Shown one piece after another: positions 1-7,729 of a stretch of DNA of 7,729 nucleotides; positions within the stretch are counted from its first letter, which is position 1, and every line of letters begins with the position of its first letter. The stretch covers positions 1 through 7,729 of the forward strand of contig SFPH01000110.1 of NCBI GenBank assembly GCA_004552115.1. Reading direction: 5' to 3'. The stretch comes from Bacteroidales bacterium. GTDB taxonomy: Bacteria > Bacteroidota > Bacteroidia > Bacteroidales > UBA932. A model generated the notes under the pieces. It ran no database searches and was not told the DNA's origin. It worked only from the letters and a program-made list of their open reading frames with translations. A program made the translations under genes and the position numbers.

Positions 1-1
1 G

Positions 2-94
2 CAATGGATCGGCATCATCCTTGCCACTTTAGGCGTAGGCCTGTCCCAGCTCAATGCGCGTGCAGGCTTATTCAAATGCAAGAGGAAGTCCTGA
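2..94 (+). CDS. 3' end of a DMT/EamA-like transporter gene (partial)
   Basis: An open frame enters from the left edge and ends at a TGA at 92-94, leaving about 30 codons. The visible peptide begins with a hydrophobic stretch (QWIGIILATLGVGLSQ) followed by a short basic tail ending CKRKS. A last membrane helix of the form W-I-G-x-x-L-x-x-x-G-V-x-L-S-Q is what I would expect at the C-terminus of 10-helix drug/metabolite (EamA) transporters. Its last 27 bases overlap, tail to tail, the end of the minus-strand dihydroorotase gene. Only the last helix can be seen, so the substrate is unknown and the family call is tentative; the frame could also be another membrane protein. No terminator hairpin is visible between the converging genes. 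Confidence 0.5.
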   Translation, partial: QWIGIILATLGVGLSQLNARAGLFKCKRKS

Positions 95-1492
95 CGGATT
101 TTCTGAAATCAGTCTTCCTTTCCCGACGACCTTCTTTCCTCCCAGATAGACGTCCTCTGTCATTCCCTTAAGCCTGATTCCTTCATAGGGACTCCATCCG
201 CATCTGTACCCTATGCCAGCATTGCCGGCTTCATTTTCCCCGACTGTAAATTCCAGATCCGGGTTGACCACAATCAGGTCGGCAACGGCACCGACCTCTA
301 TTCTGCCCCTGTCTTTCATTCCGAAGAGTGAGGCAGGTTTTGCGGATACCGCATCTGCAATCCGGCTCAGCGGAATGTTTTCCTCCTCCGCCACAGTGAG
401 CAGCACGGACAATGCCTGCCTTATGGAAGGGACGCCGGAAGGACAGGTGGTGTAAGGCCTGGCCTTCTCCTCCGGAAGATGGGGAGCGTGGTCGGAGCCG
501 ATGCTGTCAATGATGCCCTCCTTCAATGCCTTGCGCAATGCTGCCCGGTCCGAGGCCTTCTTCACGGACGGGTTGCATTTAAGCCGGCTTCCCAGGCGGT
601 CGTAGTCCTCGTCGCAGAACCAGAGATAGTTGGCCGAAGTCTCGGCGCTGATGAGCGGATTGTGAATCTTCGCCGCCCTTATCATCTCCACCTCCTCGGC
701 AGTAGTGACATGGGTTATATGCAGTGCGGTGCCGCATTCAATCGCCATTTCCAATGCCTTCGCAGTGCTCTTTATGCAGGCCTTCCTGCTGCGTATATTC
801 TCGTGCTCCCTCATCGGGATATCCTTCCCGTAGCGCTCCTCCGCCTTCTGGAGGTTCTCCCTGATCGTGGCCTCGTCCTCGCAATGTACAAGAATGCGGA
901 CACCCTTCAGAGAGAACAGCTCCCGCAGCGTCATATCCCTGTCAACCAGCATGTTGCCTGTTGAGGAACCCATGAATACCTTGACTCCGCAGAACTCCCT
1001 CCCGGGCTTCAGCATCCCCCTGATTTCTTCGAGATTGTCATTCGTGGCTCCGATATGGAAGCCGTAATTGCAATATGACCTGCCGCGTGCAAGATCAAGT
1101 TTCTCCCTCAGCCTTTCCCCGGAAGTCGTTGCCGGATTGGTGTTGGGCATATCGATGAAGGAGGTGATGCCGCCGAGAAGAGCAGCCCTTGACTCCGATT
1201 CAATGTCGGCTTTGGCGGTCATCCCCGGTTCGCGGAAATGGACGTGCGGGTCAATGCAGCCCGACATCAGAAGCCTGCCCTCGAGATTCTCTGCAGCAGC
1301 TTCGGGATACTCCTCCCTGAGGATATCATTGAGCCGTTCCAGAGGCATTTCCACATTGCCGTATGTGACCAGTCCTTTGTCATTGACCTTCCAGACTCCG
1401 CCGATCCGGCCGTCGGAAATGAGAAGCGTCCCCCGTGCGGTCCCGGAGACCGTTACGATGGACGCATTCATTAGAATTGTATTTCTGCCCAT
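68..1492 (-). CDS. pyrC: Dihydroorotase (amidohydrolase family)
   Basis: This cytoplasmic zinc enzyme of de novo pyrimidine synthesis interconverts N-carbamoyl-aspartate and dihydroorotate. The 474-residue product has the amidohydrolase TIM-barrel signature in order: DPHVHFREPG at 81-90 (metal ligands H83 and H85, substrate Arg87), DMPNTNP at 114-120, GVKVFMG at 169-175 (K171 is a candidate carboxylated bridging lysine), HCED at 203-206, THVTTAEE at 260-267, and GSDHAPH at 332-338 (catalytic/metal D334). The order and wording of the motifs favour dihydroorotase over allantoinase or hydantoinase. It is somewhat longer than the usual ~430-450 residues, with extra acidic sequence at about 32-70 before the first metal motif. 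The ATG lies 1 base after the stop of the upstream frame (TGATATG), so it is almost certainly co-transcribed and probably translationally coupled. There is no promoter of its own. Met8 is an alternative start, but the first Met gives the expected N-terminal strand. Confidence 0.93.
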   Translation of the reverse strand: MGRNTILMNASIVTVSGTARGTLLISDGRIGGVWKVNDKGLVTYGNVEMPLERLNDILREEYPEAAAENLEGRLLMSGCIDPHVHFREPGMTAKADIESESRAALLGGITSFIDMPNTNPATTSGERLREKLDLARGRSYCNYGFHIGATNDNLEEIRGMLKPGREFCGVKVFMGSSTGNMLVDRDMTLRELFSLKGVRILVHCEDEATIRENLQKAEERYGKDIPMREHENIRSRKACIKSTAKALEMAIECGTALHITHVTTAEEVEMIRAAKIHNPLISAETSANYLWFCDEDYDRLGSRLKCNPSVKKASDRAALRKALKEGIIDSIGSDHAPHLPEEKARPYTTCPSGVPSIRQALSVLLTVAEEENIPLSRIADAVSAKPASLFGMKDRGRIEVGAVADLIVVNPDLEFTVGENEAGNAGIGYRCGWSPYEGIRLKGMTEDVYLGGKKVVGKGRLISENPSGLPLAFE

Positions 1493-1493
1493 A

Positions 1494-2189
1494 TCAGGAT
1501 TTCTTGTTTATTTTCCGGAACCTGAGCTTGATCACTCCCCAGAATGCCTCTCCGAATATGCTCCCGCTCATTTTGGACGAGCCGGCCTTCCTGTTGACGA
1601 AGATTACCGGCACCTCCCTGATTGGGAAGCCGAGCTTCCAGGCGGTGTACTTCATCTCGATCTGGAATCCGTAGCCCTTCATCTCCACCTTGTCCAGGTC
1701 TATGGCTTCCAGAACCCTGCGGCTGTAGCACTTGTAGCCTGCAGTGCAGTCGAAGACCTTCATCCGGAGGACTGTCCTGACATAGACCGAGGCGTAGTAG
1801 GACATTATGATTCTGCCGATCGGCCAGTTCACCACGCTGATTCCGTCGCTGTATCTCGAACCGATTGCGACGCCTTCACCTTCCTTGCAGGCCTCCAGAA
1901 GCCTTGGAAGGTCGTCAGGATCGTGGGAGAAGTCGGCATCCATCTCGAAGATGTAGTCGTATCCGTGGCCCAGGGCCCATTTGAAACCGGTAATGTATGC
2001 GGTTCCAAGTCCGAGTTTCCCGGCCCGTTCAATGAGATTGAGCCTGTCCGGAAATTCCTTCTGCAGAGATTTGACAATGGCGGCCGTCCCGTCAGGGGAG
2101 CCGTCGTCGATGATGAGTATCTCGTATCCTCCATCGAGGGAGAACACCTTGCGGATTATCCTTTCGATGTTCTCCTTCTCGTTGTAGGT
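1494..2189 (-). other. Glycosyltransferase family 2 (polyprenol-phosphate mannose synthase-like) portion of the fusion, 5' end missing
   Basis: Residues 1063-1293 of the fused frame match the DPM1/polyprenol-monophosphomannose synthase type, which transfers a sugar from a nucleotide sugar to a lipid phosphate on the cytoplasmic face. Visible are TYNEKENI (1063-1070), DDGSPDG (1090-1096, nucleotide binding), the metal-binding DAD at 1146-1148 followed by FSHDP, GSRY, the CTAGYKCYSRR acceptor-side segment, and the late RKAGSSKMSG motif. There are no C-terminal membrane helices, as in the short soluble-type enzymes. A normal member starts with a beta strand of the form VIIP directly before TYNE. 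Here that strand and the start codon are replaced by protease sequence (QLEAAV), and there is no in-frame ATG, GTG or TTG near the joint. The first in-frame ATG is Met1145, beyond the nucleotide-binding motif. As read, it is a 5'-truncated gene. It sits directly before pyrC, an arrangement I associate with Bacteroidales genomes. Confidence 0.85.
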
Positions 2190-5100
2190 GACGGCGGCCT
2201 CAAGCTGCCTGTCCTCGCCCCTGAGTACTGATGCAGGGTCATTGTAAACGAGGATGTCGGGCTCGATCTGGTGGTTCTCGCTGTAATGCCCCTCGTCAAT
2301 GCACCAGGAACCTACCTGAGGTATTCCGAAGACGATGCTGGAGTTGATCTGGTATTCCCACCATACGGCCGTCATTGTGCCGGCCACCGGAGCTCCGATG
2401 AGTTTGCCGATTCCGAGAGCCTTGTAGGCGTAAGGGAAGCCGCAGGCGTCAGAGTAGTTGTCCTCGCAGACGAGTACGCAGGACGGCTTGCTCCATTTGC
2501 TGTATGGGTCCTTGCCGATGAACCTGCCGCGCGGCTGGTAGTTGACATAGTCCTTTCCGCCGAGGAAGGTTACGAGATCGTCGTGAAGCCATCCGCCGCC
2601 GTTGTGCCTGGTGTCAACTATGAGGGCGTCCGCTGTCCTGTATTTTCCGAGAGCCTTGGAATATACCTCCCTGAAGCTTGGGGAATCCATTCCCTGAACG
2701 TGAACATATCCGATTTTTCCTCCTGAAAGCTCCTCGACCTTTGCCTCGCGCATCTTGACCCAGCGTCTGTAGAGGAGGGCATTGTCAGAGTATCCCGGAG
2801 TAACGAAGAGTTCGGTCTCCTTCTTTCCGCCTTTCTTCACGGTTATGGCAATCTTCTTGCCCGCCTTGCCGGTAAGAAGCTGGTACCAGTCCTTTCCGGC
2901 CTCGATCTTCTTGCCTTCTATGGAGGTGATGATGTCTCCGGCCTTGATTTCGGAGTCTGCGATGGAGAGGGCTCCGTCCGGGAGAACTTCCTTGATTTTC
3001 AGTCCGTCTCCATCATATTCGCTGTCATAGAGTACTCCGAGTGTTCCGAAGCTCAGACCGCTTGAATATCTGTATCTTCCTCCGGTGTGGGAGGCATTGA
3101 GCTCGCCGAGTATCTCGGAGAGGAGTTCCGCGAAGTCGAAGTCATTGTTGATATATGGCAGGAACTTGCGGTAGTTCTCCCTGTAGTAGTCCCAGTCGAC
3201 TCCGTGAAGGTCAGGGTCGTAGAATTTTTCCTTCACCTGTTTCCACATGTGGTCGAAGATATATTCGCGCTCGGCCTTCGGCTTGTATTCATATTCGCCG
3301 GCATAGCTGATGCTCTTGCTTTCTCCGCCATTGACACTCATCTTGGAAATGCCGCCTCCGGTGCTGATGTAGATGTTTTTCCCGTCCGGGGAAGGCACGA
3401 AGCCGTACACTCCCTTCTTGAGCACCCTTACACTCTTGTCCTCCAGATCCATCGAGCAGAGATCATATCCGCTCTCCAATCTTACTATGTAGAGGAGTTT
3501 CTTGCCGTCCTCTGTAAGGAAATGGGTCCCTATTCTGCCGGAATTCATGGTCAGGCGGAAGATCCTGTCTTCCCTGCCTTCAAGGTCGAGCTTGATTTTC
3601 TCAACCTTCTTCACACTGTCTTTCTTCTCATCCTTCTTGTCGTCTTTCTTCTCGTCGCCGGCAAGCATCTTGGCAATCTCGGTGCCTTCCTTGTCCCTGA
3701 AGAACTCTGTCATTGCCTTGGCATCGAAGAACATGATGTATATGTCTCCCTCTGCTCCCCAGCTTCCGTGGCTGCGGTAACCGTCCTTGTCTGATTCCCA
3801 GGTCATCGCCTTGCCGCCCAGTGCCCAGCGGAAACTTCCGTCGTTGTAACCGCTCCTGGTCAAGTCGGTGATTTCGCCGCTTTCAATGTCTATCACGGCC
3901 ACGTCCTCATTGTTCCATCCGCCGTCGGCCTGATATGATGAGAGAAGATAATGGCTGTCAGGACTCCAGCTGAACGAGAGGTCGCCGTCGGAATACGAGT
4001 AGTTCACGTCCTTGAGAAGCGACTTGGCCTTTCCGCCCTTCGTCGGCTTGATGACCAGCTCTGTCCTGTCCCTCAGATAAGCCACATATTTTCCGTCCGG
4101 GGATACGACAGGCTGGAAGCAGGTCTCGCCCTCGTCGGAGAAGAGCTCTTCCTTGAACTCCGTGGCGTAGGTGAAGTACTTGTCGTCCTTGTTTGACAAT
4201 GATGTCCTCCATATTCCCCAATGTCCGTCACGTTCTGCGGAATAGTACAATGTCCTTCCGTCTTCGGAGAAGCTGAGATCCCTTTCCTGGGAGGCCGTGT
4301 TGGTGATGCGCTTCGTGGTCCTGTAGTCGGCTGAAGTCACGAAGACGTCGCCCCTGAGAATAAGGGCAATTTCCTTCTGGCTCTTTGGAATGGCAATGTC
4401 GGTGGCGCCGCCGCTGTAAGTGGCTCTCTCGATATCCCTCTCGTCCTGGTCGGAATATACCGCAATCTCCACTTTCACAGGCTCCCTGCCCTCTGTCAAT
4501 GTATAGAGGTCTCCGTTGTAGGAGAATGCCAGTGTGCCGTTCTTCGCTACTGAAAGATAGCGTACAGGGTTCTGGGTATAATGAGTGAGCTGGACTGACT
4601 TGTCCGGTGCTGAGAGCGAGCTCCTGTAGATGTTCATTGCCTTTCCGTCCCTCTCGCTGAGATAGTAGAACGTGTCCCCGTCCGCAGCGAAGACCGGATT
4701 CCTGTCCTCTCCCTTGAAGTCGGAGAGCTTGGTGAATGTGCCGTTTCCGTCAATGCTTAGGCTGCTTGCGCCCTTGTAGAGCCAGATGTCTTTGGTCACG
4801 GCTGAGGTGTGGTGCTTCCTGAGCGGGTCCTCATAGCCCTTGTAGTCCTCATATATTATGGCGCCATTGTCCGATATGCTGATAGCGTCGATAGGAAGCG
4901 AAGTAATCCTGACCGGTCTGGCTCCATTCAGATCTGTATAGTAGAGCTGGACTCCGCCGGGGAAGCCGTCATATCTCACGTCCTGCTCCACGGCTGCGGA
5001 GAATATGATTTTTCCATCAGGGAGAACTGCCATCGGAACCTCGTTGCCCGGGTGGAATGTGAGCCTTTTCGGAGTGCCGCCTTCGCAGGATGTCACGAAA

Positions 5101-5375
5101 ATATCCCTGCTCTTTTCCCTGTATGAGCTGAATACAATGTTCTTTCCGTCCGCTGTCCAAAGTGGATTCGAGTCATATGCCGCATTGGTGGTGAGCTGCA
5201 ATGCCCTTCCTCCAGATACCGGGACCACGAATATGTCCCCCTTGTAGCTGAATGCTATTCTGCTCCCGTCGGGGGAGATGCTGTTTTTCCTTAGCCAGCC
5301 CGGGGTTTCCTGTCCGAACGCTGTTCCTGCCGCAGCTATGGTTGCGATGAGGATTGAAAAGAGTGTCTTTTTCAT
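1494..5375 (-). CDS. Exported tricorn-type S41 protease fused in frame to a DPM1-like glycosyltransferase
   Basis: This 1293-residue frame contains two unrelated proteins. Residues 1-21 form a signal peptide (MKK, then a hydrophobic core, probable cleavage after AFG). Residues ~25-700 carry WD40/PD40-like beta-propeller repeats (repeated SPDG-K/S-x-I motifs), interrupted at ~573-595 by a Lys/Asp-rich linker. A helical domain leads to NASH at 760-763, then a PDZ domain at ~778-865, then the S41 core. The catalytic set matches archaeal tricorn in kind and spacing: S762/H763, glycine-rich oxyanion loop G926-G928, nucleophile S975 with D976, and E1033 (58 residues after the Ser, as in tricorn). 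The protease would degrade peptides in the periplasm. At ~1062/1063 the sequence switches abruptly to a GT2 glycosyltransferase. Both halves lack sequence at the joint, so this is likely a gene-gene deletion fusion or an assembly artefact. The protease half may still work, because all its catalytic residues precede the joint. Confidence 0.9.
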   Translation of the reverse strand: MKKTLFSILIATIAAAGTAFGQETPGWLRKNSISPDGSRIAFSYKGDIFVVPVSGGRALQLTTNAAYDSNPLWTADGKNIVFSSYREKSRDIFVTSCEGGTPKRLTFHPGNEVPMAVLPDGKIIFSAAVEQDVRYDGFPGGVQLYYTDLNGARPVRITSLPIDAISISDNGAIIYEDYKGYEDPLRKHHTSAVTKDIWLYKGASSLSIDGNGTFTKLSDFKGEDRNPVFAADGDTFYYLSERDGKAMNIYRSSLSAPDKSVQLTHYTQNPVRYLSVAKNGTLAFSYNGDLYTLTEGREPVKVEIAVYSDQDERDIERATYSGGATDIAIPKSQKEIALILRGDVFVTSADYRTTKRITNTASQERDLSFSEDGRTLYYSAERDGHWGIWRTSLSNKDDKYFTYATEFKEELFSDEGETCFQPVVSPDGKYVAYLRDRTELVIKPTKGGKAKSLLKDVNYSYSDGDLSFSWSPDSHYLLSSYQADGGWNNEDVAVIDIESGEITDLTRSGYNDGSFRWALGGKAMTWESDKDGYRSHGSWGAEGDIYIMFFDAKAMTEFFRDKEGTEIAKMLAGDEKKDDKKDEKKDSVKKVEKIKLDLEGREDRIFRLTMNSGRIGTHFLTEDGKKLLYIVRLESGYDLCSMDLEDKSVRVLKKGVYGFVPSPDGKNIYISTGGGISKMSVNGGESKSISYAGEYEYKPKAEREYIFDHMWKQVKEKFYDPDLHGVDWDYYRENYRKFLPYINNDFDFAELLSEILGELNASHTGGRYRYSSGLSFGTLGVLYDSEYDGDGLKIKEVLPDGALSIADSEIKAGDIITSIEGKKIEAGKDWYQLLTGKAGKKIAITVKKGGKKETELFVTPGYSDNALLYRRWVKMREAKVEELSGGKIGYVHVQGMDSPSFREVYSKALGKYRTADALIVDTRHNGGGWLHDDLVTFLGGKDYVNYQPRGRFIGKDPYSKWSKPSCVLVCEDNYSDACGFPYAYKALGIGKLIGAPVAGTMTAVWWEYQINSSIVFGIPQVGSWCIDEGHYSENHQIEPDILVYNDPASVLRGEDRQLEAAVTYNEKENIERIIRKVFSLDGGYEILIIDDGSPDGTAAIVKSLQKEFPDRLNLIERAGKLGLGTAYITGFKWALGHGYDYIFEMDADFSHDPDDLPRLLEACKEGEGVAIGSRYSDGISVVNWPIGRIIMSYYASVYVRTVLRMKVFDCTAGYKCYSRRVLEAIDLDKVEMKGYGFQIEMKYTAWKLGFPIREVPVIFVNRKAGSSKMSGSIFGEAFWGVIKLRFRKINKKS
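2181..2201 (-). other. Protease/glycosyltransferase junction
   Basis: On the minus strand the codons read E-A-A-V then T-Y-N. EAAV is the usual last helix of a tricorn protease (GEDRQLEAAV), and TYNE is the post-strand loop of a GT2 enzyme. The switch lies at about 2187-2192 (V1062/T1063). Tricorn normally continues about 20 residues beyond this point: after the catalytic Glu there are 29 residues here, against about 48 in the archaeal enzyme. The glycosyltransferase normally has about 8-12 residues before TYNE. No stop, start, repeat or insertion sequence marks the joint. Confidence 0.75.
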
Positions 5376-5414
5376 TACTTATATAATGTGTTGTTATCCT
5401 GTCAATACATCTTC

Positions 5415-5422
5415 CAAAAATA
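5415..5422 (-). promoter_or_regulatory. Possible Bacteroidetes -7 element for the protease-glycosyltransferase-pyrC unit
   Basis: Read on the minus strand this is TATTTTTG, fitting the TAnnTTTG consensus of the Bacteroidetes primary sigma factor. It would place the transcript start near 5409, giving a leader of roughly 35 bases before the ATG at 5375. No TTG lies at the proper 19-20 base distance upstream, so the -33 part is weak or absent. A second match, TACTTTTG (5503 down to 5496), overlaps the right arm of the palindrome and is an alternative. Confidence 0.35.
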
Positions 5423-5466
5423 CGGATATTTTCCCATTTTCCTGCTTTACAAGCAAGAAATTTGCC

Positions 5467-5501
5467 CTTTTGCGGAAAAATTTCAAATATTTTCGCAAAA
5501 G
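5467..5501. promoter_or_regulatory. 35-bp near-perfect palindrome, candidate operator for the GntR-family regulator
   Basis: The outer arms are CTTTTGCG (5467-5474) and CGCAAAAG (5494-5501), which are perfect complements. Continuing inward, 15 of the 17 base pairs around the centre at 5484 are symmetric; only 5475/5493 and 5479/5489 break the dyad. It lies between divergent genes, 2 bases upstream of the -33 element of the plus-strand promoter. This is a fitting position for a dimeric repressor or activator. A terminator role is unlikely, since neither flanking gene ends here. That the operon's own GntR protein binds it is inference. Confidence 0.6.
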
Positions 5502-5503
5502 TA

Positions 5504-5533
5504 TTGCAGAATCAAAAAATTGCAGTACCTTTG
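5504..5533 (+). promoter_or_regulatory. Bacteroidetes-type promoter of the ABC-GntR operon
   Basis: TTG at 5504-5506 is followed after exactly 19 bases by TACCTTTG at 5526-5533, matching the TTG-N19-TAnnTTTG consensus. The start of transcription would be near 5539-5541, about 20 bases before the ATG at 5559. The leader is A/T-rich and has no Shine-Dalgarno sequence, as is usual in this phylum. The promoter also decides the start of the following gene, because the longer open frame from 5388 would begin upstream of it. Confidence 0.75.
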
Positions 5534-5558
5534 CGGTGTATTAATAAACTCATACACT

Positions 5559-6389
5559 ATGATTCAAATCAACAACCTTGGATTCAGTTACGGAAACATT
5601 CCGGTTCTGGACAATATTACGATGAAGTTGGAACCCGGCAGGATTTACGGCCTCCTTGGGGAGAACGGAGTGGGAAAGACCACTCTCCTTACATTGCTCT
5701 GCGGATTGAAGAAGACTCTTTCGGGCAGCATTGACGTGGATGGAAGCGATCCGTACGACAGGGAGCCTGACCTTCTCGCATCCCAGTATTACCTCCCGGA
5801 CGAGGTGGCGGCGTTGCCGGTGAAGGCGGAGCAGTTCGCCAGGATGGAAGGGGAGTTCTGGCCGGATTACGACCATGCCCGCTTCCTCGAGATAATGAGG
5901 CTCTTCGAGAACGATCCGGAGAAGAAGATGAATGCAATGTCTGCCGGTCAGCTGAAGAAGACCTACATCTCCTTCGCACTCTCGCTCGGTTGCCGCTACC
6001 TTTATCTGGACGAGCCTACCAACGGTCTCGACATCCCGTCAAAGGCCCAGTTCCGCAGCGCCCTGATGAAATACACGGCGGAGGACAGCACCATTGTCAT
6101 TTCCACACACCAGGTACGGGACCTCGAGAACATCATCGACCCGATCATCATTCTCGACCGTCAGGACGTGCTTCTGAACGCCTCTCTCGATGAGATTTCA
6201 GAGAAACTCTACTTCGACTACGGCAATACCCTCCATCCGGAGTCCCTCTACAGCGAGCAGCTGCCGGGCGGCCACATCCAGGTATATGCCAATGCGGAAG
6301 GCATTGAGAGCAAGGTCAATATCGAGGCTCTGTTCAATGCCGTACACCGCAACAAGGCTCTCATCAAGGCAATGTTCCGGGCCAGGTAG
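5559..6389 (+). CDS. ABC-2 type transporter ATP-binding protein
   Basis: This is the nucleotide-binding subunit that hydrolyses ATP to drive the adjacent permease; it is peripheral on the inner face of the cytoplasmic membrane. The 276-residue product has Walker A GENGVGKT at 34-41, a Q-loop Gln at about 76, the signature MSAGQ at 127-131 (a variant of LSGGQ), Walker B LYLDEP at 148-153 with catalytic E152, a D-loop GLD, and the H-loop STHQ with H184. The C-terminal ~80 residues are less conserved, as in YtrB/CcmA-type ABC-2 ATPases. I chose the ATG at 5559 because it gives the canonical IQINNLGFSYG opening and lies just after a good promoter; an in-frame ATG at 5388 would add about 57 residues translated from the regulatory region. 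The permease follows after 59 bases. Substrate cannot be read from the sequence. Confidence 0.92.
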   Translation: MIQINNLGFSYGNIPVLDNITMKLEPGRIYGLLGENGVGKTTLLTLLCGLKKTLSGSIDVDGSDPYDREPDLLASQYYLPDEVAALPVKAEQFARMEGEFWPDYDHARFLEIMRLFENDPEKKMNAMSAGQLKKTYISFALSLGCRYLYLDEPTNGLDIPSKAQFRSALMKYTAEDSTIVISTHQVRDLENIIDPIIILDRQDVLLNASLDEISEKLYFDYGNTLHPESLYSEQLPGGHIQVYANAEGIESKVNIEALFNAVHRNKALIKAMFRAR

Positions 6390-6448
6390 TCCAACCTGCA
6401 TTGCTGAACTTTGTAACATGCATAATCAATCTGCAAATATAGATAACA

Positions 6449-7276
6449 ATGAACAATACATTCTCATTCAAAAGATTCTGGAGGTTCTTCCTCTATGACA
6501 TAAGGAGATGGGCGACATCATACGGCCCTTCCTTCCTGATCATGAGCCCTCTCGTGCTGTATGCCATCACGATGACATTCTCACTGGTATTCACCCAGGA
6601 GGCCGCTCATCCCGTGCTGATTGCAAGGACCACGGTCCTGGCCGTCACAGCATCCCTGCTCTTCATAACCTATCCGTCCAGCGTTTACGGTTTCGTGACC
6701 GACAAGAAGGCCGGTGGAGCCTACCTCATGCTTCCTGTGTCAAGGCTGGAAAAGTTCGCCTCAATGATGCTGAACGTACTCGTCATCGTTCCGGCAATAT
6801 TCTTCGCCATCTATCTCGGAACCGATGCTCTTCTCTGCCTGATCGACACCGCCTGCGGGGACTCCCTTCTGAAGTCCGCCGGCACGGCCATCACCTTCCT
6901 CAGCACATTCGGCGGCAGTATGGAAGGCACCGAGCAGATCATATCATTCAATTTCTTCTACATGTATCTGGGCTTCGGCATCTCCATCCTCTATTTCCTC
7001 CTCGGCGCCGTTCTTTTCAGGAAGCACAAGATCCTCTACCCGATTCTCATCCTCATCGGCCTGAATATGCTTCTCTCCCTTGTCACCGGAGGCCTTATCA
7101 GTATCGGAATCTTTGAAGGCTTTGACTTTGAAAAATGGGTTCTCTCAGTCGTGAACGAGGGCAATATCGGAGCAATGGCAAGCTGGTTCAATGTCCTCTC
7201 AGGCCTAGTGAACATTGTGGCCATAGCAGGATTCGGCACAGCCGTATATTTCAGAATCAAGACTCTCAAACATTAG
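6449..7276 (+). CDS. ABC-2 type transporter membrane subunit (permease)
   Basis: This integral membrane protein (275 residues) is the probable partner of the ATPase just upstream. Six hydrophobic segments are visible at about 28-49, 62-84, 106-132, 167-190, 196-222 and 245-268, the usual six-helix ABC-2 layout. Between helices 2 and 3 it has the cytoplasmic motif LPVSRLEKF (95-103), a segment of the form LPxSxxEK that I associate with this permease type, probably at the contact with the ATPase. A loop at about 133-166 is rich in Gly, Ser and Thr. The ATG at 6449 has no Shine-Dalgarno sequence; the leader is A/T-rich. The 59-base gap before it holds no obvious promoter or terminator, so one transcript is likely. 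Export of a lipid, peptide or antibiotic-like compound is typical of relatives, but the substrate here is unknown. Confidence 0.85.
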   Translation: MNNTFSFKRFWRFFLYDIRRWATSYGPSFLIMSPLVLYAITMTFSLVFTQEAAHPVLIARTTVLAVTASLLFITYPSSVYGFVTDKKAGGAYLMLPVSRLEKFASMMLNVLVIVPAIFFAIYLGTDALLCLIDTACGDSLLKSAGTAITFLSTFGGSMEGTEQIISFNFFYMYLGFGISILYFLLGAVLFRKHKILYPILILIGLNMLLSLVTGGLISIGIFEGFDFEKWVLSVVNEGNIGAMASWFNVLSGLVNIVAIAGFGTAVYFRIKTLKH

Positions 7277-7282
7277 TACAAT

Positions 7283-7621
7283 ATGGAATTCGATTCGAAC
7301 AAGCCAATCTACCTGCAGATTTCAGATACGATCTGCGAGAAGATACTGGACGGTTCTCTCGCCCCTGACGGAAGAATTCCTTCCGTTCGGGAGTACGGAG
7401 CTCAGCTCGGGGTGAATCCCAATACAATCATGAGGACCTACGAGGTGCTCACCAGTGACGGCATCATTTACAACAAGCGCGGTCTCGGCTACTTCATATC
7501 GCCTGACGCCAGGGAAAAGGTCCTGGAAATCAGACGCAAGGACTTTCTTGACAATGTTGTCCCGAAGATCCGCCGCCAGATGCAGCTCCTGGGAATCGGG
7601 CCGGAAGTATTTGAACAATAA
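7283..7621 (+). CDS. GntR family transcriptional regulator, YtrA subfamily
   Basis: This is a small DNA-binding repressor of 112 residues. The N-terminal winged helix-turn-helix spans about 9-72: it opens with PIYLQISDTICEKILDG, then has the GntR hallmark IPSVREYGAQLGVNPNTIM (32-50), and ends in the wing GLGYFIS (67-73). The remaining ~40 residues form only a short helical tail (VLEIRRKDFLDN..KIRRQMQLLGIG). There is no large effector domain, which is the YtrA-type layout, with the tail used for dimerisation. It begins 6 bases after the permease stop, so it is the last gene of the operon. YtrA-type proteins usually repress the ABC operon they belong to and are released by cell-envelope stress or an antibiotic. 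Here autoregulation through the palindrome at 5467-5501 is inferred. Confidence 0.92.
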   Translation: MEFDSNKPIYLQISDTICEKILDGSLAPDGRIPSVREYGAQLGVNPNTIMRTYEVLTSDGIIYNKRGLGYFISPDAREKVLEIRRKDFLDNVVPKIRRQMQLLGIGPEVFEQ

Positions 7622-7729
7622 CAGTCATTAAGTAATCCTCAAAAAATAACCTGCATCATCTTTGAAAATCTTTTCGGTCCATATTTCCTCCCTCATCAGT
7701 CACATAGCTACGGCTATGCTCCTTCTTCG
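7622..7729. other. Intergenic tail without a convincing gene
   Basis: These 108 bases follow the GntR gene to the window edge. No rho-independent terminator is visible directly after the stop; the A-run at 7641-7646 has no stem. On the minus strand there is a 22-codon frame (7696 to 7628, starting MREEIWTEK) and a second open frame from the edge to a stop at 7656-7658, but neither has clear coding support. The stretch may be part of a dispersed intergenic repeat. Confidence 0.4.
7703..7718. repeat. Perfect 6-bp inverted repeat (hairpin) CATAGC-TACG-GCTATG
   Basis: CATAGC (7703-7708) and GCTATG (7713-7718) are exact complements around a 4-base TACG loop. No U-run follows on either strand, so it is not a standard intrinsic terminator. 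It may be the folded core of a repeated intergenic element. Confidence 0.6.

Follow-up and report, generated by a model that had tools for sequence, protein, structure and literature searches.

A 68-bp deletion probably fused a tricorn-type protease gene in frame to a GT2 glycosyltransferase gene in a Bacteroidales genome

A 1293-amino-acid open reading frame in a Bacteroidales contig joins a tricorn-type S41 protease to a DPMS-like glycosyltransferase of family GT2. The window, the whole stretch of DNA that was analysed, is 7,729 nucleotides long. We consider it probable that one lineage of Candidatus Cryptobacteroides-like Bacteroidales recently lost 68 bp, that this deletion fused two closely spaced same-strand genes in frame and that the GT2 enzyme was lost as a result. 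At the level of sequence comparison, the deletion is supported by the separate genes of the nearest genome compared (hereafter G001), by the clean 68-bp gap relative to that genome, and by the stop codon that lies between the two genes in 52/52 genus neighbours and 16/16 named genomes.

The fused frame occupies positions 1494..5375 of the minus strand and carries Pfam domains of both halves. Its tricorn-type part (2190..5375, minus strand, residues 1-1062) begins with a signal-peptide-like N-terminus and lacks the last nine codons and the stop of the gene. Its GT2 part (1494..2189, minus strand, residues 1063-1293 plus the stop) lacks the first ten codons, including the ATG. The open reading frame listing shows the frame open across the joint at 2190|2189, whose placement is ambiguous by 1 bp (2189..2190, minus strand). 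EAAV immediately precedes TYNE, the T of which is residue 1063, and the uninterrupted, linker-free passage described in the initial annotation is thus present. Pfam assigns PD40 repeats, Tricorn_C1 (699-757), PDZ and Peptidase_S41 (887-1043) to the first half, and Glycos_transf_2 (1062-1224) to the second, where the match covers profile positions 5-166 of 168 and so lacks the profile start. Downstream lies an amidohydrolase gene (68..1492, minus strand), dihydroorotase-like in our reading, whose ATG is one base past the GT2 stop, as in G001. The other-strand neighbours of the fused frame are an ABC ATPase, a protein with no Pfam match and a GntR regulator.

G001, in which 25% of the 31-letter words sampled from the window recur, carries the same neighbours as two separate adjacent genes in different reading frames. 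Protein identity between the fused product and G001 is 98% over residues 1-1063 (tricorn) and 93% over residues 1050-1293 (GT2). Other GT2-like matches in G001 reach no more than 27-33% identity. The G001 tricorn protein ends in EAAVREMLAETTK-stop, followed by 8 nucleotides and then by the GT2 start, MSDRKIVIIPTYNE. Relative to this arrangement the window lacks exactly 68 bp: the final nine codons of tricorn with their stop, the intergenic gap and the initial ten codons of GT2. The missing piece holds the stop of the first gene and the start codon of the second and, because the G001 genes are in different frames, its loss brings them into one. In the alignment this gap is the sole indel across 1494-5375. 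A single in-frame deletion of a gene end, an intergenic gap and the next gene start, as originally proposed, therefore fits G001 base for base. The accompanying estimate of about ten residues missing from the GT2 start was correct (ten), and that of about 20 from the tricorn end was too high (nine). The amidohydrolase gene differs from its G001 counterpart by several small indels summing to 6 nucleotides and is still open (474 versus 472 amino acids). Adjoining the joint, window positions 2230-2699 are identical to G001 over 470 nucleotides, while the whole tricorn part differs at 137 places; this identical stretch is possibly a recent recombination tract.

The breakpoint ends have 1 bp in common, so the suggested inspection for microhomology proved uninformative. 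The two breakpoints are not linked by any exact repeat of at least 7 bp, which makes an assembler misjoin on a shared word unlikely. The hexamer GACAGG is present twice, exactly 68 bp apart and 24 nucleotides before each breakpoint. We rejected deletion between these direct repeats: the 27-nucleotide tracts agree at 11/27 positions, a level that 6% of the offsets tried (802 of 13320) also reach, and agreement in the final 12 nucleotides before the joint is only 1/12. Within window positions 2190-2213 (minus strand), the tricorn tail DRQLEAAVT and the deleted GT2 beginning DRKIVIIPT line up in register, and the DR common to both is encoded by GACAGG; this register is likely due to chance. A viral origin of the joint was also dismissed, as none of the 7 viral contigs carrying an 18-mer from it encodes a tricorn- or GT2-like piece (tblastn, E 1e-3).

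Gene order was then compared among relatives, which judging by their names are Candidatus Cryptobacteroides and other Bacteroidales, several of them from gut or rumen. In a survey of 151 genomes of the genus, at least 132 have a strong GT2 place, and the upstream side of 132 loci was read. A tricorn gene lies directly upstream in 52, none is present in the stretch examined in 63, and the contig ends within less than 700 nucleotides in 17. A stop codon separates the two genes in every one of the 52 pairs. The gap, determined for 49 of these, ranges from -20 to 197 nucleotides (median 5), small enough for small deletions to be able to fuse the genes. Among named genomes, a tricorn gene is upstream in 16 of the best 80 of 591 loci, again with a stop between the genes in all 16; some of these are probably the same genomes as in the genus survey. 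At some GT2 matches in the genus, open frames appeared to extend for about 1300 codons. These were considered as recurrent fusions and discarded, since they read through stops that the sequences place between the genes.

Searches for the joint itself gave consistent results. The exact 27-mer spanning it is absent from the genome contig collection, which may omit records very close to the window, and a degenerate joint pattern occurs in 0/299 genomes of the family. In two protein searches, no match among the best 120 of 4836 or the best 120 of 711 has both S41 and GT2 domains or spans the joint; coverage of the joint region in the second search does not exceed 61%. The protein database is clustered at 90%, so a fused member could be concealed in a cluster represented by an unfused protein, for instance that of P0043 (447 members). 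A conserved tricorn-GT2 architecture was accordingly found in none of the 52 genus neighbours and none of the 16 named genomes, an outcome that sides with a recent deletion over the widespread fused architecture that the initial annotation had named as its contrary. To our knowledge, based on a limited full-text literature search, no fusion of tricorn and glycosyltransferase genes has been reported. Because the relatives examined keep the genes apart, the fusion looks recent, one-off and probably damaging, or else a sequencing artefact.

The first half matches solved tricorn 1k32 in sequence (4.5e-38), and its Tricorn_C1, PDZ and S41 domains behind propeller repeats identify it as a tricorn-type S41 protease. 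The His of NASHTGG, the Ser of DNYSDACG and the Glu of SENHQIEPD align with the matching residues of 1k32, which we take to be catalytic in tricorn. The N-terminus, MKKTLFSILIATIAAAGTAFGQ, resembles a Sec signal peptide as judged by eye and by hydropathy, and no later 19-residue stretch of the fused protein has a mean hydropathy above 1.6. The dN/dS of this half against G001 is 0.060. Two related tricorn proteins, P0044 and P0045, share about 54-67% identity with the window protein in the first 400 residues and 93-100% from residue 601. From their sequences they look like mosaics of two alleles, produced either by recombination inside tricorn or by chimeric metagenome assembly.

The best sequence match of the second half is Pyrococcus furiosus DPMS (5mlz; 2.1e-30, compared with 3.8e-33 for the intact G001 GT2). 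A GT2 domain is present, and the TYNE, DDGSPDGT and DADFSHDP motifs are retained. Relative to G001, the start codon and the native first strand (VIIP) have been deleted. Of the residues lost, I9 and P10 show no variation in 38/38 aligned relatives, chosen from 195. In the DPMS structure, whose catalytic domain is cytoplasmic, Tyr10 of the beta1-alpha1 loop contacts the ribose of the donor, and the acceptor loop is locked by Glu12 (PMC5526996). The GT2 dN/dS against G001 is 0.036 (0.159 for the amidohydrolase), with 8 amino-acid differences in 231 codons, and at each of these 8 sites the window's residue is shared by 3 or more of 119 relatives. By these sequence measures the GT2 part has no visible decay, which would fit retained function or an artefact as well as it fits a very recent event. 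Translation restart inside the GT2 part was considered and rejected, since 24 GT2 residues would be lost by starting at the first in-frame GTG and 92 by starting at the first ATG.

AlphaFold models of the fused tail (250 amino acids) and of the intact G001 GT2 (241 amino acids) have mean pLDDT values of 84.6 and 87.8. The strand leading into TYNE is QLEAAVT in the fused tail (model residues 14-20) and KIVIIPT in G001 (5-11), and the best fold match of the fused-tail model is DPMS 5mlz (TMq 0.78). The model suggests that the tricorn tail may replace the missing first strand, making a folded fusion possible. The alignment supplied to AlphaFold held 38 intact GT2 rows and no fused row besides the query, and such an alignment pulls towards the normal fold; the model thus shows a fold that the fusion could adopt, without showing that it does so.

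Other GT2 relatives, P0001 and P0003-P0007, run C-terminally into a hydrophobic, signal-peptide-like stretch and then into another protein, which in P0001 is of GH9 type. Their identity to this GT2 is 67-70%. By domain order these form a separate group of GT2 fusions in which the GT2 part leads.

If the deletion is present in the genome itself, the chimera would be translated from the tricorn start and exported by way of the tricorn signal peptide. Protease function is predicted to be retained, since only nine C-terminal residues are gone. The GT2 part, left without its own start codon and exported behind that signal peptide, is predicted to be lost from the cytoplasm and would end up in the periplasm, where the nucleotide-sugar donor is absent. 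Separation from the donor would in turn abolish polyprenol-phosphate glycosyl transfer. The kept frame would let ribosomes still reach the GT2 stop and, with that stop and the amidohydrolase ATG still one base apart as in G001, translational coupling is probably kept.

Evidence against a deletion with loss of the GT2 consists of its single occurrence, the lack of GT2 decay and the intact GT2 fold predicted by AlphaFold, which speaks against breakage at the first strand. The first two observations would also be expected if the joint had arisen from chimerism in a library molecule, an error in a read or assembly at low coverage, in an organism whose two genes are normal. The mosaic appearance of P0044 and P0045 likewise hints that chimeric assemblies may occur in the group. 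We regard such an artefact as unlikely, though it deserves serious attention. The 1 bp common to the breakpoints and the 6-bp repeat before them are too little for an assembler join, no further indel relative to G001 is found in the frame, and a random join at the 68-bp scale would keep the frame only one time in three.

A further alternative is a working fusion enzyme, in which the tricorn tail provides the missing first strand and both activities are retained. The placement of QLEAAVT where intact GT2 has KIVIIPT at similar pLDDT, the match to 5mlz, and the conserved GT2 part with its intact motifs all favour this explanation, as does the activity of the Rv2051c PPM synthase behind another protein (PMC3460810). 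It nonetheless appears very improbable, because the alignment biases the model to a normal fold, none of the relatives read has the fusion, and the tricorn half has the look of an exported protein with nothing resembling a membrane segment after its N-terminus, in contrast to the cytoplasmic catalytic domain of DPMS (PMC5526996). A newborn two-domain protein, in which the exported protease tail gives the GT2 its first strand in register, both halves fold and the transferase is periplasmic, seems about as improbable. A recent deletion that cost the lineage its GT2 remains our preferred explanation. If reads confirm the joint, the locus would record cleanly, before any decay, how a single small deletion can fuse closely spaced genes, in a strain that would have to tolerate the loss of a GT2 gene present in at least 132/151 genomes of the genus. 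Should the joint instead prove artefactual, the case would illustrate why a fusion observed a single time has to be backed by reads.

Compared with known systems, the tricorn-GT2 fusion looks ordinary in kind and mildly unusual in its partners, rather than a new kind of enzyme. The C1, PDZ and S41 regions of tricorn protease (PDB 1k32, 1n6d) align over residues 705-1053 of the window protein, preceded by PD40 propeller repeats; unlike those structures, the window protein has a signal-peptide-like N-terminus and its C-terminus is replaced by a GT2 enzyme. The GT2 part has P. furiosus DPMS 5mlz as its best match in both sequence and fold and retains the TYNE and DAD motifs, but it has no first strand, start codon or transmembrane domain and sits behind an exported protease. 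A parallel in architecture is Rv2051c, an active protein in which Lnt is joined to PPM synthase and whose two parts are encoded in relatives by neighbouring but separate genes (PMC3460810). As in the window, a PPM-synthase-type enzyme is C-terminal there; in Rv2051c the partner is the acyltransferase Lnt and the fusion is active, whereas the window pairs a protease with a GT2 enzyme whose start has been deleted.
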